From assembly GCA_030432635.1 (NCBI GenBank), contig JAUIMB010000001.1:62001-126000 (forward strand): a stretch of 64,000 nt of DNA, in the 5' to 3' direction. This DNA is from Bacteroidia bacterium (GTDB lineage: Bacteria; Bacteroidota; Bacteroidia; Flavobacteriales; Flavobacteriaceae). The notes under the pieces were generated by a model. The model worked only from the letters and a program-made list of their open reading frames with translations, was not told where the DNA came from and did no database searches. Every line of letters begins with the position of its first letter. Position 1 is the first letter of the stretch. The position numbers were made by a program, and so were the translations under genes. Shown one piece after another: positions 1 through 64,000 of this stretch.

Positions 1-753
1 CACGCATTCCGTTCTACTTGGGTAATGCCAAGATTGGGTTTCACCATCCACAACGATATCCTCGTCCAAGGCACCACTTAAAAGCGTGGCATCGGTTCCA
101 GAGGCATTCCATTTATAGGTTAAATAGTAATAGACATCATCATCACCTTTTACTTCAAAACGCGTTTCAAGACGCTGACCATCAATTTCAAAATGCTTAA
201 TGAGCACAGATCCTCGAGGGAAATCCCAAGCATCGTTTGTTGAATAGGTGATTTGCTCGTCAGCAGTATCGTAAGAGCCATCATTTGGTATGGCCATCCA
301 TCGTTTTTTATCAGCACCATCAGACCAAAACGGTTCGATCATATCGTACGGAATAAGTCCAGGATTAGGGGTTAAGGTTACCAAATTTGAAAAGGCGCCA
401 GTTCCTGACAGTAAGTTTGGCACACCAGTATTACCTGAAGGTGTTATTGTTGGTAAATTGCCATTAAGAAACTTCGCAATCGCTTCTGCAGTAATAGCAG
501 GAGGTGCCATGGCAGCCGTTAGCGGCATATTGTCATTGACGATCGCATCGCGTCTTTCAAAGGTGGCTATGCTATTGTTGCCTTCTATGGATTTAAGACT
601 GTAGGAACCTGAGCTTAGTTTTTCATGATCGGCAAGTTCAACCGCAACATAATCTGAATAGTGAGCGGTATTAAGTCGCGATTCATTAAGATACAAAATA
701 GCAAGTGCTGCTATTGTAATCGTTACAAACGTAATAAGTTTCTTGTTGGCCAT
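1..753 (-). CDS. c-type-cytochrome-like protein (SO2930/HNE_0200-type family), 3' end outside window
   Basis: Reading the minus strand from ATG at 753 gives 251 open codons that run off the window edge. Residues 4-21 form a hydrophobic N-terminal segment (signal or anchor). Further on are IPYDMIEPFWSDGADKKRW (about residue 136), WDFPRGSVLIKHFE (about 176), LETRFEVKG and YPSRTEC (residues 244-250). That order matches a family I recall as the SO2930-type diheme cytochrome (HNE_0200-like proteins), in which the last motif continues into CxxCH. The window ends one codon after this Cys, so heme binding cannot be confirmed. It would act in the periplasm or at the outer face of the inner membrane. 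The family call rests on motif memory only. Confidence 0.6.
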   Translation of the reverse strand, partial: MANKKLITFVTITIAALAILYLNESRLNTAHYSDYVAVELADHEKLSSGSYSLKSIEGNNSIATFERRDAIVNDNMPLTAAMAPPAITAEAIAKFLNGNLPTITPSGNTGVPNLLSGTGAFSNLVTLTPNPGLIPYDMIEPFWSDGADKKRWMAIPNDGSYDTADEQITYSTNDAWDFPRGSVLIKHFEIDGQRLETRFEVKGDDDVYYYLTYKWNASGTDATLLSGALDEDIVVDGETQSWHYPSRTECV

Positions 754-1175
754 GTGCTTTTTGGAATTAACAAAAACATAAAGGCAAACCCATCACATGC
801 TAGTCATATATTAACAGGTAAAATGATATGAAAACCGAATTAATACTGAAGTTTAGCTTGTGTAGTTTTTGCCATAATGCATTGATATAAGTTATGTTAA
901 CAATATAAGAAATATATTCAAATCTAAAATACGACTTCAAGATGCCGAATAAAATGATGATATGGTAATATTTTCGTTGATTGTCTTGGTTTGTGGGTTG
1001 TGCTGTGGGTTTGGGCGCTTCCATAACGAAATTGTTATGCTAGGCGATTAACAGCAAAGAGGCGTTAATGTGTATGGAAACATATCATTTTTTTACATAA
1101 CGCTTAACCCTTATTACTCACGTCCCTGTACTTTTATTTTAACTATTTAAAAGTATTTCGTTGCTTTGTTTTAGA
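754..1175. other. Intergenic region between divergent genes
   Basis: About 420 bases separate the cytochrome-like gene (minus) from the histidine kinase (plus). I see no convincing coding frame. A 74-codon minus-strand frame at 800-1024 has no recognisable features. The distal part (1121-1140) carries a 20-base motif that recurs upstream of the lipoprotein gene at 3091. Confidence 0.6.
1121..1140 (+). promoter_or_regulatory. Motif shared with 3017-3036 (possible promoter or regulator site)
   Basis: The 20-mer CGTCCCTGTACTTTTATTTT here and CGCTCCTGTACTTTTTGTTT at 3017-3036 match at 16 of 20 positions, with an identical CCTGTACTTTT core. Each lies 35-55 bases upstream of a start codon: the kinase gene and the lipoprotein gene. 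A similar TGTACTTTTATT occurs on the minus strand near 36340, upstream of the DUF2461 gene. The core may therefore be a general promoter element rather than a dedicated operator. Confidence 0.3.
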
Positions 1176-2264
1176 ATGAGCACAAACATTACCACACATA
1201 CCAGTAATTTTAAGCTATCTCTTTATTGGAAATGTCAGCTCTTTGGATGGAGCATTGTGTCTATCTATTGGGCTTATACGGTTTATACGAGAGATAATTA
1301 TGGTGTGTTCTATACCGTTTTAAATTATGTGTTAGATATTTCCATTGGTATATGCCTTACCCATTTTTATAGACGATTTGCATTATACAAAAAATGGAAT
1401 GCACTTCCCCTTAAGAGATTACTGTATAGAGTAGTTCCAAGCATCCTCATATTGGCAATTTTATATGTGTTGATGAACAATGTAAAATGGTATATCTATT
1501 GGACCGCCTTTGCTGGAGAAGAAAAAGATTTATGGAAAGCCCTTATCTACTGGGATCCCATATTGCTTACAGGTTTGCGATTAATGTCTATTTGGATTCT
1601 TGCGTATCACTTATATCATTATTACCAAAGAGAGGTTGCGACTGCTAAAGAAAACGCACAACTATCACTTCTAACAAAACAAGTTCAGTTGGATAATTTA
1701 TCGACTCAGTTAAATCCACATTTTTTATTCAATTCATTAAATTCCATAAAATCCTTAATAGAGGAAGACCCAAGCAAAGCGAGAAGAGCTGTTGATTTAT
1801 TATCAGATTTATTGCGTTCGTCATTGTATGAAACAGATGACGATTTCATTGCTATAGAGGAAGAGCTCGCCTTAGTAAGCGATTATATAGAATTGGAGAA
1901 ATTGCGATTTGAAGAACGGTTATCATTAGAGATAACTTTGGACGACAATATAAAACATATAAAGGTTCCTACATTAAGTATTCAATTATTGATTGAAAAT
2001 GCCATCAAGCATGGCATCGATAAGTCTATAAAAGGTGGTGTCGTTAGATTGATCATTGAAAAACGTGACGATCAGATTATAATTTGTGTACAAAATCCAG
2101 GGAGACTCATTTTAAATAAGTCTAAAGGTGTAGGACTTAAGAATTTAAAGGAACGATTGACCCTACAATTTAAAACAGCGGCATCATTTACCTTAAACGA
2201 ATTAGATGATACGACAGTTGAAGCTAAGCTAATTTTACCCTTAAGAACCAATGAAAACATTTAA
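1176..2264 (+). CDS. LytS-type sensor histidine kinase
   Basis: Membrane sensor kinase of the His_kinase (LytS/YehU) family, 362 residues from ATG at 1176. An in-frame TTG at 1161 is also possible but lacks support. Four hydrophobic segments occupy roughly residues 18-37, 45-66, 82-101 and 127-147. A short coiled linker follows, then the phosphoacceptor motif QLNPHFLFNSLNS (about residue 181). The ATPase part has IENAIKHG (N-box) and GVGLKNLKERL (G-box). No periplasmic sensor domain is visible, so the membrane part probably senses the signal. The 3' end overlaps the response-regulator gene by 14 bases, indicating translational coupling. The input signal is unknown. Confidence 0.9.
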   Translation: MSTNITTHTSNFKLSLYWKCQLFGWSIVSIYWAYTVYTRDNYGVFYTVLNYVLDISIGICLTHFYRRFALYKKWNALPLKRLLYRVVPSILILAILYVLMNNVKWYIYWTAFAGEEKDLWKALIYWDPILLTGLRLMSIWILAYHLYHYYQREVATAKENAQLSLLTKQVQLDNLSTQLNPHFLFNSLNSIKSLIEEDPSKARRAVDLLSDLLRSSLYETDDDFIAIEEELALVSDYIELEKLRFEERLSLEITLDDNIKHIKVPTLSIQLLIENAIKHGIDKSIKGGVVRLIIEKRDDQIIICVQNPGRLILNKSKGVGLKNLKERLTLQFKTAASFTLNELDDTTVEAKLILPLRTNENI

Positions 2265-2973
2265 AACTATTATTGTAGACGATGAGCGTTTGGCTCGAGA
2301 GGAGGTAAAACGCGCATTAAAGCCGCACAAGGAGTTTCATGTTGTTGGAGAAGCTTCCAATGTCGATGAAGCTGTCAAAATGATAGAGGCTGAAACACCA
2401 GACATTATTTTCCTTGACATTCATATGCCTGAAAAATCTGGGTTCGATTTATTGGAAGAACTTGGAGCTGTTCCAGAAGTCGTTTTTACTACAGCTTATG
2501 ATCAGTATGCTGTAAAAGCATTTGAGTTAAATGCCTTGGATTATCTAGTTAAACCTTTGCGTGAAGAACGATTTGCCAAAACCATAACAAAGGTAAAACA
2601 AGAATTGCTCAAGAAACGCAAGGCAACGCCAGATGTATTGCCTATGCATCGTAAGATATTTATCAAAGATGGTGAAGATTGTCATTTTATTCCACTGGCT
2701 GACATTCGTTATATTGAATCTTTGGAAAATTATGCACGTTTATACTTCGGAAGCCAAAAAGCAATGATCAAACGTTCCTTAAATCTTTTGGAAGGAAAAC
2801 TAGATCCTACGGTGTTTTTTAGAGCCAATAGAAGTCAGATTATAAATGTACATTACATTCAAGAGATTTATCCACATTTTAATAATCGACTACAGATCAA
2901 ATTAACTTCAGGAGAGATAATAGATGTATCTAGCCGTCAGTCTGTTAAGTTTCGGAATTGGAATAGTCTTTAA
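2251..2973 (+). CDS. LytTR-family response regulator
   Basis: Transcriptional response regulator of 240 residues. The N-terminal receiver domain contains VDDERLAR and the phosphoacceptor in LDIHMPEKSG (Asp56); TTAYDQYAVKAF and the Lys in DYLVKPL complete its active site. The C-terminal LytTR DNA-binding domain starts at about residue 140 (IFIKDGEDCHFIPLADIRYI) and contains FFRANRSQIINV. It forms a pair with the kinase whose stop codon lies inside its 5' end. The lipoprotein and hydrolase genes just downstream are plausible targets because a sequence motif is shared upstream of the kinase and lipoprotein genes; that is inference. Confidence 0.9.
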   Translation: MKTFKTIIVDDERLAREEVKRALKPHKEFHVVGEASNVDEAVKMIEAETPDIIFLDIHMPEKSGFDLLEELGAVPEVVFTTAYDQYAVKAFELNALDYLVKPLREERFAKTITKVKQELLKKRKATPDVLPMHRKIFIKDGEDCHFIPLADIRYIESLENYARLYFGSQKAMIKRSLNLLEGKLDPTVFFRANRSQIINVHYIQEIYPHFNNRLQIKLTSGEIIDVSSRQSVKFRNWNSL

Positions 2974-3016
2974 ATGTAAATGATGCCAATTTTTGACGCT
3001 CAATGGTGTTATGTTG

Positions 3017-3036
3017 CGCTCCTGTACTTTTTGTTT
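3017..3036 (+). promoter_or_regulatory. Second copy of the motif at 1121-1140
   Basis: Matches 16 of 20 bases of the motif upstream of the kinase gene and lies 54 bases before the lipoprotein start codon. It would fit co-regulation of the two transcription units, or simply a similar promoter. Confidence 0.3.
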
Positions 3037-3090
3037 TTTACGTGAAAAATCAGTCTTTTATTTGTACGGTAAATCATTAAAACGAACATT

Positions 3091-3702
3091 ATGAAAATTA
3101 TTACAGTTCTTAAGTACAGTACAAAATTAGTATTGATTTTGGTGGTATTAGTTTTGGCATCTTGCAAGACGCATCCAGAACCAACAATGACCAAACAACC
3201 CGTATTATCCGATTATTCCCTAGGAGAAAAATGGGTGTGGAAGTACAAAGGCGTTACTGATGAAGGCGAAGTGCGTTCCAATGGTACTGACACTAGAAAG
3301 ATTGTTAATTTTAAAGGCGCATTAGGAATGACCATAGGAAAGGATACTGTTTTGGTGTCTGAAATCGTAAAGCCTGAAGACAGTGACACTCCAAAATACA
3401 AATGGCCATTAGAAGTCGGAAAAACATGGCAATATGAAAAAAACTGGACAAGCCAAGATGGTACTACTGGAAAGCAAAGTCAAGATGCAGAAGTGTTATC
3501 CTTTAAAGAAGAAACAGTAGGAGCAGGTGCATTTATGGCATATACCATCCAATACAAGGGAACAGTTTCAAATTCTAGAGGTTATAATGCTAAAACAGAT
3601 GAAGTATGGTGGTATGCTCCAGAGATTAAGAATTTTATAAAAATGACTCAAATTCAAGACGGCTTTTCCTATACCGAAGAATTGATCGAGTATTCAAAAT
3701 AA
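3091..3702 (+). CDS. Lipoprotein of unknown function
   Basis: A 203-residue protein. It has a basic, hydrophobic signal peptide and a lipobox (VLASC, Cys25), so it should be lipid-anchored in the envelope. The mature part (GEKWVWKYKGVTDEGEV, YKWPLEVGKTWQYEKNW, TDEVWWYAPEI) is rich in Trp, Tyr and alternating beta-type sequence. This resembles general beta-rich Bacteroidota lipoproteins that measure or bind ligands, but I do not recognise a family. The CocE-type hydrolase gene follows 14 bases downstream, so both probably sit on one transcript. Confidence 0.8.
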   Translation: MKIITVLKYSTKLVLILVVLVLASCKTHPEPTMTKQPVLSDYSLGEKWVWKYKGVTDEGEVRSNGTDTRKIVNFKGALGMTIGKDTVLVSEIVKPEDSDTPKYKWPLEVGKTWQYEKNWTSQDGTTGKQSQDAEVLSFKEETVGAGAFMAYTIQYKGTVSNSRGYNAKTDEVWWYAPEIKNFIKMTQIQDGFSYTEELIEYSK

Positions 3703-3716
3703 CGTCAATCATAATA

Positions 3717-5528
3717 ATGAAAGCAATGCAACTATTTAGAATCATATTTTTTCTGCTCTTGGTCGCTTTAGATGCTTTTCACCTCATAACGGAAACTCAA
3801 CAAGAACCAAGAACCGTGAGTAGAGAGGGAAAATCGTATTTGGTACAAGACTCTGTTCTAATTACTACTCGTGATGGTTCAAAAATATCAGCAATTGTTG
3901 TTAGGGGAAAAACCGAAACCAAACCACAACCAGCCATACTATTTCATACCATATATACACGTAAGGACGACATTAACAGAGCTTTTGAGGCAGCTGATAG
4001 AGGCTATGTTGGTGTTGTGTCTTACACCAGAGGTAAACACTTAAGTCCAGACGTCATCACACCTTATGCTCATGAAGGTAACGACGTGTACGATGTGATA
4101 GACTGGATTGCAGAGCAGGAGTGGAGCAACACTGAAGTAGGCATGTATGGTGGAAGTTATGTCGGGTATGTTCAGTGGGCTTCAATGAAAGAAAAAGTAC
4201 ATCCATCCCTAAAAACCATTGTACCATCAGTGGCTGCGGCTCCTGGTATTGCTGAACCTATGGAGAATGGTGTTTATTTTAATTTCCATTACCCTTGGTG
4301 GCATTATGTAACCAATAACAAGACCCTTGATACAGTTTCCTATTATAATGGAAAGCGATGGAATGATTTGTATGTCGATTGGTATAAAAAAGGAACAGCA
4401 TATCAACATTTGGATCGATTAGATAGTATGCCAAATCCAGGGTTCAATCAAAATCTGGAGCACCCAACATTTGACGCGTATTGGAAACGTATAACCTTAT
4501 ATAGGGAAGACTTTTCTAAAATAAATATTCCCATCTTAAGTACTACAGGCTATTATGATGGCGGACAGATTGGATCGCTATACTATTTAAAATCCCACTA
4601 CCAATTCAATACAAATGCTGAACATTACCTTGTAATTGGACCTTATTCACATTTTGGAGCGCAAGAACATCCTGAAAAACATCTCTTAGGCTATGAAATA
4701 GATCCTGTGGCACAGATAAATATTAAAGACTTAATTTTTGATTGGTTCGACTATATTTTCAAGGACGCTAAAAAGCCTGCGTTGTTAAAGGATAACATCA
4801 ATTATCAAGTGATGGGAGACAATACTTGGAAACATGCACCATCATTAGATAAAATAGCTACTGACACTTTAAAATTGTATTTCAGCAAACAGCGTTCGGG
4901 TGTGGTTTTTAAATCGACCTATAACACAGGAAATCTAGGCGTAAATGAACACTTCGGATTGTCCCATCATTCTGATGCGACAGCTTATTTAGAACAAAAG
5001 ATTGACTTTTCAGATCGTAGTCAGTTCTCATGGAATTTAAGTGGTGATCGAAACATCATATCAGAAACTTTAACTGTTGGTCAAGGCTTCTCTTTCGCAA
5101 CAGCACCTTTTGAAGAAGATATTGAACTTAGTGGATCAGTAAGCGGTATATTGAACGTATCCATCAATAAAAAAGATTTTGACTGCAATGTTTTAGTCTA
5201 CGAGCAAACCGCTGATGGTACCTTTTTTCACTTAACCATACCGTTTACAACCAGAGCGAGCATGTCGAAGGATATAGAAAAACGAAACTTACTCACGCCA
5301 AATAAAAAGATTGCAATTCCTATTCGTAATTTTAGAATGACCAGCAAAAAAATAAAGAAAGGAAGCAGAATTGTTGTTCTGGTAAATGGAATCAAACATC
5401 CGTTCAATCAAATCAATTATGGAACGGGAAAAGATGTGAGTGAGGAAACCATTGAGGATGCTGAAACACCTTTACACATTAAATGGCATATGGATAGCTT
5501 TATAAGTATTCCGATTAACAGGCAATAA
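3717..5528 (+). CDS. CocE/NonD-family alpha/beta hydrolase (X-Pro dipeptidyl-peptidase S15-like)
   Basis: A 603-residue exported hydrolase, with a hydrophobic N-terminus at residues 5-20. The catalytic triad can be placed: Ser in MYGGSYVGYVQW (about Ser147), Asp in STTGYYDGGQIG (about Asp281) and His in IGPYSHFG (His312). The C-terminal jelly-roll domain typical of CocE and S15 enzymes begins at about residue 380 (DTLKLYFS) and includes the conserved SGSVSGILNVS strand. Family members hydrolyse acyl esters, amides or glutaryl-type beta-lactam side chains, and the substrate cannot be read from sequence. It lies 14 bases after the lipoprotein gene and is probably co-transcribed with it. Confidence 0.85.
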   Translation: MKAMQLFRIIFFLLLVALDAFHLITETQQEPRTVSREGKSYLVQDSVLITTRDGSKISAIVVRGKTETKPQPAILFHTIYTRKDDINRAFEAADRGYVGVVSYTRGKHLSPDVITPYAHEGNDVYDVIDWIAEQEWSNTEVGMYGGSYVGYVQWASMKEKVHPSLKTIVPSVAAAPGIAEPMENGVYFNFHYPWWHYVTNNKTLDTVSYYNGKRWNDLYVDWYKKGTAYQHLDRLDSMPNPGFNQNLEHPTFDAYWKRITLYREDFSKINIPILSTTGYYDGGQIGSLYYLKSHYQFNTNAEHYLVIGPYSHFGAQEHPEKHLLGYEIDPVAQINIKDLIFDWFDYIFKDAKKPALLKDNINYQVMGDNTWKHAPSLDKIATDTLKLYFSKQRSGVVFKSTYNTGNLGVNEHFGLSHHSDATAYLEQKIDFSDRSQFSWNLSGDRNIISETLTVGQGFSFATAPFEEDIELSGSVSGILNVSINKKDFDCNVLVYEQTADGTFFHLTIPFTTRASMSKDIEKRNLLTPNKKIAIPIRNFRMTSKKIKKGSRIVVLVNGIKHPFNQINYGTGKDVSEETIEDAETPLHIKWHMDSFISIPINRQ

Positions 5529-5743
5529 GAAAGAACGATTTTCGCAAACAGGTTCATGAGTTCTTAATTATTGAAAATAACGACAGTTGGATTGGCAAAG
5601 GCGTAAATTCCTTTTTATCCTTTTTTTACATAATTTCTATCGTTATTCAGCTAAAGCACTAGAACTACAGCTATTTACAATACTATGTATGCAGCCATTT
5701 ACTATGATGTATTCCATGGTTTGAAATATCCTATTTTTGAATT

Positions 5744-6451
5744 TTATTTAATTTTCAATTTAGTTAACAAATTGTCCTTGTAAGTATTGCCAATAGGAAG
5801 TTTTATATCTTCTTTTATTTGTAATGTATTTCCATGAATAGCATTAACTTTTTGATGCGGAATTATATAGGATCTATGAATTCTTGTAAATTGTTCAGAA
5901 GGTAAAATATTTTCGAGCATTTTTAAATGCATACTTACTAAAAGGCGTTTGTTATCTGTAAAAACAAAGCTGTATTCTTGCTCCGCTTTTATATATAAAA
6001 TATCAGAAAAAATTACTTTTAAAAGTTTACCATCCTGCTTTACAAAGAAGTAAGTTAATTCTTTTTCTTTATTAGTATTAGTAGTATCTAAAGCTAATTT
6101 TTTATTGACTTTTTCAACTGCTTGAGTAAATCTTCCAAAGGAAATTGGTTTTAATAAATAATCAATTACGTTTAATTCATAACCTTTTAAAGCATATTCA
6201 CTGTAAGCAGTTGTAAAAATTACAAAGGGTGGATTTAATAATGATTGTAAAAACTCAACTCCAGTAATTATAGGCATTTGAATGTCTAAAAAAAGCACAT
6301 CAATAGTATTGTTTAATAATGCTTCATAAGCTTCTTCTGCATTGATACAATTGGCAACAACTTCCCAATTCGGAATTTTAGAAACATGCGTCGCTATTAT
6401 TTCTCGTGCTAAAGGCTCGTCATCAACTATTAAAACATGTACTGGTTTCAT
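5744..6451 (-). CDS. LytTR-family response regulator
   Basis: A 235-residue response regulator, last gene of the minus-strand operon starting at 10507. The receiver domain has VDDEPLAREI, phosphoacceptor Asp56 in LFLDIQMP, TTAYSEYALKGY and DYLLKPI. The LytTR DNA-binding domain begins near residue 130 (YFFVKQDGKLLKVIFSDILYI) and contains QFTRIHRSYIIP. Its ATG shares one base with the stop codon of the kinase gene (TAATG junction), so the two are translationally coupled. It is clearly diverged from the regulator at 2251 and so is not a recent duplicate. The likely target is its own operon, including the ABC exporter; that is inference from position. Confidence 0.9.
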   Translation of the reverse strand: MKPVHVLIVDDEPLAREIIATHVSKIPNWEVVANCINAEEAYEALLNNTIDVLFLDIQMPIITGVEFLQSLLNPPFVIFTTAYSEYALKGYELNVIDYLLKPISFGRFTQAVEKVNKKLALDTTNTNKEKELTYFFVKQDGKLLKVIFSDILYIKAEQEYSFVFTDNKRLLVSMHLKMLENILPSEQFTRIHRSYIIPHQKVNAIHGNTLQIKEDIKLPIGNTYKDNLLTKLKIK

Positions 6452-7554
6452 TATAAATTGAGTATTAATTGTGCTTTATATTCTGAATCTTTGATGACGA
6501 CACTGTAATCATAATTATCAGTAAAATATAAATCTAGGCGTTTTTTTAAATTGCTTAAACCCAATCCACCTGAATTAGATGGCGTTCTGTTCTCATCAAA
6601 ATTATTTTCAATTGAAAAATCCAGTACGCTTTCCTTTACGTTTAAATGAATTTTAATTTCAGACTCTTGTTTATCGATAGCATATTTAAAAGCATTTTCA
6701 ATCATTGGAATAAATAGAAGAGGAGGAATGCTCAGATTTTCTTTATCAATAGTTGTGTTAAATGTTACAGTCGTATAGTTTAAGCGTAACTTTTCAAGTT
6801 CAATATAGTTGTTAATCAACATAATTTCTTCAGAAAGCTGAATAGATGTTTTATCAGCATTGTCTAAGGAATAGCGCATATAACTTGACAAGCGTGTTAC
6901 CGTTTCAGAAGATTTTTCATTTCGATTGTGTAGGATTAGCGCGTATAAGTTATTTAAGGTGTTAAACAAGAAATGCGGATTTACCTGAGCCTTTAAAAAG
7001 TTAAGTTCTAATTGTACATTTTCCTTTTCTAACTCTAAGGTTTTTATATAAAATTGATAATATCCCAAACTACTTTTTATAGCTATTGGTAATACCAATC
7101 CGGAAAGTAAATTAAAATACAATCCAAAATTAGATCCCTTAAATAATACATTGTCTACAATGCTTTTTTGAATTACACTAAGGTAATCTGGATTGTTGTT
7201 TTTTGCCATTGCTGTACAACTATCACAAATATAAAAAACTAACTTCTCGGAAATTGCATCCCATAAAACGTATAAAAAAAGTAGAACTAAAAATGATGAT
7301 ATTAAATACGGTAATCGTTTCTTTTTTAAGAATTTAGGGATTGCAATATACATTAATGGATAAAACACCAATGCTAATCCTAAAGTGTTTCTGAAAGGCG
7401 TTAAATAACTTAAAGGCGTTTCTCTATAAACACTTAATGACGATTGGACGATGAAATATGAACTAGCAAAAAGTACAATCCAAAATAGAATATGTGATAC
7501 TATTCGTATAGTTCTAGAGTTGTTTCGCTTTTGAATTATAAGATCTAACATCAT
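6451..7554 (-). CDS. LytS-type sensor histidine kinase
   Basis: A 367-residue membrane kinase. Hydrophobic segments lie at about residues 17-39, 56-72 and 83-101, with another near 155. A cysteine pair occurs in YICDSCTA, between membrane segments. The His_kinase domain has KAQVNPHFLFNTLNN (about residue 191), the N-box IENAFKYAID and the G-box GLGLSNLKKRL. It lies between the CPBP-like gene (4-base gap) and its cognate LytTR regulator (1-base overlap). The CxxC pair outside the kinase core could be a redox- or metal-sensing element, which is speculative. Confidence 0.88.
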   Translation of the reverse strand: MMLDLIIQKRNNSRTIRIVSHILFWIVLFASSYFIVQSSLSVYRETPLSYLTPFRNTLGLALVFYPLMYIAIPKFLKKKRLPYLISSFLVLLFLYVLWDAISEKLVFYICDSCTAMAKNNNPDYLSVIQKSIVDNVLFKGSNFGLYFNLLSGLVLPIAIKSSLGYYQFYIKTLELEKENVQLELNFLKAQVNPHFLFNTLNNLYALILHNRNEKSSETVTRLSSYMRYSLDNADKTSIQLSEEIMLINNYIELEKLRLNYTTVTFNTTIDKENLSIPPLLFIPMIENAFKYAIDKQESEIKIHLNVKESVLDFSIENNFDENRTPSNSGGLGLSNLKKRLDLYFTDNYDYSVVIKDSEYKAQLILNL

Positions 7555-7558
7555 TAGA

Positions 7559-8221
7559 TTATAAGTATCCTAAATGTAATAAAGTTATCGCTATTGTGTT
7601 ATAGGCTGCATGACAAAAAATAGTATACCATAAATTTCTCTTGTAAAACAAAAAGATTCCTAAATAGAATACTCCAACAACAAAAGCGTTTATCATGCCT
7701 ATGGCACCAAGTTGATAATGATACACTCCAAAAATTAAACTTGTAATTATAAAGCTTACTACTGTTTTATATTTTCCATTTATCATTTTTTCTAGTTCAA
7801 AAAAAGTAAATGCATGAAAGACTATAGACTCATAGAAGCCACCAACAATCCAACTTAATATCAGTATAAATATATAGTAGACTGTTCCTTTTTCTCTAAG
7901 ATCATTATATAAACTTACATCTGCGTCTTGAAAATTAACGAAGATTTCTAAAATAGGGAAGAAGACGCACCTCATAAATACATATATTAGTACAGCTCCT
8001 ATAATTCCAATGTATAAAGATTTAAAACTACAGTCTTTAAAGCGAAAGTTGATATCTGAAAAGCGTTCTTTATTAATCTTTAAATTTAGACCAATCAATA
8101 GTATGACTGGAATGGTATATAGCATTGGAAAAAAAGTGACCAATCCTAGTTGTGGAAAAACAGCGATAAATAGTATCGTAAATAACGTAAATAAGGTTTT
8201 AGGTAATGTATTTGTTTGCAT
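7559..8221 (-). CDS. CPBP-family membrane protein, degenerate first motif
   Basis: A 220-residue polytopic protein with about six to seven membrane segments. Two of the three intramembrane-protease (CPBP/Abi) motifs are recognisable: FGVYH (FxxxH) and HAAYN (HxxxN). The first motif, normally EExxxR, reads YESIVFH here, so only one Glu remains and the Arg is missing. It may therefore have altered or no protease activity. CPBP proteins process prenylated proteins or act in peptide maturation and self-immunity. Location between an ABC exporter and a LytS/LytTR pair, with 4-5 base gaps, suggests a role tied to the exported substrate or its sensing. Confidence 0.7.
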   Translation of the reverse strand: MQTNTLPKTLFTLFTILFIAVFPQLGLVTFFPMLYTIPVILLIGLNLKINKERFSDINFRFKDCSFKSLYIGIIGAVLIYVFMRCVFFPILEIFVNFQDADVSLYNDLREKGTVYYIFILILSWIVGGFYESIVFHAFTFFELEKMINGKYKTVVSFIITSLIFGVYHYQLGAIGMINAFVVGVFYLGIFLFYKRNLWYTIFCHAAYNTIAITLLHLGYL

Positions 8222-8226
8222 TGCAA

Positions 8227-8904
8227 TTATTTTAATATCGTATTAAAAGCATGCTTGGATAAAACTATGGTAACACTGTCTTTTAAGGAATGGTTTATTT
8301 TGTTAAAACTCATTTTTTGTAATGATGCGACAGATTTATCCTTCATTTTTAAATCCAAGGAATCGGCTTTGTTATTGGTTACAAAATCGATATAACTCGA
8401 GTTTTCTAAATTGATTTGCAATGTATTTACGTTGCAGTTATTCACTTCCATAAAGGAATTACCTTTTAATGAAATTTGTAAATCTGTATTTGAGAAATCA
8501 AAAATCCTATTATGTGTATTTGTGCTTACAATATTTGTTAACTCACTATTTTCAATAATAATTCCATATGGAGTAGAGGAGTTGTGATGTTGATTCATAG
8601 GAATATTAGACCCTGAAAACTTTACAAATAACGTGTCATTTCTCAATTCACTTTTAAAATGATTTAACCTAGAACGCAATACCTTTATAGTATTTACATC
8701 CTTTTGTATAATTTGTATTGGATATCCGTTACTTCCAGAAATATCTAATACTGAATACGATTTGTGATTTATAGGAAGGTAATTTTTAAACGGATCTTTT
8801 AAATCAATCTTATCATATTCATTCTTTAAATCTACATTCACTAGAAACATGCCAGCAATAATTACAATGGCTAAAATTGATATAAATGTGTTGCTCTTTT
8901 TCAT
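8227..8904 (-). CDS. Membrane-anchored envelope protein of unknown function, DUF2807-like
   Basis: A 225-residue protein with one N-terminal hydrophobic anchor (about residues 7-24). The long extracytoplasmic part is built of repeated short beta-type strands (LDISGSNGYPIQIIQK, LQISLKGNSFMEVNN, LQINLENSSYIDF). The alternating asparagine-rich strand pattern resembles the right-handed beta-helix of DUF2807 (GIN-domain) proteins often encoded in LytTR and ABC loci of Bacteroidota, but homology is not certain. Gaps of 4-5 bases to both neighbours place it firmly in the operon. No catalytic motif is visible. Confidence 0.65.
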   Translation of the reverse strand: MKKSNTFISILAIVIIAGMFLVNVDLKNEYDKIDLKDPFKNYLPINHKSYSVLDISGSNGYPIQIIQKDVNTIKVLRSRLNHFKSELRNDTLFVKFSGSNIPMNQHHNSSTPYGIIIENSELTNIVSTNTHNRIFDFSNTDLQISLKGNSFMEVNNCNVNTLQINLENSSYIDFVTNNKADSLDLKMKDKSVASLQKMSFNKINHSLKDSVTIVLSKHAFNTILK

Positions 8905-8908
8905 ACTC

Positions 8909-9673
8909 TTAAATCTGTTTTTCCTTTAACTTTAACCATACCGTAAACCAAATCGCTACAGGTAAAATAAACCTCACAAAAACAGCACTTAAAAAGTCTG
9001 AATGGGTTGATAAGCTTACCGTAATGTTTTCTCCTTCATGTCTAAACAAAAAGCTATCAAAAACAGTGGTAGAAACTACATTCGCTTCTGGAATTAAAGA
9101 TTGAAGTATTAATGTGTTTGCATAATTGAATAGTATAATAACTAAAATTCCTGCTAGCAATGTTTTGATAAAGCTGTATTTTTTAAAGATGATACTTCCT
9201 AATAATATGATTCCGTTAAACACTAAATAGAAAAACAAAAACTGGTAAAAACCATCCTTAAAAGGATTTAAAATAGTTTCTAAACTAAACTGGTTTGTAG
9301 CAAGCAAATACAAGATGTCAGCTAAATAAAACGTCGGGAAGTAAATGATTAAAAAGAGAACAACAGATATCAATATACTTGTTATTACTTTTTCTGAATG
9401 TGTTGCAGGAATACTTAGAAACCATATGCCACTTTGCGGATTTGAAAATTCTTGAAACATGGAATTTGTAAAAACGCCACCAGCAATAAACAAACCTATA
9501 ACAAACACTCCGTTCTGAACAGCTCCAGCAAAACTATCTTGCCATTGGTGTACGATTAAAAACATAAATAATAGGAGTGCAATTAAAACTAAAAGACCAA
9601 TTCCGTAAATTTTGGAATTCTCTTTAAACTGTCTTTTAATTAATAAAGAAATTGTAGAAATATTCATGGTCAA
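8909..9673 (-). CDS. ABC-2 type transporter permease
   Basis: A 254-residue membrane protein with six predicted hydrophobic helices, first at about residues 24-43 and last at about 228-246. This is the size and topology of an ABC-2 exporter permease. A second ATG two codons downstream is an alternative start. The gene abuts the ATPase gene with no gap, so the two should form one exporter complex (two ATPases, two permeases). The substrate is unknown. Context with a LytS/LytTR pair and a CPBP-like protein resembles peptide-sensing or detoxification modules. Confidence 0.8.
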   Translation of the reverse strand: MTMNISTISLLIKRQFKENSKIYGIGLLVLIALLLFMFLIVHQWQDSFAGAVQNGVFVIGLFIAGGVFTNSMFQEFSNPQSGIWFLSIPATHSEKVITSILISVVLFLIIYFPTFYLADILYLLATNQFSLETILNPFKDGFYQFLFFYLVFNGIILLGSIIFKKYSFIKTLLAGILVIILFNYANTLILQSLIPEANVVSTTVFDSFLFRHEGENITVSLSTHSDFLSAVFVRFILPVAIWFTVWLKLKEKQI

Positions 9674-10507
9674 TTAATTTAAAATGGTGTTTATTTTACG
9701 ATCATCTGTTAAAACAGCATTAAAAAGTAACTCTATATCAATATAACCAGCATCTTCTGTTTTGTTTTCTTTAATAGAAGCAAAACCATTACTCACTTTT
9801 TCTTGATAGATTAAATCAGTACTGTTTTGTAGGTCTTCAGTTAATTGGAACAGTAGGTGTTTAGCAATGTGACTTTTATCATTATTTAAAAGAACTTTAC
9901 CATCGTTCATAATAATGATTGCATGTATTAATTCGTCTAAATCCCTCACTTGGTGCGATGTGATGATTACAATTCTGTTTTTTTTAAAAGAATCGTTAAT
10001 CATATTTCTAAATAATATCTTGGAAGGAATATCCAAACCATTTGTTGGTTCGTCCATAATAAGAACTCTGGTGTTTGCTGATAAAGCAAAACCAATTAAG
10101 ATTTTCTTTTTCTGTCCTAAGGATAATTCGGTAGTGCGTTTGCTTTTTTCAATTTTAAATTCTTTGGTGTAGGTGTCAAACTGATTGACATCAAAGTTTG
10201 GATAAAAATCTTTGTAGATTTTAATGAGTTCATGAATCGTTAGATTAGGCAAGTAGTATTCTTCTGGAACAAAGAATAAATCTTTTAAGAAACTGACTTC
10301 ACGCTTTTTTGGAGTTTTACCGAACACCTCGCAAGTCCCTTCAGTTGGAAAAAGCATGCCAGTAATATTTTTTATCAAAGTAGATTTTCCAGCACCATTT
10401 TTACCTAGTAAACCATAAATCTTTCCTGGCTCAAATGTTAGATTTAGATTATTGAATATTTCAACCCTCTTAGAATATCTGTAACTTAAGCTTTTGGTCT
10501 CAATCAT
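9674..10507 (-). CDS. ABC transporter ATP-binding protein
   Basis: A 277-residue ATPase, first gene of the operon. Walker A is GLLGKNGAGKST (about residues 33-44), the signature is LSLGQKKK, Walker B is VLIMDEPTNGLD, and the H-loop is ITSHQ. The C-terminal ~60 residues lie outside the nucleotide-binding fold, as in many ABC-2 drug or peptide exporter ATPases. Paired with the permease immediately downstream. The 400-base gap upstream should hold the operon promoter, although no perfect TAnnTTTG box with a -33 element is evident. Confidence 0.9.
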   Translation of the reverse strand: MIETKSLSYRYSKRVEIFNNLNLTFEPGKIYGLLGKNGAGKSTLIKNITGMLFPTEGTCEVFGKTPKKREVSFLKDLFFVPEEYYLPNLTIHELIKIYKDFYPNFDVNQFDTYTKEFKIEKSKRTTELSLGQKKKILIGFALSANTRVLIMDEPTNGLDIPSKILFRNMINDSFKKNRIVIITSHQVRDLDELIHAIIIMNDGKVLLNNDKSHIAKHLLFQLTEDLQNSTDLIYQEKVSNGFASIKENKTEDAGYIDIELLFNAVLTDDRKINTILN

Positions 10508-10906
10508 AGCAATTTTTATTGACTAATTATGATGCAATACTATACAGACACAAGGTTTTAGAAAAATAAAATCAATGAATGCTTAGATCTCATCAACAAA
10601 TATGATGTTATCGGCAATGAGTTTTTAGGATATATTTGAATCAGACTTCATGTTCTTATTTGTTTTAAAGTATGTCATTATTATAGGTTACACAAAAAAC
10701 AAACATTAATCGCCAACGTGCCATCATTTTTATAATGTTTTGTGTTATGCAACTTAGCTTTGGTAAAAAGCTCAACTTAGTACAAAGTTTCTGAAAAATT
10801 TATTCCTAAATGTTTCTTGAAGATGTTAATGCATCACTCTTTTTCTGAAAGAGCAGAGGAGTGGAAGAAAATGTATGTGGAATGGAAATGCATCTTATTC
10901 ATTATA
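10508..10906. other. Intergenic region, no gene seen
   Basis: About 400 AT-rich bases between the start of the ABC operon and the end of the GH13 gene, both on the minus strand. I found no plausible coding frame, RNA gene or strong terminator. A weak stem (CTCTTT paired with AAAGAG) lies near 10835-10855. Confidence 0.5.
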
Positions 10907-12472
10907 TCAATAATCCTTTATGAAATTCACTCCAGATCCATTGAAAGTAATTGTAAAGTTATAAGAAATTAAACATGCTTTTAATTCTGCTTTATCCTCG
11001 TTATTTTCCCAAGTTATAATAATCTCATTCTCTTGCGAATCATTAATCTTTATATTACCTAAAAATGCTTTTGAATTGTTTCTCCATCTAATAAGTTCTA
11101 ATTGATTCTTTATAATATCAGTTTTTAAACTACTTTCAATATCAATTAAAGTTAGAGCAGTACGATTAATTTCTTTATGGCCACCTTCACCTGCTTTTTC
11201 AACAGCATCATAATCATTTTTTCCTGCAAATAAATCGAGATACCAAACTTGAGGAATGCCTGGCATAAAGAGCTGTATTGCCCTTGCCAGCAACAACTTT
11301 TCTTCACTTTCACCTAATGCACTAAAATAAGTAGCGTTGACTTGGTAATACGAAATTTTATTTCCTTCAGAATCATAGAGGTTCTTTACACGTCCACCAC
11401 GATCAAGGATGAGATTCATTAGGTCTTCGATTTCATTATCTAAGAGTAATCCTTCGTTATATATTCCGTTGATTTCTTTTCCTTTTAAGTCTAGGACAGG
11501 AATACCATCGTGGCAACCCAACATATTTACTGTTTTGTAATCGTTTTCAATAATTTCGTTTGCCCATTTTATAAGTGCTGCATTGCTTCCCTTTTCTAAG
11601 GTGTGAATAATCAATCCTGGCAAGAAAAAATCATAAATTTGGTAGCCGTGACGCGCTACTTCTTTGTGTAAATAAGAACCGTATTCTGCGTGAATTTCTG
11701 GTAGAAGTTTTAGATTATTAAGATCTGCTATTTTTTTTATTCTATTGAGATAATCCCAAGTCCCTGGAACATTGAAAAAATTAGTTTGGCCAACTTCCTT
11801 GTGCAAATAAGCAAAAGCATCCAAACGAAGTATTTGGCAACCATAGCTTTTTACTTTTGCTAACGTTTCTTCATAAAAACCCCAAACCAACTCTGAGTTG
11901 GCATTGACGTCCATTTGGCCCAAGATGTTTTTGTCATCATCAATTTTTTGATAAAACGTATTCCAATACGGTTGTTCAGAACCATCTGGAAAGGGCACTT
12001 TTAAAATGGGCAATCCGGATTTTCTCATAAATAATTTATTGAGAAACGCTTCTTTGGGAATTATGATGCCTTCATCGTTCATAGTGCCGTGGCCTTCCCA
12101 GAAGCTATTCCAATTAATAAAGAAATCTTTGTACTTGGAATCTTTACCGTGTTTCAACAAATCTTTAAACTGAGGCGAGGCAACTGATAAATGGTTCAGT
12201 ACAATATCGAATTTCATTTGAATATTCAATTCATCCAAAGCCTTCAGGTCTCTCTCCGAAACTAAATCTTTATTGAGGTTATAATCTATTATTGAAAACC
12301 CTCTATCCAAATCACTATTGAAAAATGTTGGCAGTATGTATACTAATGAAAATGTATCCTTTAATTCTGGTCTCTGCAACATTTTAATAGTGTCACTGAG
12401 TTTACTACCAATACTATCTGGATAGACATTGAGCATCACTCCATTTTTTGCAATTTCAGCTTTAAAACTCAT
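10907..12472 (-). CDS. GH13 sucrose phosphorylase-like enzyme
   Basis: A 521-residue glycoside hydrolase family 13 protein of the GH13_18 phosphorylase type. Conserved elements are FDIVLNHLS (region I), the nucleophile Asp in ILRLDAFAY (about residue 216), the acid/base Glu in LLPEIHAEYG (about 258) and the third acid in LGCHDGIP (about 320). The family converts sucrose and phosphate to glucose-1-phosphate and fructose, or uses sucrose-6-phosphate or glucosylglycerate. The fructokinase gene 6 bases upstream and an MFS transporter favour free sucrose. Cytoplasmic; no signal peptide. Last gene of the sucrose cluster (the scrP position in Shewanella-type loci). Confidence 0.8.
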   Translation of the reverse strand: MSFKAEIAKNGVMLNVYPDSIGSKLSDTIKMLQRPELKDTFSLVYILPTFFNSDLDRGFSIIDYNLNKDLVSERDLKALDELNIQMKFDIVLNHLSVASPQFKDLLKHGKDSKYKDFFINWNSFWEGHGTMNDEGIIIPKEAFLNKLFMRKSGLPILKVPFPDGSEQPYWNTFYQKIDDDKNILGQMDVNANSELVWGFYEETLAKVKSYGCQILRLDAFAYLHKEVGQTNFFNVPGTWDYLNRIKKIADLNNLKLLPEIHAEYGSYLHKEVARHGYQIYDFFLPGLIIHTLEKGSNAALIKWANEIIENDYKTVNMLGCHDGIPVLDLKGKEINGIYNEGLLLDNEIEDLMNLILDRGGRVKNLYDSEGNKISYYQVNATYFSALGESEEKLLLARAIQLFMPGIPQVWYLDLFAGKNDYDAVEKAGEGGHKEINRTALTLIDIESSLKTDIIKNQLELIRWRNNSKAFLGNIKINDSQENEIIITWENNEDKAELKACLISYNFTITFNGSGVNFIKDY

Positions 12473-12478
12473 AATCGT

Positions 12479-13444
12479 TTAAAGTAATTTTGAAAGAATA
12501 TCAATATTATCTGGTAATCTTCCTACATTTTGAAGCTTAAGTGATGCCAATTGTAAGGCTATTTCCAAACATTCCTTCAAAGGCTTTTCTTTTATATAGG
12601 CAAACAAAAATCCAGACCAAAATGCATCACCAGCACCTGTGGTATCCATTACATTTTCAACTTTTATTGCAGGTAGTTGAATAATCTCTTTGCCTTTTTG
12701 AGATAGTTTCACGCCTTCACTTCCTAACGTTAAACATATTTTATCTACGCCTTCTTTATGGAAAAATTCAAAAATCTCTGGATGTGGTAATTCTTTTCCG
12801 AAGAACCTGAGCATATCATCTTCACTAATTTTTACAAGTGGGTTGAATTTACAGTATGCTATAATAACTTTTAGTGCCTCATCTTTATTGTCCCAAATTT
12901 CATCAGCATAATTAATATCTATGCTTAACTGACAACCTAACTTATAGGCTTCTTCAGCCTTTTTTAAGATGGTGGATTGTGCAGGGTTTTTGCTAAGAGC
13001 AAAACAGGTCGTGTGAAAAATGTTAGTTTCCTTTAGCAATTCTGTTGGGATTTGGTCTTCAGAAATACTATAGTCTGCCTCACGAAAAGGAATAAAATCT
13101 GGTGTTTTCTTAGATCTTGAAACAAAAATTACACTAGTTGGTTTATTGGAAATTTTCTTTACTTCACTTGCCTGAACTCCGACGTCTTCAAGTCGTTTAA
13201 AAATATATTCTCCAAAACCATCATCGCCAACTGTAGCAACCATTTTAGATTTTAATCCCAGTCTGGCAGAATTCATAGCTACGTTCGTTGGTGAACCGCC
13301 CAAGTACCTATGGTAATCTCTCGTATTGTTAATTAAAACATCGTTTTGATGGCCAATAAAATCAATCAAGACTTCACCAACGCATAAAATATCTATATAT
13401 TTATTATTTGCTTTCACAAAATTTTTATTCTTTGTTATTATCAA
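12479..13444 (-). CDS. PfkB-family carbohydrate kinase, probable fructokinase
   Basis: A 321-residue ribokinase-fold kinase. It contains the PfkB signatures YLGGSPTNVAMNSARLGL (substrate side, about residues 48-65) and MDTTGAGDAFWSGF (anion hole and catalytic Asp, about 264-277). The N-terminus (DILCVGEVLIDFIG) is typical of fructokinases. It would phosphorylate the fructose released by the adjacent phosphorylase. The gene overlaps the end of the transporter gene by 20 bases, and the phosphorylase gene follows 6 bases after its stop. Confidence 0.85.
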   Translation of the reverse strand: MIITKNKNFVKANNKYIDILCVGEVLIDFIGHQNDVLINNTRDYHRYLGGSPTNVAMNSARLGLKSKMVATVGDDGFGEYIFKRLEDVGVQASEVKKISNKPTSVIFVSRSKKTPDFIPFREADYSISEDQIPTELLKETNIFHTTCFALSKNPAQSTILKKAEEAYKLGCQLSIDINYADEIWDNKDEALKVIIAYCKFNPLVKISEDDMLRFFGKELPHPEIFEFFHKEGVDKICLTLGSEGVKLSQKGKEIIQLPAIKVENVMDTTGAGDAFWSGFLFAYIKEKPLKECLEIALQLASLKLQNVGRLPDNIDILSKLL

Positions 13445-14783
13445 AAATATCTACGTCACTCAAATCATCGTACAACTGAGATTCTGGCTGCTTGAGTCGC
13501 AATGCCAATAATCCAGCTATAATAAAAAACACACCACCGAAAAGTATTGCCTTAATGGCGCTATTATCTAAAAGGTTCTTAACAATTGGCCCAAAGGTTA
13601 AGGTTTGGATTCCCATCGGTATGACGATCATCATATTTAAAATTCCCATATACACTCCACGGCGTTCTTGAGGTACAATTTTAGACACCATTGTATACGG
13701 AATTCCCATCATTGCAGCCCAACCAATGCCGAACAACACCATTGGAAAGAGTACATAAGTTGGATCTTGAATATTTGGAATGGATAGCATTGCAATACCT
13801 GTTAAAAACAAGCTAAATACATAGACCTTTTTCCCTCCCCATTTTAATGCTAATGGCACTAAGGCCAAAGCGAATACTATAGTTGAAATATTATATGTAG
13901 TATTCATTTTAGCCGCTTGACTCAAGGCTTGGGATTTATCAAAACTTAAACTCTCTTCAAACATTGGTGAAATAAACTGCCAATAGATAAAAAGTGCATA
14001 CCATTGAAATAGATATACAGCAGAAAGTTTCCACATAAATTTCGGCATATCCTTTACAGCGTCAACGATTTCTATAAAAGGTGTTTTAATGCGCTGAGAT
14101 AGGGGTAAGCTTTTATGTTTTTCAATGTCTTTTAATTCTTCCTCCTCTGGTGGAATTTCTGGTGTTTTTAAAACTGACCATAAAATTGTAGTTACTGATA
14201 AAATTGCTCCGATAAAAAATGAGTAGTACAACCATTTTGGTATGGACTTTACACTTTCATCTACGATCTCTTGTCCACCAAACCAATCTTGAAAAAGAAA
14301 TATGGAAGCATTTGCCAAAACAATACCAGCACCAACAAATAAACTTTGCATCTGATATCCAAAGCTCAATTGTTTATTCGGTAATTTATCGCCAACAAAA
14401 GCTCGGTAAGGTTCCATAGCCATATTGTTACCTACATCTAAAATCCAGAGTAATCCTACAGCAAACCATAAAGCTGGACTAAATGGAAATGCAAATAAAC
14501 ACAGACTACCAATGATTGCACCAATTAAAAAGAAAGGTTTACGTCTTCCCCATTTTGGTGACCAAGTTTTATCTGAGATAGCTCCAACAATTGGCTGAAC
14601 GATCAACCCTGTTACTGGACCTGCAAGATTAAGAAGTGGTAAGTCTTCGGGACTGGCTCCCAAGAAGGAGAATATAGGATTGACTGCTGTTTGCTGTAAA
14701 CCAAAACTGAACTGAATTCCTAAGAATCCCACATTCATATTAAATATCTGCCAGAAACTTAAAGTTGGCTTTAGCCTTCCCAT
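13425..14783 (-). CDS. MFS/GPH-type sugar transporter (sucrose-transporter-like)
   Basis: A 452-residue polytopic protein with about 12 membrane segments. The loop motif ISDKTWSPKWGRRKPF after helix 2 is the GRRKPF-type signature of the SLC45/plant sucrose-transporter branch. Other matches include VQPIVGAISD and FGIGWAAMMGIPYTMVSKIVP. It probably imports sucrose or a related disaccharide by cation symport across the inner membrane, after entry through the TonB receptor encoded upstream. The start is followed by MGRLKPTLSFWQIFNMNVGF, a common N-terminus in this group. It overlaps the kinase gene by 20 bases. Equivalent to ScrT of Shewanella-type sucrose loci. Confidence 0.82.
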   Translation of the reverse strand: MGRLKPTLSFWQIFNMNVGFLGIQFSFGLQQTAVNPIFSFLGASPEDLPLLNLAGPVTGLIVQPIVGAISDKTWSPKWGRRKPFFLIGAIIGSLCLFAFPFSPALWFAVGLLWILDVGNNMAMEPYRAFVGDKLPNKQLSFGYQMQSLFVGAGIVLANASIFLFQDWFGGQEIVDESVKSIPKWLYYSFFIGAILSVTTILWSVLKTPEIPPEEEELKDIEKHKSLPLSQRIKTPFIEIVDAVKDMPKFMWKLSAVYLFQWYALFIYWQFISPMFEESLSFDKSQALSQAAKMNTTYNISTIVFALALVPLALKWGGKKVYVFSLFLTGIAMLSIPNIQDPTYVLFPMVLFGIGWAAMMGIPYTMVSKIVPQERRGVYMGILNMMIVIPMGIQTLTFGPIVKNLLDNSAIKAILFGGVFFIIAGLLALRLKQPESQLYDDLSDVDIFDNNKE

Positions 14784-14837
14784 AACTTTTGATTTTCTTA
14801 AAAATACTATTTAAAACGCTGTGAATAATCAAAGAGT

Positions 14838-14881
14838 TAAAAAAAGAGCCAATGATAAAATACGATTAACACTGACTCTTT
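14838..14881 (-). terminator. Intrinsic terminator after the TonB receptor gene
   Basis: On the minus strand AAAGAGTCA pairs with TGGCTCTTT (one G-U pair) around a ~25-base loop and is followed by a T-run. It lies between the receptor gene and the transporter gene, so it may lower but not abolish read-through into the transporter, kinase and phosphorylase genes. Confidence 0.5.
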
Positions 14882-14937
14882 CAACCAATCAATTAAACTT
14901 AAAAGTTAATTACCTTTAGACTACTCAAGTAATTTAA

Positions 14938-17568
14938 TTAAAAATTATAGCTCAATCCTAGCGAGATAGACCTTCCTGGTACTGGTCTTACTCTTAGGAA
15001 GTTTGTCTGTCCTTCAACAATACTTCCTTCTTCAGATTCTGTTATACCTAACGTATCGAATATATTGTTTGCAGAAAGATTTGCTTTTAAATTTTCCGTT
15101 ATACCTACATTGATAAAACTATTTATGATAACGAAACCTGGTAAAACTAATTCATTATTGTCTTGTGCAAATGCCTTACTCTGACCAATGAAACTAAGGC
15201 CAACAGAGTTTTGTTTAGCATTTCCGAAATTATACGTAGGGATAAAGTTATAAATAAAGTCTGGTTGTCTTCGTGGTGTATTGCCATCATTGTCTCCAGA
15301 GGTAATTTCCGCATCGGTAAAGGTCAGTCCACCTCTAAATCCAAAATCATTGATTCTGTAAGTACCTTCTAATTCTATACCAAACGATTTATAATCATTT
15401 TCAATGATACTGTTGGTAGTTGCTTCAAAACCACCTTCTTCAGTAGTGTTTGCAAAGAACAACGTAGCGTACAGCGACCCGTTTTCAAAACCTCTTTTAT
15501 AACCAAATTCAGCTTGATTGATAAAATCCAAAGCATTGATATTATCACTATCTGTAAAATCCAAACCAGTAAATAAAATACGGTCTGCTTTTGCTGAACC
15601 ACCTCTACTGTATCTTGCAAAAACGGCTTGGTTATCCTGAATTTTATAATTAACACCCACGGAGTAAGACACATAATCGTAATCATAGTTAACCGTAGTT
15701 GGATTTGCCAAATCAACAGATTGCACTGTTTCTTCTGGCTGGGAAATTTCACCGTCATTGTTAACATCAAAAACCGAAGTAACAGGACCGGAAAATGTAC
15801 CATCGACTCTACCCTTATCATAACGAATACTGGCATCGATATTCAGTTTCTCTGATGCCTCCACGCCAACTGCCAAATACGGTGCAGATGTGTTGTAACG
15901 TGTATTGTAATTTCTTTGGCAACAGTCCCCAAAAAATGCTGCTCCGTAACCAACAAGACCGTTTGCAGATAATGGGTCTCCGTTTGTATCTAGCGCATCA
16001 ATAAGTCGTGCTTCGTCTCCAACCGCTTCAAGCAAATAAGAGTTCCACAACCAAGACATAGATACATTTTGGATTGCTTTAAAATATCCTGCTGTAATAT
16101 TGAAGTTTTTAAATTTCTTAGTCAAACGAATATCGTTCATAAAGTTGTTGAAGTTGTTCAATTTTGTGTCGAACAAGACAACAGGTGTAATTAATGAACT
16201 ACCATTAACTGCGCCATCACCATTTGCAAAAGTAAGAGCATCGTAACCTCTATCAGTAGCAAAATCACTAGCCAAAAAGTCCGACGCAGTTTGAACGCTT
16301 GCAGGGAAAGGTGAATTGAAACCACCTCTGTTAGATGAGAATCTACCGTTATTTGTAACCTTAAAATCATTACCTAAATCAAAAGATAACTCCATACCAA
16401 TTGACGTAGAAATTGGATTCATTCCGTCAGAAACATCAGAACTTCTTAATTGCCCATCTTCGCCTAAACCTACACTTTGCTGTAAATATGGTGTGTGTAA
16501 TGTTTGATTATTGGCATCAAAATTAGGGATGTTCTCAAAATCAGGATCATCATTTGTACCCGTTACCTGAATTGGATTTGGCAAATAAGCAACGGCCCTA
16601 TCATTAAGATATTTCCCGTAAAGTCTTACATAGCCATTTTCAAATTCCTTGGTTAAATTTAGCTTGAACTGTCCTCCATTATTAGCAGTATATCCAGCAT
16701 CTCTTATGCCTTCACCAACTCTATAAAATCCACCCATATGGAAGTAAAGTCCTTCACCTATTGGCGAACCATAATCAAAATCAGTTCTAAAAGAATTATA
16801 ATCCAAACCAAAAGATGTAGCTAAAGATCCTCCTTCAACTTTTCCTGTCTTGCTTATTAAGTTAATAATGGCACCAGGAGAGTTTGAAGATAATGTAGAT
16901 GCAGAACCACCTCTGATTGCCTCAACTCTACCAATGTTATTATCAAATCTCGTAAAGATATCTGCCGTAGCAAAAGCTATATCACCAAACAATAATACTG
17001 GCAATCCATCTTCTTGTAGCTGTACATATTTAGAACCACCTGAAGATACTGGCACACCACGAACCGCAATGTTAGAGTTACCTTCACCACCAGAAGATTC
17101 AGATCGAATACCAGGTATCGTCCTAAAAATCTCAGCAGTTGTTCTTGGTGCAGACTGCTGAATGGTATTAGGTCTCATTGTGGTAATAGAAACACTAGAT
17201 TCAATTTTAGACCTTGGGTTAGTAACACCTGTTATAATGACTTGGTCCAATGATTCTGAATCTTCAGCCATAGTTACATCTACGGTGACATCATTGCCAT
17301 CAATTGTAACTGATTTTTTGACTGTTGTAAAACCCAAATAAGAAGCAGTTAAGGTATAATTACCATTTTCTACATTGGCAATAACATAGTTTCCGTCTAT
17401 GTCAGAAACAGCACCTTTAGTAGTCCCGTCTAAAATTACGTTTACACCTGGTAAAGGTATACCTTCAGTGTCTTGCACAGTACCTGAAATATTGGATTGC
17501 GCAGAAACCAAAAATGACACCATGGTAAAAACCAGTAGTAAACCCCATTTGTTTTTAATAGATTTCAT
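14938..17568 (-). CDS. TonB-dependent outer-membrane receptor (sucrose locus)
   Basis: An 876-residue receptor. Residues 1-23 are a signal peptide ending in SAQ. A carboxypeptidase-regulatory-like domain follows (ISGTVQDTEGIPLPGVNVI, residues ~27-110), then the plug domain (VIITGVTNP, ELFRTIPGIR-type sequence near 145, GGNS and RGVPVS), then a beta-barrel ending in the aromatic C-terminal strand SLGLSYNF. It would take up the sugar across the outer membrane with TonB/ExbBD energy. No SusD-like gene lies beside it, so it is not a classical SusCD pair. Regulated from the LacI-operator region 90-120 bases upstream. Confidence 0.88.
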   Translation of the reverse strand: MKSIKNKWGLLLVFTMVSFLVSAQSNISGTVQDTEGIPLPGVNVILDGTTKGAVSDIDGNYVIANVENGNYTLTASYLGFTTVKKSVTIDGNDVTVDVTMAEDSESLDQVIITGVTNPRSKIESSVSITTMRPNTIQQSAPRTTAEIFRTIPGIRSESSGGEGNSNIAVRGVPVSSGGSKYVQLQEDGLPVLLFGDIAFATADIFTRFDNNIGRVEAIRGGSASTLSSNSPGAIINLISKTGKVEGGSLATSFGLDYNSFRTDFDYGSPIGEGLYFHMGGFYRVGEGIRDAGYTANNGGQFKLNLTKEFENGYVRLYGKYLNDRAVAYLPNPIQVTGTNDDPDFENIPNFDANNQTLHTPYLQQSVGLGEDGQLRSSDVSDGMNPISTSIGMELSFDLGNDFKVTNNGRFSSNRGGFNSPFPASVQTASDFLASDFATDRGYDALTFANGDGAVNGSSLITPVVLFDTKLNNFNNFMNDIRLTKKFKNFNITAGYFKAIQNVSMSWLWNSYLLEAVGDEARLIDALDTNGDPLSANGLVGYGAAFFGDCCQRNYNTRYNTSAPYLAVGVEASEKLNIDASIRYDKGRVDGTFSGPVTSVFDVNNDGEISQPEETVQSVDLANPTTVNYDYDYVSYSVGVNYKIQDNQAVFARYSRGGSAKADRILFTGLDFTDSDNINALDFINQAEFGYKRGFENGSLYATLFFANTTEEGGFEATTNSIIENDYKSFGIELEGTYRINDFGFRGGLTFTDAEITSGDNDGNTPRRQPDFIYNFIPTYNFGNAKQNSVGLSFIGQSKAFAQDNNELVLPGFVIINSFINVGITENLKANLSANNIFDTLGITESEEGSIVEGQTNFLRVRPVPGRSISLGLSYNF

Positions 17569-17612
17569 TTCTTTTAGTTGTTTAATTAATATTTAATTGG
17601 ATTAATTTTTAT

Positions 17613-17620
17613 CAAATGTA
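17613..17620 (-). promoter_or_regulatory. -7 box of the TonB receptor promoter
   Basis: TACATTTG on the minus strand is a perfect match to the Bacteroidota -7 consensus TAnnTTTG and lies 45 bases upstream of the receptor start codon. A matching -33 TTG at the usual spacing is not obvious. Confidence 0.5.
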
Positions 17621-17652
17621 TAATTAGAAGTCAATAATATTGATAAATTTGT

Positions 17653-17688
17653 ATCGAAAACGTTTTCGATTTTACGAAAACGTTTTCG
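17653..17688. promoter_or_regulatory. Two tandem LacI-type operators
   Basis: The core CGAAAACGTTTTCG, a perfect 14-base palindrome with central CG, occurs twice, at 17655-17668 and 17675-17688. The first extends to an 18-base palindrome (17653-17670). The centres are exactly 20 bases apart, about two helical turns, so bound dimers would lie on the same DNA face. The sites lie between the TonB receptor gene and the divergent LacI-family gene. They should bind that regulator and control both directions. Confidence 0.9.
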
Positions 17689-17735
17689 ATTATGTGAAAT
17701 TTTGATAAGAAACAGATAGTTAATATCATTTTTAT

Positions 17736-18779
17736 ATGAAACCAGTAACCCTAAAACAAATAGCTGAAACCTTAGACATAAGTATCACCACTGTATCTAA
17801 GGCATTGAAAGATTATCCGGATGTTAGTAAAAAAACAAAGAAATTGGTTAAAGAATTGGCAGAAACACTTAATTACAAGCCCAATGTTTTTGCTGTTAAT
17901 TTAAGAACTAAAGAATCTAAAACTATTGGTTTAATTATTCCTGAAGTTGTACACCACTTTTTTTCGAATGTTATAAAAGGCATAATTGCTCAAGCTGAAA
18001 AAAAAGGGTATTTAGTAATTATACTTCAATCAAACGAATCATATGAGTTAGAAAAGAAACAAATAGATTTACTATTTAGTAAGAGGGTAGATGGGATACT
18101 TATTTCATTAGCTAATGGCACAGGAGATTTCAAACATCTAAATGATTTGATGGCACAAGACACACCACTTGTAATGTTTGATAAAATAGCAAAGATTGTT
18201 AATTGTTCAAAAGTTATTATTAACGATAGGAAAGCGGCCTATACTGCAACAAAGCATTTGATTGATTCAGGTTGTAAACGTATAGCACATTTTAGAGGTC
18301 CATTATTACCTCAAAATTCAATAGACCGTTTTCTTGGATACAAACAGGCATTAACAGATAATGGCTTTGCTTATGACCCTTCTTTAGTATATATCTGTGA
18401 TTGTAGTGACCAAAGTTTTGATGAAGGAAAGAATAGTGCAAAACAATTATTAGAAGATCACGATGATGTAGATGGTATTTTTATCAATACCGATTTGGTT
18501 GCTATTGGAGCCTTGACAGAGTTTCAAAAGCAAGGAATTAGTGTCCCAGAAGACATTGCAATTGTTGGATTTAGTAACTGGTTTATGTCATCTGTTATTT
18601 CTCCAACTCTTAGCACAATTGATCAACCAGGTTTTAAAATGGGTAAAACTGCCTTTAAACTTCTTTACAAAGAAATTAAAAGTAGAAAGGAGAATTTGCC
18701 TATAAAATTTAAAACTGTTGAATTAGAAACTAAACTTATCGAAAGAGAGTCCACAAGACGATTTCATCAAAAAGTATAA
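17736..18779 (+). CDS. LacI-family transcriptional regulator of the sucrose locus
   Basis: A 347-residue regulator. The N-terminal helix-turn-helix (VTLKQIAETLDISITTVSKAL, residues ~4-24) is followed by the hinge helix NYKPNVFAVNLRT and a periplasmic-binding-protein-like effector domain (SKTIGLIIPEVVHHFF onward, ending near TIDQPGFKMG). It is divergent from the sugar-uptake operon, with two consensus operators in between, so it probably senses the sugar or a phosphorylated product. In Bacteroidota such regulators can repress or activate. The operators lie upstream of the receptor -7 box rather than on it, which leaves both possibilities open. Confidence 0.88.
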   Translation: MKPVTLKQIAETLDISITTVSKALKDYPDVSKKTKKLVKELAETLNYKPNVFAVNLRTKESKTIGLIIPEVVHHFFSNVIKGIIAQAEKKGYLVIILQSNESYELEKKQIDLLFSKRVDGILISLANGTGDFKHLNDLMAQDTPLVMFDKIAKIVNCSKVIINDRKAAYTATKHLIDSGCKRIAHFRGPLLPQNSIDRFLGYKQALTDNGFAYDPSLVYICDCSDQSFDEGKNSAKQLLEDHDDVDGIFINTDLVAIGALTEFQKQGISVPEDIAIVGFSNWFMSSVISPTLSTIDQPGFKMGKTAFKLLYKEIKSRKENLPIKFKTVELETKLIERESTRRFHQKV

Positions 18780-19217
18780 CGCAATACATACAAAACAGTA
18801 AAATGATGTTTTTTGACCTCATAAAATTTTATTCATAAGGTTGTTATTGTTATAGACGAGTTCTTGAACCTTGCTTTGCTCGGTTTGGCTAAAACAGTAG
18901 GGGACAAAACGTTAAAAATTAGTCCTGTGGACTAATTTAGTGAATGGGCCAGCTCGCGCGAGAGCTTTATAACTTCAAATCATATTTAGCTAAAAATGTA
19001 CAATGTACATTTTCTTAACGCAAAATAGTCTAAAATATAGTGGAACGAGCCGTTAATTGTTTCCAAAATTATATACTATTTGAGATATTGATTGAGTATC
19101 AATATTGAGAATACCTAACTTGATTTTTTGTTTTAGGTATTTAGCTTTCGCTAAATAGTGCATCAAGGCAAAAGATAATGCACAAAAAAGAAAACTTGAA
19201 TTAGAGTTCTATATATA

Positions 19218-19300
19218 ACAAGTGTATAGATTATTTAAAATCGATTATCCAGTGGATGATTGGTTTTAAATATATTCCTTTAAATAATTTATACTCTTGT
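19218..19300 (+). ncRNA. Long hairpin with G-U pairs, candidate structured RNA segment
   Basis: The outer arms 19218-19239 and 19279-19300 match at 20 of 22 positions as an inverted repeat. The inner arms 19237-19251 and 19253-19267 match at 12 of 15. Of the five non-Watson-Crick positions, four are G-U or U-G when read as plus-strand RNA, but would be A-C mismatches on the minus strand. This asymmetry favours a plus-strand transcript. No known RNA family is recognised, and transcription is not shown. Confidence 0.35.
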
Positions 19301-19633
19301 GGCAAGCTCACGAGAAATGCGAAGCATTCTTGAGCACTTAATACGATATAAACTTTACGAAAAATCGCGTAAAATTTTTTTTGACGTACATTTTATCAAA
19401 TACACGAATTTTGAAACAACGCAAAAAGTGAAGCTTTTATTTAGGCGTTGGCAAGCGGCTGGGAATTATTCGCATATTTTTATTGTTATAATACGGAGCT
19501 CATGAATGCTACGCATTTGTGTTTAAAATAAATTGCTATAGCAATTTGATTTTATGAAGCAATCAACGTTGGCAGCGTAATATCATTATAGCTTGCGAAT
19601 GAATTGATATAATAGTCGTAAAAAGGCTGTGAC

Positions 19634-19683
19634 ATAATATCGGTCGATATAATTCGCTTACACGAAGTTATATCTGATATTAT
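19634..19683 (+). repeat. Nested 50-base hairpin
   Basis: ATAATATC (19634-19641) pairs with GATATTAT (19676-19683). GATATAA (19646-19652) pairs with TTATATC (19668-19674). TTCG (19653-19656) pairs with CGAA (19663-19666), leaving a 6-base loop and one bulged G. A 14-base palindrome follows 4 bases later. Confidence 0.6.
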
Positions 19684-19979
19684 ATCAAATACTTAAGTAT
19701 TCGCCGTTTTACTCAATATATACATTTGTTCTATAATTTATATTATGTAAAATAGAAATTAATGCGTTTTGTGAGGCTTCCCTATACATATCATCGTCTT
19801 AAACATTTCATTATAAGTCGATTTAAAGGCTATCGATAGTCCTATGCTTTACATTTGTTTCCTTAATTCGCTTTGCTCCTTAGTGTGCATTTCATCGAAA
19901 AGTGTAAAAAATGTTTTTATTTTTTAATGCATATCACAATATTTGATTACCCAAATTACCAACTAAAACTTAACCTCAA

Positions 19980-20606
19980 ATGAAACCTACACGAACGCGC
20001 TCTGCCTCAGAGAAATCCCGATTGCGATTACTTCACCAATATTATTCTTATACTGGTTTTTACGAATTTATATGGTCGGCCATTAAAACAGCCATACCTT
20101 ATGTCATTGCATTTATTGCTGCCGTAATCACAGCTAACCAATTTATGGATGTCAATGCTACTCTAGCTCGTGTCACGGAAATGTTGCCTATTTACGGTGT
20201 GCTCAGCTTTTTCTTTGTTTCTGAAACCATATTGGGTTTAGTGCCTCCTGAACTGTTTATCGCTTGGTCTGGAAAAATGGCTACACCTTGGTTATTTCTT
20301 AGCCTATTGGCTGTATTGTCCTATTTTGGCGGCTTGATGTCTTATTTGCTAGGCAAATTATTTACCAACATACCAGCCGTTCGTAGTTATATGGAAGTGA
20401 AAATGGCGAAACATATTAAAAACTCTAGAAAATGGGGTGGATTCCTTATTATCATTGGAGCTCTATTGCCTGTACCCTTTGCCGTTTCCTGTATGACTGC
20501 CGGAATTATTAAATTCCCGTTTAAAAAGGTTGTACTTTATGGATCACTAAGACTCTTGCGAATTTTTGCCTATGGTATCATTATTTTTAATGTATTAGAT
20601 GTTTAA
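19980..20606 (+). CDS. DedA/YqaA-like (VTT-domain) membrane protein
   Basis: A 208-residue integral membrane protein with about five hydrophobic segments (near residues 37-55, 75-93, 104-127, 158-178 and 186-204). VPPELFIAWSGKMA, followed by a Gly-rich helix YFGGLMSYLLGKLF and the later LLPVPFAVSCMTAGIIKFPFKKV, resembles the VTT (SNARE-associated/DedA) fold, where a re-entrant loop carries E and P residues. DedA proteins flip or recycle polyprenyl-phosphate or phospholipids and support proton-motive-force homeostasis. It stands alone, convergent with the cyclase gene. The long structured region upstream could be part of its 5' leader. Confidence 0.7.
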   Translation: MKPTRTRSASEKSRLRLLHQYYSYTGFYEFIWSAIKTAIPYVIAFIAAVITANQFMDVNATLARVTEMLPIYGVLSFFFVSETILGLVPPELFIAWSGKMATPWLFLSLLAVLSYFGGLMSYLLGKLFTNIPAVRSYMEVKMAKHIKNSRKWGGFLIIIGALLPVPFAVSCMTAGIIKFPFKKVVLYGSLRLLRIFAYGIIIFNVLDV

Positions 20607-20644
20607 GAACTCATCATAGCACAAATGCTGTGGTTCCATGTCAA

Positions 20645-22486
20645 CTAACCATTTACGAAATACATTTTTAGGTGTCCTCGATTCTTAACTTCGAGTTCAC
20701 CACGGTATTCAAATTCAAAGTCAAAGTCAGATTGTACCTGTTTATAGGTGTCTTCCGAAATGTTAATGCGTCCTGGTTCTGAACTGCTTTCCATTCGTGC
20801 TGCAATATTGACGGTATCTCCCCAAATATCGTATGCGAATTTTTTGGTGCCTACGACTCCAGCCACTACTGGTCCTGTATTGATACCAATACGAATATCA
20901 AAACTGCCATCAATGCCTTCATCATGTTTGACCTGCTCTACGACTTCGATCATTTCCTGAGCCGCTAAAATCATATGTTTGGCATGATTGTCATTGTCAT
21001 AATTGAGTCCGCCAGCAGCCATATAGGCATCACCAATGGTTTTAATTTTTTCCAAACCATATTTTTCGATGATTTCATCAAATTTTGAAAAATAATGATC
21101 AATGGTTTCCACTAAAATTTCCGGAGATAGATTTTCTGCATATTTTGTAAAACCTTTAAAATCTGAGAAAAATACGGTTACCGCCTCATATTTTTTAGCT
21201 TCCACTCTCCCACTTTCCTTGAGTTCTTCCGCAGTGTCCTCGGGTAAGATATTTAGCAATAGATCGTCTGAACGTTGCTTTTCGGCTGCGATAATTTTGT
21301 TGGTGGCTTTTACAAATTTATGACGCTTAAATAATCCGTAGGCTAATAATGAAGTCAAGAATAAAACACCAACAGTTGACCAAATGACAATACGTTGGTT
21401 TTTTCGTTTTTGCTCTAAGTTTTCGACTTCGAGCTGTTTATTCTCTACTTCTATATTCGCCATCTTTTGAACATTCTCGAGATTAAGAATACTATCTTGA
21501 TAGATATCGTGCATCTTGAAATATTCTAGAGCTGCGGCATGATTACCTGATTTTTCCATGAGTTCAGATAGCTGTAGGTTTGCATTGCTAATCTGATCTT
21601 TAAGGTTGAATTTATTGGATAATTCATGACTTTTAAATGCGTATTCCAAAGCAGCATCAATGTTAGACTGTTCCTCATATAAATCGGACATGTAGTTTAA
21701 AAACTCGGAAATCGCGTAATAATCTTCGTTTTCTTCTAACAACTGAATGGCTTCATTCATATTTTTTAATGCTGACTCATCTTTACCTTGTTTAGCATAG
21801 ACCATTCCTATATTTCCGATAGTATAGGCCTTACCGATATGATAGTTTAATTGATCAAAGATTTGTCCAGATTCTTGAAAATTTCTTAAGGCATCCTTAT
21901 AGCTTTCAGTCTTGAATAATTCATCACCAGAATTTAGCAATGCAGAACCTAATGCCATTGAATCATTAACTTTCCTCAGAAGAATCAAGCCTTTATCGTA
22001 ATATTTTTGAGCACTTTCGGAATTTCCAATCATTGAATAAGTATCAGCAATTGAGACTAATAATCCAGCTGAAAGCTCTGCATCATTATTTTTTTCAGTA
22101 ATTTCGAGACTCTTAAAATAGGCACTTAAGGCTTCATGAAATTCACCTTGCAACTGCAATGCATTTCCTTTTTGCAAATACCCTACGGAACGAAACCCAA
22201 AATATTGACCATCTTGCAATGCCTTTTCAATCAATAATTCAGAATAATAGAGCTTTTCGTCTGGATTAGTTTCATTTTGGGCAATTTGAAGCAGTATTGC
22301 ATTGTTCTTGTCTTCATCAGAATTCATATAAACATGTTTCAAGCTATCGACCGTAGCCTGATCTTGCCACTTGTAAATATCTTCTTGAGCATGTAAATTA
22401 TTCTTACAATACAAACAAAAAAAACACATTAGAATAGTGGATACAGTCTTTTTAGTAAAAAAGCAATTGAGTCTCGTTAGTACCAT
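20645..22486 (-). CDS. TPR-containing membrane class III adenylate cyclase
   Basis: A 613-residue protein. It has an N-terminal signal sequence (about residues 10-34), periplasmic TPR repeats (residues ~60-330, at least six), a coiled stretch, one membrane helix (~371-388) and a cytoplasmic cyclase domain. The metal Asps are in VFFSDFKGFT and IGDAYMAAGG. The Lys in EKIKTIGDAY and Asp in YDIWGDTVNIAARM are the ATP-selecting pair, and Asn and Arg of NIAARM serve transition-state stabilisation. It should therefore make cAMP. It is the last gene of an apparent operon with the two genes at 22511 and 22920 (gaps of 24 and 22 bases), suggesting that those proteins act upstream or downstream of cAMP signalling. 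Confidence 0.88.
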   Translation of the reverse strand: MVLTRLNCFFTKKTVSTILMCFFCLYCKNNLHAQEDIYKWQDQATVDSLKHVYMNSDEDKNNAILLQIAQNETNPDEKLYYSELLIEKALQDGQYFGFRSVGYLQKGNALQLQGEFHEALSAYFKSLEITEKNNDAELSAGLLVSIADTYSMIGNSESAQKYYDKGLILLRKVNDSMALGSALLNSGDELFKTESYKDALRNFQESGQIFDQLNYHIGKAYTIGNIGMVYAKQGKDESALKNMNEAIQLLEENEDYYAISEFLNYMSDLYEEQSNIDAALEYAFKSHELSNKFNLKDQISNANLQLSELMEKSGNHAAALEYFKMHDIYQDSILNLENVQKMANIEVENKQLEVENLEQKRKNQRIVIWSTVGVLFLTSLLAYGLFKRHKFVKATNKIIAAEKQRSDDLLLNILPEDTAEELKESGRVEAKKYEAVTVFFSDFKGFTKYAENLSPEILVETIDHYFSKFDEIIEKYGLEKIKTIGDAYMAAGGLNYDNDNHAKHMILAAQEMIEVVEQVKHDEGIDGSFDIRIGINTGPVVAGVVGTKKFAYDIWGDTVNIAARMESSSEPGRINISEDTYKQVQSDFDFEFEYRGELEVKNRGHLKMYFVNG

Positions 22487-22510
22487 AATGTATAAAGAGC
22501 ACTAAACAAG

Positions 22511-22897
22511 CTAATTTTTACTTTTTCGAATCTGCAGTTTTGGATCTTGAATAAAAGGCACGCCATTGACGGTGTATGTGATCTTATACTCGGTATAACC
22601 TTCAACTAGACCTTCTCCTCTTTTAACTGTTGCGATCCAATTACCAGACCCATCATTTGCTAAAGCAGGATGTCCATCTAAGAATTCCAGAGGATCTGCA
22701 AATTTAACGTTGTCTATTTTCTGAATATTCGATTCAGGGTTTATGATCCATCGTAAAGTGTCTCCTGTTTTTGCGACGGTCGTAAATGCTTTGTCTCCAT
22801 CCTTGGTAGTTGATAACTGTCCATCATCATCTGAAAGACTGAGCGGATAAGGCTTTTCATTAGTTGCATACAGGTAAATTTTGTGTGTTGTTGACAT
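22511..22897 (-). CDS. Small single-domain protein related to the N- and C-termini of its neighbour
   Basis: A 128-residue protein without a signal peptide. It shares with the next gene (22920-24059) the pattern G-[DQ]-T-L-x-W, an IxNVK segment, a VKRG/IKRG motif and a nearly identical tail, DPKLQIRKSKN versus DPKLQIRKSRN. The sequence alternates polar and hydrophobic residues as in a beta-sandwich. The general form recalls cytoplasmic AidA/PixA inclusion-body-type proteins, but I cannot assign it to that family. It is located 24 bases upstream of the adenylate cyclase start codon. Function unknown; co-expression with the cyclase is inferred. Confidence 0.75.
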   Translation of the reverse strand: MSTTHKIYLYATNEKPYPLSLSDDDGQLSTTKDGDKAFTTVAKTGDTLRWIINPESNIQKIDNVKFADPLEFLDGHPALANDGSGNWIATVKRGEGLVEGYTEYKITYTVNGVPFIQDPKLQIRKSKN

Positions 22898-22919
22898 ATT
22901 CTTTTATCTTATTGGTTAA

Positions 22920-24059
22920 TTAATTTCTACTTTTTCTAATCTGAAGTTTAGGATCCACAGTAAAAGTACTCGTGTCAAATGGAATTGCTGCTAGATCATG
23001 CCATATTCCGCTAGCATATTTGTTCATATATTTTGCTTCCGAACCGTAAAACACGATGCATCCCTGTCTGTTGTTACCTGTAATGCCTTCAATTAGAAAT
23101 GGTGCTGGTTCTATAGAGCTCCAACTACCATTAGGATAAAGGTCTCTTGTCATATAAGAAACTTGTGATCCAGCATATATGATTGGACCACTTTCATTGT
23201 CTCCTGCAATACCTTCTATTTCAAAAGGAGCCATGGTTAGCTCTGTCCATTTATTATCAGCATACTTTTGCATATAAGCGACTCTTGATCCAGAATAAAT
23301 AATGACTCCAAGTCTATTATCTCCAGCAATACCATCGATCTCAAATGGTGCTTCCGTAATTTGAACCCAAGTATTGTTGGCAACGGGATTCATATATGCC
23401 ACTTTATTTCCTGAATAAATAATTGGTCCACTATGGTTGTCACCAGTTATGCCTTCAATATCGAAAGGTGCATTAGCCACAATCGTCCATTGTTGCGTTC
23501 CATAGTTGTCCATATATGCCACTGTATTCCCTGAATAGATAATCGGACCAAATTGGTTGTTTCCTGCTATACCATCAATGTCAAAGGGTGCATCTCGTCC
23601 TATGATTTGCCAAACCATAGTGTTATAGCTCATGTAGGCGACTTTATTTCCTAAGAATACCACAGGCCCATTTTGATTATCTCCAGCAATACCTTCATAA
23701 CCCGTTAATCCGATGGTCATATTATAGCTTTCTTCATCACCTTCTTTAATACTGTCGTCACATCTTATTTGTGCTGTATATAAATTGGTACCAGCACCAC
23801 GCTTGATATGTTCGATAATTTTAGAACCTCCATCTTGTTTGACATTTTGTATATAAACTGGAGCATCTCCATTTTTGGCAACTGCTTGCCAGACGAGGGT
23901 TTGTCCTTTTTCTATGAAGGACACGAATTTGTCAGGATGACCTACAAAACTCAATGGATCAGACAGGTTATCTGTAAATACAATGGTTTCATTCACGTTG
24001 GATTTGTTAATTTTTTCTGTGTCCACTGTGACCGTAATTATAACATCTTTTGCACTCAT
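22920..24059 (-). CDS. Six-repeat protein inserted in the same domain (possible beta-propeller)
   Basis: A 379-residue protein, no signal peptide. Residues 1-120 align with the 128-residue neighbour. Six tandem ~40-residue repeats follow (about 122-362), each running G-I-[AT]-G-[DN]-N-x-x-G-x-[IV]-[IV]-[FY]-x-G, then YM, then a Trp, then APF[DE]I. The protein closes with the shared tail DPKLQIRKSRN. The repeats thus lie just before the last strand of the parental domain. Six repeats of this length with one Trp each would suit a six-bladed propeller or lectin-like fold; that is inference. First gene of the operon with the small paralogue and the adenylate cyclase. Confidence 0.8.
   Translation of the reverse strand: MSAKDVIITVTVDTEKINKSNVNETIVFTDNLSDPLSFVGHPDKFVSFIEKGQTLVWQAVAKNGDAPVYIQNVKQDGGSKIIEHIKRGAGTNLYTAQIRCDDSIKEGDEESYNMTIGLTGYEGIAGDNQNGPVVFLGNKVAYMSYNTMVWQIIGRDAPFDIDGIAGNNQFGPIIYSGNTVAYMDNYGTQQWTIVANAPFDIEGITGDNHSGPIIYSGNKVAYMNPVANNTWVQITEAPFEIDGIAGDNRLGVIIYSGSRVAYMQKYADNKWTELTMAPFEIEGIAGDNESGPIIYAGSQVSYMTRDLYPNGSWSSIEPAPFLIEGITGNNRQGCIVFYGSEAKYMNKYASGIWHDLAAIPFDTSTFTVDPKLQIRKSRN
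22974..23696 (-). repeat. Six in-frame ~120-base tandem repeats within the gene
   Basis: These encode the six ~40-residue units of the protein at 22920-24059. The units differ at many positions, so at DNA level they are diverged rather than recent copies. Shared words include ATTATTGG-type codings for GPII and CATATA for the YM segment. Confidence 0.7.
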
Positions 24060-24436
24060 TATTATTAATTTAATTGGTTAATAGATAATTCAATTAAACA
24101 TAAGATTGCAACTATTTATCTAGTATAATCACATACTAAACATGAGTTCTATTGGAGTTATAAGGGAATAAAAAGGTTGTGTTCTGAAGAACTGAGGAAT
24201 TATAAATCTACACCAATTTTTAATGATTTGCAAATCTGATGATTTCAAATGTTTTTTAAGTCTACATGACTATCAAAAACAGGATATGAACAACCAAAAA
24301 AGGGTGTCGTTCGTCGATTGGAGCTTGGATATCATGTAGTTCAGCGAAAATATAGACTGTTCATCCTATATTTCAGAGTCAAACTGTACTTCAAAACTAA
24401 ATTGCATGTCCCAAAACTATTTAAAACCTATGTATT
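24060..24436. other. Intergenic region between divergent genes
   Basis: About 375 AT-rich bases between the start of the six-repeat gene (minus) and the small gene at 24437 (plus). It should contain the promoter of the cyclase operon. I see no perfect TAnnTTTG box, RNA gene or strong inverted repeat. Confidence 0.5.
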
Positions 24437-24709
24437 ATGGATGATAATCTTGCCTTATTCAATCAAATCAATAGTCTTTCATATTGGTTATTAAAAGAAA
24501 GTAATTACAAGAGTTCTGTAACATTTGACGCTAACGATGATAGTTATTTCATCTCTATCAAAAGAGGTGTCGAATCCATTTACAAGCATCATATTGAAGA
24601 TTTCAGTCGAAAGGATAGTCGCCTTCTTAAATTCGAACTAAGTTCTATAGCTAACCATTTATTGCAAATCAAAAGTATCGTTCACGAAGAATTATTACAA
24701 ACCGCTTAA
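24437..24709 (+). CDS. Small protein of unknown function
   Basis: A 90-residue soluble, mostly helical protein (LFNQINSLSYWLLKESNYK, RKDSRLLKFELSSIANHLL). It has no signal peptide, membrane segment or recognisable motif. It is a single gene ending 13 bases before the convergent DUF6090 gene. Its continuous frame and normal codon use support a real gene, but no function can be proposed. Confidence 0.55.
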   Translation: MDDNLALFNQINSLSYWLLKESNYKSSVTFDANDDSYFISIKRGVESIYKHHIEDFSRKDSRLLKFELSSIANHLLQIKSIVHEELLQTA

Positions 24710-24722
24710 GCAAATCTACTTA

Positions 24723-25460
24723 CTACGGGTTTTCCTGCTCAGCAAGACGTTTATTAATCATTTCCAGTGTTTGCTTACTCTCTTTTTGAAACGCTTTTAG
24801 TTGTAACTCTAGGTTACCAAAAACGAGCGTGGAATGAACAGCTAATCGTGCTTTGTGGGTGTCGCTCAAATAGTAGGACATCATATCAGGATTGTCGAGT
24901 TTACCTAAAAGTAAATCGGCAATCCAAGGATGGTTCTCTTTAAAATACAACATGTTGTTATCAATATCATCGCCAATACGATCATTGCTATTATTGATAG
25001 CATCTTCAAACAGTCGATGATTGGTTACGATTCTTGAAATCAGGCTGTCTTGTTCAGATTTGTTATCATTGACATAATCTTCTAAAAGCGAGAAGCCCTT
25101 CTGTTGTAATCTATATGGCGAATATGATAATATGAGACCATAACCTTCAGGATGCAATTTAAAGGTATTCGCAGTTACGGTATCAGACAAAAAGATCTTA
25201 AAGGATTCCTTTCGTTTATCGATATAATTTTTCAATATAGTGTTTACCATTAGTGTGTCCTGCTTCAAATCTTGTTGGTACACTTGAAGGTAACTACTCA
25301 GTTTTTTTTCGGTAGCCTGCTTTTGATTTCTGTTGTTAATGCTAACGGCAATTAAAATACCTATAACAACCAAAATAATCTCTCCAATCCCATATAATAA
25401 ATACCTGCTAATATTTTTTTTTGATAGGAATGTCATACGATTTTTATTAAAAATGGCCAT
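24723..25460 (-). CDS. DUF6090-family membrane protein
   Basis: A 245-residue protein. The N-terminal segment RYLLYGIGEIILVVIGILIA (residues ~20-39) is the hallmark of the DUF6090 family, frequent and multicopy in Flavobacteriia. A long, mostly helical extracytoplasmic part follows, with charged coiled stretches (KKLSSYLQVYQQDLKQD). The topology is a single helix near the N-terminus with the remainder outside. The function is unknown in the family. It is monocistronic and convergent with the small gene at 24437. Confidence 0.8.
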   Translation of the reverse strand: MAIFNKNRMTFLSKKNISRYLLYGIGEIILVVIGILIAVSINNRNQKQATEKKLSSYLQVYQQDLKQDTLMVNTILKNYIDKRKESFKIFLSDTVTANTFKLHPEGYGLILSYSPYRLQQKGFSLLEDYVNDNKSEQDSLISRIVTNHRLFEDAINNSNDRIGDDIDNNMLYFKENHPWIADLLLGKLDNPDMMSYYLSDTHKARLAVHSTLVFGNLELQLKAFQKESKQTLEMINKRLAEQENP

Positions 25461-25549
25461 TGCAGTGAGCGTTCTGAATTATAAATATAGATTAAAGTCT
25501 TGACAAAATGCAATGACATTTGGTTAAACTGAAATGTGCTAAATCACCA

Positions 25550-28024
25550 TTACTTAGGATCCAAGATGTCCTCAATACGCTTTACTATATCTCGATAATG
25601 ATATTTTGTTTCGGTGTTTACCGCACGATTACCTGCTGAAGCTACTTGGCGTTTCAAAGTATTGAGTTCGCCTCGCACTAAAGCTCTAACATCAGATTGT
25701 GAAACATTGTAATAAGAACGGCTTCGCTCAGGATTCAGTTCTTCAGTCATTAAATATGCCATTTGGTCAATATAGGCACGTTGCAGGTTTCTACGATACA
25801 CGTCAACGTTTTTAGTGAAATTAACTTCACTCCAAATCCCCTTGCGTAAATCCTGCATCATATTTAAAGCACTGTAATTAGTATTGTCAAGAGAATGATG
25901 GTCTATCAAACGTCCTAAACGTTCAAAACTCAGCAAGCTACTGATATATCTGCTGTGCATACGTCTTAATCGTTCGGTATAGCCTGCATAGTCTATGTTT
26001 TGCAACAGGTTTTTATCAACCAACCATGTCGGTGAGGAAAATGCATTGTCATGCAACCATTGCATGGAAGCCTGCTGCTTCTGTTTTGGGACCGCCTTGT
26101 ATGCAATACCTCCTTGTTTTGGTGTAGTAAGGTACTCTTCTACACCTCCAACATTGTTGAGTACATGGCCAATATATCGATTAAAACAACCTAAGAGCTC
26201 TCCATATAATTCTTCCAAATCCTCATAACTATTGGTTTGGTCACTTGTCCATTTTGGCAAGTTTTGAGCAACATATTTTAGGTTTTTTAGGGCATAGTTT
26301 GACGCCCTAATGGCATCATTTCCTATATCTTCGGTTTGGGAAGTAGGATCAAATCGACTACTCTGTTTGCCAAATACATATTTCGGGTCGCCTGCTTTTT
26401 CCATAATCCACTGGTCTAATATTGGCTTTTCTGCTACGGATGTATATGCTCCAGGAATCACGCGATAGCCCCAATTAATCGCGTAGTGGTCGTAAGGACC
26501 AATTTGACGAATAAACCTAATATTGGTGTCTCCTGGTTGTGCAATATAATTGTAACGTGCATAGTCCATAATGGTTGATGCAATACCAAATTCTTGAGTA
26601 AAGGCACCATTTCTGTAGCTTTCTACGTCATAGGCTTTGCTGGCACTCATATTATGTGGTAAACCAAGTGCATGTCCAACTTCATGTGCAATCACCATTT
26701 TCATCATTTCACCAATATCTTCAGCAGGCGTGTCTAAGGTTCTGGCTGAAGGGTTTGCTGCACCTGTTTCCAATAAATAACGATTTCGATATGATCTTAA
26801 ATGATTGTGGTACCAAATGATATCACTTTCAATAATCTCACCACTTCTAGGATCTGAAACACTTGGACCCATAGCGTTTCGGGTTTCACTTGCCACATAG
26901 CGCACCACTGAATAACGAATATCTTCTGGACTGAACTCTGGGTCTTCTTCCTTGGTTGGCGGATCTTTGGCAATGATGGCATTTTTAAAGCCAGCACTTT
27001 CAAATGGACCTTGCCATAATTCGATGCCTTCCTTGATGTACTTACGTAAGTTTTCTGGAGTGGCAGGATCGAGATAATATACAATGGGTGTTATGGGTTC
27101 AACCAGTTCTCCCCTAGCATAGGCGGAAGGATCCTTTGGTTCTAATCGCCATCGTCGAATGTAAGTTTTACTATCTGCTTTTAACTTGTCACTGCCATAA
27201 TCAATTTGACTAAACGAGAACCAGCCAACACGTTCGTCTGCCAATCGAGGTTCCATAGGTTCCTCTGGTAATAATATCATGGATTGGTTCATCTGTAAGC
27301 TAATGGTTTCAGCAGATCTAGTTGAAGGTGGCTCTGAAGCGTTATAGGTCATATCCTGAATTACCTCAATGTTCTGCGGAAAGCTTTTCATGGAATTGAT
27401 AAAACTTCTTGAGGCATCCAAATTACGAACCTTGTACCTGGTACGTAAACTGCTAAAAAGTCCGCTAATGGCTTTTACATCACTACTGTAAAACTTAGTA
27501 ACATCAATTACGACTGCTGAAGAATCCTTACTGAAAGCAGCAATATCGAAAGCAAAAATCGTTGGTTCATAATTGTTTGACTTTACCGATATACTAATCG
27601 GTAAGGTTTCGTCTGCTACTGCGTTCGATGACCGTTCTTTGATTAGAATTTTTTTGTCAAAGCGTTCCCAAGTAATGAGCCGCTCAGCTGTTTTTGATCC
27701 TGCATTCATATAACCACCACCAAGATTAGCAGGTAGTTTGGCAATTCGACTCACTAAAAGCATATCCTTTCCCAAATGCTCGTTTGGGATTTCAAAAAAG
27801 AACTTCTCTCCTACTTTATGTACTTTAAATAAACCTTCATCGGTAACGGCTTCCTTAGTTATGACTTTGTCATAATCCTTAATATTACCTTGTTTCTTTT
27901 TTAGAGCCTGTACAGTGGTTTCTGCATCTTTGTTTTTCTTTTTTTTGCGTTTGGATTGTGCTTCAAAGGACATTGGCATGATAAAAAACAGCAATGCCAA
28001 AGTTGAAAGGAATACGTGTCTCAT
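25550..28024 (-). CDS. Secreted zinc-dependent metalloprotease (DUF5117/DUF5118 type)
   Basis: An 824-residue exported protein with a signal peptide (residues 1-22, ending FEAQ) followed by a Lys-rich stretch (KRKKKKNKD). The extended zinc motif VIAHEVGHALGLPHN (about residue 445) has two His ligands in HExxH and the third in the LPHN His. ASTIMDYARYNY supplies the Met-turn. The N-terminal ~300 residues fit the DUF5118/DUF5117 domains found before this zincin domain in Bacteroidota. It probably acts on peptides or proteins in the periplasm or outside the cell. Divergent from the OmpA-like lipoprotein gene. Confidence 0.85.
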   Translation of the reverse strand: MRHVFLSTLALLFFIMPMSFEAQSKRKKKKNKDAETTVQALKKKQGNIKDYDKVITKEAVTDEGLFKVHKVGEKFFFEIPNEHLGKDMLLVSRIAKLPANLGGGYMNAGSKTAERLITWERFDKKILIKERSSNAVADETLPISISVKSNNYEPTIFAFDIAAFSKDSSAVVIDVTKFYSSDVKAISGLFSSLRTRYKVRNLDASRSFINSMKSFPQNIEVIQDMTYNASEPPSTRSAETISLQMNQSMILLPEEPMEPRLADERVGWFSFSQIDYGSDKLKADSKTYIRRWRLEPKDPSAYARGELVEPITPIVYYLDPATPENLRKYIKEGIELWQGPFESAGFKNAIIAKDPPTKEEDPEFSPEDIRYSVVRYVASETRNAMGPSVSDPRSGEIIESDIIWYHNHLRSYRNRYLLETGAANPSARTLDTPAEDIGEMMKMVIAHEVGHALGLPHNMSASKAYDVESYRNGAFTQEFGIASTIMDYARYNYIAQPGDTNIRFIRQIGPYDHYAINWGYRVIPGAYTSVAEKPILDQWIMEKAGDPKYVFGKQSSRFDPTSQTEDIGNDAIRASNYALKNLKYVAQNLPKWTSDQTNSYEDLEELYGELLGCFNRYIGHVLNNVGGVEEYLTTPKQGGIAYKAVPKQKQQASMQWLHDNAFSSPTWLVDKNLLQNIDYAGYTERLRRMHSRYISSLLSFERLGRLIDHHSLDNTNYSALNMMQDLRKGIWSEVNFTKNVDVYRRNLQRAYIDQMAYLMTEELNPERSRSYYNVSQSDVRALVRGELNTLKRQVASAGNRAVNTETKYHYRDIVKRIEDILDPK

Positions 28025-28215
28025 GAGTGAATTAAATGGATTAGACTTTAAAAATAGTCAATGCAGAACAGATTTTTCGAGGTTTTGCAAAAATTTATGG
28101 TGTGCTTCAAAAATTCGTTAACAAAATATTGTGAATAACTATTTGGCAACTGGAAGTCCGTAACAGCATGTGTCACGTAAATATAGACATAACCAAAACA
28201 ATTAATTATTACATT

Positions 28216-29040
28216 ATGAAAAGAATTTCAATAGTAGTATTATCCGCTTTGTTTTTAACGGCCTGCGTTTCTAAGAAGAAATACCTTGCTTTGGAAGCAG
28301 ATAACGGTGAATTAAAAAGCGAATTAACGAAAACGAAAGTCGAAAAGCAGGAATTGGAAACAAAGTTTGAAAAGATCCAACAGCGCGTAGACAGTTATAA
28401 TGCTAAAATAAATCAGCTAACCGACGATAACAATGCAAAACTGGTTTCGGTTGATGGTGTTGTTATCTCCCAAAATCAAAAGGAAGCCCTTCGTGAGCAA
28501 CTCAAAAAAGTACCGCCAGCATACATGGCTACTGCGAAAACCTTAAAGGATTCAATGAATTTAGCACTTCAGTTCAACTTGAAATCTTCAATGGATAATA
28601 TTGAAGAGGATGAAGATGTTGCGGTAAATATCGAGGAAACAGTAGTTATGATTTCTATTTCTGATAAAATGCTATTCAATTCGGGTAGTTATAAAATCAG
28701 TGATAAAGCCAATGACATTCTTCAAAAAATTGCCAATGTGATTAATTCGGAAGAGAGCTTGGATGTTATGGTCGAAGGCCATACAGACAATAAGCTTATG
28801 AAAAACACAGCAGCTGTAAAAGACAATTGGGACTTAAGTGTGTTGCGTGCCACAGCAGTGGTGAAGAAACTACAAGAGGATTACAACGTTGCTCCAGAGC
28901 AACTGATTGCCGCAGGACGTAGTTTTTACCAACCATTAACCGATAATGACACTGCTGAAAATAGAGCTAAAAACCGTAGAACACGAATCGTAATTTTACC
29001 AAATATCGATAAGTTTTTTGCGATGATGGCATCTAACTAA
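28216..29040 (+). CDS. OmpA-family lipoprotein
   Basis: A 274-residue outer-membrane lipoprotein. The ATG at 28216 is preferred over one at 28168 because it directly begins the signal peptide MKRISIVVLSALFLTAC (Cys17 lipobox LTAC). A coiled coil follows (residues ~25-75, Leu/Glu/Lys-rich), then the OmpA peptidoglycan-binding domain with MLFNSGSYKI, VMVEGHTDNK and the NRRTRIVILP end (Asp and Arg ligands for meso-diaminopimelate). It anchors the outer membrane to the cell wall. A strong terminator follows 46 bases after its stop, so it is monocistronic. Confidence 0.9.
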   Translation: MKRISIVVLSALFLTACVSKKKYLALEADNGELKSELTKTKVEKQELETKFEKIQQRVDSYNAKINQLTDDNNAKLVSVDGVVISQNQKEALREQLKKVPPAYMATAKTLKDSMNLALQFNLKSSMDNIEEDEDVAVNIEETVVMISISDKMLFNSGSYKISDKANDILQKIANVINSEESLDVMVEGHTDNKLMKNTAAVKDNWDLSVLRATAVVKKLQEDYNVAPEQLIAAGRSFYQPLTDNDTAENRAKNRRTRIVILPNIDKFFAMMASN

Positions 29041-29085
29041 AATCTTGTTCTTAACCTAAATTTTGGATGGTTGATTAATCCATCG

Positions 29086-29116
29086 AAAAGGCTGTTGTTT
29101 CCAACAGCCTTTTTTA
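29086..29116 (+). terminator. Intrinsic terminator of the OmpA-like gene
   Basis: AAAAGGCTGTTG pairs perfectly with CAACAGCCTTTT around the loop TTTC, followed by a T-run. The stem is 12 bp. Confidence 0.92.
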
Positions 29117-29170
29117 TTCTATACAATTGAGCTCGAAATCAAATTGTTAGAAAGTATGACCGTTCTCATT

Positions 29171-29199
29171 TTGAAGACTCAAAATCTTTGTTAATTTTG
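29171..29199 (+). promoter_or_regulatory. Consensus promoter of the haloperoxidase-like gene
   Basis: TTG at 29171-29173, an 18-base spacer, and TAATTTTG at 29192-29199 (perfect TAnnTTTG). Transcription would start near 29205, about 17-23 bases before the start codon. Confidence 0.65.
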
Positions 29200-29221
29200 A
29201 AATCGCAACGCTTATCTATAG

Positions 29222-31402
29222 ATGCTTATGAAAAAAGTTACCCTTATCCTTGTTCTTTCTATTAGTAGTTTTTTTGTGACTTCGGCCCAGCAATCGGTTG
29301 CAAGGGAATGGAATGAAGTGCTCTTGGATGCTATACGGTCTGATTTTGCTAGACCAACAGTGCATGCGAGAAACTTATTCCATAGTGCTGTAGTTATGTA
29401 TGACGCTTGGGCAGTGTTTGATTCTCAAGCGCAAACCGTCTTTCTGGGACGAAATTTTAATGGCTTTCCATGCGTGTTTAATGGTATTGATACACCTACT
29501 GATATTGAAGCAGCTCGACACGAAATTATGAGTTATGCCATGTACAGATTGCTTAATCATAGATTTCAGAATTCTCCTGGATTAGAAGATATTAATCAAG
29601 AAATATTTAGTGTGTTCACAGGGTTTGGCTACGATCCTGGTTTTTATTCTACAGATTATAGTACTGGTTCTTATGCAGCTTTAGGAAATTATCTTGCCGA
29701 GCAGATAATAGCTTATGGTTTACAAGACAATTCTAATGAGCAGCAGGATTATGAAAGTCAATTCTACTTACCTGAAAATTCGCCACTAGTACTTGAAATG
29801 TATTTAGATAATACCGATATTGACCCAAACAAGTGGCAACCTTTGGCATTTGATATCTTTATTGATCAGAGTGGAAATGTAATTCCTTTAAGTACTCCAG
29901 CTTTTTTAAGTCCGGAATGGGGAATGGTGAAACCATTTGCGTTAGATCCTGATGATTTACAAATTCTAAATGATGGATTTGACAGCTATATTTATAATGA
30001 TCCAGGTCCACCTGTTTATATTCAGAATTCCAATGAAGATGGTATAGACGATCCTTACAAATGGCATTTTTCGTTGGTCGCTTCATGGTCAGGTCATTTA
30101 GACCCAAATGACCCTACTCTTATTGATATTTCACCTGCTTCCATTGGCAATTTTGACCTTAATGATTTACCGGAAACTTTCGAAGAATATAAAGCTTTCT
30201 ACGATTTTACCAATGGAGGTGACGCAAGTACAGGTCATGATATGAATCCTAAAACCGGACTTCCATACGAGCCGCAACTGGTTAAGCGTTCAGATTATGC
30301 AAGGGTTTTGGCAGAGTTTTGGGCTGATGGACCAGATTCTGAAACACCTCCAGGCCATTGGTTTACCATTCTCAATTATGTGAGTGACCATCCTTCCTTA
30401 GAAAAAAGGATTCAAGGAACAGGTGAAGTGGTATCTGATTTGGAATGGGATGTGAAGTGTTACTTGGCTTTAGGAGGAGCCATGCATGATGCGGCTGTGA
30501 ATACTTGGGGAATCAAGGGATATTATGATTACATTCGACCAATTTCAGCGATACGCTATATGGCTGGGAAAGGCCAAAGTTCTGACGCTTCCCTACCTAG
30601 TTATGATCCTCATGGTTTACCTCTAATAGACGGATTTATAGAAGTCATATCAGATACAGATCCGCTAAGTGGCAGCGAAAATGAAAATGTCGGACTCATT
30701 AAAATCAAGGCTTGGCAAGGTCCAGATTTTATAGATAGTCCAGATGATACTGCAGATGTAGATTGGATTTTAGGAACCCATTGGTGGCCATATCAAAGGG
30801 CAACTTTTGTGACACCTCCATTTGCTGGATATTTATCAGGACATTCTACTTTTTCGAGAGCTGCAGCCGAAGTATTGACACGACTCACAGGAGATCCATT
30901 CTTTCCTGATGGTATGGGAACTTTCGATATTGAACAAAATAATTTTTTGGTTTTTGAGGTAGGACCAACAGAAGATATGACACTACAATGGGCCACGTAT
31001 CGCGATGCTTCCGACCAAACTAGCCTATCAAGAATCTGGGGAGGTATCCATCCTCCAATCGATGATATTAAGGGCCGTATAATTGGTCATGAAATTGGCA
31101 ATGAGGCCTTCGATCTTGCATTGGATTATTTTGAAGGTAACACATTAAATGTCGATACCTTTGATTTATCTCAAGGTGTTAGCTTATATCCTGTACCATT
31201 TTCAAATCAATTGGACATAAGTTCCAATGCTGATTACGACATCCAAATCTTTAGTTCAGACGGCAAGTCAGTTCATGAGAATAGTATCAAATTAGGTCAT
31301 AATACCATGTTTCTTGATGATTTGAATTCAGGATTCTATGTCATTCAGTTTCGTAAGCAAAGTGATGGTGTCGTATTTACCAAAAAAGTTGTTAAATACT
31401 AG
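29222..31402 (+). CDS. T9SS-secreted vanadium-dependent haloperoxidase-like phosphatase
   Basis: A 726-residue protein. An alternative ATG at 29228 (MKKVTLIL) is equally likely. A signal peptide ends at SAQ (about residue 24). The PAP2/vanadium-haloperoxidase motifs lie in order: YIRPISAIRY, then YLSGHSTFSRAA (catalytic His, about residue 537), then SRIWGGIHPPIDDIKGR with the second His. The C-terminal ~75 residues (VSLYPVPFSNQLDI to GVVFTKKVVKY) form a type A T9SS sorting domain, so the enzyme is exported and attached to the surface or released. It could halogenate with peroxide or act as an acid phosphatase. Confidence 0.85.
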   Translation: MLMKKVTLILVLSISSFFVTSAQQSVAREWNEVLLDAIRSDFARPTVHARNLFHSAVVMYDAWAVFDSQAQTVFLGRNFNGFPCVFNGIDTPTDIEAARHEIMSYAMYRLLNHRFQNSPGLEDINQEIFSVFTGFGYDPGFYSTDYSTGSYAALGNYLAEQIIAYGLQDNSNEQQDYESQFYLPENSPLVLEMYLDNTDIDPNKWQPLAFDIFIDQSGNVIPLSTPAFLSPEWGMVKPFALDPDDLQILNDGFDSYIYNDPGPPVYIQNSNEDGIDDPYKWHFSLVASWSGHLDPNDPTLIDISPASIGNFDLNDLPETFEEYKAFYDFTNGGDASTGHDMNPKTGLPYEPQLVKRSDYARVLAEFWADGPDSETPPGHWFTILNYVSDHPSLEKRIQGTGEVVSDLEWDVKCYLALGGAMHDAAVNTWGIKGYYDYIRPISAIRYMAGKGQSSDASLPSYDPHGLPLIDGFIEVISDTDPLSGSENENVGLIKIKAWQGPDFIDSPDDTADVDWILGTHWWPYQRATFVTPPFAGYLSGHSTFSRAAAEVLTRLTGDPFFPDGMGTFDIEQNNFLVFEVGPTEDMTLQWATYRDASDQTSLSRIWGGIHPPIDDIKGRIIGHEIGNEAFDLALDYFEGNTLNVDTFDLSQGVSLYPVPFSNQLDISSNADYDIQIFSSDGKSVHENSIKLGHNTMFLDDLNSGFYVIQFRKQSDGVVFTKKVVKY

Positions 31403-31422
31403 CTATAGTTATGTGCATAAGG

Positions 31423-31430
31423 TAATTTTG
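31423..31430 (+). promoter_or_regulatory. -7 box before the DUF3817 gene
   Basis: TAATTTTG is a perfect -7 consensus 14 bases before the DUF3817 start codon. No -33 TTG at the usual distance is visible, so the promoter call is tentative. Confidence 0.4.
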
Positions 31431-31444
31431 TAAAAAAATCATCT

Positions 31445-31741
31445 ATGCTCTCACTATTAAATGTTTTTAGACTGGTAGCACTCCTCGAAGGCGTATCTTA
31501 TATACTTTTACTTTTTATAGCAACACCATTAAAGTATTTTGCTGAAAATGAAGCCTATGTGAAGCTGCTAGGTATGCCACACGGAATCTTGTTTTTAGCT
31601 TATATCGTATTGGCAATTATGGTTGCACAGGAAATGAAATGGAACCGAAAAACCCTTCTCGTGGTATTGGTGGCCTCTATCATTCCTTTCGGAACTTTTT
31701 ATGTTGAAAGAAAATATTTGAAACCAGCTCAGAAATCATGA
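31445..31741 (+). CDS. DUF3817 small membrane protein
   Basis: A 98-residue protein with three hydrophobic segments (about residues 7-27, 42-62 and 70-86). The pattern LVALLEGVSYILLLF, MPHGILFLAYI and IIPFGTFYVER is characteristic of DUF3817, a family found alone or attached to transporters. The function is unknown. The last codon and stop overlap the MscS gene start by 4 bases (ATGA), so the two are co-translated. Confidence 0.85.
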   Translation: MLSLLNVFRLVALLEGVSYILLLFIATPLKYFAENEAYVKLLGMPHGILFLAYIVLAIMVAQEMKWNRKTLLVVLVASIIPFGTFYVERKYLKPAQKS

Positions 31742-32973
31742 AGACCTTGCATCATTTGCTGTATGATTATTTAGTGTCCAATGGGATGGCAGAAACCACG
31801 GCCAAGTATGTCAACATGATTGGTTTATTGTTGGTTTTGGCCATAATCGTGTTCATTACCGATCGTATTGCTAGACGACTAATTATTAATGTGTCTTCAA
31901 GAGTTTCAGATCGTACCAAAACGAATTTTGATAATCTACTTATCAGTAATCGTGCTCCAAGACGTATCGCACACCTCGTGCCTTTGGTGCTTACGATTAG
32001 ACTTTTTCCAGTTGTCTTTCACGATTTTCCCCAATTTGAGACCTATGCACTTATGTTGCTGAAGGTTTATGCCATTATTTTAACGATATGGATTATTCGC
32101 AGTGTTTTAAATACGTTTGAATCCTATTTTAAAACCTTACCACGATTAAAGGACAAACCCATCGATAGCTATATTCAGGTGGTTATGCTCTTTATATGGA
32201 TCATAGGCATTGCTTCCATTTTGGCGATTTTGATTGATCTATCATTTTTAAAGTTCTTCACGACACTTGGTGCTGCATCTGCCATTGTACTATTGATTTT
32301 TAAGGATACAATTCTCGGCTTTGTTGCCAGTATTCAAGTAGCGATCAACGACAGTATTCGTATTGGCGATTGGATTACGATGGAAAAGTATGGTGCCGAT
32401 GGTGATGTGATTGAAATTAATTTGTCTACAGTCCAGGTTCAGAATTTTGATAAGACGATTACAAACATTCCGACCTTTGCGTTGATTTCAGATTCGTATA
32501 AAAATTGGAGAGGCATGCAATCTTCAGGAGGAAGACGAATTAAGCGTTCATTGCTTCTGAAGGCAAAATCAATCAAATACCTTACTAACGATGATATTGA
32601 GCAATTGAAAGGGATTCAGCTTATAACCAGTTATTTGAATACGAGACAGCAAGATATCAAAGCGGCCAACCAGAAGAACAATATTGATAAATCGGTTTTA
32701 ATCAATGGACGCAATCTTACCAATATTGGTGTATTTCGAAAATACATGCAAACTTATATTGAAAACCATTCGGCTGTCAATAAGGAGATGACCATAATGG
32801 TGCGCCAATTGGAGCCTACTCCTCAAGGTCTTCCTCTCGAAATCTATTGTTTTAGTAGTGACAAACGTTGGGAAAATTATGAATACATCATGGCTGATAT
32901 ATTTGATCATGCCTTGGCTGCCATATCGTATTTTGACCTTGAAGTCTACGAATTGTCAGCAGGAATAACTTAA
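31738..32973 (+). CDS. MscS-family mechanosensitive channel (YbdG-like)
   Basis: A 411-residue inner-membrane channel. About five N-terminal helices are followed by the pore helix FFTTLGAASAIVLLIFKDTILGFVASIQ (about residues 177-204, glycine and alanine packed). The beta-domain follows with IRIGDWITMEKYGADGDVIEINLSTVQVQNFD, the MscS-type lining of the cytoplasmic vestibule. The long C-terminal cytoplasmic domain places it in the YbdG/MscM-like branch. It releases osmolytes on hypo-osmotic shock. Overlaps the DUF3817 gene by 4 bases. Confidence 0.9.
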   Translation: MKTLHHLLYDYLVSNGMAETTAKYVNMIGLLLVLAIIVFITDRIARRLIINVSSRVSDRTKTNFDNLLISNRAPRRIAHLVPLVLTIRLFPVVFHDFPQFETYALMLLKVYAIILTIWIIRSVLNTFESYFKTLPRLKDKPIDSYIQVVMLFIWIIGIASILAILIDLSFLKFFTTLGAASAIVLLIFKDTILGFVASIQVAINDSIRIGDWITMEKYGADGDVIEINLSTVQVQNFDKTITNIPTFALISDSYKNWRGMQSSGGRRIKRSLLLKAKSIKYLTNDDIEQLKGIQLITSYLNTRQQDIKAANQKNNIDKSVLINGRNLTNIGVFRKYMQTYIENHSAVNKEMTIMVRQLEPTPQGLPLEIYCFSSDKRWENYEYIMADIFDHALAAISYFDLEVYELSAGIT

Positions 32974-32981
32974 TTTGGTGG

Positions 32982-33371
32982 TTAACCCTTTAGTCGGTCT
33001 TTCACAAATTCAACCTCTGTTTTTCCATGTGGTGCAGGTTTTCCATCTGGACCAAGATTGACCATAATAATATTATCGACCGTTAAAATGGTTTCCCTTG
33101 TCATTTTGTTACGAACCTCACAGCGCATGGTCAAGGACGTGCGACCAAATTTAATGACCTCAATGCCAATTTCAACAATGTCACCTTGTCTTGCTGAAGA
33201 CATAAAATTGATTTCGGATATATATTTTGTCACAATGCGTGAATTATCCATTTGGATAATGGTATATAGTGCTGCTTCCTCATCAATCCATGCCAATAGC
33301 TTTCCTCCAAACAAGGTTTGATTCGGATTGAGGTCTTCAGGTTTTACCCATTTTCGCGTGTGGAATCTCAT
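32982..33371 (-). CDS. Acyl-CoA thioesterase, hotdog fold
   Basis: A 129-residue cytoplasmic protein of the acyl-CoA hydrolase (YciA/BACH-like) type. LNPNQTLFGGKLLAWIDEEAAL carries the conserved Asn, Gly and catalytic Asp, and VTKYISEINFMSSARQGDIVEI is the following strand. It would hydrolyse acyl-CoA to the free acid and CoA and probably acts as a multimer. Convergent with MscS, 8 bases away. Confidence 0.85.
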   Translation of the reverse strand: MRFHTRKWVKPEDLNPNQTLFGGKLLAWIDEEAALYTIIQMDNSRIVTKYISEINFMSSARQGDIVEIGIEVIKFGRTSLTMRCEVRNKMTRETILTVDNIIMVNLGPDGKPAPHGKTEVEFVKDRLKG

Positions 33372-33494
33372 TTGTTTTTTTTGTAAAGATTGGAATTTAA
33401 TTGGATATTTTCATGATTTGCTGTTAATCTTAATATAAACTTTTCTTAAACCATTGGTTTCTAAAACCTGGACTTCGTAATTTAAAAGCATCAA

Positions 33495-34124
33495 ATGTGT
33501 ACTATATCAAAATATGTGTTTCATGTTGTGTTCTGTGTTTCCATAGCATTATACTCCTGTGCCCAAACTCAAAACAGTAACTTGGTTGGTGGCAAATGCG
33601 AAGGTTGTGAGGCTGCTATCGAATATGGCCAAATGTCATTAAAACCTTCAGATACCATTCAAGGGTTTCAAACTGGAAACGAAAAAATTAAAATCAGTGG
33701 TACTGTTTATAAGCGAGATGGAAAAACACCTGCAAAGAAGATCATACTGTATGTTTACCATACAGATAGTTCGGGTCGTTACCCAACAAAACTATCCTCC
33801 AAAGGATGGGAATCGCGCCATGGCTTTTTAAGAACTTGGTTGAAAACAGATGCAAATGGATACTATGAGTTTTATACCATAAGGCCTGCCTCCTATCCGA
33901 ATTCAACGGTGCCGCAACACATTCATATTACAATAAAGGAACCTCATGTTAATCCATATTACATAGAAGATTTTTATTTTGCCGATGACCCAAATATTAC
34001 CTCCAATATTGTTAATCGTGACCATCCTAGAGGTGGATCAGGTGTTGTGCACCTTAAGCAAAATGGTATTCTAAAAGAGGCTTCAAGGGATATTATCCTT
34101 GGATTGAATATTCCAAATTATTAG
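33495..34124 (+). CDS. Intradiol ring-cleavage dioxygenase-like lipoprotein
   Basis: A 209-residue protein with a signal sequence ending in a lipobox-like LYSC (Cys22). The core GTVYKRDGKTPAKKIILYVYHTD, RTWLKTDANGYYEFYTIRPASYP and VPQHIHITIKEP supplies the Tyr, Tyr, His, His iron ligands of intradiol dioxygenases. The CEGCEAAIE segment near the N-terminus is common in Bacteroidota members of this group. These envelope members may not be true catechol dioxygenases. Substrate unknown. Monocistronic. Confidence 0.8.
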   Translation: MCTISKYVFHVVFCVSIALYSCAQTQNSNLVGGKCEGCEAAIEYGQMSLKPSDTIQGFQTGNEKIKISGTVYKRDGKTPAKKIILYVYHTDSSGRYPTKLSSKGWESRHGFLRTWLKTDANGYYEFYTIRPASYPNSTVPQHIHITIKEPHVNPYYIEDFYFADDPNITSNIVNRDHPRGGSGVVHLKQNGILKEASRDIILGLNIPNY

Positions 34125-34167
34125 AGAAATCCTAACTAAATAATTCTAAGCTTTCTTTCACAAAGGA

Positions 34168-35052
34168 CTAAAATAGGGTATCCTTATCGTCATTTGGAAT
34201 TTTAAGGTTGCAACCTAATTCAGTATTGAGTTGTTTTATAAAATATGCAGATAATAGTGGTGATTCTTTTTCTATATTTTGATGAATGAAGAAATTAATC
34301 TCCTTAATACCTTGATCTTTCCATTCCTTTAAACGTTTCACCCAATCTTCCAATCGGCTGTAGTCACTTTTGCGGTTGGCACCAACATAGCGAATAAACG
34401 CTGTAGGATTAGTGAGTCGCATATGCAATAAATCGCGTCTTCCAGCAGTATCTACAATACAATTCGAGATATTGTTTTTCTCCAGTAAGTCATATAATTG
34501 ATTGGCAACCGATTCATCGTTATACCAATTGGTATGACGGAACTCCACTGCTAAGGGAACTTCCTTGGGCCATGATTCAATAAAATGAACTACACGATTA
34601 AAGTCCTTTGGAGCAAAATTGGAGTGCATTTGCAAAAAAATCGTTCCCAGTTTCTCTTTTAGATTGATGGCATTGGCAAGATAATGATCTACGACAGCAT
34701 TGGTATCGTTCAAGCGTTTCCAATGGCTTATTTCTTGGTTCAGTTTCGGGAAAAATTTAAATCCGTCAGGTGTTTTGTCATACCACTTTGAGAATTGTTC
34801 AGCAGGAAAAATACGATAAAAGGTCGCGTTCAGTTCTATGGCATTGAATTGACGGGAATAATAAGCCAATTCATCCTTTGTACCTCTAGGATAAAAGCCC
34901 TTAAGATCTGCCTTGTTCCATTTGGCACAGCCAACGTAAATTTCTGGTTCATTGTCATCTTTCACTTGTTGTAACACACCTGCAGTATCAATATGGTCTT
35001 GTGGTAAAGTGAAATCTATATTTTCGGGATCATCGACGCTTCCAAATTTCAT
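34168..35052 (-). CDS. DUF72 domain protein (YecE-like)
   Basis: A 294-residue cytoplasmic protein with the DUF72 TIM-barrel signature: YVGCAKWNKADLKGFYPRG, FNAIELNATFYRI, FFPKLNQEISH, LGTIFLQMHSNF, VPLAVEFRHTNW, DTAGRRDLLHMRLT, FIRYVGAN and INFFIHQN. The N-terminal ~30 residues precede the domain. The biochemical function is unknown in this widespread family. It is a single gene. Confidence 0.88.
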   Translation of the reverse strand: MKFGSVDDPENIDFTLPQDHIDTAGVLQQVKDDNEPEIYVGCAKWNKADLKGFYPRGTKDELAYYSRQFNAIELNATFYRIFPAEQFSKWYDKTPDGFKFFPKLNQEISHWKRLNDTNAVVDHYLANAINLKEKLGTIFLQMHSNFAPKDFNRVVHFIESWPKEVPLAVEFRHTNWYNDESVANQLYDLLEKNNISNCIVDTAGRRDLLHMRLTNPTAFIRYVGANRKSDYSRLEDWVKRLKEWKDQGIKEINFFIHQNIEKESPLLSAYFIKQLNTELGCNLKIPNDDKDTLF

Positions 35053-35228
35053 TGTTTTCTTTTTATCAAATATAATGGTTTAAGCACTGAAATATCAGTG
35101 AATACTTCCCAAACTTTTGTACGTTGTTAATAACACCGTTGACAACAACTAAAAAGCATTTTAAAAACACTAATCTTAATGTCTAAATTAGTCTGAGTTA
35201 TTACTGTTCTCTAACTAAAAAAAGACCC

Positions 35229-35642
35229 ATGAACGATCGATCTACAAACCTTAAGTCTATTCGTCCAACCATAGCGTCAGCGCGTGTTGATGAGCATATG
35301 ACAGCCGATGAATGTTTTCAAAATGCGACATTACGTCCCATTATAAAGATGCAAAACCATTTGCTTACTGAAGTGTTTAAAAATTATATCGCTAAACGAA
35401 AGAATGTGTTTTATGATCTTTCCTTACCAAAACAATTGGCTTATATTGAAAATGCCATCCACAAGGACATGAAGTTTCGTAATTCGGTGAAGGGAATGAT
35501 CATAGGTCAGTTTACGGTTGAAGAGTATAGGATTTATATTCAAAACTCTTCTGCGCTCAACAAGCGTATGATGAATATTGTAAAGGAACGTTTGGTAAAC
35601 AATATTCAATTATTTACACAGCCTTTGGCCAAAGCGATTTAA
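35229..35642 (+). CDS. Conserved protein of unknown function
   Basis: A 137-residue soluble, largely helical protein. Its middle part (KNVFYDLSLPKQLAYIENAI, KDMKFRNSVKGMIIGQFTVEEY) looks conserved in Flavobacteriaceae. I recall relatives labelled glyoxalase in databases, but no glyoxalase motif is visible. The stop overlaps the end of the convergent DUF2461 gene by 4 bases. Confidence 0.65.
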   Translation: MNDRSTNLKSIRPTIASARVDEHMTADECFQNATLRPIIKMQNHLLTEVFKNYIAKRKNVFYDLSLPKQLAYIENAIHKDMKFRNSVKGMIIGQFTVEEYRIYIQNSSALNKRMMNIVKERLVNNIQLFTQPLAKAI

Positions 35643-36319
35643 ATGATAGACTCACCATTTAAATTTGTGGTGAGTACATCGCTCATATAATCAAAAAATG
35701 GTCGTATGGCTTTAAAGGAGGCATCAACGTCTTTCAGGAAATCAACACTAACAACTTCCTTGTCAGAATAGGTTTTAGTGAAGATGTATTGTTTCTTTCT
35801 AATCAAATCTATAGCTGGATGATTTTTGTCAAAGTCCCTAGGAGCGGATTTGAGTTCGTCACCGACAAAATCTCCCCAAACGGATTTAAACTTCTTATTG
35901 GAAATAATCTCACGGATATCCTGATCATCCTGTTCAAACTCACGTCGAATACGTAATAGGTCATCTTTGTTGGGTTCCCAAAACCCTGTTGCAATAAATG
36001 ATTGGTTATTGGGTTGTACATGAACGTAATAGCCACCTCTGAGCTCAGGTTTTTTCCTATGGAACGAACCTCCAAAATGTGTTTTGTATGGTAACTTGTT
36101 TTTCGAAAAACGAACATCACGATAAATACGGAACATTTTGAACGTATCCACATTATCATGCTTATTTAATGTGCTATAAATAGCTTGATACGCTTCCTTG
36201 GCAATGGCTTCATTGGTCTTGAACTCTTTTTTATGTTCGTTGAACCAATCCCTATTATTGTTTTTTTCAAGTTTTTTAAAGAAATCAAGAATGTCCTTCG
36301 AGAAATTTGGAGTAGCCAT
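35639..36319 (-). CDS. DUF2461 domain protein
   Basis: A 226-residue cytoplasmic protein. FLKKLEKNN-type opening (FFKKLEKNNNRDWFNEHKKEF), MFRIYRDVRFSKNKLPYKTHFG and YYVHVQPNNQSFIATGFW are the DUF2461 (TIGR02453) signature. The function is unknown. It is convergent with the gene at 35229, overlapping by 4 bases. The start is followed by MATPNFSKDILDF, which fits the family. Confidence 0.88.
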   Translation of the reverse strand: MATPNFSKDILDFFKKLEKNNNRDWFNEHKKEFKTNEAIAKEAYQAIYSTLNKHDNVDTFKMFRIYRDVRFSKNKLPYKTHFGGSFHRKKPELRGGYYVHVQPNNQSFIATGFWEPNKDDLLRIRREFEQDDQDIREIISNKKFKSVWGDFVGDELKSAPRDFDKNHPAIDLIRKKQYIFTKTYSDKEVVSVDFLKDVDASFKAIRPFFDYMSDVLTTNLNGESII

Positions 36320-36350
36320 GTGCTTTGTGTTTAGTCCAATAAAAGTACAA

Positions 36351-36428
36351 AAAAAGAGACTGTCTGAAAAGTAATTATAATTGTCATTAAGAATGTTGAG
36401 ATCAGAATGACACTTTTCAGACAGTCTT
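36351..36428 (-). terminator. Long bulged terminator hairpin after the gene at 36458
   Basis: AGACTGTCTGAAAAGT (36357-36372) is an exact inverted repeat of 36412-36427. An inner stem TGTCATT (36382-36388) pairs with AATGACA (36406-36412). On the minus strand a T7 run follows. It works as a terminator. The GTCATTCTGA word inside resembles dispersed Bacteroidota repeats, so it may be a repeat copy. Confidence 0.7.
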
Positions 36429-36457
36429 GTAAAACTAGAGTTCTTCTAAAGTTCTAT

Positions 36458-37006
36458 TTAGAACTCTGTATCGGTTTTAAACTCTTTTTCAATAAGCATA
36501 TCCAGCTCTGCGTTGTAATACTCAACGACAAAGTTCCCTTCGTTGTTGAAATAGCCAACTCCTGAATAATTATCTAGATTCAGAATGTAATACGCATTGT
36601 TGACCGATTTAACAGCGTATCCCAGATCTTCCTGTTTTGAGCTCACTATCTTAAATCCTTTATCGTTTTTCGAAAACGCATATTTACCATCGGTATTGGT
36701 ATAATAAACGATTTTTTCTTCCGAATCGTAAAAAGGATCATTGTCATTATCGACACTTATGGTTTTAGTGACTTTTACATCAGGATAGACCCTATTGTTG
36801 TCTATGGTACTATTTTCCTTAGGAGTGGTTATTACGGCTTGCTCCTTCGTGGTAGTGACCTTGACTTTGTTTTCAACTGTTTTTCCGTTTTTTTTGACTT
36901 TAACGGTTTTGGTTTTGGTTTCCTTCGTTTTATCTATTGGTGTTTTTTCCTGAGCATAAACTCCGGTTACCAATAACAAGGAACATATATAAATAAAATG
37001 TTTCAT
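36458..37006 (-). CDS. Secreted protein of unknown function
   Basis: A 182-residue protein with signal peptide (residues 1-18, ending VYAQ). A Lys/Thr-rich low-complexity stretch (TKETKTKTVKVKKNGKTVE) follows, then a globular part with EKIVYYTNTDGKYAFSKNDKG and GVGYFNNEGNFVVEYYNAELD. These resemble short beta-hairpin repeats of the WG/DKP type. First of a row of small envelope genes on the minus strand, ending in the terminator at 36351-36428. Confidence 0.7.
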   Translation of the reverse strand: MKHFIYICSLLLVTGVYAQEKTPIDKTKETKTKTVKVKKNGKTVENKVKVTTTKEQAVITTPKENSTIDNNRVYPDVKVTKTISVDNDNDPFYDSEEKIVYYTNTDGKYAFSKNDKGFKIVSSKQEDLGYAVKSVNNAYYILNLDNYSGVGYFNNEGNFVVEYYNAELDMLIEKEFKTDTEF

Positions 37007-37060
37007 AATTAAAGTTTTAATGGTTAATCTTTAGAATCTGATAGCTTAACTATCGATTAA

Positions 37061-37267
37061 TTAATGGTTATCATCTACAGCATCCTCAACATCATCTGCA
37101 ACATCTTCAGCTGCATCCTTAACGTCGTCGGCAGCATCTTCTATGGCATCTCCAGTATCATCAACTGCTTCCTCGATTTTCTCTTCTGTTGATTTTTGTT
37201 CACGGCAACTTGTCGTGAATAGACTCAAACTAAATAGTGCGATAAATAAATATGTGTATGTTTTCAT
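37061..37267 (-). CDS. Small acidic lipoprotein with helical repeats
   Basis: A 68-residue protein. The signal peptide ends in a lipobox-like TTSC (Cys21). The mature ~47 residues consist almost wholly of an acidic amphipathic repeat (ED-A-ADDV-DA units) with no aromatic residues except a final His. This is the composition of LEA- or apolipoprotein-like helices. It lies between the secreted protein gene and the DUF1328 gene, 39 bases after the latter's stop. Probably an envelope stress protein; that is inference. Confidence 0.75.
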   Translation of the reverse strand: MKTYTYLFIALFSLSLFTTSCREQKSTEEKIEEAVDDTGDAIEDAADDVKDAAEDVADDVEDAVDDNH

Positions 37268-37306
37268 TTTAAAAGTTTTTAGAAGTTAATATGGTTTTAT
37301 GCCTTT

Positions 37307-37468
37307 CTATTTTTTCACCAGTGATTTTAGAAGTGAAAGCACAAAAAGCACTATGAAAATGTAGAAGCATATTTTTGCAATTCCTGCAGATGCTCCTGCT
37401 ATACCACCAAATCCTAAGATTCCGGCAATAAATGCAATGATTATAAAAGCGATTGTCCAGCGTAACAT
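37307..37468 (-). CDS. DUF1328 small membrane protein
   Basis: A 53-residue protein found by reading the minus strand from ATG at 37468 to TAG at 37307. It begins [20 protein letters not shown] and has two hydrophobic segments, with [19 protein letters not shown] between and within them. This matches the DUF1328/YtjA family of stress-associated inner-membrane proteins. Located between Dps and the acidic lipoprotein. Confidence 0.88.
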
Positions 37469-37498
37469 AATTAATAATTTTAGTGATTAGAAATTACA

Positions 37499-37517
37499 GT
37501 TCCTGACGATCAGGAAC
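37499..37517 (-). other. Short hairpin upstream of the DUF1328 gene
   Basis: GTTCCTGA pairs exactly with TCAGGAAC around the loop CGA, 31 bases upstream of the DUF1328 start codon. There is no T-run, so it is more likely a leader structure or a palindromic binding site than a terminator for dps. Another 10-base palindrome, CAACGCGTTG, lies near 37560. Confidence 0.45.
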
Positions 37518-37668
37518 CAATTCTAGTAGGTTATCGTAGTGCGTAATGATTTCAATGCAACGCGTTGAGAACGTCTTCTGAAGTTAGGGAGCTTGATAGG
37601 TATTCGTTACCAAGCCTTTGAAATAAATAAGCAGACCTATAAGTGGATACCTAGAAGCCATTTTAGCC

Positions 37669-38172
37669 TCAAGATTCAATCATACTTTGATTTAATTTTT
37701 CAGTAGATTTTTTCGTCCAAGCATCTAACATCCAACTCGATTTTTCGAGTTCCCTGATATAGCCACCAATGAGGTCAACTGTACCTTCATCGTCTGCCAT
37801 TTCAGCTTTTTTAATGACATTGCTCATTTGGGCAAGTAAGATTTTATGGTCTGAAATAATTTCAAGTACCATGTCTTTATCTTCTTGCAAAGGTGACGTT
37901 TCCTTTATCTCAGATATTTCCAAGTAATCTTTTAATTTGCTAATTGGATGATATCTCAGCGTGAGCACGCGTTCGGCTATTTCATCAATTTTGGTTCGTG
38001 CGTCGGTATACAATACTTCAAACTTAGAATGTAAGTCAAAGAAGTTTTCTCCCAATACATTCCAATGGAAATTCCTCAATTTCTGATAGTAAATGTGGTA
38101 GTTGGCGAGAAGTGTATTTAATTCTACAACAACAGGAATTAACTTTTCATCTTTCATATTCAAATAACTCAT
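37669..38172 (-). CDS. dps: Dps family ferritin-like DNA-protecting protein
   Basis: A 167-residue protein. LRNFHWNVLGENFFDLHSKF, LYTDARTKIDEIAERVL holds the inter-subunit ferroxidase ligands (His, His, Asp, Glu) of the Dps dodecamer. It oxidises and stores iron with hydrogen peroxide and protects DNA in stress. An internal ATG five codons in (MKDEKL) is an alternative start. It lies upstream of DUF1328 and the acidic lipoprotein on the same strand, a plausible stress cluster although gaps of 200 bases make separate transcripts possible. Confidence 0.9.
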   Translation of the reverse strand: MSYLNMKDEKLIPVVVELNTLLANYHIYYQKLRNFHWNVLGENFFDLHSKFEVLYTDARTKIDEIAERVLTLRYHPISKLKDYLEISEIKETSPLQEDKDMVLEIISDHKILLAQMSNVIKKAEMADDEGTVDLIGGYIRELEKSSWMLDAWTKKSTEKLNQSMIES

Positions 38173-38290
38173 TTCGTTTCTTTTTTAGTGTTAATAATTA
38201 ATTACACCAATCAAGCTAAGGGATATTTGAAATTTGTCAAGTGATTTAACAGCCTTTAACGGCTTTAAGATTTATTTAACCTAAATTATG

Positions 38291-39361
38291 TTAAAGCCAG
38301 CGCTTTCTTCTAAAATAAATTAACATAATTATGAATAGGATAAGCATTGCTCCAAGAAGGATAAAGTACCCGTTTTTAGTGTGTAATTCGGGCATATTCG
38401 TAAAGTTCATACCATAAATACCAGCTATAAAGGTCAACGGAATGAAAATAGTGGCAATAATGGTCAGCACCTTCATGATCTCATTCATTTTGTTGCTGAT
38501 TATGGTCATGTACATATCCATTAAACTCCAAATCATTTCGCGGTAAAGATCGACTGATTCATTAACTTGGATGATATGATCGTAAAGATCACGTAAATAG
38601 CTATTGGTTTTTTCTTGGATGAATGCACAATCTGCCTTTTCCAAACGATTTATAACCTCTCTCAAAGGATAAATAGAGCGACGGATTTTAAGGATTTCCC
38701 GTTTTAATTTTTGAATTTCACCTGGAGTGGTGTCGTTTACATTATGTCCTTGGAATAATGAGGATTCCATATCTTCCACGCGATCGCCAAAGGCTTCAAT
38801 AACCGTGAAATAATTATCGACCACAGCGTCAAGAATCGTGTACATCAAATAATCTGAGCCTTGTGAACGTATGCGACCTTTGGCAGTATTGAGACGGTCT
38901 CTTAAATCGTCAAACACATCACCATCGGCTTCTTGGAATGTAAGCACATAATCTTCACCAATGATTAAGCTCATATGTTCATAGTGTATATCTTCATCAT
39001 TTTTTATAAATAACATTTTAAATACAATGAACATATAAGTATCGAATTCCTCTAGCTTTGGTCGCTGACTTGTATTTACAATATCCTCTAGGGTTAAGGG
39101 ATGAATATTGTAATGAAGACCAACTTGTTCAATATCCTCTATCTTATTGAGTCCGTTGATGTTAATCCAAGTCACATGATCATTTCCTTGAAAATTAAAC
39201 GCATCCCTAACATCGTTGGAACTGAAACTTTTATGACGGTCTATTGAATAATTTATAATATCAATGTCAGTTACTGTCGCAGTCTTTTTGCCTTTGTAGG
39301 CCATTGTTCCTGGCGGAAGATTGGAGGCTTTATATGACTTTTTTTTCTGTTTGGTTTTCAT
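38291..39361 (-). CDS. corA: CorA magnesium/cobalt transporter
   Basis: A 356-residue protein. A cytoplasmic N-terminal domain with WININGLNKIEDIEQVG and HPLTLEDIVN is followed by the long stalk helix (KREILKIRRSIYPLREVINRLE). Two C-terminal membrane helices hold the signature IYGMNFTNMPEL (GMN, about residue 317) and end in the basic tail YFRRKRWL. It forms a pentameric Mg2+ channel in the inner membrane. Monocistronic. Confidence 0.92.
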   Translation of the reverse strand: MKTKQKKKSYKASNLPPGTMAYKGKKTATVTDIDIINYSIDRHKSFSSNDVRDAFNFQGNDHVTWININGLNKIEDIEQVGLHYNIHPLTLEDIVNTSQRPKLEEFDTYMFIVFKMLFIKNDEDIHYEHMSLIIGEDYVLTFQEADGDVFDDLRDRLNTAKGRIRSQGSDYLMYTILDAVVDNYFTVIEAFGDRVEDMESSLFQGHNVNDTTPGEIQKLKREILKIRRSIYPLREVINRLEKADCAFIQEKTNSYLRDLYDHIIQVNESVDLYREMIWSLMDMYMTIISNKMNEIMKVLTIIATIFIPLTFIAGIYGMNFTNMPELHTKNGYFILLGAMLILFIIMLIYFRRKRWL

Positions 39362-39494
39362 ATGATTTATGATCTGACAAATGATCCCTAAGAGGTTTTC
39401 AGGTTAAATGTATAAAAACTTTTGCTATAGTTGATGGTTATCCAACGATATAAATATGTTATCAAATTGAATGGAATGAATGCTTAGGAATTGT

Positions 39495-39502
39495 TAGTTT
39501 TG
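39495..39502 (+). promoter_or_regulatory. -7 box of the small gene at 39577
   Basis: TAGTTTTG, a perfect match to TAnnTTTG. The nearest upstream TTG leaves a 25-base spacer, longer than usual, so the -33 element is doubtful. Confidence 0.4.
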
Positions 39503-39576
39503 ATTAATTAATGATTCGCTTGCATATTGATTATATTTTTATTAATATGCGAGACTATTACTACAAATACATATAC

Positions 39577-39801
39577 ATGGGAAGACCTCCAACAAGACCA
39601 ATAAAATTCAGAGACGGATTTTATATCGAGATACGCAACAAAGGTAAAAATACTGGAATTAAATTACACAGAGACACCAAAGAACAAATGATGCGCACAG
39701 TAAAGGAATATGAACAAACAAAGGATGTGATCATTTTGGGAGAATCTAAAAACGGAAAATGGGTAAATAAAACACCTATACTTCATGTAGTGGAAGACTA
39801 A
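39577..39801 (+). CDS. Small conserved protein, MGRPPTRP type
   Basis: A 74-residue protein when started at MGRPPTRPIKF. Longer frames start at 39511 or 39550 but would add Tyr/Ile-rich residues without support. Basic, with GFYIEIRNKG, GIKLHRDTKEQMM and VIILGESKNGKWVN. It has no signal peptide. I recall short relatives of this type in Flavobacteriaceae, but no function is known. The fold looks like a small beta-hairpin plus helix. Followed by a strong terminator. Confidence 0.65.
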   Translation: MGRPPTRPIKFRDGFYIEIRNKGKNTGIKLHRDTKEQMMRTVKEYEQTKDVIILGESKNGKWVNKTPILHVVED

Positions 39802-39826
39802 GTATGGTTTACCAACATATGAGCGT

Positions 39827-39876
39827 AAAAACTCAACTTAATTTTGTGAAATACACAATAATAAGTTGAGTTTTTT
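39827..39876 (+). terminator. Intrinsic terminator after the small gene
   Basis: AAAAACTCAACTTA pairs exactly with TAAGTTGAGTTTTT around a 21-base loop and ends in a T-run. Confidence 0.88.
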
Positions 39877-39893
39877 ATTGGTACCAATCGGTT

Positions 39894-39919
39894 TTGTAAA
39901 AACTGAATACATACGTTTG
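39894..39919 (+). promoter_or_regulatory. Promoter of the membrane protein gene at 39970
   Basis: TTG at 39894-39896 and TACGTTTG (perfect TAnnTTTG) at 39912-39919 with a 15-base spacer, slightly short. The leader would be about 45 bases. Confidence 0.5.
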
Positions 39920-39969
39920 AATTTATTTTCATAAATTGTAAATGATAACCAACTAATTCTAATACAATT

Positions 39970-40407
39970 ATGACAGATTATTCAAACAAAAAACCACCTG
40001 TTTGGTTTTGGATTGTTGCTGTTGTAGGACTCATATGGAATGCCATGGGAGTTATGCAATACCTAGCACAAGCTTACAGCACAGAAAGCTTTAAAAGCCA
40101 GTACACAGCAGAACAACTGGAAATTATTTCAAATACTCCAGCTTGGGCCACGGCAGCATTTGCTATTGCTGTATTTACAGGATTTTTAGGATGCGTCTTC
40201 TTGCTACTCAAAAAGCGAATTGCTTATTCATTATTCTTGATTTCACTTATTGGTATTATCGTTCAGATGTACCATAATCTGTTCGTGGTAAACTCTGTGG
40301 ATATTTTCGGAACAATAGCGGCAATTATGGCTGGAGTTATATTGGTGTTCGGACTAATATTACTTTGGTTTTCGAAGTTTTCAATCAAGAAAGGCTGGAT
40401 TAAATAA
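39970..40407 (+). CDS. Four-helix membrane protein of unknown function
   Basis: A 145-residue protein with four hydrophobic segments (about residues 11-30, 58-78, 84-104 and 111-132). PPVWFWIVAVVGLIWNAMGVMQY and the Glu/Tyr-rich first loop (FKSQYTAEQLEIISNTPAWAT) recur in Bacteroidota proteins often labelled sugar transporter without evidence. No transport motif is visible. Ends at a bidirectional terminator. Confidence 0.7.
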   Translation: MTDYSNKKPPVWFWIVAVVGLIWNAMGVMQYLAQAYSTESFKSQYTAEQLEIISNTPAWATAAFAIAVFTGFLGCVFLLLKKRIAYSLFLISLIGIIVQMYHNLFVVNSVDIFGTIAAIMAGVILVFGLILLWFSKFSIKKGWIK

Positions 40408-40490
40408 GCACAAAGTTGTGGACGCAATCTGCATGCTATTCTTTATGTTTTTGGATTGCATCAAACATCTAACCAACCATTTTAATCCAA

Positions 40491-40524
40491 AAAAAGACCT
40501 TAGTTTTAACTAAGGTCTTTTTAT
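40491..40524. terminator. Bidirectional intrinsic terminator between convergent genes
   Basis: AAAAAGACCTTAGTT pairs perfectly with AACTAAGGTCTTTTT around a TT loop (15-bp stem). The A-run on one side and T-run on the other serve both the gene at 39970 (plus) and the kinase gene at 40547 (minus). Confidence 0.92.
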
Positions 40525-40546
40525 TTGTTTACTGTATATCTCAAAT

Positions 40547-41407
40547 TCACAGGGCTTTGGTGTGATAATTCACAAGGCCTTCTATAGGTCTTCTCTCAAA
40601 ATTACCTACAGAAAAGCCTAACTCCTTGGCAACGTCCCTTATTTCATTTTCTGAAAAGAATGCAATAGAACCTGCAAAATGTACAGGTACAGACTGTAAA
40701 ATATCTTTATATTGGAATATCATGTGCTTTGCAAACACACGAATCCCTTTTTTTATAAGCTCTACGATGTATTCTGAATCTTTATTCAAAAACATGAACT
40801 CAGCAAAATTAGCCAAGTAAGCATTAGGATTGGGTTGTTTGTACAGATTGTATTTGATATAATCTGCCTCTAGGTTGTACTTATGTTCAAAAGCAACTTT
40901 GATGTCTTCTGGCATATTGTTGAAATAGTAGTCCTTAAGAAGTTCCTTGCCATAATAATTACCAGAAGCTTCATCCATAATGGTGTATCCCAATGACACT
41001 ACACGCTGATGCAACTTTTGTCCGTCAAAATAACTACAATTTGAGCCAGTTCCCATAATACAAACTATTGCAGCTTCTGTACTATGATTCAAAGTTGCTC
41101 TTACCGCAGCCATTGTATCTTCTTGGACATCGACGGTTGCATTCACAAATATGGATTTCAAAATGTATGATAAAATGGCACGAGGTCGCTCTGTACCACA
41201 ACCTGCACCATAGAAAAATACTTGGGAAGCTTGCTGATGAAATTGTTCAAGTTCTTTGTTCTTTCTTATGATTTTTTCTAGCTTTTTTTCTTTTAAAATA
41301 GCAGGATTAAGCCCTTTGGTTCGGATTTTTTCATGGAGTTGTTTCCCATGTTCATCCACTGCGATCCAATCACATTTTGTAGAGCCACTATCAACAATTA
41401 AAATCAT
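40547..41407 (-). CDS. BadF/BadG-type ATPase, N-acetylglucosamine-kinase-like
   Basis: A 286-residue ASKHA-fold kinase. The N-terminal phosphate-1 motif is VDSGSTKCDWIAVDEHG, phosphate-2 is IMGTGSNCSYFDG, and GYTIMDEASGNYYGKELL follows, as in eukaryotic-type GlcNAc kinases. The C-terminal HFAGSIAFF completes the adenosine site. It probably phosphorylates an amino sugar. It is the last gene of the pfkA-gapA-kinase row (66 bases after gapA), ending at the terminator at 40491, so its product may feed glycolysis. Confidence 0.82.
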   Translation of the reverse strand: MILIVDSGSTKCDWIAVDEHGKQLHEKIRTKGLNPAILKEKKLEKIIRKNKELEQFHQQASQVFFYGAGCGTERPRAILSYILKSIFVNATVDVQEDTMAAVRATLNHSTEAAIVCIMGTGSNCSYFDGQKLHQRVVSLGYTIMDEASGNYYGKELLKDYYFNNMPEDIKVAFEHKYNLEADYIKYNLYKQPNPNAYLANFAEFMFLNKDSEYIVELIKKGIRVFAKHMIFQYKDILQSVPVHFAGSIAFFSENEIRDVAKELGFSVGNFERRPIEGLVNYHTKAL

Positions 41408-41473
41408 AAGTACAATTTAAAAGCAACAGACCTTAATACAAGAATAGCACAAGGTCTGTTGGACATAACATCA

Positions 41474-42502
<1,029 letters not shown>

Positions 42503-42515
42503 CTATACTTCGGAA

Positions 42516-43502
42516 TTATATCGTCATGATATCCGATACTCTTAATAATTCCATATTAATTTTTGATTTTCCTTTTACTGCTTGATCAAATGGTGTTAAG
42601 GCCATGACGTCATTTTTGAGACCAACCATACAATTGGATGTACCATTGATTAAGCTTTCAACGGCTTTTACTCCCATTCGGCTTGCAAGTACACGATCGA
42701 AGCATGATGGCGAACCACCACGCTGCATATGCCCTAAAACAGAAACACGAACTTCATATTCGGTCATGTTTTCTTCAACATAGTCCTTGAGTTCGAATAC
42801 ATTCTTACCAATTTTATCGCCTTCGGCTACCACAACGATACTCGACGATTTGCCAGACTGTTTACTACGTCGAAGTGATTCGAGCAAGCGATCCAATCCT
42901 AAATCTTCCTCTGGGATTAAAATTTCTTCAGCTCCTGCTCCAACACCTACATTCAAAGCGATATGACCAACATCGCGACCCATCACTTCAACAAAGAAAA
43001 GTCGATTGTGCGAACTGGCAGTATCCCTAATTTTGTCAATGGCTTCAACAACGGTATTTAACGCTGTATCATAGCCAAGCGTATGTGTGGTACCCACGAT
43101 ATCATTATCAATGGTTCCAGGAATTCCCATAACAGGAATATCAAATTCCTGACTAAAAATCATAGCACCCGTGAAACTACCATCTCCACCAATGACCACA
43201 AAAGCATCAATATTGGCTTCGACCAATTTGTCATAAGCCTTTTTCCGACCTTCATAAGTCCTAAACTCTTTAGATCGAGCAGATTTCAGAACCGTTCCGC
43301 CTTTATTAATAATGCCTTTAACGCTTCGTGCATTCATGGGAACAAAATCACCCTCGATCATGCCTTCGTATCCTCTATATATTCCAACGCATTCGACATT
43401 ATGAAACACACATGCACGTACTACAGATCGTATGGCAGCATTCATTCCAGGAGAATCTCCTCCAGAGGTCATAACACCTATTTTTTTGATTTTATGTAGC
43501 AT
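42516..43502 (-). CDS. pfkA: ATP-dependent 6-phosphofructokinase
   Basis: A 328-residue enzyme. MTSGGDSPGMNAAIRSVVRA (ATP-binding Gly loop), VVIGGDGSFTGA, GIPGTIDNDIVGTTHTLGYD (catalytic Asp and the PGTIDND signature) and VEVMGRDVGHIAL are all intact. GGDGS rather than GGEDT favours ATP over pyrophosphate. Commits fructose-6-phosphate to glycolysis. First gene of the row with gapA and the sugar kinase. A partial LacI-type site lies 85 bases upstream of the start codon. Confidence 0.95.
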   Translation of the reverse strand: MLHKIKKIGVMTSGGDSPGMNAAIRSVVRACVFHNVECVGIYRGYEGMIEGDFVPMNARSVKGIINKGGTVLKSARSKEFRTYEGRKKAYDKLVEANIDAFVVIGGDGSFTGAMIFSQEFDIPVMGIPGTIDNDIVGTTHTLGYDTALNTVVEAIDKIRDTASSHNRLFFVEVMGRDVGHIALNVGVGAGAEEILIPEEDLGLDRLLESLRRSKQSGKSSSIVVVAEGDKIGKNVFELKDYVEENMTEYEVRVSVLGHMQRGGSPSCFDRVLASRMGVKAVESLINGTSNCMVGLKNDVMALTPFDQAVKGKSKINMELLRVSDIMTI

Positions 43503-43586
43503 GAGAACTCGTTTTGAATAGTAAAACTAGTAAACAAAAACTACAATTTGAATGGAATTTTGGTTTATTTAAGAGGTCTCGAAAAA

Positions 43587-43600
43587 CTCAAACGTTTTCG
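43587..43600. promoter_or_regulatory. Partial match to the sucrose-locus LacI operator
   Basis: CTCAAACGTTTTCG agrees with the operator core CGAAAACGTTTTCG at 12 of 14 positions, with the right half perfect. It lies about 85 bases upstream of pfkA. This could link sucrose sensing to glycolysis or bind another LacI-family protein. Such sites occur by chance in AT-rich DNA. Confidence 0.25.
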
Positions 43601-43638
43601 TTAATAAAAAAATAAAAAAAGTACAGAAATAGGGACTT

Positions 43639-46600
43639 TTATCTGCTCTTGGAGTCGTCTTTTGATTTGATTTTTATAAAATCTGGAGTGAGATCTTCGT
43701 CGTCTTCATCTTCTTTTTTCTCTTCAACTTCGACCTTCTTTTTATTCTTTCCAGAGAAGATAATTCCAACTAATTCCTTGAAGGTGTCAAACTCCACATT
43801 ATAAGTAAGACCTGCACCTTGGGTATATCCAATTTCCTCACCAAAATTTCGAATACTATTTTCACGATTGAAAAAGGTTGCTTTTAAGGTCCCATCATCA
43901 TTTAATAAGACATCGATTTGAACATCTCCAGCAATTACGGTTTGGCTTACGCCTCCAACAGGAACACCAACCTTGCCATTGAAAAGTACACGATCACTGA
44001 TTTTAGTACTTAAGGTCAATCCAAATCGGTCATCTGTTTGATAATCTGCAGTTTGTTCACCTACTTGATAATCTACACCAATTCTAACCTTGTCGTCTTC
44101 ACCACTCAAAAAACTATTGAAGAACGCATTTACTCGATCTGAAATCGTACCATAGGCTTGTTGGCCTAAACTCAATTCGCTAGCGAAGGATCCTGTTGAT
44201 AATAAGAACAAAGCTTGGTTTTCACGACTTTCACGAGTTTCCAAGCGATATTCCAACTCTGATCGAATGGTCGAATTAACATTAGGAAAATTGAAGGTGA
44301 AATCGGGTTCAGGTTGCTCTAATTGTCCTGTGAGGTTGACTTCAACTTCCACATCGATACTTCTATTGATGGGATTGTCCAATAATACTGATGGGTTTGC
44401 TTCTGTAGCATATACGGCAGTGAGACCAATTTCGGCCTTGAATGGGTCGCCTTCCCATCGGATGGAGCCTCCAGGAACTACAGTAAGTTTCTTTTGTACC
44501 AATCCGCCATAAGCAAAATTGTATTGACCTTCAACAATTTGGAAATCCCCAAACATTTGGAATTTTCCATTGGTATTGATATTAAACAGTAAATTACCAT
44601 TCCCTTTTCCTTGAATGGTACTTCCTGAATTTTTGTCAATTACAATTTCAATGTCTGCGTATGGATTTACAAACAGATTAAATTCCAACTCCAAGCCCTT
44701 GACTTCAGTTGTATTGACTGTTTCTCCTCTGAGACGTGCTTCTTTTTCTTCCGGACTTAAAAAATGAATAAAGGAATTGTCACCATAGCTTTCCAAATCA
44801 CTTAACGGAATTTTGAAGACAGTGCCTTGAGCAGTACTACCGTTGAATTCTATTTTTAATTCATCAGTAGGACCTGTTATATCTGCATTTCCTTCGACAA
44901 AAGCTGTTCCGTAATATAATGCTTCCTCGTCATCTTCAGTATTAAGAACCAATAAACGATCGGTTTCAATGTCAAGACCTAGTCGCCATTCTGAAAAATT
45001 ATCATGAGCTATAAAACCATTCAATATGGCTTCCGAGAAATATTCAGAATCGGTAATTTCCACATCCTGAAAGATAAACCGTTGCGATTCCAATTTTACC
45101 TTTGAGTCAAAATCAAAGCTGTAATCCACATTAAGGTAAGGTATGGTCAATCCAGCATTATCTAAAAGCAAATCACCATTAATTTGAGGGTTTTCGAGAC
45201 TTCCGTTTACTTTGGCATAGCCAGACACCAATCCTCTAATGTTAGTGATGACACCTTCACCAAAAGGATCCAATGGATCTAAAAGGAACTCTTCTAAGTT
45301 AATATCAACATCAAGTGTCTTATTGTCGATATTGATGTTGCCTTTGGCATCTAAAGCCTTCAAACCGTCGTTCTTGAGTGTTACATCAACATTGTAATTG
45401 GTGAGTGATTGATTGCCCACAATTTGTGCATTGAGTTCACCAAGCTCAAAATCATTGGCTTCAAAATCACTAATGATCAATGATGAATTGGGCAAGTAAA
45501 CACCATCATCCTGCGTGAGTTTCAATTTTCCATTAACACGACCTTCCAACAGTAAACTGTCTATGCGAGGCGTAATCTTAACAAGGTCTACATCTGAAAA
45601 ATTCAAATTCAAATCCTTGTTGCCATTGTCCCTAATCATTCCGGAAAGTTCTAAACGTTCCTCAAAATGATTCAAGACGAACTCACTAATGTCAAAGTTT
45701 TTGAAGTCGCGCGTGAAAGCTATTTTATTCAACGCATTTCGTTCTTGGTTGATGGTCCATTCATTTCCTTTAAACAAGACATTGGAACGTCTAAACCCAA
45801 GTACAGATTTATTGTCTTGATCAATGGTATAAAATAAGTTCAGATTAAAATCATCCTCATTATTTGAGCCTCCTTTGAATTCGGTTTTTACAAATAGTGT
45901 GTCACGTTGGGTTACATTAATCAAACTAAACTTAGATAGGTCGTAATACTTAGAACGCAATGAATCTATTTCAACATAGGTGTTGAACAAAGGGTTGTTA
46001 TTGTCAATCAATACTGAAATATCATTGGCAAAATAATCGAGCAGTTTAATTTTTGGGGAATTGAATGTAACATTAAATTGTTTTTCGTCAGTTTCAATTC
46101 GACCTTTAATGGACGTATTTGGTCCCAATTCCAATTCATGGTAGAACACTTCAACAATTTTATTATAAATTTTAAAATTGAATTCTATGTATTGATCAGT
46201 ATCTATGACATTGGGCACATAATTTGTGTAAATGCTTCCCACAGAGTTTTCAACGAGCTTACCAATATCCCTGAACTTAAAGTTTCCAGACATTTCACCT
46301 TCAATGATATCTGGAGAATTGATGGTAAGTACACGTTTGTCATCATTAAAACTGGATTCAATCTTAAAATCCTTAAAGTAATAATCATCGTGTTCGTTAA
46401 TGTAGGTTGTGTTCGAAAAATTCAATGTACCAACAGCATCGTCGATTGATGAGGCTTTCATTGTTGTGGCAATACGACCTCGAAATACAGAGATACTGTC
46501 TTTCGAAATGAAATTGAGTGCTTTTAAATTGGCATGCTCAACGTCGGCATTGAAGTCAAAGGTTTTAATGGACTTGGAGAGATCTGCTAGTCCGTCGAAC

Positions 46601-48090
46601 TTAAACTTGAAGTTCTCATCTTTCGATTCCAAAAAGCCATTGAAAATTTGATTTCCCAATTGGCCAGACACTACAATATCTTCATAGTTATAGTCATTGT
46701 AGTTAAGGTGAAACACTTCACCTTCAACTTTACTACTTAAGTTTTCCATGGTAAACCCACGACCATCCACATCAAGGTTAAGTGATGTGGTTTTTACTTT
46801 TGGGTCATTTAGAAGCACACCTAAGTCGAACTCATCAAAGACCACGTTTCCAACATAAGTGGCATTGTCTATATCATCTACATGTTTCATTTTCATATCT
46901 GAAACAATCAAACCGATGGCTGTATTGATCTTAATATCAGCATCAATATTAGTGTCAGTGATATAAGATGTTCCAGTAATCGTGAAATTTCCGAGTTTAG
47001 AAAACACTGAAGGAATGGATTCTCCTAAAATATTTGGTAATAATGCTTTGAGATCGTAGTAGTTTGAGGACAGGTTATTGAATTTACCATCCATTGCAAA
47101 GTTGCTGTCAGCACTATTAAATAGATTTTTGAAATTAATATCTCCAAAAACACGTGTCCTATTACTGGCATTCAGCTGAAGGTTTTTCGCATTCAAGTCA
47201 TTAAGCGTTCCTGAGAGGTCCACATTAATGCTGGCACGTTGGTCTTCACCAAATTCGTTGTAAAATGTGTTCAAATCATTAAAGGATACTTCAGAATCCC
47301 TAAATTTTGCAGTCACCTGAACTTTATCCTCAAAATCCTTAAAATCCTCACGATTGTAGTCAAAACGCAGTTCACCTTTAAGTAAGGACCTATCGGTTTT
47401 GATACTTAAATTGTCAAACGTCATGTGTGTCAAGGTGTACTCAAAATCGGTCATTAAATTTTTAACATGAGCACCTCTATGATCCTTAAACGCCAATGTG
47501 TTTATACGAGCCCTAACATCGCTTCCAGCAATTACAAAACCAGTTGCATTGATATTCAAATCGTAAAACTCGAGTACTTTTTGGGTATCTCTATTCTCAT
47601 CAAGCAAACGAAAAGTACCATCATAAATTGAAACATCACTTGATGACAAGAGGAAACCGCTTTTTTCCTTCCTTGGATTTTCCTCATCAAATCGTGCTAC
47701 AAAAACATCGAGATTGGTATCGGTTTCTCCTTTGTAGGTTTTAATGTTGAAGGTGAGATCCATGATATCAATATCCCCAAAATTGAGTTTGCCATTATAG
47801 AGATTTCTGAAATTTACTATGGAAGTATTAAGTTCGGCAATATTGATGAGTGTATCCTTTTTGTAATCTTCAATGTAGATTTCCTTGAGCTCAACGTCAC
47901 CATTAAACTGAAGTCCAACACGACCAATATTGATATTTGTGCCAAACTCTTCATTGATAGTATCTGTAACATATTTCCCAAGTCTGGTTTGAACGGCAGG
48001 AATAGAAAACACAAGCACCAAGATGATGAACAATAGCAATATGATTGCTATAATTTTTGATACTATTTTCAGGAATTTCTTGATACGCAC
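43639..48090 (-). CDS. tamB: TamB-like translocation and assembly module / intermembrane lipid transport protein
   Basis: A 1483-residue protein with one N-terminal membrane anchor (about residues 10-30). The rest is long repetitive beta-strand sequence spanning the periplasm, ending in the DUF490/TamB domain (STGSFASELSLGQQAYG, LTLSTKISDRVLFNGKVGVP, LLNDDGTLKATFFNRENS, EIGYTQGAGLTYNVEFDTFKEL). The acidic Lys/Glu-rich tail (KKKVEVEEKKEDEDDEDL) is usual in Flavobacteriia. TamB proteins act in outer-membrane protein assembly and phospholipid transport with a TamA/Omp85 partner, not seen here. Divergent from tsaD. Confidence 0.9.
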   Translation of the reverse strand: MRIKKFLKIVSKIIAIILLLFIILVLVFSIPAVQTRLGKYVTDTINEEFGTNINIGRVGLQFNGDVELKEIYIEDYKKDTLINIAELNTSIVNFRNLYNGKLNFGDIDIMDLTFNIKTYKGETDTNLDVFVARFDEENPRKEKSGFLLSSSDVSIYDGTFRLLDENRDTQKVLEFYDLNINATGFVIAGSDVRARINTLAFKDHRGAHVKNLMTDFEYTLTHMTFDNLSIKTDRSLLKGELRFDYNREDFKDFEDKVQVTAKFRDSEVSFNDLNTFYNEFGEDQRASINVDLSGTLNDLNAKNLQLNASNRTRVFGDINFKNLFNSADSNFAMDGKFNNLSSNYYDLKALLPNILGESIPSVFSKLGNFTITGTSYITDTNIDADIKINTAIGLIVSDMKMKHVDDIDNATYVGNVVFDEFDLGVLLNDPKVKTTSLNLDVDGRGFTMENLSSKVEGEVFHLNYNDYNYEDIVVSGQLGNQIFNGFLESKDENFKFKFDGLADLSKSIKTFDFNADVEHANLKALNFISKDSISVFRGRIATTMKASSIDDAVGTLNFSNTTYINEHDDYYFKDFKIESSFNDDKRVLTINSPDIIEGEMSGNFKFRDIGKLVENSVGSIYTNYVPNVIDTDQYIEFNFKIYNKIVEVFYHELELGPNTSIKGRIETDEKQFNVTFNSPKIKLLDYFANDISVLIDNNNPLFNTYVEIDSLRSKYYDLSKFSLINVTQRDTLFVKTEFKGGSNNEDDFNLNLFYTIDQDNKSVLGFRRSNVLFKGNEWTINQERNALNKIAFTRDFKNFDISEFVLNHFEERLELSGMIRDNGNKDLNLNFSDVDLVKITPRIDSLLLEGRVNGKLKLTQDDGVYLPNSSLIISDFEANDFELGELNAQIVGNQSLTNYNVDVTLKNDGLKALDAKGNINIDNKTLDVDINLEEFLLDPLDPFGEGVITNIRGLVSGYAKVNGSLENPQINGDLLLDNAGLTIPYLNVDYSFDFDSKVKLESQRFIFQDVEITDSEYFSEAILNGFIAHDNFSEWRLGLDIETDRLLVLNTEDDEEALYYGTAFVEGNADITGPTDELKIEFNGSTAQGTVFKIPLSDLESYGDNSFIHFLSPEEKEARLRGETVNTTEVKGLELEFNLFVNPYADIEIVIDKNSGSTIQGKGNGNLLFNINTNGKFQMFGDFQIVEGQYNFAYGGLVQKKLTVVPGGSIRWEGDPFKAEIGLTAVYATEANPSVLLDNPINRSIDVEVEVNLTGQLEQPEPDFTFNFPNVNSTIRSELEYRLETRESRENQALFLLSTGSFASELSLGQQAYGTISDRVNAFFNSFLSGEDDKVRIGVDYQVGEQTADYQTDDRFGLTLSTKISDRVLFNGKVGVPVGGVSQTVIAGDVQIDVLLNDDGTLKATFFNRENSIRNFGEEIGYTQGAGLTYNVEFDTFKELVGIIFSGKNKKKVEVEEKKEDEDDEDLTPDFIKIKSKDDSKSR

Positions 48091-48145
48091 TTAAAGTTAT
48101 AACTTTGGTCTCAAAATTAACAATTATTGTGCCTAATTTATATTA

Positions 48146-49168
48146 ATGAGTTCACAAAATATCTATATCCTTGCTATAGAGTCTTCCTGTGATGATACTG
48201 CTGCAGCTGTGATGCTTAACGGTAAGATTTTAACTAACATTGTCGCGAGTCAGAAAATACATGAAGACTATGGAGGTGTTGTTCCAGAATTAGCATCAAG
48301 GGCTCATCAGCAAAATATTGTTCCTGTGGTTGATCAAGCTTTAAAACAAGCTAAAATTGAACGGTCGCAATTGAGTGCTATTGCATTTACTCGAGGTCCT
48401 GGATTGATGGGTTCTTTATTGGTTGGCACCTCATTCGCCAAATCATTGGCTTATGGTTTGGGCATTCCACTGATTGATGTCAATCACATGCAAGCCCATA
48501 TTTTAGCGCATTTTATTGAAGAAGAAGATTTTACAAAACCACCTTTTCCTTTTTTGGCGATGACCATTTCTGGAGGACATACACAAATTGTGAAAGTGAA
48601 TTCTTATTTCGATATGGAAGTTATTGGAGAAACCATAGATGATGCTGTTGGAGAAGCTTTTGACAAGAGCGGTAAGATTTTGGGTTTAGGTTATCCAGCT
48701 GGACCGGAAATTGACAGGCGAGCAAAAATGGGAAACCCAAAGGCTTTTAAATTTACTAAGCCTAAGGTGAATGGATTGGATTTTAGTTTTTCAGGGCTTA
48801 AAACGGCTATCCTCTATTTCATCCAAAGGGAAGTCAAGTTGAATCCAAATTTTATAGTCGAGAATCTCAATGATATTTGTGCGTCTATTCAATATACCAT
48901 CATTGGTATTTTAATGGATAAACTCAAATTGGCATCAAAGCAAACAGGAATAAGACATATTGCAATTGGTGGAGGTGTTTCTGCGAATTCTGGAATTCGT
49001 AAAGCCTTAAAAAATGGAGAACAGAAATTTGGTTGGACGACCTATGTTCCGAAGTTCGAATACACCACTGATAATGCAGCTATGATTGCTATTGTTGGGT
49101 ATTTGAAATTTTTGGAAGGCGATTATGCTGATCAAAGTATTATGGCTTCTGCTCGATTAAAGTTTTAA
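48146..49168 (+). CDS. tsaD: tRNA N6-adenosine threonylcarbamoyltransferase TsaD
   Basis: A 340-residue enzyme. AIESSCDDTAAAV is the N-terminal signature, DVNHMQAHILAHF holds the metal-binding His pair (about residues 112-121), and ISGGHTQIV, GYPAGPEIDRRA, LDFSFSGLKTA and GGVSANSGIRKAL follow. It transfers the threonylcarbamoyl group to A37 of ANN-decoding tRNAs, with TsaB and TsaE encoded elsewhere. First gene of a short plus-strand row with the TfoX-like protein and a membrane protein. Confidence 0.96.
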   Translation: MSSQNIYILAIESSCDDTAAAVMLNGKILTNIVASQKIHEDYGGVVPELASRAHQQNIVPVVDQALKQAKIERSQLSAIAFTRGPGLMGSLLVGTSFAKSLAYGLGIPLIDVNHMQAHILAHFIEEEDFTKPPFPFLAMTISGGHTQIVKVNSYFDMEVIGETIDDAVGEAFDKSGKILGLGYPAGPEIDRRAKMGNPKAFKFTKPKVNGLDFSFSGLKTAILYFIQREVKLNPNFIVENLNDICASIQYTIIGILMDKLKLASKQTGIRHIAIGGGVSANSGIRKALKNGEQKFGWTTYVPKFEYTTDNAAMIAIVGYLKFLEGDYADQSIMASARLKF

Positions 49169-49171
49169 GTT

Positions 49172-49498
49172 ATGGCGTATAACGAACACTTGGCCAATAG
49201 GATAAGAGAACAATTAAGGTATTTTCCTGAAACGTTTACTGAAAAGAAAATGTTTGGTGGTATTTGTTTCTTATACCACGGAAAAATGACCGTTGGTATT
49301 GTAAAAGAAGATTTAATGGTACGAGTAGTTGCCGAAAAAATAGATGAAGCGCTCTCCAAGGCTTTTGTAAGACCTATGGATTTTACCAAACGGCCAATGA
49401 AAGAGTTTATCTATGTCTCACCTGAAGGTGTCATAACTGAAATAGAATTGTTGCATTATATTGAGTTAGGACTTGAACATGCCAAGAGTAAGTTATGA
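49172..49498 (+). CDS. TfoX N-terminal-domain protein
   Basis: A 108-residue protein of the TfoX/Sxy N-terminal fold: EKKMFGGICFLYHGKMTVGIVKEDLMVRV, RPMDFTKRPMKEFIYVSPEGV. Stand-alone members lack the C-terminal domain of competence regulator TfoX and have no known role. It starts 3 bases after tsaD and overlaps the next gene by 4 bases (ATGA). Confidence 0.85.
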   Translation: MAYNEHLANRIREQLRYFPETFTEKKMFGGICFLYHGKMTVGIVKEDLMVRVVAEKIDEALSKAFVRPMDFTKRPMKEFIYVSPEGVITEIELLHYIELGLEHAKSKL

Positions 49499-50088
49499 CT
49501 ATGGACTCAGACTTTTACAAAATTATTAGAGGAATCTGTGATTTTTTGGAAGGTCTATTTTTTGGGTTTTGCCTTGTCACTTTATTCCTGTTATTGATTT
49601 ATCTATTATTTCGACAACAGCAGCTTCGCGCATTTATCCTACATGCAGTTCTTATCGCTAAACATATGGCCATACTTTATTTTGTGGTCTATTGTGTTTC
49701 ATTGATTGTCTATTATAACTCTATTGCATTTGAGACCTTTAAACAAAGAGCCATGGGTCCTTATGCTTGGGCATACTGGTTTATGCTTTTAAGACCAATT
49801 GTACTTTGCCTTCTTTTACAATTGTTTTGGGTGAAAATAGTCAACCATCGATTAAGGGTCATTTTTGTGATCACCTTTCTTGTTATGATAGTGTCGCTTT
49901 TTTCAGCATCCTTTATGGAAAGACTAGCCATTATAAGCGCAGCTTTTCATCGTGATTCTTTTCAAGAAAATGTAAATCTAACCACCGACATTGTTATACT
50001 AATAATCTCCTCTGTAGCTGAAAATACTATCCTCTTTAGCGCACTCGCATTATTTAGTTGGTTTGTTTTTAAGATTAAAAAGGCTTGA
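49495..50088 (+). CDS. Polytopic membrane protein of unknown function
   Basis: A 197-residue protein with about five hydrophobic segments (near residues 20-38, 55-75, 90-110, 118-140 and 165-190). It has no recognised motif. The ATGA overlap with the TfoX-like gene means it is translated with it. Ends 5 bases before the convergent pseudouridine synthase gene. Confidence 0.65.
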   Translation: MTMDSDFYKIIRGICDFLEGLFFGFCLVTLFLLLIYLLFRQQQLRAFILHAVLIAKHMAILYFVVYCVSLIVYYNSIAFETFKQRAMGPYAWAYWFMLLRPIVLCLLLQLFWVKIVNHRLRVIFVITFLVMIVSLFSASFMERLAIISAAFHRDSFQENVNLTTDIVILIISSVAENTILFSALALFSWFVFKIKKA

Positions 50089-50093
50089 GGGTT

Positions 50094-50879
50094 TTACTCA
50101 AATTCCAAGGCATTCAATATCAGGCCAGAAGCTGGAGCTATAAAGTCCATGACAAGATCGGTTTCAGGTTGTAAAGAGGCTTTGATATAATCAAGATCCA
50201 CTTCTCCTCTACCCAATTTTATAAGTGTTCCCATCATCAATCGTATTTGATTACGACCAAATCCCTTTCCTTTGACGATTAGTGTATAGCTATGTTTCGG
50301 AAAGAAGTTGGCTGAATACAAGGTGTTTTCAGTTAGTTCACAACTATCGATTGTTCGTTCATAAAAGCCTTGATCTGTGGCTCTAAAACAATAGGGTTTA
50401 AAATTGTGGGTGCCTTCAAATAGTTTGGCACCTTGTTTCATCAACTCAATGTCTAAAGTTCCTAAAATGGTCGTCATTATTGGAGCGCAGAACGGATGGC
50501 ATTTTTGACCGAATGTAAACAAGTAGATATATTCCTTGATTTTTGAATGCTGAATAATATTAAACGCTGCATCCACTTCTTCAATGGACAATGCTCGTAA
50601 ATCTTGGGGAAGATTATGGTTGAAAAGTGCCAAGAACGCATGTTCGTCATCAATCTTTTCATATAGGAACAACTCAAAAGCCGTTTCATTTGCCGATACC
50701 ATGGCATCGGTACGACCTGAGCCTAAGGTTTTAAATGGCTTTCCGTCGAGAATAAAATTTAAGGTACGATCAATCATTAAGTGGATGGTCTTTAACTTTG
50801 GTTGTTTTTGCCAGCCATGAAAGCGATAGCCTAAATATTGGATTTTAATAAGGTAATAAAAGCGTTGTTTGTTGAACAT
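50094..50879 (-). CDS. TruA-type tRNA pseudouridine synthase (divergent paralogue)
   Basis: A 261-residue protein started at MFNKQRFYYLIKIQYLG. An upstream in-frame ATG at 50957 would add a 26-residue stretch with no homology. The TruA fold is clear: GYRFHGWQKQ, the catalytic region GSGRTDAMVSANE with the essential Asp, and FGRNQIRLMMGTLIKLG. The usual bacterial motif GRTDAGVHA is altered to GRTDAMVSA, so it may be a second, divergent TruA-like enzyme with another target. It is convergent with the gene at 49495. Confidence 0.82.
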   Translation of the reverse strand: MFNKQRFYYLIKIQYLGYRFHGWQKQPKLKTIHLMIDRTLNFILDGKPFKTLGSGRTDAMVSANETAFELFLYEKIDDEHAFLALFNHNLPQDLRALSIEEVDAAFNIIQHSKIKEYIYLFTFGQKCHPFCAPIMTTILGTLDIELMKQGAKLFEGTHNFKPYCFRATDQGFYERTIDSCELTENTLYSANFFPKHSYTLIVKGKGFGRNQIRLMMGTLIKLGRGEVDLDYIKASLQPETDLVMDFIAPASGLILNALEFE

Positions 50880-50942
50880 GAAGACAAGTAAGTTATTTTC
50901 TTGGTTTTTGCAAAATATGAGAGCCGTCTTCTTTTTTTGACA

Positions 50943-50979
50943 AAAGAAAACAGTCACTAAATATTTTTAGCGACTGTTT
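50943..50979 (-). terminator. Intrinsic terminator of the M43 protease gene
   Basis: On the minus strand AAACAGTC(G)CTAAA pairs with TTTAG(T)GACTGTTT. The one irregular pair is G-U in the minus-strand RNA and is followed by T-rich sequence. Confidence 0.8.
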
Positions 50980-51013
50980 AATTTTAAGCGTTTATTCAAG
51001 GTTTAGGAAGCAC

Positions 51014-54000
51014 CTATTTAATGACTAGTTTTTGGGTTTTAATAACCGTAGTTTCATTGGATAATTGTACAATATAGACACCAGTACTAATGGTATCGAT
51101 ATTGATGCTATGACTTTGATTGGATGAATCTATATGGGTTTCAGCAACAATACGTCCTTGAATATCATATAATGTGGCTACAGTTACAGTATTTAGCTGT
51201 CCTTTGATAATGACATCATCAAGCTGATTATCAACATAAATGATGATATTATCTTGCTCAGAATTCAGTGAAGTTAAGGCTTCGGAAGAATATCTTAGGA
51301 AGAAACGACCAGTACCTGTTAAATTGCTGTCAGCTGTGAACGAATACTCAGTATCATTTAAGAGTGTCAATGTATTTTTCTCCGTATCTTCTAAATAGAG
51401 ATAAATGCCAGATGGTAAGGTAGATGTGGTGTCCATTGAAATCGTCAATATTTCATTTGCAGTAGCTTTTATACCCAACGGAATTACAACATCCTCGAAG
51501 CTATTATACGGTAACGACTGAATGGCCATATCAAAACCTTCATTGTCTTCTACCAGATTTGTAAAAATTGAAAACTCACCAGCATGACCTCCATAATGGC
51601 TAGCATCATACCCTCGATCCAAACCTTTGGATGTTCCTTCAATGAAATAAATGCTCGTATTGGCAATAACGTTTGAGCTTGACAATTGTAATTTACTCAA
51701 AACTGAGCTCACCGAATTTTGAGATCGACCAATGATGAAATCATCACTTGTACCCATGGTTCTCATGGCAGGTGTGAATTCTAAATCATAAAGTGGTGCA
51801 TTTGTAGGATCAGCACTTACAAAGAATCCTTGACCAGGAGCAATTACTGTTGAAGGTGTTGTATTGGCTAAATTATAAACTGTCCATCCATCCAAAGCAC
51901 TTCCGTCATAACCATAAATGGCAGCTGTGCCTGTATTCATTAAGTCAATATTTCTTACACCAGTATTGACCTCATGATTGAGAAAATCCTGAACGTTTAA
52001 ATAAGAAGGGTATGGATTACCTACAAGATTCCACTCTGCCTCAGTAGGTCCAGAATAAGAGATGTCATTTGTAACAATCCCATTATTTGCAATTCCAGTA
52101 AATGTAAATGTACTGTTATCACTTGATGCAGCTCTATAGCCAATACTTGGATCCAATGTTGTAGTTGATGTACCAGCATAAGTTGCGTAATCACCAGTAG
52201 TTTTATCAAAATGGCCAAAGAGGTATAAGGTGCCGTTATTTAAGATATTCGGATTTGCAAGCACAAAGTCATCAAATGCTTGACCAGTCAATGGTGCAGA
52301 AATGAGATCATTGCTACCAGTTTCTCCAGAACCATTGATGTTGACATGACGCTCATAAGTAATTGTTCCCGCAACAGATCCATCGAGAATTAAACTAGAA
52401 TACGATGTTGAATTTGACTCCAATGTGAGTCCGCTGGCAGCTGTAAGTGTCGTGGCCGAATTGATTGTAAGACCAGCACCAGCATTTACAGTCAAGCTAT
52501 TACAAGTGGTGTTTGAATTGATGGTAGCGTTACCAGTTGCAATTATGATATCTTCACTTGCTGTCGCTACACCATTTGGATCACTTGGAGACCAACCGTT
52601 ATTATAGGTATATGTTGTTGGACCAGCTAAAGGCTGAATGAAAATTGTATAATCTTCAGATTGTCCCCAATTTAATCCAGTGAAACAAGGCAAATCATCA
52701 ATTACCGTAGCACCATACCTATTGTCCAATTCTGTTAACAATCGAATTCTGACATAGTCACCATACGGTATACTCGCAGGATATGACAAGGTTACCGGAA
52801 TAACTGAACCTGCAGGAATGTCTTGAGAATAATGCTGTTTTTCTGCGTCGTCATCAAAGTCTCCGTCATCGTTCCAATCAATCCAAATTCCTAATTGCTG
52901 AAAATTGACATTAAACATGGACACGTTCACAGTATTTGAAACCGAAGCATCAATTTCGAAGAAATTAGAACAGTTACCTGAATTATCAATATTTCCGCCG
53001 TCACTTGCGGAAGAAAACGATGTAAATGATACACCATTTAATTCTACTTCAAGAATACCAGCATTATTAGTAGATGTAGCATTGTTATTACAAACTGAAA
53101 CAGGAGCTGCATAGGTTGGATCTGTTGGCTCTTCACCTTTTGAGTTAGCGATTGCAGTGCCTTCCATGGCAGCTCTTGCCCTTGTTTTTTGATCATCAGT
53201 CATTAAATCGGTGCAAGAGTAATAACTCATAATATTGTTAATGGTGTTATCATCTACCCACGGACTTCCTGTACATGTATTATTTACCGGACAAGTACTG
53301 GTTTCTCTTAAGTGAGGTACTGTGTCTGCACAGCCATCACTGTCTACACCAACGGTATTGTCTCCAGGACAAGTATCACCCACACCATCGTTGTTAGTGT
53401 CGTCACCTTGAAAGGTGTGGTATAAGTGAAAATAGTGTCCTGCTTCGTGAGAAACAGTACTGTTATCCCTTGCAAAAGTTAAAGGCCAAGATGGATTGGC
53501 GTTTGTAGGGTCATATCCAAAAACAGTGTACATCATTACAGAACCTTCATAGGCATTACCATTGTAAAAATTGGCATAGCCCTGAAATCCTCCTCCTCCA
53601 TTGTTACCATCAATTTCTGTTACAATCCAAATATTGAAATAATCGGTTTCTGGCCAACGACTCAAATCTTTCAGTGTGTTTTCATCAGCTCCAGGTCCTA
53701 AAAATGACACACCATCAGATGCATAATTTGAGACGCCTGAAGCATCAATTCGATTGATTCCATTTGTTGGCAAACAGTTTTCATCGCGCTGTGCCAAGGC
53801 AAATTCTATTTCAAAATCTATTGGACTTGCTGCAGTTTGACCTCTATAAAAATCGTTGAGGTTATCAATACTACTTTGAATTTGCGCATCAGAAATATTG
53901 GTGCCTGTTCCAACAGCTTCACCTAAATGCAAAACATGAACCACAACAGGTATGGTTATTACACCACTCATACGATTTGACGTGTTGCCTGAATTCATTA

Positions 54001-54157
54001 GAGATTGAATCTTTGCTTCTACCCTAGCTTCTTGTTGGACAAACTCAGGATTTTGACGTAGTAATGCACGTTGATTGTCAAAGGCACATTGTTGTGCGTT
54101 TATGTTCAGTCCAGAACACATTAAAACAACAATTAATAATGCTTGTAGAGATTTCAT
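51014..54157 (-). CDS. T9SS-secreted M43 (pappalysin-type) zinc metalloprotease
   Basis: A 1047-residue protein. A signal peptide (1-21, ending INAQ) and a propeptide-like stretch precede the protease. The zinc site is VSHEAGHYFHLYHTFQGDD (about residues 235-253; HExxHxxxxxH), with the Met-turn NIMSYYSCTD. A GEVED-type calcium-binding Ig-like domain follows (GQSEDYTIFI), then beta-rich domains and a C-terminal T9SS sorting domain (VATLYDIQGRIVAETHI, GVYIVQLSNETTVIKTQKLVIK). It would be exported by T9SS and act as a cell-surface or secreted protease. Aspartate/asparagine-rich loops fit calcium binding. Confidence 0.9.
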   Translation of the reverse strand: MKSLQALLIVVLMCSGLNINAQQCAFDNQRALLRQNPEFVQQEARVEAKIQSLMNSGNTSNRMSGVITIPVVVHVLHLGEAVGTGTNISDAQIQSSIDNLNDFYRGQTAASPIDFEIEFALAQRDENCLPTNGINRIDASGVSNYASDGVSFLGPGADENTLKDLSRWPETDYFNIWIVTEIDGNNGGGGFQGYANFYNGNAYEGSVMMYTVFGYDPTNANPSWPLTFARDNSTVSHEAGHYFHLYHTFQGDDTNNDGVGDTCPGDNTVGVDSDGCADTVPHLRETSTCPVNNTCTGSPWVDDNTINNIMSYYSCTDLMTDDQKTRARAAMEGTAIANSKGEEPTDPTYAAPVSVCNNNATSTNNAGILEVELNGVSFTSFSSASDGGNIDNSGNCSNFFEIDASVSNTVNVSMFNVNFQQLGIWIDWNDDGDFDDDAEKQHYSQDIPAGSVIPVTLSYPASIPYGDYVRIRLLTELDNRYGATVIDDLPCFTGLNWGQSEDYTIFIQPLAGPTTYTYNNGWSPSDPNGVATASEDIIIATGNATINSNTTCNSLTVNAGAGLTINSATTLTAASGLTLESNSTSYSSLILDGSVAGTITYERHVNINGSGETGSNDLISAPLTGQAFDDFVLANPNILNNGTLYLFGHFDKTTGDYATYAGTSTTTLDPSIGYRAASSDNSTFTFTGIANNGIVTNDISYSGPTEAEWNLVGNPYPSYLNVQDFLNHEVNTGVRNIDLMNTGTAAIYGYDGSALDGWTVYNLANTTPSTVIAPGQGFFVSADPTNAPLYDLEFTPAMRTMGTSDDFIIGRSQNSVSSVLSKLQLSSSNVIANTSIYFIEGTSKGLDRGYDASHYGGHAGEFSIFTNLVEDNEGFDMAIQSLPYNSFEDVVIPLGIKATANEILTISMDTTSTLPSGIYLYLEDTEKNTLTLLNDTEYSFTADSNLTGTGRFFLRYSSEALTSLNSEQDNIIIYVDNQLDDVIIKGQLNTVTVATLYDIQGRIVAETHIDSSNQSHSINIDTISTGVYIVQLSNETTVIKTQKLVIK

Positions 54158-54247
54158 ATTGAAGATTTTAGTTGATAGATAATTTCAAATATACTCTAAA
54201 TCAACAAAAATCAAACTAGAAAATTAATAATTTTATCGTGTAAGTGT

Positions 54248-54856
54248 TTAATATGTCAGATTATTATGTCTATTTTGTAGTATTTTAACTACATTTTGTA
54301 GGTTTATGTTTTTGAATTGAAGTAGAATTAAATAGTGAAATAATAAATCGGCACATTCATTTAAAAACAGGTTTGTGTTGTTGTCTTTTGCTTCAATAAC
54401 TAGTTCAATAGCCTCTTCTCCAACTTTTTGGGCTGCTTTATTAATCCCTTTTGAAAAAAGAGAAGCCACATATGAATCTGAGTTTGTGGAGTTCAATCTT
54501 CTTTTATTAATTATGTCCTCTAGTTTTGAAAGAAAGCCAAAGTTTTGTGTATTAACTTCGTTCCAGCAAGTATCAGAGCCTTTATGGCATGTTGGTCCTT
54601 CAGGATTTACCTTTATTAACAAGGTGTCTTTGTCACAATCAGCTTTAATTGAAACTAGTTGTAAGTGGTTTCCGCTAATTTCTCCTTTAGTCCATAAACG
54701 TTGTTTACTTCTGCTATAAAAGGTTACTAGTTTAGACGTTATCGTTTTTTTTAGCGCATCTTGATTCATGTAGCCTAACATTAGCACATTATTGGTATTT
54801 ACATCTTGAATGATAGCAGGAACGAGTCCGTTACTTTTTTTAAAATTTACAGTCAT
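54248..54856 (-). CDS. hisI: Bifunctional phosphoribosyl-AMP cyclohydrolase / phosphoribosyl-ATP pyrophosphatase
   Basis: A 202-residue fused HisIE. The cyclohydrolase part (residues 1-110) contains [26 protein letters not shown] and the metal site [11 protein letters not shown] with CHKGSDTCW. The pyrophosphatase part has [29 protein letters not shown]. Catalyses steps 2 and 3 of histidine synthesis. Start overlaps hisF by 4 bases. Last gene of the his operon. Confidence 0.95.
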
Positions 54857-55608
54857 AATCTTACTTGGATATTTTGTTGTTTTAATATTCTTTTTAAATC
54901 TACAATTGTCAGGTTGCCATAATGAAAGATGCTTGCAGCCAATGCAGCATCTGCTTTTCCTTTTTTGAAGACATCAACAAAGTGTTTTTTAATTCCAGCG
55001 CCACCTGATGCAATTATAGGGATGTTAACAGTCTTCGATAATTTTGCTAGAGCCTCATTAGCGAAACCTGATTTTGTTCCATCATTAGTCATGGAAGTAA
55101 ATAATAGTTCTCCTGCACCTCTTTGTTCAACTTCTTTTGCCCAATTGAATAAGTTTAAATTTGTCGCAATTGTTCCTCCAGTTGTATGTACAACCCATTC
55201 ACTTCCTATCTTTTTTGCATCGATAGCAACAGTGATACATTGACTTCCAAATTTTTGGGATAATTCATTGATTAGATCTGGACGTTTTATAGCGCTTGAA
55301 TTGATAGATATTTTATCGGCACCGCAATTCAACATTTCTGAGACGTCATCAATTGAGGAAATTCCTCCTCCCACTGTAAATGGAATGTTTATGTGTTCAG
55401 CAACATTCAATACAATATTGCGCATAGTTTTTCGGCCTTCGAGAGTTGCTGAAATATCGAGTAATACAATTTCATCTGCTCCCATATCTGCGTATTGTTT
55501 GGCAAGAAAAACAGGGTCACCAGCATCTTTTAAGTCTATAAAATTGACGCCTTTAACAGTTCTTCCGTTTTTAATATCCAAACAAGGAATAATTCGTTTA
55601 GTCAGCAT
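54853..55608 (-). CDS. hisF: Imidazole glycerol phosphate synthase, cyclase subunit
   Basis: A 251-residue TIM barrel. [18 protein letters not shown] carries catalytic Asp, [14 protein letters not shown], and [12 protein letters not shown] with the second Asp. Forms a complex with HisH to make IGP and AICAR from PRFAR and ammonia. Gap of 3 bases after hisA. Confidence 0.96.
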
Positions 55609-55611
55609 AGT

Positions 55612-56328
55612 TTAAGCTATCAATTCTAAGTCTTTTAACTTAATATTTCCCTCATAGATCGCTTTGCCAATAATTACAGCTTCGCATCCCAAGTCTTCAA
55701 GCTTATTAATATCAGAAATTGAAGCGACACCTCCTGAAGCAATCAAATTGATGCCCTCAACTTCATTGAGAATTTTTTCGTATAGATCGTAAGAGGGCCC
55801 TTGGAGCATGCCATCTTTTGAGATATCAGTACAGATTACATTTGATATGCCGTTATTACGATACATTTTTATAAATGGTATGATTTCAACACTACATTCT
55901 TCTTGCCAACCACTAATAGTAATTTTTTGATTATTACAATCTGCACCCAATATTATTTTTGCACTTCCATACTTGGCAATCCAGTTGTCAAACATAGCTT
56001 TATCTTTAACAGCGATACTCCCTCCTGTAATTTGTTTTGCACCTGAATTAAATGCGATATATACATCTTTATCCGACTTTATGCCACCTCCAAAATCAAT
56101 TTTAAGGTTCGTTTTAGCTGCAATTTTTTCCAAAACTTTATAGTTTATAATTTGATTGGACCTTGCACCATCTAAATCGACCAAGTGCAAATATTCTACA
56201 CCTGCTCCTTCAAAGGATTTGGCGACTTCAACAGGGTTTTCATTATAAATTTTTTTTGTGCTATAATCGCCTTTAGTAAGACGAACACACTTTCCGTTGA
56301 TGATATCTATTGCTGGTATGATTCTCAT
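55612..56328 (-). CDS. hisA: ProFAR isomerase
   Basis: A 238-residue TIM barrel homologous to His[22 protein letters not shown] holds the first Asp, and [15 protein letters not shown] the second. Isomerises ProFAR to PRFAR. Its start overlaps hisH by 4 bases. Confidence 0.96.
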
Positions 56329-56909
56329 AATTTCATAAAGTTTTTAAGTAATTGTTCCCCTTTCGCACTGCTTTTTTCTGGGTGAAATTGTACACCATAA
56401 AAGTTGTTTTTGTGAAGTGCTGCAGAAAAGCCAATATGGTATACTGAATTTGCAATGGTTTCTTTACAGTTTTCTGCATAATAGCTATGTACAGAGTACA
56501 TATATTCATTTTCATTAATACCTACGAAGAGTTCTGATTTTAGGTTATTGATGGTATTCCATCCTATTTGGGGAACTTTAACAACTTTATTAAAATGTCT
56601 GACTTTTACATCAAAAATGCCCAAGCCTTCAGTTTCACCTTCTTCTGTGTAATTGCACATGAGTTGCATTCCCAAACAAATCCCTAATACAGGTTGAGTT
56701 AAATTGGGAATAATACAATCGAGCTTTTTACTTTTTAGCATTCTCATTGCCGAACTTGCTTCACCTACTCCAGGAAAGATTATCCTATCAGCAGATTGGA
56801 TTGCACTAATATTACTGGTTAGTATGGCATCTACTCCTAAGCGCTTAAATGCTAATTGAATGCTTTTAATATTGCCAGTTCCGTAATCGATAATTACTAA
56901 TTTCATCAC
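56325..56909 (-). CDS. hisH: Imidazole glycerol phosphate synthase, glutaminase subunit
   Basis: A 194-residue class I amidotransferase. The nucleophile is in [12 protein letters not shown], with [10 protein letters not shown] giving His and Glu. [11 protein letters not shown] is the conserved N-terminus. It supplies ammonia to HisF. Overlaps hisB by 4 bases. Confidence 0.96.
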
Positions 56910-58039
56910 AAGACACCTTTTGTCGTTGGTAAAATCATTTTTTCAACATCTTGTTTGATGGCCATTTTTATAGCTTTAGCAAAGGCTTTAAATATGGCTT
57001 CGATTTTGTGGTGTTCATTAAACCCTTCTGCTTTGATGTTTAAATTACATTTAGCTCCATCAGTAAAAGATTTAAAAAAGTGAAAGAACATTTCGGTTGG
57101 TATTTTGCCTATCATTTCTCTTCTGAACTCAGCATCCCAAACTAGCCAATTCCTACCGCCAAAATCAATCACTACTTGTGCTAAACAGTCATCCATTGGC
57201 AGTGAGAAACCATAGCGTTCGATTCCTAATTTGTTCCCAAGTGCTTTAGAGAATACTTCTCCTAAGGCAATGGCAGTATCTTCTATAGTGTGGTGTTCAT
57301 CAACCTCTAGGTCTCCATCAACTTTTATGCTCAAATCTATTTGACCATGTCGCGCAATTTGCTCAAGCATATGATCAAAAAAGGCAAGTCCAGTATTTAT
57401 GTCATTTTTTCCTGTTCCATCTAAATTTAAGTCAATCTCTATACAAGTCTCTTTCGTGTTGCGAATAATATTTTCAATTCTACCCTCAGCCTTTAAAAAG
57501 GTATATATAGTTTCCCAATCGTCACTTTCTAAAGTGATGTAAGGTTGAAGTTCTTTGAGGTTTAAGGTAACTTCATCTATTCCCAAATTTGTGTTACTGT
57601 TTATATATATTCCTTTCGAACCAAGTTTTTTTGCCAGTTCTATATCTGTCAACCGATCTCCAATGACATACGAATTTTCTAGATCATAGTCATTTGAAAA
57701 ATATTTGGTCAGTAAACCTATGTTAGGTTTTCTGGTAGATGCATTATCTTTTGCAAAGGTCTTGTCTATAAATTGTTCTTCAAATTCTATTCCTTCGGCT
57801 CTAAAAGTTTTAATAATAAAATTGTGAATTGGCCAGAAATGGTTTTCAGGGAAAGCTTCAGTACCTAAGCCATCTTGATTTGTAACCATTACAATTTCAA
57901 AATCCAATTCATTTGATATTTTGGCTAAAAACTTAAATACTTTTGGATAAAATTCTAATTTTTCAAAGGAATCGATTTGCTCGTCTGAAGGCTCTTTAAT
58001 AAGTGTGCCGTCCCTGTCTATAAATAATACGCGCTTCAT
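56906..58039 (-). CDS. hisB: Bifunctional histidinol-phosphatase / imidazoleglycerol-phosphate dehydratase
   Basis: A 377-residue fusion. The N-terminal HAD phosphatase has [12 protein letters not shown] and [11 protein letters not shown]. The C-terminal dehydratase has [31 protein letters not shown] and [17 protein letters not shown], with its metal-binding His clusters. Performs steps 7 and 9 of the pathway. Starts 31 bases after hisC. Confidence 0.96.
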
Positions 58040-58070
58040 AGTTGCTTTTTTAAGTTGATTAAGAATGTTA

Positions 58071-59120
58071 CTAGGTTAGTGTTTTTAATGTTTGAATCAA
58101 TCTTATGTTTTCTGTTGGAGTACCAATTGTTAATCTTATACAGTTTTTACATAAGGGTTGGTTTGTTCTATTTCGTACCACAATCCCTTTATCGATGAGT
58201 TGTCTATATCGTTTGTTTGCGTCATCAACTTTAACCATTAAAAAGTTAGTACTTGATGGGTAGATTATGTTTACAATCGAAATGGTATGAAGTTCATTTA
58301 TCATCCATTTTCGCTCTTCCAATATTTTATTTATCTCAACTGAAATAGCTGAAATGTCTAATAGTTTGCTTATCGCTTTTTCCTGTGTAAGTTGACTTAT
58401 ATTATAGGGTGGTTTGATGCTATTTAAAATTGAAATAATTGCTTCAGAGGCATAGCACATACCAAGTCTGATTCCTGCCAATCCATAGCCTTTTGAACAT
58501 GTTTGGACAACTATTAAATTAGGGAATTCGTTTAGTTTGCAAGTCCAACTTTCGTACTCTGAAAAATCGATGTAAGCTTCATCAATGATGACAATTCCAT
58601 TGAATTCTCTTATAAGTTGCTCAATTTTACTGGAGTTGAAACTATTTGCTGTAGGATTATTGGGTACACATAAAAAGAGTAGCTTAGATAGACTATTCTG
58701 AGTATTAAGAATCACATCTACTTTGGGCTCAAAATTATTGTCTAGATTAACCCGAATTATTTCTATGGCATTCAAATTTGCTAGTACATCATACATACCA
58801 TAGGTAGGTGGCAAAGTGATAATGTTATCTTTATTTGGTTCACAAAAAGCTCTGAAAATCAAATCTAGGATTTCATCGCTTCCATTGCCTAACAGAATTT
58901 GATCAACAGGAACATTTTTTAATTCTGAAATTAATGTTCTTAACTTCACTTGCCTTGAGTCTGGATAACGATTGATTCCATTTTCAAAAGGATTCTCGTT
59001 GGCATCTAGATAAATTAGTCTGTCATCAATGATTGCATATTCGTCTCTAGCTGAAGAATAAGGTTCAATTTTTTTTATATTGTCCCTAATGAGAACAGAA
59101 ATATCTCTTGTTTTCATCAT
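58071..59120 (-). CDS. hisC: Histidinol-phosphate aminotransferase
   Basis: A 349-residue PLP enzyme. [51 protein letters not shown], and the Schiff-base Lys in [14 protein letters not shown]. Converts imidazole acetol phosphate to histidinol phosphate. A second ATG is adjacent (MMKTRD). Gap of 28 bases after hisD. Confidence 0.95.
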
Positions 59121-59148
59121 TAAAATAGTTTTGATTGACTTTAAATTA

Positions 59149-60444
59149 TTAATTGTCTTTAGTTATATCTTTCATTCGTATAGTAACAGCATTTTTGTGT
59201 GCTTCAAGTCCTTCAGCATTAGCCATTACCTCAATAGTGTTTCCTATATTTTGAAGACCTTCTTTTGTTATATGTTGGAAAGTTATGCTCTTTGTAAAGC
59301 TATCAAGATTAACTCCTGAATATGCCTTGCTATGTCCATTAGTTGGTAAGGTATGATTCGTGCCAGAAGCATAATCTCCAGCACTTTCTGGTGTAAAGTT
59401 TCCAATGAATACCGATCCAGCATTTGTTATGTTATCTGTAAAAAACTCATTAGACCCAGTACAAATTATAATGTGTTCTGGAGCATATTCATTTACCAAC
59501 TCTAGTGCAACTTCTTTAGAATTTACATATATGAGCTTTGAATTTTCAATTGCTTTTTGAGCGATTTCTTTTCGTGGCAAAAACCGTAACTGTTCCATTA
59601 TATCTTGCTTCACTTTGTTTATTAAAGATTTTGATGTTGATATAAGTATGACTTGACTGTCTGGACCATGTTCGGCTTGACTCAATAAATCTGAAGCGAT
59701 ATAATTTGATTTTGCAGTATCATCGGCAACTACCATTAGCTCACTTGGACCAGCAGGCATATCGATTGCGACATCAAACTTTGTAGCCAATTGTTTTGCA
59801 ACAGTAACAAATTGGTTTCCTGGTCCAAATATTTTATACACCTTAGGAATCGTGGATGTTCCAAATGTCATACCAGCAATAGCTTGAATACCTCCAACTT
59901 TCAATATTTTAGTAACTCTGCATAGTTGTGCTGTGTACAATATTTCATCAGGAATTTTACCTTTATTATTTGGTGGAGAACATAGAATAATATCCTTCAC
60001 ACCTGCTATTTGGGCAGGAATTGCTAACATTAATACTGTGGAAAACAAAGGTGCTGTTCCACCAGGAATGTATAATCCAATCTTTTGAATAGGTCGCTTT
60101 TCTTGCCAGCATTTAACACCTTTTGTGGTCATTACTTTTATTGCCTTTGTTTTTTGCGCCTCATGAAATTTTGAAATATTCTGTTTTGCAATCTTTATTG
60201 CCGATTTTAAGGTGTTAGAGACTCTTTTTGCAGCATCGTTAATCTCTTCTTGACTAACTTCTATGCTTTTTAAATGGCACTCGTCAAATAATTGCGTGTA
60301 TTTTATAATGGCTGAATTACCATTATTTTTGACATCCTCAAATATTTCAACAACTGTATTTTCTATTTCCTCAATGGATTTTGTTGGTCTTTTTAACAGT
60401 TCTGACCATTCGCTTTGTTTTGGATTCGTAATTACTTTCATCAT
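59149..60444 (-). CDS. hisD: Histidinol dehydrogenase
   Basis: A 431-residue enzyme started at the ATG at 60444, which overlaps the hisG stop (ATGA). A longer frame to 60468 lies inside hisG. It contains YIPGGTAPLFSTVLMLAIPA, GPGNQFVTVAKQLA, DMPAGPSELMVVADD, LSQAEHGPDSQ (zinc-binding region) and GDYASGTNHTLPTNG. Does the last two oxidations to histidine. Confidence 0.95.
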   Translation of the reverse strand: MMKVITNPKQSEWSELLKRPTKSIEEIENTVVEIFEDVKNNGNSAIIKYTQLFDECHLKSIEVSQEEINDAAKRVSNTLKSAIKIAKQNISKFHEAQKTKAIKVMTTKGVKCWQEKRPIQKIGLYIPGGTAPLFSTVLMLAIPAQIAGVKDIILCSPPNNKGKIPDEILYTAQLCRVTKILKVGGIQAIAGMTFGTSTIPKVYKIFGPGNQFVTVAKQLATKFDVAIDMPAGPSELMVVADDTAKSNYIASDLLSQAEHGPDSQVILISTSKSLINKVKQDIMEQLRFLPRKEIAQKAIENSKLIYVNSKEVALELVNEYAPEHIIICTGSNEFFTDNITNAGSVFIGNFTPESAGDYASGTNHTLPTNGHSKAYSGVNLDSFTKSITFQHITKEGLQNIGNTIEVMANAEGLEAHKNAVTIRMKDITKDN

Positions 60445-61298
60445 AATACCATATTTTCTATTGGACAAACAAGTATGCCTTCAGCTCCATTTTCCTTTAG
60501 CTCATCAATAACTGCCCAAAATTCAATTTCGTTGATTACAGAGTGTAAAGAACTCCAACCTTTTCTGGCTAATGGCATTATTGTAGGGCTATTAATACCA
60601 GGTAGGATGGATGTTATCTGATCTAATTTGTCATTACGAACATTTAAAAGAACATATTTGTTTTGACGTGCTCTTATAACTGATTGAATCCTAAATTGGA
60701 GCTTATCAAGTATCGTTTTTTTATCAGATGGTATTAAAGGTGAAACAGCAAGAACAGCTTCAGATGTAAAAAGCACTTCGGCTTCTTTAAGGCCATTCTT
60801 AAAAAGCGTACTACCACTAGAAACAATATCTACAATGGCATCAGCTAAACCAATATTGGGAGTTATTTCAACCGAACCATTTATGACATGTAAATTGGCA
60901 TTTACTTGGTTTTTATTCAAATATTGTCTTACAGTATTGGGATATGTAGTGGCAATTCGTTTACCCTCTAAATCTTGAATAGAGTTATAGTTTTTAGATT
61001 TTGGCACAGCTATAGAGACTTTGCAGGAAGAAAACCCTAGTTTTTCTATGAATGGAATAGAATTTCCCTTTTCGACAAGTACATTTTCTCCTATGATGGC
61101 AGCATCTACAATGCCATCATTTAGATATTGTGGAATATCACCATTTCTTAGATAGTACACCTCTAATGGAAAGTTCTTGGCAGTAACCTTAAGCTGGTCT
61201 CTAGCATTATCGATAGAAACACCAACATCTCTTAGGATGTTCATTGAGTCGTTATATAGACGACCTGATTTTTGAACTGCTATTTTTAATTTACTCAT
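60441..61298 (-). CDS. hisG: ATP phosphoribosyltransferase, long form
   Basis: A 285-residue enzyme; the length and C-terminal ACT-like domain (residues ~205-285) mark the long form that is feedback-inhibited by histidine and needs no HisZ. KIAVQKSGRLYNDSM, DAAIIGENVL, RIATTYPNTVRQYL and GSVEITPNIGLADAIVDIVSSGSTL carry the PRPP and ATP site. First enzyme and first structural gene of the operon, 58 bases after the attenuator. Confidence 0.96.
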   Translation of the reverse strand: MSKLKIAVQKSGRLYNDSMNILRDVGVSIDNARDQLKVTAKNFPLEVYYLRNGDIPQYLNDGIVDAAIIGENVLVEKGNSIPFIEKLGFSSCKVSIAVPKSKNYNSIQDLEGKRIATTYPNTVRQYLNKNQVNANLHVINGSVEITPNIGLADAIVDIVSSGSTLFKNGLKEAEVLFTSEAVLAVSPLIPSDKKTILDKLQFRIQSVIRARQNKYVLLNVRNDKLDQITSILPGINSPTIMPLARKGWSSLHSVINEIEFWAVIDELKENGAEGILVCPIENMVL

Positions 61299-61356
61299 TA
61301 TTTTTTGTAATAGTTTGAGTAAATCTTTGGGTAAGAATTCCTAATGATTAGAAACT

Positions 61357-61388
61357 AAAAAAACCGTTTGATTTACTCAAACGGTTTT
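61357..61388 (-). terminator. Attenuator terminator of the his operon
   Basis: On the minus strand AAAACCGTTTGA pairs perfectly with TCAAACGGTTTT (12 bp) around the loop GTAAA, followed by a run of T. The ascending arm can instead pair with leader-peptide codons 14-16 (see the leader feature). Confidence 0.92.
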
Positions 61389-61417
61389 CAAATATGTTGA
61401 ATTTATTCAATACATTC

Positions 61418-61471
61418 TCATCTCGCTTGAGTGCAAGTATGAAAATGATGATGTAATTGAATAAAAGTCAT
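61418..61471 (-). CDS. hisL: his operon leader peptide
   Basis: An 18-codon frame from ATG at 61471 to TGA at 61418, encoding MTFIQLHHHFHTCTQAR. Codons 7, 8, 9 and 11 are His, four of five in a row. Leader codons 14-16 (ACTCAAGCG, positions 61424-61432) can form 9 pairs (one G-U) with CGTTTGAGT of the terminator arm (61375-61383). A ribosome stalled at the His codons would leave this segment free and stop the terminator; a ribosome at the stop codon would mask it. An alternative hairpin TTGAAT/ATTCAA lies at 61397-61410. Confidence 0.85.
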   Translation of the reverse strand: MTFIQLHHHFHTCTQAR

Positions 61472-61488
61472 TTGTGTTTTTGTTTGGA

Positions 61489-61521
61489 CAAAGGTTGCAA
61501 AATTTATTTTGAATTTCCAAA
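61489..61521 (-). promoter_or_regulatory. Promoter of the his operon
   Basis: On the minus strand TTTGG at 61517-61521, then about 20 bases, then AACCTTTG (61489-61496; 7 of 8 to TAnnTTTG). Transcription would start near 61484, about 13 bases before the leader ATG. Confidence 0.5.
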
Positions 61522-61535
61522 TCATATTTATGATT

Positions 61536-62069
61536 TTAGAACTTTTCGTAATCATAACATGTTTTTAGATTTGCACATTGATCTTTGTAGGGTAACCAAC
61601 CCGCTACCTTCTTTTCGCCAATAATCAATACAATCTTTGCCCAAAGCTCACTGATTTCAGTTACTTGCACTTTTTGTCCATTATCTAATTTGTGTATCCT
61701 ATTGGAAGATGTGGTTGGGAGATCATAAATATAAGCGTGATCTTCGTCTTCATTTTTAACATAAAGATTGAAGTCACTATTTCTTACCCAAAAGTTTTTG
61801 TAATGATGTTCCTTATTCTTATTAGGAATTCTTTCTATAGTATTTATTTTAAACCAACCATAATCACTTTCTGTAATGGTTAATTTATACCATGTGTTTT
61901 CCTCTTTTGCATTTTGAAGTGTATCTACTATGCTCCCATTTTTCTTGTTGAAGATAAAAATAGGCTTGGCTTTATTTTCATAAAAGCATTTAACTGCATT
62001 AACATCATGTTCTTTGTTTTGAGCAAAGCAAAAAAAGCTACAACATGCTATTACAAAGAAGAATCTCAT
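61536..62069 (-). CDS. Secreted SH3-like domain protein
   Basis: A 177-residue protein with signal peptide (residues 1-16, ending CFAQ). The C-terminal ~60 residues (AYIYDLPTTSSNRIHKLDNGQKVQVTEISELWAKIVL) resemble a bacterial SH3 domain with ALYD-like and xWxKV elements. An N-terminal half with FIFNKKNGSIVDTLQN could be a second one. Three Cys in the mature part. It follows the prohibitin gene by 6 bases and so is probably in the same transcript. Function unknown; perhaps cell-wall binding. Confidence 0.7.
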   Translation of the reverse strand: MRFFFVIACCSFFCFAQNKEHDVNAVKCFYENKAKPIFIFNKKNGSIVDTLQNAKEENTWYKLTITESDYGWFKINTIERIPNKNKEHHYKNFWVRNSDFNLYVKNEDEDHAYIYDLPTTSSNRIHKLDNGQKVQVTEISELWAKIVLIIGEKKVAGWLPYKDQCANLKTCYDYEKF

Positions 62070-62075
62070 ACAATA

Positions 62076-62891
62076 CTATTGATTGCCTAAAATAATAGGC
62101 ATTCCTGAATCACCAGAACCAATGATTACCACTTTACTGTTTGGGGATTCTGCCAATTTATTGGTCGCTTCAATACCTTTATCCTGAAGAATCTTATCCG
62201 TTAGTGAAGCGCTTAGGATTTTGTTAGCATCAGCTTTTCCTTGTGCTTCAATACGTTGACGTTCGGCTTCCTTTTGGGCTGTAACCAACCTAAACTCATA
62301 TTCCAACGATTCTTGTTCTTGTTTTAGTTTTCGTTCGATTGCTTCTTTAATCGTAGGTGGTAACGTAACATCCCTTACCAAGATTTCATCGAGTACAATA
62401 AATTGGTCGTCTACGATTTTCTTGGTCTCTTCAAATATTTCTTTTTGGATAGCATCCCTTTTACTTGAATACAATTGTTCTGGTGTGTAGCGTCCAACAA
62501 CACTTCGTGCAGCCGAACGAATGGTTGGCAAAATGATGCGTTGCAAATAATTTTCACCAATTTCTTGATGAAGCTTACCTAAGTTTTTTTCATCGGGTTT
62601 GTACCATGCAGAAGCATCAAGTTGAATGTCCAACCCATTGGATGATAATACCTTCATTTTTTCGAAAATTTCCTGACGTCGTACTTCATAAACATAAACC
62701 TTGTTCCATGGTGCAATGATATGAAACCCTTCTCCTAGTGGTGGTTCGTCGGTAACGACACCTCCTCCAAAGGTTTTATATAATACACCTGCTTCACCAG
62801 AACCAATTGTTACGGCAGATTTTGCAAGTAAAATAATAAGTACGATCGCAGCAAAAATAACAGGCACTGCAATTTTAGGTAGCTTTTCCAT
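62076..62891 (-). CDS. Prohibitin/SPFH-domain membrane protein
   Basis: A 271-residue protein with one N-terminal hydrophobic anchor (about residues 7-24). The SPFH domain follows (VTIGSGEAGVLYKTFGG, LGEGFHIIAPWNKVYVYEVRRQ, RSVVGRYTPEQLYSSKRDAIQ), then a long coiled coil rich in Glu, Gln and Ala (EQESLEYEFRLVTAQKEAERQRIEAQG). Forms ring assemblies that scaffold membrane proteases. Located 15 bases after the large membrane protein gene. Confidence 0.9.
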   Translation of the reverse strand: MEKLPKIAVPVIFAAIVLIILLAKSAVTIGSGEAGVLYKTFGGGVVTDEPPLGEGFHIIAPWNKVYVYEVRRQEIFEKMKVLSSNGLDIQLDASAWYKPDEKNLGKLHQEIGENYLQRIILPTIRSAARSVVGRYTPEQLYSSKRDAIQKEIFEETKKIVDDQFIVLDEILVRDVTLPPTIKEAIERKLKQEQESLEYEFRLVTAQKEAERQRIEAQGKADANKILSASLTDKILQDKGIEATNKLAESPNSKVVIIGSGDSGMPIILGNQ

Positions 62892-62906
62892 AGTATGTTG
62901 TTGTTT

Positions 62907-64000
62907 TTAAGTTAGTCCGTTGTATTTTCTAATAAACCATTCCGCAGCAAGGCTCAACGCAATAAGTCCGAGTAGATATTTCCAGTCGATTAAAGGTACG
63001 ATTTTTTTAGTGCTTTTTTGAATCGTAGCAAATCGCTTATCGGTTAGTAAATCATCAATAACCTGTGATGTGTTATCAATAAAATATGATTGACCCTTAC
63101 TGTTGGTCGCCAAGCTTTCAAGTTTTGTTACATTGGCATTCAGGAATTGTTGCTCGACATTGTAATCTAGTATTTTGAGCGCTCCAGATTTAGAGATATT
63201 TTCATTATTGACGTTCACTGTAAAGTTATAATCACCAGCTTCCAAACCACTAAGGTCCACTTCATAATTGTTGTTTTTTAATATAAAAGGAAAGGATTTG
63301 ATTGCTTCAGTGTCTTTGTTCTTTAATGTAATATTCAGATTGGCATTGTCTTCAAACTCATAGTTTTTATTGAAAAACTGAGCCGTGATGTTGACATTGT
63401 CATTTCCGTTGTAAAATGATTCGTAGTTCACATTCAGTCTTGTACGACGTTTATTTGTGCTTAGGTATTGTACAAGCTTTCCAATGAAATTATCAAAAGT
63501 ATTAAACGAATTTTCATTGAGATACGCTTGGGCTCGCCAACGCCAAATACCTTCTCCCAATAACAAGGCTTCTCTTCTATCGTTTATTTCAAAAGTGGCC
63601 AATAAAGGTTCTTCCAATTGGTTGCCATTAACGGTTTTGTACAAAATGGTTTCATATGGAATATTGAATGCGGTCTCGCCAAATTCTGATTGTAAAGGTG
63701 GAAATTCGTTAAAATTCAAATGGTCTACAATAAAGGTGGCGTAATTTTGATTTAGCGTTGGTTGATATGCCTCTTTCTGATTGGTTTGTTGCTGTTTGTA
63801 GTTATTCTGAAGTTCATTCAAAAGTGCCCAATTGGTCTTTGCTCCAGCCACAACAATCTTATTGAGCTTGAGCTTGTCAATTTCAGAAAAAAGAGCCTTA
63901 AAATTACTGGTTGGTTGATATACGATGACCAGTTGAAAGTCATTTGGCGCCTTCAGAAATTCTAGAGTAGAAACGATTTTCGCCTGACGTTGTTCATTAC
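62907..64000 (-). CDS. Large membrane protein, probable vWA-type, 5' part outside window
   Basis: The open frame continues without stop to the window edge, so the GTG at 63851 is not the true start. About 364 codons are visible. The N-terminal visible part (PNDFQLVIVYQPTSNF, KIVVAGAKTNWALLNE) looks like the end of a mixed alpha/beta domain. A middle beta region (NVNYESFYNGNDNVNITAQF) is followed by one C-terminal membrane helix, LIDWKYLLGLIALSLAAEWF, ending RKYNGLT. This matches large Bacteroidota membrane proteins with von Willebrand-like domains, but the family-defining part is outside the window. Upstream in an operon with prohibitin. Confidence 0.6.
   Translation of the reverse strand, partial: NEQRQAKIVSTLEFLKAPNDFQLVIVYQPTSNFKALFSEIDKLKLNKIVVAGAKTNWALLNELQNNYKQQQTNQKEAYQPTLNQNYATFIVDHLNFNEFPPLQSEFGETAFNIPYETILYKTVNGNQLEEPLLATFEINDRREALLLGEGIWRWRAQAYLNENSFNTFDNFIGKLVQYLSTNKRRTRLNVNYESFYNGNDNVNITAQFFNKNYEFEDNANLNITLKNKDTEAIKSFPFILKNNNYEVDLSGLEAGDYNFTVNVNNENISKSGALKILDYNVEQQFLNANVTKLESLATNSKGQSYFIDNTSQVIDDLLTDKRFATIQKSTKKIVPLIDWKYLLGLIALSLAAEWFIRKYNGLT

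Follow-up and report, generated by a model that had tools for sequence, protein, structure and literature searches.

In a 64,000-nucleotide stretch of Flavobacteriaceae DNA, hereafter called the window, the upper 5′ arm and loop of the intrinsic terminator ahead of hisG are fully complementary to a segment of 13 bases that lies past the terminator, 14 nt ahead of the hisG ATG. This pairing between the segments designated 3 and 5 (3:5) is the part that the first reading of this DNA, given in an earlier note, had missed, and its covariation among relatives marks it as very probably a real and selected RNA feature. Leader-peptide attenuators in textbooks end at the terminator; here a covarying pairing follows past it, at a set distance from the start codon, in many members of an order, the Flavobacteriales as judged by named relatives, whose phylum, the Bacteroidetes, has mRNAs without Shine-Dalgarno sequences (PMC6847099). 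We read segment 3 as a single hub which, being taken by segment 2, 4 or 5, would set transcription and probably also hisG translation, and we put the probability that 3:5 acts as a second, translational arm that frees the hisG start at roughly one in two. The plain prediction is that one ribosome stall governs both transcription and translation. His attenuation itself is not unknown in Flavobacteriaceae (PMC9723704), the group has few described attenuators, and the conserved element makes a compact RNA family for which the window gives no Rfam match.

The his leader and the classic attenuator parts

The gene hisG opens a his operon on the minus strand and starts at 61298; hisD, hisC, hisB, hisH and hisA follow downstream within 55612-60468, also on the minus strand, as named by recognition of their translations. 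The leader frame and the hisG frame are separated by 119 nt, and the terminator and the hisG start codon by 60 bases (Table 1). Upstream of the leader, the two motifs of the putative promoter, with 25 nt separating both TTTG, recur at the same place in many relatives (judged by eye). The pair resembles the Bacteroidetes sigma consensus TTTG / TAnnTTTG quoted in PMC7366714 and may serve as the his promoter; a sigma-70 promoter scan gave none. A frame of 177 aa with a signal-peptide-like start as judged by eye (61536-62069, minus strand) stops about 15 nt upstream of the putative promoter. The Rfam scan of the window returned 0 families at gathering score, and the 21 weak matches (E up to 10) in 61150-61650 do not include the enterobacterial His_leader family RF00514; those around the leader are unrelated families below their own cut-offs.

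Table 1. Features of the hisG upstream region (positions in the window)
Feature	Position	Strand	Basis
Putative promoter, TTTGG (61517-61521) and CAACCTTTG (61489-61497)	61489..61521	-	recurs in relatives
his leader frame MTFIQLHHHFHTCTQAR, ATG to TGA including stop	61418..61471	-	frame scan; kept in relatives
Leader His codons 7, 8, 9, 11	61451-61453, 61448-61450, 61445-61447, 61439-61441	-	frame translation
Segment 1 TTTATTCAAT, pairs with 61402-61411	61456..61465	-	fold; swap test
3′ partner of segment 1, ATTGAATAAA	61402..61411	-	fold; swap test; alignment
Segment 2, antiterminator 5′ strand ACTCAAGCG, leader codons 14-16	61424..61432	-	pairing and swap test
Segment 3, hub GTTTGAGTAAATC: upper terminator 5′ arm, loop and 2 nt	61370..61382	-	complementarity
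Intrinsic terminator hairpin 3:4	61359..61389	-	terminator scan; 13 pairs, one G-T; 5-base loop
Segment 4, terminator 3′ arm	61359-61371	-	
Terminator T run, 7 T	61357-61363	-	
Segment 5 GATTTACTCAAAC, full complement of segment 3 GTTTGAGTAAATC	61313..61325	-	complementarity and covariation
Segment 6 TGAGTAAATT, hisG start from T of ATG, pairs with GATTTACTCA of segment 5	61288..61297	-	
hisG, first his operon gene	60441..61298	-	translation recognised by name; relatives of the protein found

The earlier note had described a His-rich leader with four His codons, a terminator with a T-run, and pairing of leader codons 14-16 with the ascending arm of the terminator, and all three are borne out: the His codons lie in MTFIQLHHHFHTCTQAR, the hairpin and its T run are listed in Table 1, and ACTCAAGCG forms 9 pairs with CGTTTGAGT, one of them G-U. 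An in-frame ATG further upstream would make the leader 45 aa long; the inner ATG is the start that is kept in relatives. The leader RNA folds at -38.9 compared with -18.3 (sd 3.35) for shuffled sequences, of which 0 of 200 fold as well, and 2 terminator-like sites occur in 61000-62000 against a shuffle mean of 0.3. The leading edge of a ribosome reaches about 13 nt past the start of its A-site codon. With this general footprint a stall at codons 7-9 would free segment 2, and a stall at codon 11 would mask about four of its nine bases, so that the earlier claim of release by stalling at codons 7-11 would hold for the first three His codons and partly fail for the last. In most family genomes segment 2 begins 6 to 14 nt past the last His codon and ends one codon ahead of the leader stop, a placement which, given that footprint, suits a segment that is freed by stalling and covered once a ribosome stands at the stop codon. 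The tail of the leader peptide, TCTQA(R/S/K) in the window (61421-61438) and in relatives, overlaps segment 2, and its likeness may therefore reflect RNA pairing rather than the peptide.

The pairings were compared in a swap test, in which own arms are set against arms exchanged among 110 family genomes (the 114 with leader and terminator minus L109, L088, L158 and L092, where terminator or leader was misassigned); since swapping leaves relatedness in, the z-values are not probabilities. The terminator 3:4 scores 25.9 with own and 23.1 with swapped arms (z 19.0), the antiterminator 2:3 18.3 and 17.3 (z 6.3), and the 1:2 stem 17.0 and 14.8 (z 8.2), the latter exceeding the shuffled 95th percentile in just 48 of the 110. 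Covariation was read from 39 genomes, selected because they have 3:5 and aligned with MAFFT. There 3:4 is paired in 99.8% and 2:3 in 94.0% of cells, each with 14 two-sided changes; 1:2 is paired in 82.8%, with weak covariation and with slid versions that equal it on several measures. The first 2:3 pair links codon 14 of the leader (Thr, Ser or Ala), by its first base, to the second loop base, as A-U in 11, U-A in 8 and G-U in 3 of the 39 and unpaired in 17, a pattern by which leader residue 14 partly tracks the terminator loop. Of the 115 family upstreams that have a leader, a script found the terminator in 114 (4 of these being misassigned). The comparison with relatives suggested in the earlier note thus finds His-codon runs and terminator conserved, and compensatory changes between antiterminator and terminator arm are present. 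With each of the five ribosome states tried, equilibrium folding of the window puts the probability of 3:4 at no less than 0.99 and for this reason is unable to show a switch. With a His-codon frame before a his gene, an intrinsic terminator, an antiterminator exclusive with it, and the antiterminator within reach of a stalled or finishing ribosome by the footprint given above, the locus is very probably a ribosome-mediated his attenuator of the known kind.

Pairing of the terminator arm past the terminator

Segment 3 is able to pair with segment 2, 4 or 5. In the 39-genome alignment, chosen for this pairing, 3:5 is paired in 98.0% of cells with 40 two-sided changes, which 0 of 500 shuffles reproduced, and slid versions of it drop to 21-48%; the swap test in the 110 family genomes gives z 16.9. 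The statement of the earlier note that the mechanism is built of only two competing structures does not hold, as the 1:2 stem (weak covariation), 3:5 (strong) and a pairing 5:6 of segment 5 with the hisG start (weak) come in addition. Against dinucleotide shuffles (p<=0.01), 3:5 is significant in 17 of 22 same-genus upstreams, in 64 of 114 family members (the other 50 show no significant 3:5) and in 22 of 31 members of the order from other families, whereas none of the 17 from beyond the order has it at that level; it is also found in one named Saprospiraceae locus (L026) outside those draws.

The letters of the pairing change in concert. Loop and segment 5 read GCTAA with TTAGC, GACAA with TTGTT, GATAA with TTATT, GAACA with TGTTT and, in L087, GTATA with TATAC; L053, L076 and others have the GTATA loop facing an unchanged TTTAC with one mismatch, and GTCTGA arms are matched by TCAGAC in other genomes. 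Two loci of other families retain the pairing with wholly different letters and 14 nt before the ATG, L229 (TGCCGAAGTGTTT with AAACACTTAGGCA) and L228 (CTGGTCGCCA with TGGCGATTGG; p 0.015). On a HisG tree of 90 rows, of whose 86 inner branches 38 are weakly supported, joint changes of loop and segment 5 fall in several clades. Position was followed in 91 members with a 3:5 score of 20 or more (leaving out L109, L088, L158, L092, L240, L247 and L237), from which the 39 were drawn by a 5-base loop and a gap of 13-20; both sets were thus picked for 3:5, and swaps and shuffles do not remove relatedness. Segment 5 ends 13-17 nt ahead of the hisG ATG in 68 of these 91, while the spacing between terminator and segment 5 varies between 6 and 47 nt. 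A score of 20 is reached by 0 of 12 family members with <30 nt between terminator and ATG. A protein operator or a DNA inverted repeat was considered and set aside, because the pairs persist through G-U and letter changes. Segment 5 is transcribed after the T run; it therefore cannot alter that termination in the same transcript and would act later.

The hisG start and the possible role of segment 5

Pairing of segment 5 with the hisG start (5:6) was at first assumed to be the main constraint on segment 5, an assumption that was rejected because loop and segment 5 co-change where the hisG start does not. Its swap test gives z 7.4 in the 91 members and p 0.012 in the 18 whose hisG start is not ATGAG, from many of which it is absent; in the 39-genome alignment it is paired in 88.5% of cells, with a modest excess over shuffles and weak covariation. 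Start pairing is retained with different letters in L222, L228, L229 and L168, and in the GACAA clade an ACTCAT beside segment 5 faces the ATGAGT at the start. When the 91 members are folded with the terminator formed, the start core pairs to the spacer with 0.53, compared with 0.22 for shuffled spacers and 0.32 when segment 5 alone is shuffled; the real spacer is higher than the shuffled one in 81 and than the segment 5 shuffle in 75 of the 91, and just 22 rank within the top 5% when set against their own shuffles. Openness of the start core is 0.42 with real spacers, compared with 0.48 with shuffled ones and 0.50 when segment 5 is shuffled; since a shuffled spacer leaves the start paired elsewhere, the net closing is small. 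Enforcing 3:5 in place of 3:4 makes the start core more open in 81 of the 91 and less open in 8.

From these observations we propose the following sequence. When His-tRNA suffices, the leader ribosome would get to the stop codon and mask segment 2, segment 3 would pair with segment 4 and transcription would end; in transcripts that escape, segment 5 would pair with the hisG start codon and keep translation low. When His-tRNA is scarce, the ribosome would stall on the His run, 2:3 would form and RNA polymerase would continue. Segment 5 would then displace segment 2 from segment 3, with the terminator-loop bases left uncovered by segment 2 as a foothold, and the resulting 3:5 would exclude segment 4 and release the hisG start codon, its helix stopping just outside the landing zone of the ribosome. 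By the crude barriers given below, a transcript made with the terminator formed would stay shut, and one made with the antiterminator could go to 3:5 or 3:4. Stalling, termination and the handover from segment 2 to segment 5 are all inferred steps, as is the identity of 3:5 with the translated state, which is suggested by the more open start with 3:5, the last 13-17 nt left free, and start-zone data of PMC6847099, which reports that the region from -20 to +20 is little paired in Flavobacterium johnsoniae and that upstream adenines matter.

The handover is the step for which the modelled energies speak least. Across the 91 members 3:4 is more stable than 3:5 by a median of 4.5 kcal/mol, and crude barriers have medians of 23.4 kcal/mol from 3:4 to 3:5, 12.9 from 2:3 to 3:5 and 13.4 from 2:3 to 3:4, by which 3:5 would be reachable from the antiterminator and hardly from the terminator. 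From 2:3, the barrier to 3:5 is below that to 3:4 in just 45 of the 91. Given this and the greater stability of 3:4, the handover is not compelled, and as nothing in these energies would force the move to 3:5, it appears to be the weakest step of the mechanism.

A plain transcription attenuator, in which 1:2, 2:3 and 3:4 do all of the regulating and segment 5 contributes only to mRNA shape or stability after read-through, would account for the presence and conservation of every classic part, for the 50 of 114 family and 17 of 17 beyond-order members without significant 3:5, and for the small change of start openness that the real spacer brings (0.42 vs 0.48). We consider it unlikely, as 3:5 covaries almost like the terminator (z 16.9 vs 19.0), segment 5 keeps its place before the start codon and the pairing survives letter changes, which together argue for some selected function. 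This function could also have the opposite sign, 3:5 being a second OFF state that blocks hisG initiation until stalling, through 2:3, lifts termination and block alike. Segment 2 does compete with 4 as well as with 5 for the same segment 3 bases, and segment 5 of the window, at -27 to -15, touches the edge of the low-pairing zone from -20 to +20 (PMC6847099). Enforced 3:5, however, opens the start core in 81 of the 91, 5:6 belongs to the other state, and the 3:5 helix does not extend into the last 13-17 nt, so that we judge the reversed sign to be improbable.

Identical covariation would also arise from action in trans, in which the terminated leader RNA, abundant with histidine, would bind segment 5 of the full-length his mRNA through the loop and arm of its terminator and silence that mRNA. 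Attenuator-derived trans-acting RNAs are known, with rnTrpL as an example; here, however, each full-length RNA carries its own nearby segment 3, which should win, and this route seems very unlikely. For the preferred reading of 3:5 as a translational arm, a more far-reaching form can be put forward tentatively, at somewhat under even odds: an amino-acid attenuator found order-wide, in which the terminator 5′ arm and loop would be handed from the antiterminator to a segment past the terminator, one stall would set both transcription and exposure of the start, and the transcript would remember how it was made.

Distribution among relatives and known systems

In all, 203 loci were read, of which L207 was without a readable hisG; left out beforehand were L001, L029 (partial), L030 (the window again) and L031/L032 (the genomes of L002/L028). 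A scan of named genomes gave 28 hisG loci, 27 with an upstream region, and all 27 (mostly Flavobacteriaceae, plus two Saprospiraceae and a Reichenbachiella) have a His-rich short frame there. Within the genus, 22 of 23 genomes have hisG and 22 of 22 upstreams the His leader; the one genome without a hisG match (G004) is 99% complete. In the wider draws hisG was found in 110 of 129 genomes family-wide, 93 of 146 order-wide and 128 of 148 phylum-wide. The script recognised the His leader in 115 of 118 family upstreams, and in the three that fail it (L149, L169, L174) a frame containing two or three His codons can be read in the sequence. In the order's other families, 34 of 38 upstreams have the leader; the four in which no His leader was found (L231-L234) come from 600-kb genomes that keep hisG, and each of them still has a hairpin resembling a terminator (AAAAGCTTAC...GTAAGCTTTT) ahead of this gene. 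One other family (L093, L094, L214, L216-L218, L221, L223-L225, L227, L230) has a different leader peptide, of the MKPNFLTVHHYHHHLC type, whose antiterminator stretch starts at about the leader stop (L093, L214), and this family keeps 3:5. Beyond the order, a His-rich frame occurs in 29 of 36 upstreams, 17 of them with a terminator found by the script, under a loose criterion that accepts any start codon and asks for 3 His and one HH, and without a chance control; these 36 are mostly the better-scoring of about 111 matching genomes and lean to nearer HisG. Among the genomes outside the order (L095-L101 and L187-L205), many have His-rich short frames of unrelated sequence ahead of hisG, several with other terminators. 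Judged by such frames, counted without a chance control, leader-based his control may extend phylum-wide.

The enterobacterial his attenuator combines a His-codon leader peptide, an antiterminator and an intrinsic terminator before hisG. To our knowledge, a post-terminator segment 5 is not part of this classic scheme. The window shares leader, antiterminator and terminator with it (RF00514, His_leader) and differs by the extra segment past the terminator and by its lack of an Rfam match. The enterobacterial scheme is described in PMC9413887, which also covers his attenuators of Firmicutes, found by comparison and with the same three parts in another phylum; the term 'bacteroid' occurs 0 times in its main text. 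Closest in family and gene is Flavobacterium psychrophilum, for which PMC9723704 reports strong clues of leader-peptide attenuation before amino-acid operons and a hisG 5′ element conserved in other Flavobacteriaceae genera without Rfam hits. This element is like that of the window in family, gene, inferred leader-peptide attenuation and absence of Rfam hits, whereas the available text of PMC9723704 describes no segment 5, 3:5 or start-codon pairing. The earlier remark that a complete his attenuator is less documented in such genomes stands insofar as our literature search, made mostly without full texts, found no paper devoted to a his attenuator of Flavobacteriaceae, and has to be tempered by these clues and the conserved element. 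The same search gave no account of a post-terminator partner for a terminator arm. In the portions available, PMC8305728, which treats the his genes of this superphylum, speaks of attenuation for enterobacteria only, and a 2010 comparative paper on attenuation across bacteria, cited by PMC4833913, may list Bacteroidetes cases. The nearest mechanism is that of yxjB in Bacillus subtilis, where stalling on one leader peptide keeps an upstream terminator from forming and likewise a structure that sequesters the start region (PMC6851288). It differs in responding to tylosin, in that no overlapping antiterminator was identified there, and in the way the sequestering structure is built.

Other amino-acid genes of the genome that contains the window were also viewed. 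By eye, thrA has no such leader, and the ilvD family gave no match. Upstream of trpE (G000:C13, L212:810-950) lies a short frame with three consecutive Trp codons (834-842), whose start codon is unsure and perhaps a TTG at 810. A segment 5 equivalent is absent from this upstream region, with little room for one. A strong terminator follows the Trp frame, its T run ending 12 nt before the trpE ATG, and the region is likely a trp attenuator in the same genome.
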